From: Fimbriiglobus sp.
GTDB lineage: Bacteria; Planctomycetota; Planctomycetia; Gemmatales; Gemmataceae
Assembly (NCBI GenBank): GCA_025352585.1
Contig: JANXTD010000047.1
Location: 1 to 13,894 of the forward strand
Reading direction: 5' to 3'
DNA: 13,894 nt
Made by a program: the position numbers and the translations under genes. The notes under the pieces were generated by a model. It worked only from the letters and a program-made list of their open reading frames with translations, had not been told where the DNA came from and searched no databases. Below are positions 1 to 13,894 of this stretch, in pieces. Each line of letters opens with the position of its first letter. Within the stretch, counting starts at the first letter, position 1.

Positions 1-540
1 AGCGCCGCCGACGAGACGACGCTGGTGGCAAGCAGCGACAAGAAGTTGCTCGTCGGCGTCCTCGACGCGGCCGCCGAGAAGACCAAGCCGGCCGTCAAGA
101 AGGAACTGGCCCAACTGCTGCTCAAGATGGACGAGAAGGCCTCGATGTACGTCTGCGGCGTCGTCGCGGAAGGCTCGAAGGTCGAGATCCCGCCGAACCT
201 CAACATCCCCGGCGTGGACGGAGCCAAGGTCGCCAAGCAACTCGAGAGGTTGACGAACCTGAGCTTCACCGTCCGCGTCACCGACGAGGTGACCGTCGAC
301 GGCGTCGCCGGCATGAAGGACACCGACTCGGCCGACGACTTCGGCGACACGCTGAACCAACTCATCGGCACCGTGAAGGGCTTCCTGCCGCTGGTGACCA
401 TGCAGCAGCCGAAGCTCAAGTCCCTCGCCGACGAGGTCGGCAAGACCCTCAAGAGCAAGGTCAAGGACAAGGACGTGACGCTCGGCCTGAAGATCTCCGC
501 CGACTCCATCGACAAGGCCGCCGGCGGCGGCAACGACTGA
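1..540 (+). CDS. Hypothetical protein, C-terminal part (5' end outside window)
   Basis: The reading frame is open from base 1 to the TGA at 538-540, so the start is upstream of the window. An in-frame GTG at 25 has no ribosome binding site and falls inside what looks like a beta-strand (DETTLVASSDKK), so I treat the gene as partial. About 179 residues are visible: alternating short strands and Lys/Asp-rich amphipathic helices, one Cys in MYVCGVV, and a Gly-rich end (AAGGGND). I see no membrane segment, nucleotide-binding motif or catalytic signature. The texture resembles large exported hypothetical proteins of planctomycetes, but that is an impression, not a family assignment. A strong hairpin follows 23 bases after the stop, so this gene probably ends its own transcript before mnmE. 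Confidence 0.75.
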   Translation, partial: SAADETTLVASSDKKLLVGVLDAAAEKTKPAVKKELAQLLLKMDEKASMYVCGVVAEGSKVEIPPNLNIPGVDGAKVAKQLERLTNLSFTVRVTDEVTVDGVAGMKDTDSADDFGDTLNQLIGTVKGFLPLVTMQQPKLKSLADEVGKTLKSKVKDKDVTLGLKISADSIDKAAGGGND

Positions 541-562
541 CCGCGACTGACGTGATCTCGCC

Positions 563-587
563 CCGCCCGGAGTCCCCCTCCGGGCGG
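563..587 (+). terminator. Terminator-like hairpin after the first gene
   Basis: CCGCCCGGAG at 563-572 is the exact reverse complement of CTCCGGGCGG at 578-587, giving a 10-bp perfect stem with a 5-base loop (TCCCC). It starts 23 bases after the stop codon of the preceding gene. No T-tract follows (CGTCGTTGACC), so it is not a classic intrinsic terminator. It may still stop polymerase or protect the 3' end of the message. Confidence 0.55.
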
Positions 588-614
588 CGTCGTTGACCCC
601 CACTGAGGGCGACC

Positions 615-1928
615 ATGATCCCCGACCCGGACGACACCATCGTCGCGCTCTCGTCGGCCCCCGGCCCCGGCGGCCGCGCCGTCGTGCGGGTCAGTGGCCC
701 ACGGACCCGCACCGTGGTCCGCGCCGTCACCGCCGACGCCGACACGCCGTTCAAGCTCACGCCGACGCGGTTGACGCTGAGCGGAGTCGGCGCGGCGTTG
801 CCGGCCGACCTGCACTTCCGCGTGGCACCCGACACCTACACCGGGCAAGACCTCGCCGAACTGCACACGATCGCCTGCCCGCCGCTCGTCGAGCGCCTGA
901 TCGCCGACCTGCTCGCTGCGGGGGCGCGGCCGGCCGAGCGCGGCGAGTTCACCCTGCGGGCCTTCCTCGCCGGCAAGAAGGATCTGCCGCAGGCCGAGGC
1001 GGTGCTGGCCGTCATCGACGCCCGCACGCCGGCCGACTTGGGCCACGCGCTCACGCAACTCGCCGGCGGAGTGACGCTGCCGTTGCAAGCGTTGCGCGAA
1101 GACTTGCTCAACCTCGTCGCCGACGTGGAGGCCGGCCTCGACTTCGTCGGCGAGGACATCGAGTTCGTCACGGCCGCCGACGTGATGACGCGCGTGTCCC
1201 GCGGCATCGCCCACCTCGTCAACCTGCGCCGGCAACTCGAAGCCCGCTCCCGCAGTGACGATGCGTTGCGCGTGGTGCTCGTCGGGGCACCGAACGCCGG
1301 CAAGAGTAGTCTTTTCAACGCACTGCTGGGCGAGTCGGCCGCGCTCGTCAGCCCCGTCGCCGGCACGACCCGCGACTACCTGACGGCAAACTTGAGTGTT
1401 GCCGGCGTGGCCGTCGAGCTGATCGACACGGCCGGCCACGAGGCCGCCCGCGACGACATCGAGGCTCAGTCGCAACTCCTCAGCGACGGGCAAAAGTTGC
1501 GGGCCGACTTGGTGCTACACTGCGTCCCGGCCGACGCGCCGGAGGTGCCGCCCGCGCGGTTCCCCCACGCGGCCGAGGTGCTGACGGTCCGCACGAAGTC
1601 CGACCTCGCGCCGTCCTTGCGGGCCGACGTGACGGTGACCCTCTTGGACGCCGGCGGACTCGATAGCCTGTTACTCCACCTCCGAGTCGCCGTCGGCCGG
1701 CTGTCGCAAGCCCCGCTCGCGCCGAGTCAGAGCCGCTGCCGAGTACACGTCGGCCGGGGGCTCGAAGCCCTGCGTCGCGCCCACGAGCACGCCCGCGAGT
1801 CGGACCCGCTCGAGCTGCTCGCTCTGGCGCTCCGGGAGGCGCTCGACGAAGTCGGCGCGATGGCCGGGGCCGTCTACACCAACGACCTGCTCGACCGCAT
1901 CTTCTCGCGCTTTTGCATCGGCAAGTAG
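615..1928 (+). CDS. mnmE: tRNA uridine-5-carboxymethylaminomethyl modification GTPase MnmE (TrmE)
   Basis: MnmE works with MnmG to modify the wobble uridine (position 34) of certain tRNAs, using GTP hydrolysis and a folate one-carbon donor. The 437-residue product is close to the usual 450. The N-terminal folate-binding domain spans about 1-115, helical segments flank the G domain, and the G domain lies near 218-360: G1 GAPNAGKS (224-231), G2 TTRD (251-254), G3 DTAG (271-274), G4 TKSD (327-330, usually NKxD). E283 aligns with the catalytic Glu282 of E. coli MnmE. The protein ends in the hallmark FCIGK, with Cys434. Oddities: the conserved HGGP stretch of the folate domain is replaced by HTIACPP (84-90), and the segment after DTAG is altered. 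The ATG at 615 is supported by GAGGG at 605-609, five bases upstream. mnmG is not in the window. Confidence 0.95.
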   Translation: MIPDPDDTIVALSSAPGPGGRAVVRVSGPRTRTVVRAVTADADTPFKLTPTRLTLSGVGAALPADLHFRVAPDTYTGQDLAELHTIACPPLVERLIADLLAAGARPAERGEFTLRAFLAGKKDLPQAEAVLAVIDARTPADLGHALTQLAGGVTLPLQALREDLLNLVADVEAGLDFVGEDIEFVTAADVMTRVSRGIAHLVNLRRQLEARSRSDDALRVVLVGAPNAGKSSLFNALLGESAALVSPVAGTTRDYLTANLSVAGVAVELIDTAGHEAARDDIEAQSQLLSDGQKLRADLVLHCVPADAPEVPPARFPHAAEVLTVRTKSDLAPSLRADVTVTLLDAGGLDSLLLHLRVAVGRLSQAPLAPSQSRCRVHVGRGLEALRRAHEHARESDPLELLALALREALDEVGAMAGAVYTNDLLDRIFSRFCIGK

Positions 1929-1936
1929 TTCCTAAG

Positions 1937-1952
1937 CGGCACGCCACTTGCG
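1937..1952 (+). promoter_or_regulatory. Sigma-54 (-24/-12) promoter before the pentapeptide/channel gene
   Basis: The sequence CGGCACGCCACTTGCG matches the sigma-54 consensus TGGCACG-N4-TTGCW at every core position. GG is at 1938-1939 and GC at 1950-1951, with the required 10 bases between. Only the outer T and final W differ. It sits in the 72-base gap after mnmE and predicts a start of transcription near 1963, about 38 bases before the ATG at 2001. A nearly identical element precedes the next transcription unit. The match is seen directly; activity is inferred. Confidence 0.75.
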
Positions 1953-2000
1953 TGAACGTATCGGGCCACCTTCGCGCCGCGGGACGACTCCGGACACACC

Positions 2001-3374
2001 ATGCAAGCAGCCGAACGCCCCGCCGCACACGCCGACGCCCTGGCATCGCTCGCCGTGGCGACTCCGGCCGAACGTGCGGCCACGGTCCTGGCGATGCTCC
2101 AAGCCCTGACGCCCGACCGGCGACTGGTGCTCGGCGCGGTTGCCGGCGTCGGGGCCATCCTCGACGACGTGGCGTTGCCGGGGGCGCGGATGCCGTCGGC
2201 CGACCTGGCGGGGGCCAAGGCGCGACGGGCCGACCTGCGGCGGGCCGACCTCGAAGGCGCGGACTTGCGCGGGGCCGACCTCGGCGGGTCGCGGCTGGGC
2301 CGGGCGATTTTGGCGACGGCCAACCTGGGCGGGGCCGAGTTGGCGGCGACCGACCTGACCGGGGCCGACTTGAGCAAAGCCAACCTCGGCAAGGCGCTGT
2401 GCGAGGAGGCCTGCTTCGCCGGGGCCAAGTTGCGCTTCGCCGACCTGCGCGACGCGACGTGCGAGCAGGCCAAGTTCCCGCGCGCGGACCTCTGGGGGGC
2501 CGACCTCACCGGGGCCGAGTGCGGCCGCGCCGACTTCCGCCGCGCGGTCTTGACCGAGGCGTCGGCGTGCGGGGCCGACTTCCGCGGGGCCGACCTGCGC
2601 GGGGCCAACCTGACCCGCGCCGACTTCCGGGCGGCCGACCTGTCGCGGGCCGACTTGCGGGGGGCGCACGTCGTCGGGGCCGACTTCCGCGGGGCCAACC
2701 TCCAGCACGCCCGCCTCGACGGCCTCGACCTCACCGCCGTCGCCCTCGAAGGCGTGCGACTCGCCGGGGCACAGCTCGACGGCGCGCGCCTCGAGTGGCG
2801 GCAGTTCGGCGAGCGCCTCGGCGAGGAGATCGGCGGCGACATCGAGGCGGCGCGGGGCGGCTACCTCACGCTCGAGCGCGTCTTCATCGCCCTGGGCGAC
2901 ACCGCCGCGGCGAGTTGGGCGTACCTGCGTCGCCGCCGCATGGAGAAGCGACACGCCTGGCGCGCGGCCAAGCACCGCTGGGCGCAGCGCCGGCCCGTCG
3001 CCGCGCTCAAGGCGGCCGGGGCCGCGGCGGGCGACCAGGGCATCGAGTGGCTGTGCGACTACGGCGAGAGCGTCGGCCGGGTGCTGGGCGCGCTCGCCGC
3101 GGTCTTCGTCGGCTTCGCCGTGCTCTACGGCGTCACGCAAAGCGTCGTCCGCGTCGGGACGGGGCCGGACGGCGTCGAGGTGCGGCAGGTCACCGCCGAC
3201 CCGTCGGACCTGGCGATCTTTAGCCTGCTCGCGCTGACCACCTCGGGGTCGCCGGTGGTGGCCCTCCAACCGCGCGACCAGTTCGTCCACTTCCTGACGG
3301 GCATCCAGGCGCTCTTCGGCATCTCGCTGACGGGACTGCTCGGCTTCGTCGTCGGCAACCGCATCCGCCGCTGA
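2001..3374 (+). CDS. Pentapeptide-repeat protein with C-terminal two-helix ion-channel-like domain
   Basis: A 457-residue product. Residues about 57-266 are an almost unbroken run of A(D/N)LXX pentapeptides, expected to form a right-handed quadrilateral beta-helix. A linker follows (about 285-355) with the pattern LERVFIALGD...ASWAYLRRRRMEKR...CDYGES, which I associate with pentapeptide-channel fusions. The end has a hydrophobic helix (about 359-378), a re-entrant pore-like segment (DLAIFSLLALTTSGSP, about 403-418) and a second helix (about 431-452), then a basic tail. This order matches the two-transmembrane Ion_trans_2 architecture. The selectivity filter, usually T-V-G-Y-G, reads T-S-G-S-P, so potassium selectivity is doubtful. 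There is no signal peptide, so the repeats should be cytoplasmic. The binding-site match before ATG 2001 is weak (GGA at 1992-1994). A sigma-54-type promoter lies upstream. The channel role is inferred from topology. Confidence 0.85.
   Translation: MQAAERPAAHADALASLAVATPAERAATVLAMLQALTPDRRLVLGAVAGVGAILDDVALPGARMPSADLAGAKARRADLRRADLEGADLRGADLGGSRLGRAILATANLGGAELAATDLTGADLSKANLGKALCEEACFAGAKLRFADLRDATCEQAKFPRADLWGADLTGAECGRADFRRAVLTEASACGADFRGADLRGANLTRADFRAADLSRADLRGAHVVGADFRGANLQHARLDGLDLTAVALEGVRLAGAQLDGARLEWRQFGERLGEEIGGDIEAARGGYLTLERVFIALGDTAAASWAYLRRRRMEKRHAWRAAKHRWAQRRPVAALKAAGAAAGDQGIEWLCDYGESVGRVLGALAAVFVGFAVLYGVTQSVVRVGTGPDGVEVRQVTADPSDLAIFSLLALTTSGSPVVALQPRDQFVHFLTGIQALFGISLTGLLGFVVGNRIRR
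2169..2798 (+). repeat. Degenerate 15-base coding repeat encoding pentapeptides
   Basis: Units with the core GGGGCCGAC / GCCGACCTG recur at 15- and 30-base intervals across this stretch, each encoding one five-residue turn (A-D/N-L-x-x). About 42 turns are present, with the central Leu or Phe mostly conserved. The DNA repeats are divergent rather than identical, as expected for an old protein repeat instead of a recent tandem expansion. The antisense strand is stop-free over the same region only because of this composition. Confidence 0.8.
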
Positions 3375-3388
3375 CACGAGACTCCGGA

Positions 3389-3404
3389 CGGCACGCCGAT
3401 TGCA
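3389..3404 (+). promoter_or_regulatory. Sigma-54 (-24/-12) promoter before the transporter-kinase unit
   Basis: CGGCACGCCGATTGCA carries GG at 3390-3391 and GC at 3402-3403, separated by exactly 10 bases, and matches GGCACG-N4-TTGCA fully. It is identical to the element at 1937-1952 in 13 of 16 positions. Predicted transcription start is near 3415, about 44 bases before the ATG at 3459. Because the four genes from 3459 to 9314 are nearly contiguous, this promoter could drive all of them. Confidence 0.75.
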
Positions 3405-3458
3405 ACATTTCTTGGTGGAAAGCCCGTTACGGTTTCGCCGCCCTGGGACTCGCACGAC

Positions 3459-5336
3459 ATGACGACCCGCGCCCCCGCCTGGCACCGCTCGCTCCCCGCC
3501 GTCGCGGTCGGGGCGGTGATCGTTACCGGCGTGCTGATCGTCGCCAAGCCGGTCATCGTGCCGCTCGCGCTGGCGCTACTGCTGACGTTCGTCCTCTCGC
3601 CGGTCGTCGCGGCCTTGCAGCAGCGGCTCGGCCTGAAGCGCGTCTACGCCGTCATCGCCACCGCCCTGCTTACGTTCTCGGTCATGGGCGGGGTCGGGTA
3701 CGTCGTCGCGCTGCAAATCCAGGGGCTGGCGCAGGACATCACGAAGCACGAGAAGAACATCCGCACCAAGATCGACGGCCTCCGCGGCACCGGCAAGGGG
3801 ACGTTCACCGAACTCCTCAAGATGTTCCATGACCTGACCGAAGGGCCGGTCGGGCCGACCCCGGAGGCCACGCCGAGCGACACCGCGAAGCCGGCAGTGC
3901 CGGTGGTGCCCGTCGTGCTTTCGCAGCCGAAGGAGTCGGGGTTCTCGCGGATCGCCGACTCGGTGCTGCCGGTTCTCGAGCCGCTCGCCACGGCCGGCCT
4001 CGTGGTGATCCTCGTGATCTTCATGCTGATGAACCACGAGGATCTGCGCGACCGGCTCATCGGTCTCGTCGGGCAGAGCCGGCTGTCGAGTACGACCCGC
4101 GCGATGGGCGATGCGACCGGGCGGGTCGGCCGCTACCTGCTCTCGGTGCTGGCGGTGAATATCGTCTTCGGGGTGCTGTTCGCCGCCGGGCTGTGGCTGC
4201 TGGGGGTGCCGTACGGCTTCCTCTGGGGCTTCCTCGCAGCGATGCTGCGCTTCATCCCGTTCCTGGGGACCTGGGCCGCCGCGTCGTTCCCGATCCTGCT
4301 GAGCTTCGCCACCGCCCCCGACTGGGCGCAGCCGCTGGAGGTGTTCGCCTTCTTCGTCACGCTCGACCTGATCACCGCCAACGTCGTCGAGCCGATCGTG
4401 TTTGGCCACGGCACCGGCGTCTCGCCGATCGCGCTGCTGGTCGCGGCGGCCTTCTGGGCCTGGGTCTGGGGGCCGATCGGCTTACTGCTGGCGACGCCGC
4501 TGACCGTCTGCCTCGTCGTCCTGGGACAGTACGTCCCGCGACTCGGCTTCTTGACGCTGCTCCTCGGGAACGCCCAGGCCTTGCCGCCCCCAGCGCGGCT
4601 GTACCAGCGGCTGTTCGCGCGGGACAAGCGCGAGGCGGGGGAGCGGGCGCAGGAGTACGCGGCGTTGCAAGGCCTCGAGGGCGTGTTCGACGACATGATC
4701 GTGCCGGCGATGGTGATCGCCCGCCGCGACCGCGAGCAGGGGGCGCTCACCCCGGACGGCGAAGAGTTCGTCCTGACCGCGACCCGCGAGATTATCGCCG
4801 CGGTCGTGGCCAAGCAGGGGCTGCCGGCCGTAGAGCCGGTCGCCGTGGTCGTCGCTTGCCCGGCGCACCACCCCGCCGAGGAACCGACGCTCGACATGCT
4901 CGCCGCGCTGCTCGGCCCGGACGGCGTCCGCGTCGAGGCGCTGACGGCGAAGTCGCTGCCGTCGGAGGTTCTCGAGCGCGTCGAGCTTTTGAAGCCCGAG
5001 GCGGTGTTCCTCTCGGTGCTGCCGCCGGGCGGGCTGAGCCAGGCGGCGTACCTGTGCCGGCAACTCCGCAAGAAGTTTCCCACGCTGAAGATCGTCATCG
5101 GCTGGTGGGGGCCGGAGCGCAGTTACGACCGGCTGCTGGTCAAGATGCGCAAGGCCGGGGCCAGTTACGTGACGACTTCGTTCCGCCAGAGTCGCACGCA
5201 ACTGCGGCACGTCACCGACGTGCCACTGCCCGCGGAGGTTCCGCAAGCGGCGGTCGCGAAGCCGAATGGTGTCGGCGGCATCCCGCCGAGTCTGGGTCGC
5301 AAGGCGAAGATGAAGGCCATCAGAGGTAAATCGTGA
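3459..5336 (+). CDS. AI-2E/PerM-family membrane transporter with C-terminal B12-binding-like domain
   Basis: A 625-residue product. Residues about 15-365 form the AI-2E (PerM, formerly DUF20/UPF0118) membrane domain. Two helices sit near the N-terminus (about 15-50), followed by others near 64-85 and 178-191. A variable loop rich in Pro and Thr lies between (about 125-160). The family signatures RFIPFLGTW (264-272) and the long EPIVFG...GPIGLLLATPL region (311-349) are clear. Members export or take up diverse small solutes; a quorum-signal substrate should not be assumed. Residues about 460-585 form a Rossmann-like alpha/beta domain with the layout of B12-binding modules (VVVACPAHHPAEEPTLDMLA, then AVFLSVLPPGG, then LKIVIGWWG). 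It lacks the DxHxxG cobalamin-ligand motif, so it probably senses or binds something else. The gene overlaps the kinase gene by four bases, suggesting translational coupling. Confidence 0.88.
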   Translation: MTTRAPAWHRSLPAVAVGAVIVTGVLIVAKPVIVPLALALLLTFVLSPVVAALQQRLGLKRVYAVIATALLTFSVMGGVGYVVALQIQGLAQDITKHEKNIRTKIDGLRGTGKGTFTELLKMFHDLTEGPVGPTPEATPSDTAKPAVPVVPVVLSQPKESGFSRIADSVLPVLEPLATAGLVVILVIFMLMNHEDLRDRLIGLVGQSRLSSTTRAMGDATGRVGRYLLSVLAVNIVFGVLFAAGLWLLGVPYGFLWGFLAAMLRFIPFLGTWAAASFPILLSFATAPDWAQPLEVFAFFVTLDLITANVVEPIVFGHGTGVSPIALLVAAAFWAWVWGPIGLLLATPLTVCLVVLGQYVPRLGFLTLLLGNAQALPPPARLYQRLFARDKREAGERAQEYAALQGLEGVFDDMIVPAMVIARRDREQGALTPDGEEFVLTATREIIAAVVAKQGLPAVEPVAVVVACPAHHPAEEPTLDMLAALLGPDGVRVEALTAKSLPSEVLERVELLKPEAVFLSVLPPGGLSQAAYLCRQLRKKFPTLKIVIGWWGPERSYDRLLVKMRKAGASYVTTSFRQSRTQLRHVTDVPLPAEVPQAAVAKPNGVGGIPPSLGRKAKMKAIRGKS

Positions 5337-7978
5337 CCGCCATCCGCAAACTGATCGCCGGCGCGGCCTGGGTGGGTCTGGCCGTCGCGTTGGGTGTCCT
5401 GGCGCTGAACGCGCTGGTTGCCCACCGCAACACCCGGCAACTCTACGACGACGCCGGCTGGGTCGATCACACCCACCAGGTGCTCCACGGCCTGGGCGAC
5501 ATCTACGCCACCGTGCTGGAGGCCGAGTCGAACCAGCGCGGTTACCTGATCGGCGGCGACGGGTCGCTCCGCGACTCGTACCGCGCCGCCTCGGCGGAGG
5601 CTGCCAAGCAACTCGACGCGGTCGGGGAACTGACGGCCGACAACCCGTCGCAACAAGCGCGCGTTTCGACGCTTCGCGAGGCCATCGCCGTGAAGTTCCG
5701 GCTGATGGACGAGAACGTCGCGAGGCGGGAAAGCCAGGCTCCGATTGATGTCAGTCGCGTCGCTCAGGGCCGGCAGGCGATGAGCGTCGTGCGGGACGCC
5801 GTCGCCTTGATGGAGTCGGAGGAACGCGGGCTTCTCGCCGCCCGCTCCGCGGAGACGCAAGTCAGCTACCGCCGCACTAACATCGCGTTCGCCGTCGCTA
5901 GCCTGCTCGCCGCGGCGGTCCTCGTCACCGCGTTCCTACTGATTCGCCGCGACCTCACCCGACGCCAGGCCGAGGAGGAAAGCGCGCTCGAAGCCGCACG
6001 CTTCACGCGGATGATCCTCGAATCGACCGCCGAGGGGATTTACGGCGTCGATCCCGACGGCCACTGCACCTTCGTCAACACCGCCGGGGCGCGAATGCTC
6101 GGCCACGAGCCGGCCGAACTGCTGGGCAAGAATCTCCACGAACTCGCCCACCACACGCACCCCGACGGCACCCCTTACCCGGCGACCGAGTGCCCGATTT
6201 ATCAGGGGCTGAAGGCCCGCCGGCGCAGCGTGCGCATCGATACCGAGGTGTTCTGGCGTAAAGACGGCACGTCGTTCCCCGTCGAATACGCCTCCGCCCC
6301 GATGCGCGACGACGGCGAGTCGATCGGTGCCGTCGTGTCGTTCAACAACATCACCGCCCGCAAGCGTGCAGAAGAGGATTTGCGGCTCGCCACCGCGGCG
6401 GCGGAGGCGGCGAACCAGGCCAAGAGTACCTTCCTCGCCAACATGAGCCACGAGTTGCGCACTCCGCTCAACGCCGTGATCCTGTACAGCGAACTCCTCC
6501 AGGAGGAGGCCGAGGACCAGGGCCTCGAATCGTTCCTGCCCGACCTCGAAAAGATTCGCTCCGCCGGCCGGCACTTGCTCGGCCTCATCAACAACATCCT
6601 CGACCTGTCGAAGATCGAGGCCGGCAAAATGGACCTGTATCTCGAAACCTTCGACCTCAAAGAAGTGGTCAACGACGTGGCGGCGACTTCGCGGCCGCTG
6701 TTCGAGAAGCGGCACAACGCCCTGACCCTCGACCTCGCCGCGGACACCGGCGGCATGCACGCCGACCAGACCAAGGTGCGGCAGATCCTCTTCAACCTGC
6801 TCTCGAACGCCTCGAAGTTCACCGAGAACGGTACGATCATGCTCAAGGTCACCCGCCACCCCGAGGGCGGCAAGCCAGGCGTCGAGATCCGCGTCGCCGA
6901 CACCGGCATCGGCATGACGGCGGAGCAGATCGACAGGCTGTTCCAGCCGTTCACGCAGGCCGACGCCTCGACGACGCGCAAGTTTGGCGGCACCGGGTTG
7001 GGGCTGACGATCGTGAAGCGCTTCTGCGAGCTGATGGGGGGCCACATCGACGTGGCCAGCGAAGCCGGGAAGGGCACTACGTTCACCGTCTGGCTGCCGG
7101 CCGAGGTCGCGCCGACGCCCACCGAGTCGATGGCCGACATCGCCCTGCCGGCGGTCGAGGGGAAGGCCGGCGGGCTGACAGTGCTCATCGTCGACGACGA
7201 CCCGACGGTGCGCGAGATCCTCAGCCGCGTGCTGGCGAAGGAGGGCTACCGCGTCCGCACCGCCCCCGACGGCAAGGCCGGCCTGGAGGCGGCGGCGGCC
7301 GAGCGGCCGGACCTCATCGTCCTCGACGTGATGATGCCCAAGATGGACGGCTGGGCGGTGTTGAGTGCGCTCAAAGCCGACCCGACGTTGGACGACGTGC
7401 CGGTGGTCATGCATACCATGGTGGACGACCGCAACCTGGGCTACGCCCTCGGCGCGTCGGACTACCTCACGAAGCCCGTGGACCGCGACCGCCTGGTGTC
7501 GGTGCTCAACAAGTATCGGGCGAAGTCCGCGGCCGGGCCGGTGCTGGTGGTCGAGGACGACGACGACACCCGCGAGGCGGTCCACCGGGCACTCGCCCAC
7601 GGCGGCTGGCAGGTCGCCGAGGCGAACAACGGCCGCGTCGCCCTGCAACGGCTCGCCGAGGTCAAGCCGGCGGCGGTGATTCTGGACTTGACGATGCCCG
7701 AGATGGACGGCTTCGAGTTCCTCGAGGAGATGCGCAAGAACCCCGAGTGGGCCGACGTGCCGGTCGTAGTACTGACCGCCAAGGAGTTGACGACCGAGGA
7801 GCGCGATCGGCTCAACGGCCACGTCGAGAAGGTGCTACGCAAGGGTGCCCAGGGCCAGGAGGACATCTTGCAGGAGGTCCGCCGGCTGGTCGCCGTCCAC
7901 GCCCGCCAGTCGCCGGCCGCCGCGCCGGCCGACGGCCGCAAGATTTACGATGCGACGCAGTCCGGTAACACCGCCTGA
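5333..7978 (+). CDS. Hybrid sensor histidine kinase (CHASE3-PAS-HisKA-HATPase-REC-REC)
   Basis: An 881-residue membrane kinase. A first membrane helix (about 11-29) and second (about 184-204) flank an extracytoplasmic CHASE3-type helical sensor (ESNQRGYLIGGD at 65-76). A PAS domain spans about 222-345. The HisKA box MSHELRTPLN carries the phospho-accepting His373. The ATPase domain shows the N box (NLLSNASKF, 488-496), G1 DTGIGM (523-528) and G2 GGTGLGL (552-558). Receiver 1 (about 616-728) has acidic D621-D623, phospho-site Asp665, Thr695 and Lys714. Receiver 2 (about 737-855) has the acidic cluster 741-745, Asp785, Thr815 and Lys837. No histidine phosphotransfer domain is fused. The GTG start at 5333 lies inside the upstream stop (GTGA) and has AGAGG at 5322-5326, six bases before it. 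The signal sensed is unknown. Confidence 0.95.
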   Translation: MTAIRKLIAGAAWVGLAVALGVLALNALVAHRNTRQLYDDAGWVDHTHQVLHGLGDIYATVLEAESNQRGYLIGGDGSLRDSYRAASAEAAKQLDAVGELTADNPSQQARVSTLREAIAVKFRLMDENVARRESQAPIDVSRVAQGRQAMSVVRDAVALMESEERGLLAARSAETQVSYRRTNIAFAVASLLAAAVLVTAFLLIRRDLTRRQAEEESALEAARFTRMILESTAEGIYGVDPDGHCTFVNTAGARMLGHEPAELLGKNLHELAHHTHPDGTPYPATECPIYQGLKARRRSVRIDTEVFWRKDGTSFPVEYASAPMRDDGESIGAVVSFNNITARKRAEEDLRLATAAAEAANQAKSTFLANMSHELRTPLNAVILYSELLQEEAEDQGLESFLPDLEKIRSAGRHLLGLINNILDLSKIEAGKMDLYLETFDLKEVVNDVAATSRPLFEKRHNALTLDLAADTGGMHADQTKVRQILFNLLSNASKFTENGTIMLKVTRHPEGGKPGVEIRVADTGIGMTAEQIDRLFQPFTQADASTTRKFGGTGLGLTIVKRFCELMGGHIDVASEAGKGTTFTVWLPAEVAPTPTESMADIALPAVEGKAGGLTVLIVDDDPTVREILSRVLAKEGYRVRTAPDGKAGLEAAAAERPDLIVLDVMMPKMDGWAVLSALKADPTLDDVPVVMHTMVDDRNLGYALGASDYLTKPVDRDRLVSVLNKYRAKSAAGPVLVVEDDDDTREAVHRALAHGGWQVAEANNGRVALQRLAEVKPAAVILDLTMPEMDGFEFLEEMRKNPEWADVPVVVLTAKELTTEERDRLNGHVEKVLRKGAQGQEDILQEVRRLVAVHARQSPAAAPADGRKIYDATQSGNTA

Positions 7979-7992
7979 ACGGGAGGGTAAGA

Positions 7993-8373
7993 ATGCCACG
8001 GATTCTGATCGTCGAGGACAACGAGGAGAACCGGGACGCCCTGTCGCGCCGCCTCAAGCGCCGCGGCTTCGACATCGTCATGGCGGTGGACGGCCTGCAA
8101 GGCGTGGCGATGGCCAAGAGCGAGAAGCCGGACCTGATCCTCATGGACATGAACCTGCCCGAACTCGACGGCTGGGAGGCGACCCGCCAGGTTAAGGCCG
8201 ACGCGGAGACCAAAGACGTGCCGGTGATCGCGCTGACCGCCCACGCGCTTGCCGGCGACAAGGAGCGGGCGATCGCCGCCGGCTGCACCGACTACCACAC
8301 GAAGCCCGTCGAATTGCCGAAGTTGCTCGAACAGATTGAGGCGATCCTGAAGGCCCGGCCGGCGACCGCGTGA
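7993..8373 (+). CDS. Single-domain response regulator (CheY/DivK-like receiver)
   Basis: A 126-residue stand-alone receiver with no output domain. The acidic pocket is E8-D9, the phosphorylation site Asp52 lies in LMDMNLPELDGW, with Thr82 (ALTAH) and Lys104 (HTKPV) completing the active site. It starts 14 bases after the hybrid kinase stop, with a strong GGGAGGG site at 7981-7987 and five-base spacing, so it is probably made in higher amounts than the kinase. It may receive phosphate in a relay or bind a partner protein when phosphorylated. It cannot itself activate a sigma-54 promoter because it lacks an AAA+ domain. Confidence 0.95.
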   Translation: MPRILIVEDNEENRDALSRRLKRRGFDIVMAVDGLQGVAMAKSEKPDLILMDMNLPELDGWEATRQVKADAETKDVPVIALTAHALAGDKERAIAAGCTDYHTKPVELPKLLEQIEAILKARPATA

Positions 8374-9314
8374 CGATGGAACTCGTCCTCGGCTGCGACT
8401 TCGGCGCGTCGTTGCGAGCCGGCGACCAGGCCAAGAAGACGGTCGCCATCGAGGCGCTCCGTCGCGGCGTCCGCGAGTATTCGGTCGAAGACACAGGCCG
8501 CAACGCGCGACTCGTCAGCAACGCCGGCCACTCCGTCGCGTGGATGCGGCGGCGGCCCGGCTGGACGATCCCCGAGTTGACCGACTCGCTCAGCCCCGAC
8601 CCCGCACTTCGTATCGCCGCGTTCGACTTCCCCTTCGGCGTGCCTTGCGAACTGCTGACCGACCCCGAGTTCGCCGCCGCCGTCGGGGCCGCGCCGTTCG
8701 TGACGCGTGCGGACTTCGTTCGCTTCGTGACCGGCCGGCTCCCGCTCGCGTTCGACGGCCCTGGCGCGGGCGGCGCGATGACCGGCTTGCGCAACTTCGA
8801 CGGCTGGAAAAGCTCGCGGCTTTGGAAGTCGAGGGCGACCGACGCCGCGTTGCGAGCCGCGCCGCCGCTGAAATACGTGCCGCCGAACGTGTTCAACATG
8901 ACCCTCGCCGGCGTCGCCCTCGTCGAGCGACTGCGGGGCGCCGGCTACCGCCATGCCGTGACGGCCGACGGTGCTGACGACGGACAACACCTCGTCGAGA
9001 CGTACGCCGCCGGGGTCGCGCGTGTCGTGGGGGCGACGCGAAAATCGACGCCGGCCGAAGTCGTGGCGTTGGGCCTGGAATACTTGCAACGCCGTGGCGT
9101 GACGCTGACGATTGCGGTGCCCGTGCAACGGTTTGTCCTCGACTACCGCAGTGCGGGCAACGACCCCGACGGCCTCGACGCCTTCCTGTGCCTGCTGACG
9201 GCGATTGCGTTCCGCGAAGGCTTCGCCGAGGCGGTCACCGGCGGCGCGGACCCGGCGACGGTGCGCGAGGAGGGCGTCGTGATCCTGCCGCGGCGGCTAC
9301 ACCAGCCGCCGTGA
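8370..9314 (+). CDS. DUF429 family protein, predicted RNase H-like fold
   Basis: A product of about 314 residues. Four acidic positions fit the RNase H-like arrangement seen in DUF429: D10 in GCDFGA, D86 in FDFPFGVP, E210 in VETYAA and D270 in PDGLDAFLC. The DFPFGVP and DGLDA..C segments are what identify the family for me. The biochemical role of DUF429 is not established; nuclease activity is only predicted from fold. The GTG at 8370 overlaps the preceding stop by four bases (GTGA), mirroring the junction at 5333. ATG at 8376 is an equally plausible start, and neither has a clear ribosome binding site. Its 3' end overlaps the convergent minus-strand gene by 18 bases. Its place at the end of a signalling operon is unexplained. 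Confidence 0.8.
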   Translation: MTMELVLGCDFGASLRAGDQAKKTVAIEALRRGVREYSVEDTGRNARLVSNAGHSVAWMRRRPGWTIPELTDSLSPDPALRIAAFDFPFGVPCELLTDPEFAAAVGAAPFVTRADFVRFVTGRLPLAFDGPGAGGAMTGLRNFDGWKSSRLWKSRATDAALRAAPPLKYVPPNVFNMTLAGVALVERLRGAGYRHAVTADGADDGQHLVETYAAGVARVVGATRKSTPAEVVALGLEYLQRRGVTLTIAVPVQRFVLDYRSAGNDPDGLDAFLCLLTAIAFREGFAEAVTGGADPATVREEGVVILPRRLHQPP

Positions 9315-9935
9315 CTGCTGCCGGAGCGCCTCGGCGACGAACGTCGCTAGCAGTTCGGCGAAGTCGCCGGCAGTCACGAACTGGTGCGCGACGCCGACGG
9401 CGTTGAGCTTCTCGTGGAGGCGGTCGTTGCCACGGTAGTGGGCGTGCCCCGGCCGGCAGGCGAAGGCGACGTGCGGGGGCGTGCGGAAGGGGCGAATCGC
9501 CAGCAACGCCGAGTCCTGGCGGCACGCCTCGCGGCTGTCGTAAAGTTCGTCGAGCGGCGTGCCGATGCCGTGGGCGTCGTGCAGATCGACGGCGGCGTTC
9601 TCGGTGGCGACGACGGGGAAGCGGCCGGCCTGGCGGAAGGCGAGCCGCAACGCGGCGTGCCCAGCGACGCCGACCCCGACGAGCGCGGCGTGCGGCACCG
9701 CCCACCGCGCGAGCGCCCACGCGTTGACCGCCGCGGCGACCCACGCCTCGGCGTCGGGCGTCCGCCAGACATCGGCGGGCCGGGCGACTTCGACGACGGC
9801 GAGTCCACGGGCCGTCAGGCGCGCCACCCAATCGCCTGCGTCGCCGTCGTGCAACAGCAGCGCGACGCCGGTCGCGCCCGCCTCGGCGTGGACCGCGACG
9901 GGCTGGCCGTTAATGATTTCTTGACTGAGGAGCAA
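9297..9935 (-). CDS. Alpha/beta-hydrolase-like protein lacking the nucleophile Ser (probable pseudoenzyme)
   Basis: A 212-residue product. VALLLHDGDAGDW (24-36) resembles the opening strand and oxyanion region of FrmB/esterase D-type hydrolases. The nucleophile-elbow region reads GVGVAGHAAL (87-96), which aligns with the GHSMGGHGAL pattern of those enzymes but puts Gly89 where the catalytic Ser belongs. RGNDRLHEKLNAVGVAHQF (168-186) fits the later Asp-containing segment, while the usual C-terminal catalytic His is not evident. Hydrolase activity is therefore unlikely; a binding or scaffold role is possible. No ATG is available near the N-terminus, so a TTG at 9935 is the best start, upstream of which the frame soon meets a stop at 9984. 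It has no visible ribosome binding site. It lies directly behind the terminator of the TPR gene. Confidence 0.72.
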   Translation of the reverse strand: MLLSQEIINGQPVAVHAEAGATGVALLLHDGDAGDWVARLTARGLAVVEVARPADVWRTPDAEAWVAAAVNAWALARWAVPHAALVGVGVAGHAALRLAFRQAGRFPVVATENAAVDLHDAHGIGTPLDELYDSREACRQDSALLAIRPFRTPPHVAFACRPGHAHYRGNDRLHEKLNAVGVAHQFVTAGDFAELLATFVAEALRQQSRRLV

Positions 9936-9937
9936 CG

Positions 9938-9967
9938 AAAAACGGCCGGGGTTCTTGGCCCCGGCCG
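9938..9967 (-). terminator. Intrinsic terminator of the TPR gene
   Basis: Read on the minus strand, CGGCCGGGG pairs with CCCCGGCCG (plus-strand arms 9943-9951 and 9959-9967) in a 9-bp perfect GC stem with a 7-base loop, followed at once by five T residues (plus-strand A run 9938-9942). It begins 16 bases after the TPR gene stop. This is a textbook factor-independent terminator oriented for minus-strand transcription; the plus strand has no T-tract. Confidence 0.85.
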
Positions 9968-9983
9968 GCCCTGGACGTGACGG

Positions 9984-11321
9984 CTACTTGGCGAGTTCTG
10001 CCTGGGCGGCCTTCAGCTTGGCCTCGACCTTCTTGCGGCGGTCGATGTCGCGCTTCGAGGCGTCTTCGAGCTTCAGCGCCTTGGCCCAGACGGCGACCGC
10101 TTCCTTCTTCTTGTCGAGCTTGACGAGGCAGTCGGCGACGTGGTCCCAAATTTCGATGTGGTTGCCCTCGTCGGGGTCCTGGCTGGCCTTGTCGAGGTAC
10201 TTGTAGGCCTCCTCGTACTTGCCGCGCTTGAACAGCACCCAGCCCAGGCTGTCGAGGTAGGCGGAGTTCTCCAGCTTGGCGATGTCCTCGGTGATCGCGC
10301 CGTCGTCGAGGAGCTTCTTGCGTAGCTCGGCGTCGAGGGTCATCGCCTTGCGGACCATGGTCTCCGCTTCTTCGAGCCGCTGGCCGTTGTCGGCCAGGAT
10401 GTAACCGAGGTCGTTGTAGAACGTGCTACTCTCGGGGTTAGCCTTCATCAACTTCTCGAGCAACGCGATCGACTTGTCGACTTGTTTGTTATCGACGTAG
10501 ATGCCACTGAGCGTGTACTCCATGACGCGGGCCTTGGCCTCGCGCTCGGCCTTCTTGAACGCCTTGGCGGCGCGGACCTTGGTGATCGCCTCGAGGTACT
10601 GGGCGATCGCCTCGTCGAGCTTGTCGCCCTCGCGGTACACCTCGGCCTTGAGCTTGATCAGGTACCACTGGTACTTGTCCTTGCGCTCCTTGTCGCCGTC
10701 CATCGCGGCGATAAGGCTGTCGACCTTGTCGATCGCCTCGTCGGTGTTGCCGCCCTTGGCCAGCGTCAGGATCAGCTTCTCCATGATCGCGCCCTGCTGC
10801 TCCTCGGCTTCCTTGCCGCCGCCGTCGAGCACGCGCTTCGTCAATTCCTCGGCCTTGTCGAACTTCTTGCGCTCGTTGAGCACCTCGACGAGAACCTTGT
10901 ACGACTCGAGCATCTTCTTGCCGCTCTGCAACTTCTCGGCGTTGTCGAAGCAGAAGGTGTAGAAGCCCTCGGCGGCCTCCCAGTCCTTGACGAGGATGGC
11001 GAGGTTGCCCAGGACGATGCCGGCGTTGTACTTGAAGGGCGGCTCCTTCGCGCCGCCGTCCTTGAGCGCCTTGGCGGCGACCTTCACGAGTCGCCTGGCG
11101 GACTCCTTGTCCTTGTACAGCTCCGTGAGCTTGGCCTTCATGGCGTCTTCGCTGGTGAGCGCGTTGAGCTTCAGCGCGGCCTCCTTGAGCGCGTCGTCGC
11201 CGGGGGCGTCGGCCTTCGGGGCCTCCTTGGCCGGCTTCTCGGGCTTCTCCTGCGGGGCGGCCGGGGCGACGCCGGTCGTCACCAGGGCGGCCAGGGCGAC
11301 CGCGAGCCATCGGTTCGGCAT
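9984..11321 (-). CDS. Secreted tetratricopeptide-repeat (TPR) protein
   Basis: A 445-residue product beginning with a signal peptide (MPNRWLAVALAALVTTG, cleavage probably near VAPA-AP at 18-22) and a Lys/Pro/Glu-rich linker (23-45). The rest is helical repeats: recognisable TPR-like pairs occur near 100-160, 216-250, 266-300, 300-332, 354-382 and 387-420. The pattern YNDLGYILADNG...LDSLGWVLFKRGKYEEA...IWDHVADCLVKL is typical of envelope TPR scaffolds. No catalytic motif is present, so it likely mediates protein-protein contacts in the periplasm-like compartment. I chose the ATG at 11321 because it gives the signal peptide and has AGAGG at plus-strand 11328-11332, six bases upstream; a longer frame to 11693 runs through the divergent cobL gene and is not credible. 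A strong intrinsic terminator follows the stop. Confidence 0.92.
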   Translation of the reverse strand: MPNRWLAVALAALVTTGVAPAAPQEKPEKPAKEAPKADAPGDDALKEAALKLNALTSEDAMKAKLTELYKDKESARRLVKVAAKALKDGGAKEPPFKYNAGIVLGNLAILVKDWEAAEGFYTFCFDNAEKLQSGKKMLESYKVLVEVLNERKKFDKAEELTKRVLDGGGKEAEEQQGAIMEKLILTLAKGGNTDEAIDKVDSLIAAMDGDKERKDKYQWYLIKLKAEVYREGDKLDEAIAQYLEAITKVRAAKAFKKAEREAKARVMEYTLSGIYVDNKQVDKSIALLEKLMKANPESSTFYNDLGYILADNGQRLEEAETMVRKAMTLDAELRKKLLDDGAITEDIAKLENSAYLDSLGWVLFKRGKYEEAYKYLDKASQDPDEGNHIEIWDHVADCLVKLDKKKEAVAVWAKALKLEDASKRDIDRRKKVEAKLKAAQAELAK

Positions 11322-11372
11322 GGGGAACCTCTCGTACGGGGGCGGGGGGACTACGGGGGAGCGGCAGCCCAA

Positions 11373-11378
11373 ATCATA
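11373..11378 (-). promoter_or_regulatory. Candidate -10 box for the TPR gene
   Basis: The minus strand reads TATGAT here, one base from TATAAT, about 52 bases upstream of the TPR start and in a local AT-rich patch of a GC-rich gap. The hexamer 17 bases further upstream (TGGCGA) is a poor -35 match. Housekeeping-sigma promoter by inference only. Confidence 0.4.
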
Positions 11379-11441
11379 GCCGCGGCCGGCCGCCGTCGCC
11401 ATGCCGAATGCGCCGCGCGTAGTACCTGGGCCGGCGCGACC

Positions 11442-11447
11442 TACAAT
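11442..11447 (+). promoter_or_regulatory. Candidate -10 box for cobL
   Basis: TACAAT on the plus strand, one mismatch from TATAAT, lies 37 bases before the chosen GTG start of cobL in the 163-base divergent gap. No convincing -35 hexamer is visible. If real, it also argues against the upstream ATG at 11401 as the start, because that codon would lie before the transcript begins. Confidence 0.4.
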
Positions 11448-11484
11448 GACCGCCGTCCCGTCCCCAACCGAGCCGAGGTGCCGA

Positions 11485-12729
11485 GTGAGCGCGAAAATTC
11501 CGATCGTGGGCGTGGGGCCGGACGGCCTCGCCGGGCTGACCGTGCGGAGCCGCGAGGCGCTGCTGGCCGCCGAAGTCGTCTTCGGCTCCGACGCGGCCCT
11601 GCGGCTGCTGCCCGAGCTGACCGCCGAGCGCGTCCGCGTCGGCACCGACCTGCCCGAGGTCGCCGAGCGGCTGCGGGCCGGACTTGGGGTCAAGCGGCAA
11701 GTCGTCGCGGCCGTCGGCGACCCCCTGTTTTACGGCACCGCCCGCTACCTGTGCGACAAGGTCGGGGCCGACTCGTTCGAGGTCGTCCCGCACGTCTCGT
11801 CGATGCAACTCGCCTTCGCGCGGCTCAAGGTGAGCTGGGAAGAGGCGTACCTGACCGACCTGTCAGCCCGCACGCTCGACCAGGTGATCGACAAGATTCG
11901 CGGCGCGGAGACGGTCGGGCTGTTCACCAGCGACGAGTCGCCGCCGAGCCGGGTGGCCCGCGAACTCCTGGCCCGCGGCATCGACTACTTCCGCGCGGCG
12001 GTCTGCGAGAACCTCGGCGGCCGCGACGAGCGCGTCACCCAGGGCGACCTCTCCGAGATCCAAGACTTGCGCTTCGACCCGCTGAACATCATGATCCTGC
12101 GGCGCAAGCCGAACACGCCCGACGCGCCGCGGAAGACCTCGAAGCTCGCCCGGTTCGGCAACCCCGACGAGGTGTTCGCGCAGTCGCGGCCCAAGAACGG
12201 ACTGATTACGCAGTCGGAAGTGCGGGCGGTGGCCCTGGCGCAACTCGACCTGCAAGTCGGCGACGTGGCCTGGGACGTGGGCGCGGGGTCGGGGTCGGTC
12301 GCCATCGAAATGGCCCAGCTCACGCACCCCGGTACGGTGTACGCCATCGAGCAAGACGCCGCCGACTACCACCTGATCGTCGCCAATGCCGAGCAGTTCG
12401 GCGTGGCCAACGTCAAGCCGGTGTTCGGCCGCGCCCCGGAGGTCTTCACCGGACTGCCCGCGCCGGACGCCGTGTTCGTCGGCGGCAACGGCGGCGAGGT
12501 CGCCCGGCTGCTGGAGAGTTCTTACGCGGCGTTGCGGCCCGGCGGCCGGCTGGTCGTCAACGTCGGGACGCTGGAGATGATCACCGCGACTTACCAGGTG
12601 TTGAAGCGGCTGGCCCCGCCGGTGGACGTGCTGCTGATGAACCTGGCCCGCGGCGTCGAGCAGTTGGAGAGCCTGCGCTTCGAGGCGATCAACCCGTCGG
12701 TCATCCTGCGCGTGCGCAAGCCGGCGTGA
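11485..12729 (+). CDS. cobL: Precorrin-6Y C5,15-methyltransferase (decarboxylating), CbiE-CbiT fusion
   Basis: This cobalamin-pathway enzyme methylates the corrin ring at C5 and C15 and removes the C12 acetate carboxyl, using S-adenosylmethionine. From the GTG at 11485 the product has 414 residues. The CbiE-like half (about 4-207) shows GVGPDGLAGLT (9-19), GDPLFYG (78-84) and CENLGG (174-179), as in tetrapyrrole methylases. The CbiT-like half (about 235-411) shows KNGLITQSEVRA (237-248) and the AdoMet loop DVGAGSGSVAIEMA (264-277). The GTG start is backed by GAGG at 11475-11478 with six-base spacing; ATGs at 11401 and 11446 are in frame but lack such a site and add a residue stretch not expected for the family. 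No other cobalamin gene is in the window, so the pathway is either scattered or continues elsewhere. Confidence 0.94.
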   Translation: MSAKIPIVGVGPDGLAGLTVRSREALLAAEVVFGSDAALRLLPELTAERVRVGTDLPEVAERLRAGLGVKRQVVAAVGDPLFYGTARYLCDKVGADSFEVVPHVSSMQLAFARLKVSWEEAYLTDLSARTLDQVIDKIRGAETVGLFTSDESPPSRVARELLARGIDYFRAAVCENLGGRDERVTQGDLSEIQDLRFDPLNIMILRRKPNTPDAPRKTSKLARFGNPDEVFAQSRPKNGLITQSEVRAVALAQLDLQVGDVAWDVGAGSGSVAIEMAQLTHPGTVYAIEQDAADYHLIVANAEQFGVANVKPVFGRAPEVFTGLPAPDAVFVGGNGGEVARLLESSYAALRPGGRLVVNVGTLEMITATYQVLKRLAPPVDVLLMNLARGVEQLESLRFEAINPSVILRVRKPA

Positions 12730-12750
12730 ATCCCCGGCGGGCGTGTCCGT

Positions 12751-12766
12751 TGGCCCGGAGGTTGCA
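12751..12766 (+). promoter_or_regulatory. Candidate sigma-54 promoter before the TIGR03067 gene
   Basis: TGGCCCGGAGGTTGCA fits TGGCACG-N4-TTGCA with one core mismatch (C for A). GG at 12752-12753 and GC at 12764-12765 have the correct 10-base spacing. Predicted start near 12777, about 80 bases before the chosen ATG. Caution: GCCCGG (12753-12758) and CCGGGC (12768-12773) can form a 6-bp stem over the same bases, so this could instead be part of a weak cobL 3' hairpin. Confidence 0.5.
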
Positions 12767-12857
12767 GCCGGGCGAGACTGTCCGCCGCGCTAGTAGCCCG
12801 CTAGAACGGCGTCGCCGGCTTTTGCGTCACCCCCTGAAACCGATGAGGATGTTTGCG

Positions 12858-13493
12858 ATGCTCCGTTCCTTGACACTCGCCCTGCTGATGGCCGCCCCCG
12901 CGCTGGTGATCGCCGACGACAAGAAGCCCGAGACGAAGCCCGACAAGACGGAGAAGCCTGAGGCGAAGGGCGACAAGTCGGACAAGCCGGGGACGAAGCC
13001 CGAAGTCAAGCCCGAGAAGGGCGACAAGGCCCCGAAGTTCGACGCCTCGAAACTGCTCGGCGACTGGAAGCTCAGCGAGGGCACGAAGGCCGGCGAGAAG
13101 TCCGGCCCCGACCTGGGCAAGGACATCGTGACCATCACGAAGGACAAGATGAGCCTCAAGGCCGGCGGCATGGACTTCGAGTTCAGCTACAAGCTCGACG
13201 ACTCGAAGGACCCGGTCGCCATCGACATGGAGATCACTCTGCCCGAAGGCCTGAAGGGCTCGAAGGCCCCCGGCATCGTCAAGGTGGACGGCGACAAGTT
13301 CACGCTGTGCTACAGCCCAATGTCGGGCACCCGGCCGACGAAGTTCGAGTCCACGAAGGAGAACGGCTTCTTCCTGTTCGTCCACACGAAGGCCGCAAAG
13401 GCTGACAAGCCCGACGTGAAGCCGGTCGAGAAACCTGCCGACAAGCCGAAGGAGAAGCCGGCCGAGAAGAAGGCGGACAAGTCGGAGAAGTAA
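12858..13493 (+). CDS. Secreted TIGR03067-domain protein with Lys/Pro-rich arms
   Basis: A 211-residue product with a signal peptide (MLRSLTLALLMAAPALVIA, residues 1-19). Residues about 21-60 are a KPE/DKP-rich low-complexity arm. The core (about 64-177) has the TIGR03067 pattern: LLGDWKLSEG, VTITKDKMSLKAGG, then GIVKVDGDKFTLCY and RPTKFES, ending in FFLFVHTK. TIGR03067 is an uncharacterised domain expanded in planctomycetes. A second KP-rich arm (about 178-211) closes the protein, so the folded domain is bracketed by charged, probably disordered tails. No lipobox is present. ATG 12858 is preferred because it gives a clean signal peptide and has GAGG at 12845-12848; in-frame ATGs at 12843 and 12849 are alternatives. 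A candidate sigma-54 promoter lies upstream and a hairpin downstream. Confidence 0.85.
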   Translation: MLRSLTLALLMAAPALVIADDKKPETKPDKTEKPEAKGDKSDKPGTKPEVKPEKGDKAPKFDASKLLGDWKLSEGTKAGEKSGPDLGKDIVTITKDKMSLKAGGMDFEFSYKLDDSKDPVAIDMEITLPEGLKGSKAPGIVKVDGDKFTLCYSPMSGTRPTKFESTKENGFFLFVHTKAAKADKPDVKPVEKPADKPKEKPAEKKADKSEK

Positions 13494-13520
13494 GCGCACA
13501 CTGAGAGTGCCGTGACCACG

Positions 13521-13542
13521 TCGCCGGGGCCGCCCCCGGCGA
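13521..13542 (+). terminator. Terminator-like hairpin after the TIGR03067 gene
   Basis: TCGCCGGGG (13521-13529) pairs perfectly with CCCCGGCGA (13534-13542) around a four-base CCGC loop, 27 bases after the stop codon. Only a short T-containing stretch follows (TTCGCGTTT), so termination may be partial. It separates this gene from the next one starting at 13566. Confidence 0.55.
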
Positions 13543-13565
13543 TTCGCGTTTCCCCGAGGCGTCCG

Positions 13566-13894
13566 ATGCTTGCGACCCCGACCCGCCGCGAACTGCTCCT
13601 GGGCACCGCCGCCGCCGCGCTCGCTGCGACGGCGGGTGACGCCGTCGCCGTGGAGCCGAAGCCGGCGGGCTTCGGGCTGTGCCTGAACACCAGCACCGTC
13701 CGCAACGCGGAGGGCAAATCCCGCCCGATCGTCGAACTCATCGACATCGCGAACAAGGCCGGTTACGACGCGATCGAGCCGTGGATCGGCGAGATCGACG
13801 AGTACGTCAATGGCGGCGGCACGCTGCCGGACCTGAAGAAGCGCTTCGCCGACGCCGGGCTGGCGGTCCCCGACGCGATCGGCTTCGCCGAGTG
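13566..13894 (+). CDS. Tat-exported sugar phosphate isomerase/epimerase-like protein, N-terminal part
   Basis: The frame is open to the window end (109 complete codons), so the gene is cut at its 3' end. The N-terminus has a twin-arginine signal (TRRELLLGTAAAALAA, residues 6-21). After it, GFGLCLNTSTV (36-46) looks like the first strand of a TIM barrel, followed by IVELIDIANKAGYDAIEPWI (55-74), which is typical of xylose isomerase-like/AP endonuclease 2 family sugar isomerases and epimerases. DLKKRFADAGLAVPDAIGFA (89-108) continues that pattern. The metal-binding residues lie beyond the window. The ATG at 13566 has GAGG at 13556-13559, six bases upstream. Planctomycetes carry many such exported proteins, and substrate cannot be told. 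Confidence 0.82.
   Translation, partial: MLATPTRRELLLGTAAAALAATAGDAVAVEPKPAGFGLCLNTSTVRNAEGKSRPIVELIDIANKAGYDAIEPWIGEIDEYVNGGGTLPDLKKRFADAGLAVPDAIGFAE

Follow-up and report, generated by a model that had tools for sequence, protein, structure and literature searches.

The best-known roles of sigma-54 are in nitrogen and flagellar control in Pseudomonadota. Its canonical promoter, named for the -24 and -12 positions, has the consensus TGGCAC-N5-TTGC. For planctomycetes, the main text of a recent study (Carrera-Reyna et al., 2025; PMC12316311) gives the sigma-54 consensus as TGGCACN5-7TTGCT, predicts sigma-54 control of the chaperonins and describes the predicted regulon of Planctomycetia as enriched for GroEL, GroES, DnaK, MscS channels (COG0668) and UspA. 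Passages on the stress response of Rhodopirellula baltica describe heat induction of GroEL, DnaK and Cpn10, and one stress gene is said there to have a proposed sigma-54 promoter (PMC2754498).

The DNA considered here is a stretch of 13,894 nucleotides (the window), which is contig C312 of the genome G000 (4.82 Mb, 964 contigs, 87% complete), with a G+C content of 69.3%. The source organism belongs to the class Planctomycetia, and a second genome, G001, was scored as the same genus and is called the congener below. Two 16-mers (sites 1 and 2) stand in the order mnmE, site 1, pentapeptide membrane protein, site 2, AI-2E transporter, CHASE3-PAS hybrid kinase, single response regulator (Table 1). 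Judged from the sequence, both are very probably genuine -24/-12 promoter elements.

Table 1. Predicted promoter elements and genes of the window.
Feature	Position	Strand	Details
Predicted sigma-54 (-24/-12) promoter element 1 (site 1), CGGCACGCCACTTGCG	1937..1952	+	exact GGCACG-N4-TTGC; score 0.92 of consensus; predicted +1 at 1963
Predicted sigma-54 (-24/-12) promoter element 2 (site 2), CGGCACGCCGATTGCA	3389..3404	+	exact GGCACG-N4-TTGC; score 0.97 of consensus; predicted +1 at 3415
Third, weaker sigma-54-like site, TGGCCCGGAGGTTGCA	12751..12766	+	score 0.93; intergenic; precedes secreted-protein ORF called at 12849
mnmE (tRNA-modification GTPase)	615..1928	+	Pfam MnmE_helical 3.1e-30, TrmE_N 1e-22; stop 8 bases before site 1
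Pentapeptide-repeat protein, two C-terminal membrane helices and pore-helix-like segment	2001..3374	+	Pfam Pentapeptide 8.4e-48
AI-2E family transporter, C-terminal B12-binding-like domain	3459..5336	+	Pfam AI-2E_transport 2.3e-45; B12-binding 3.3e-07, below cut-off
CHASE3-PAS-HisKA-HATPase-REC-REC hybrid histidine kinase	5333..7978	+	4-base overlap with transporter gene
Single-domain response regulator	7993..8373	+	Pfam Response_reg 1.4e-26

The first-pass annotation had paired the two 16-mers by their agreement in 13 of 16 bases, and by a GG and a GC ten bases apart, and all of this, with the coordinates, was confirmed; both also carry the words GGCAC and TTGC. The leaders of 38 and 44 bases that it proposed, and the predicted starts, agree by arithmetic when transcription is taken to begin 12 bases after GC. 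Site 1 occupies the 72-base gap between mnmE and the pentapeptide gene (1929-2000), and site 2 the 84-base gap between the pentapeptide gene and the AI-2E transporter gene (3375-3458); the base after GC is G in site 1, against A or T in the consensus. The annotation also held that chance occurrence of both sites was unlikely, and this stood. In 400 first-order Markov windows of the same composition the exact core GGCACG-N4-TTGC was absent from 380, occurred once in 20 and twice in none, and both sites fall in gaps of a window that is 95.3% coding by the gene model used. Only the exact core is informative, because a 15-base pattern with up to three mismatches matched the window 17 times, against 16.5 expected, which is chance level.

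Across the whole of G000 the exact core occurs 17 times, compared with four occurrences of the reversed pattern, and its count often exceeds this control among 41 genomes; it does not in G003 (16 vs 17), G034 (15 vs 31) and G035 (18 vs 24). Since the core is not above the reversed control in every relative, counts alone are weak evidence; what sets the sites apart is where they lie and not how many there are. The annotation had named an equal frequency of the motif in coding sequence and in gaps as the result that would speak against it, and the opposite was obtained: 13/17 exact cores in G000 and 17/22 in G001 are intergenic, compared with 0/14 for N3 and 1/13 for N5 spacing (1/27 of the spacing variants examined; Fisher p about 1e-9). 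The distance from the core to the start is 40-85 bases for 9/11 (G000) and 10/15 (G001) of the sites with a called downstream gene. The share in G000 is the same under both gene models used, and that in G001 depends on the window-trained model, as a self-trained model gave 8/22; the latter was replaced because it called coding sequence in the gap known to separate the pentapeptide and AI-2E orthologues. Self-trained models, which deserve lower trust, gave 25/34 intergenic sites in G002 and 1/9 in G018 (9 of 31 listed sites). The components of the system are encoded as well. The sigma-54 DNA-binding domain (rpoN) was found in 29 of the 31 genomes searched, with one copy in G000, and the sigma-54 activator domain PF00158 gave nine strong matches and four weak ones in G000. 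The proposed sigma-54 control of the window promoters is thus supported by intergenic placement, by the N4 spacing and by the presence of rpoN and activator genes in the genome.

The genes that follow the motif elsewhere suggest what kind of regulon the window promoters might belong to. In G000 they encode YflT, DUF4142, an outer-membrane efflux protein, a Rieske/VanA oxygenase, a DUF1559 pilin-like protein and proteins of no or unclear family. In the congener they include AI-2E, DUF2171, YflT-like, DUF4142-like (by likeness to G000), efflux protein and GroES genes, among others; GroES was named by eye and precedes the groEL of contig C332. The genes of G002, all named by eye, include GroEL, GroES, a DUF4142 protein and DUF2171-like proteins. 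Stress-type genes (YflT, DUF4142, DUF2171, GroES/GroEL) therefore recur in the three genomes within a mixed set, whose non-stress members include the Rieske oxygenase, DUF1559 and the no-family proteins. Among DUF4142 loci, a site was present on the coding strand in 10/16 and on the other strand in 5/16. It is likely, on this pattern, that the window promoters form part of a stress-type sigma-54 regulon. If the promoters were real but worked in something unconnected with stress, such as nitrogen or envelope metabolism, one could understand why only part of the downstream genes are stress-type by name, and the functions of the pentapeptide and AI-2E proteins are themselves putative. The recurrence of the stress-type genes across G000, G001 and G002 makes this unlikely, as does the tendency of AI-2E, DUF4142 and an NtrC-type activator encoded on contig C109 of G000 (described below) to co-occur in 23 family genomes (p 0.002-0.02, uncorrected for kinship).

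The comparison with relatives sets the two sites of the window apart. The AI-2E orthologue of the congener is 81% identical in protein sequence, and site 2 is kept before it as CGGCACGCCGCTTGCT, 50 bases before the start of the match, within a gap that has otherwise diverged. More generally, the core is kept in G001 before the AI-2E, YflT, DUF4142 and outer-membrane efflux protein genes. Among 13 AI-2E family orthologues (G000 left out), a site scoring 0.85 or more lies on the coding strand within 200 bases in 7/13 and on the other strand in 1/13 (p 0.03), and the reversed motif gave 1 and 0 on the two strands; within 500 bases the numbers are 8 and 1 (p 0.011). The strand contrast is modest, and six of the 13 have no site within 200 bases. 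The likelihood that site 2 is a real sigma-54 promoter is high. For site 1, no counterpart was found before the pentapeptide orthologues of G001 or G054, and it might be argued that site 2 is the sole promoter, that site 1 matches by chance and that the pentapeptide gene is transcribed from elsewhere, be it another promoter or read-through from mnmE. The missing A or T after GC in site 1 and the position of 4/17 exact matches of G000 within coding sequence point in the same direction. We regard this as quite unlikely. Site 1 has the exact core on the coding strand of a 72-base gap at a typical distance from the start, and even a single match anywhere was rare in the simulated windows. Moreover, the gene upstream of the pentapeptide orthologue in G001 is not mnmE, and therefore the promoter region appears to have been rearranged there. 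There is a good likelihood that site 1, too, is a real sigma-54 promoter.

The chaperonin genes of the order served to test the prediction. In 40 groEL/groES upstream regions, chosen from more than 100 groEL matches, a site scoring 0.85 or more was present on the coding strand in 37/40 and on the other strand in 4/40, compared with 2/40 on each strand for the reversed motif. The regions without a site are L244 and two that are shortened by contig ends (L271 and L275). This set supersedes an earlier scan that took from each genome the groEL copy with the best score, in many cases the second member of a tandem, and gave 7/30 vs 2/30. The base after GC is T or A in all of the 36 sites compared, and the groEL site of G000 reads CGGCATTCGACTTGCT. 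The genus sites show a preference for a first-position C and for GGCACG that is stricter than sigma-54 needs, which might suggest an element peculiar to the lineage (a protein-binding site or a repeat) that resembles the sigma-54 consensus and is no promoter. This is extremely improbable in view of the chaperonin sites with their invariant T/A, the placement upstream of starts, the strict N4 spacing and the rpoN genes. In the neighbouring family, rpoN adjoins a groEL gene in two genomes (contig C5 of G019 and contig C109 of G020).

Upstream of the chaperonin promoters a palindrome, CTGYCA-N3-TGRCAG, was found with two or fewer mismatches in 35/36 regions (among L240-L279), usually about 89 or 122 bases from the sigma-54 site. 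The count covers 36 of the 37 site-bearing regions; L262, with its site at the extreme end of the sequence examined, was left out. Scrambled palindromes matched a mean of 1.7/36 regions; one of 200 reached 34, and we suppose that it was nearly the same word. The complete genome G003 contains seven exact copies of the palindrome (loci including L358, L360, L364 and L365). Three copies precede groEL, groES and a dnaK-like gene (by eye), each with a sigma-54 site, one has a sigma-54-like site on one side and an NtrC-type gene on the other, one precedes a receiver-domain gene with a site, and two have no site. In G003 and G010 an orthologous NtrC-type gene adjoins the palindrome, and in G022 and G023 one lies immediately after groEL; the proteins of these four genomes are 61-68% identical to one another and 34-44% identical to the nine of G000. 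Palindrome and NtrC-type genes together look like a sigma-54 heat-shock circuit. The exact palindrome is absent from G000, and the window does not contain it anywhere with up to two mismatches; the window promoters therefore appear to be of a class different from groEL, and another activator is likely.

The activator of the window promoters, putatively a shared one as the annotation predicted, is thus probably not that of groESL. Any activator site upstream of either window site would fall inside coding sequence. No shared activator-binding word stood out clearly upstream of 30 promoters of the stress set; the top one was not accepted, as it is G+C-rich and occurred in 16/30, compared with 9-12 in shuffled sets. 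The best candidate, on circumstantial evidence, is an NtrC-type protein encoded on contig C109 of G000 (L308) and contig C321 of G001 (L309). In both genomes three small stress-type genes lie after its gene, every one preceded by an intergenic sigma-54-like site; they encode a YtxH/apolipoprotein-like protein (below the Pfam cut-off), a DUF2383 protein and a short membrane protein, and a CHASE3-PAS sensor gene lies divergently beside the activator. An orthologue of the activator occurs in 10/23 family genomes, including 7/8 with a long AI-2E orthologue (p 0.006, uncorrected for kinship); the layout of the locus is kept in G000 and G001 and not in the other eight loci.

The products of the window genes deserve separate consideration. 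The annotation had called the pentapeptide protein channel-like, and the structure model (mean pLDDT 88.9) agrees in topology: a solenoid and a helical linker are followed by two long C-terminal helices flanking a short helix and loop (helices 358-379, 401-413 and 427-456), which is the topology of a two-helix cation channel. The label is fair but unproven, because profile matches to NaK-type potassium channels are non-significant (E 0.23-0.99); the best 50 hits of a fold search with the model listed pentapeptide solenoids and no channel folds. Of 18 genome loci with pentapeptide homologues, seven have a coding-strand site scoring at least 0.82, which precedes the matched stretch by 242-333 bases; six of the seven are in Methylobacterium. 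In these six (L341-L349), TGGCCCCGCCGTTGCA or CGGCCCCGCCGTTGCA is common at 242-310 bases, and the sites are probably shared by descent. The proposed transporter-kinase unit was borne out, as the two genes overlap by four bases, and the response regulator probably belongs to the same transcription unit. Of the 13 loci, those of G001 and G012 have a histidine kinase gene after the AI-2E gene within the 1.5-kb flanks. The B12-binding-like domain at the C-terminus of the transporter, below the Pfam cut-off, is present in the G001 orthologue too.

It is proposed that RpoN-RNA polymerase would bind the -24/-12 elements as a closed complex, which an AAA+ enhancer-binding protein would be required to open. 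One transcript, from near 1963, would encode the pentapeptide membrane protein, and another, from near 3415, the AI-2E transporter, the hybrid kinase and the response regulator. Both would belong to a lineage regulon of single genes with their own sigma-54 sites, in which stress-type genes recur, and induction by stress would be expected. The activator would be one other than that of groESL, with the C109 NtrC-type protein, encoded amid stress-type genes with their own sigma-54-like sites, as the candidate. As a whole, the explanation by genuine sigma-54 promoters in a stress-gene-rich lineage regulon, served by an activator different from that of groESL, is highly probable in our judgement. 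A broader and tentative proposal, to which we give somewhat less than an even chance, is that sigma-54 has the role of a stress sigma factor, with at least two dedicated activators, in Gemmatales and in the neighbouring family. One, binding the palindrome and encoded by the orthologous NtrC-type genes beside it or beside groEL, would drive groEL, groES and dnaK, and the C109 protein would drive a second set that includes the pentapeptide and AI-2E transporter-kinase genes of the window, perhaps sensing envelope or osmotic stress via CHASE3 kinases.

In this planctomycete family, then, sigma-54 sites stand before chaperonin, small stress-protein and membrane-protein genes, a set to which the window contributes a pentapeptide membrane protein and an AI-2E transporter paired with a kinase. 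For work on planctomycetes, a group with few genetic parts, this offers a regulon that can be tested, a promoter motif that can be put to use and a definite hypothesis on the activator. Among the papers listed by searches on planctomycete sigma-54/RpoN, subscription papers mostly outside, no title or abstract opening names the AI-2E and pentapeptide gene types or the palindrome. The stress response of R. baltica differs in that rpoN is not heat-induced, and an AI-2E or pentapeptide gene is not named in the passages concerned (PMC2754498). The main text on the Planctomycetia regulon does not mention AI-2E (COG0628), pentapeptide, COG3652 or COG3237; the class is the same, and the enriched targets described there, chaperones included, agree with the present results (PMC12316311). 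Compared with canonical sigma-54 promoters, the window sites begin with C, site 1 has G after GC, and no activator-binding site was recognised for them. They share with those promoters the spacing of GG and GC, the core words, the placement before genes and a genome that encodes RpoN and AAA+ activators.
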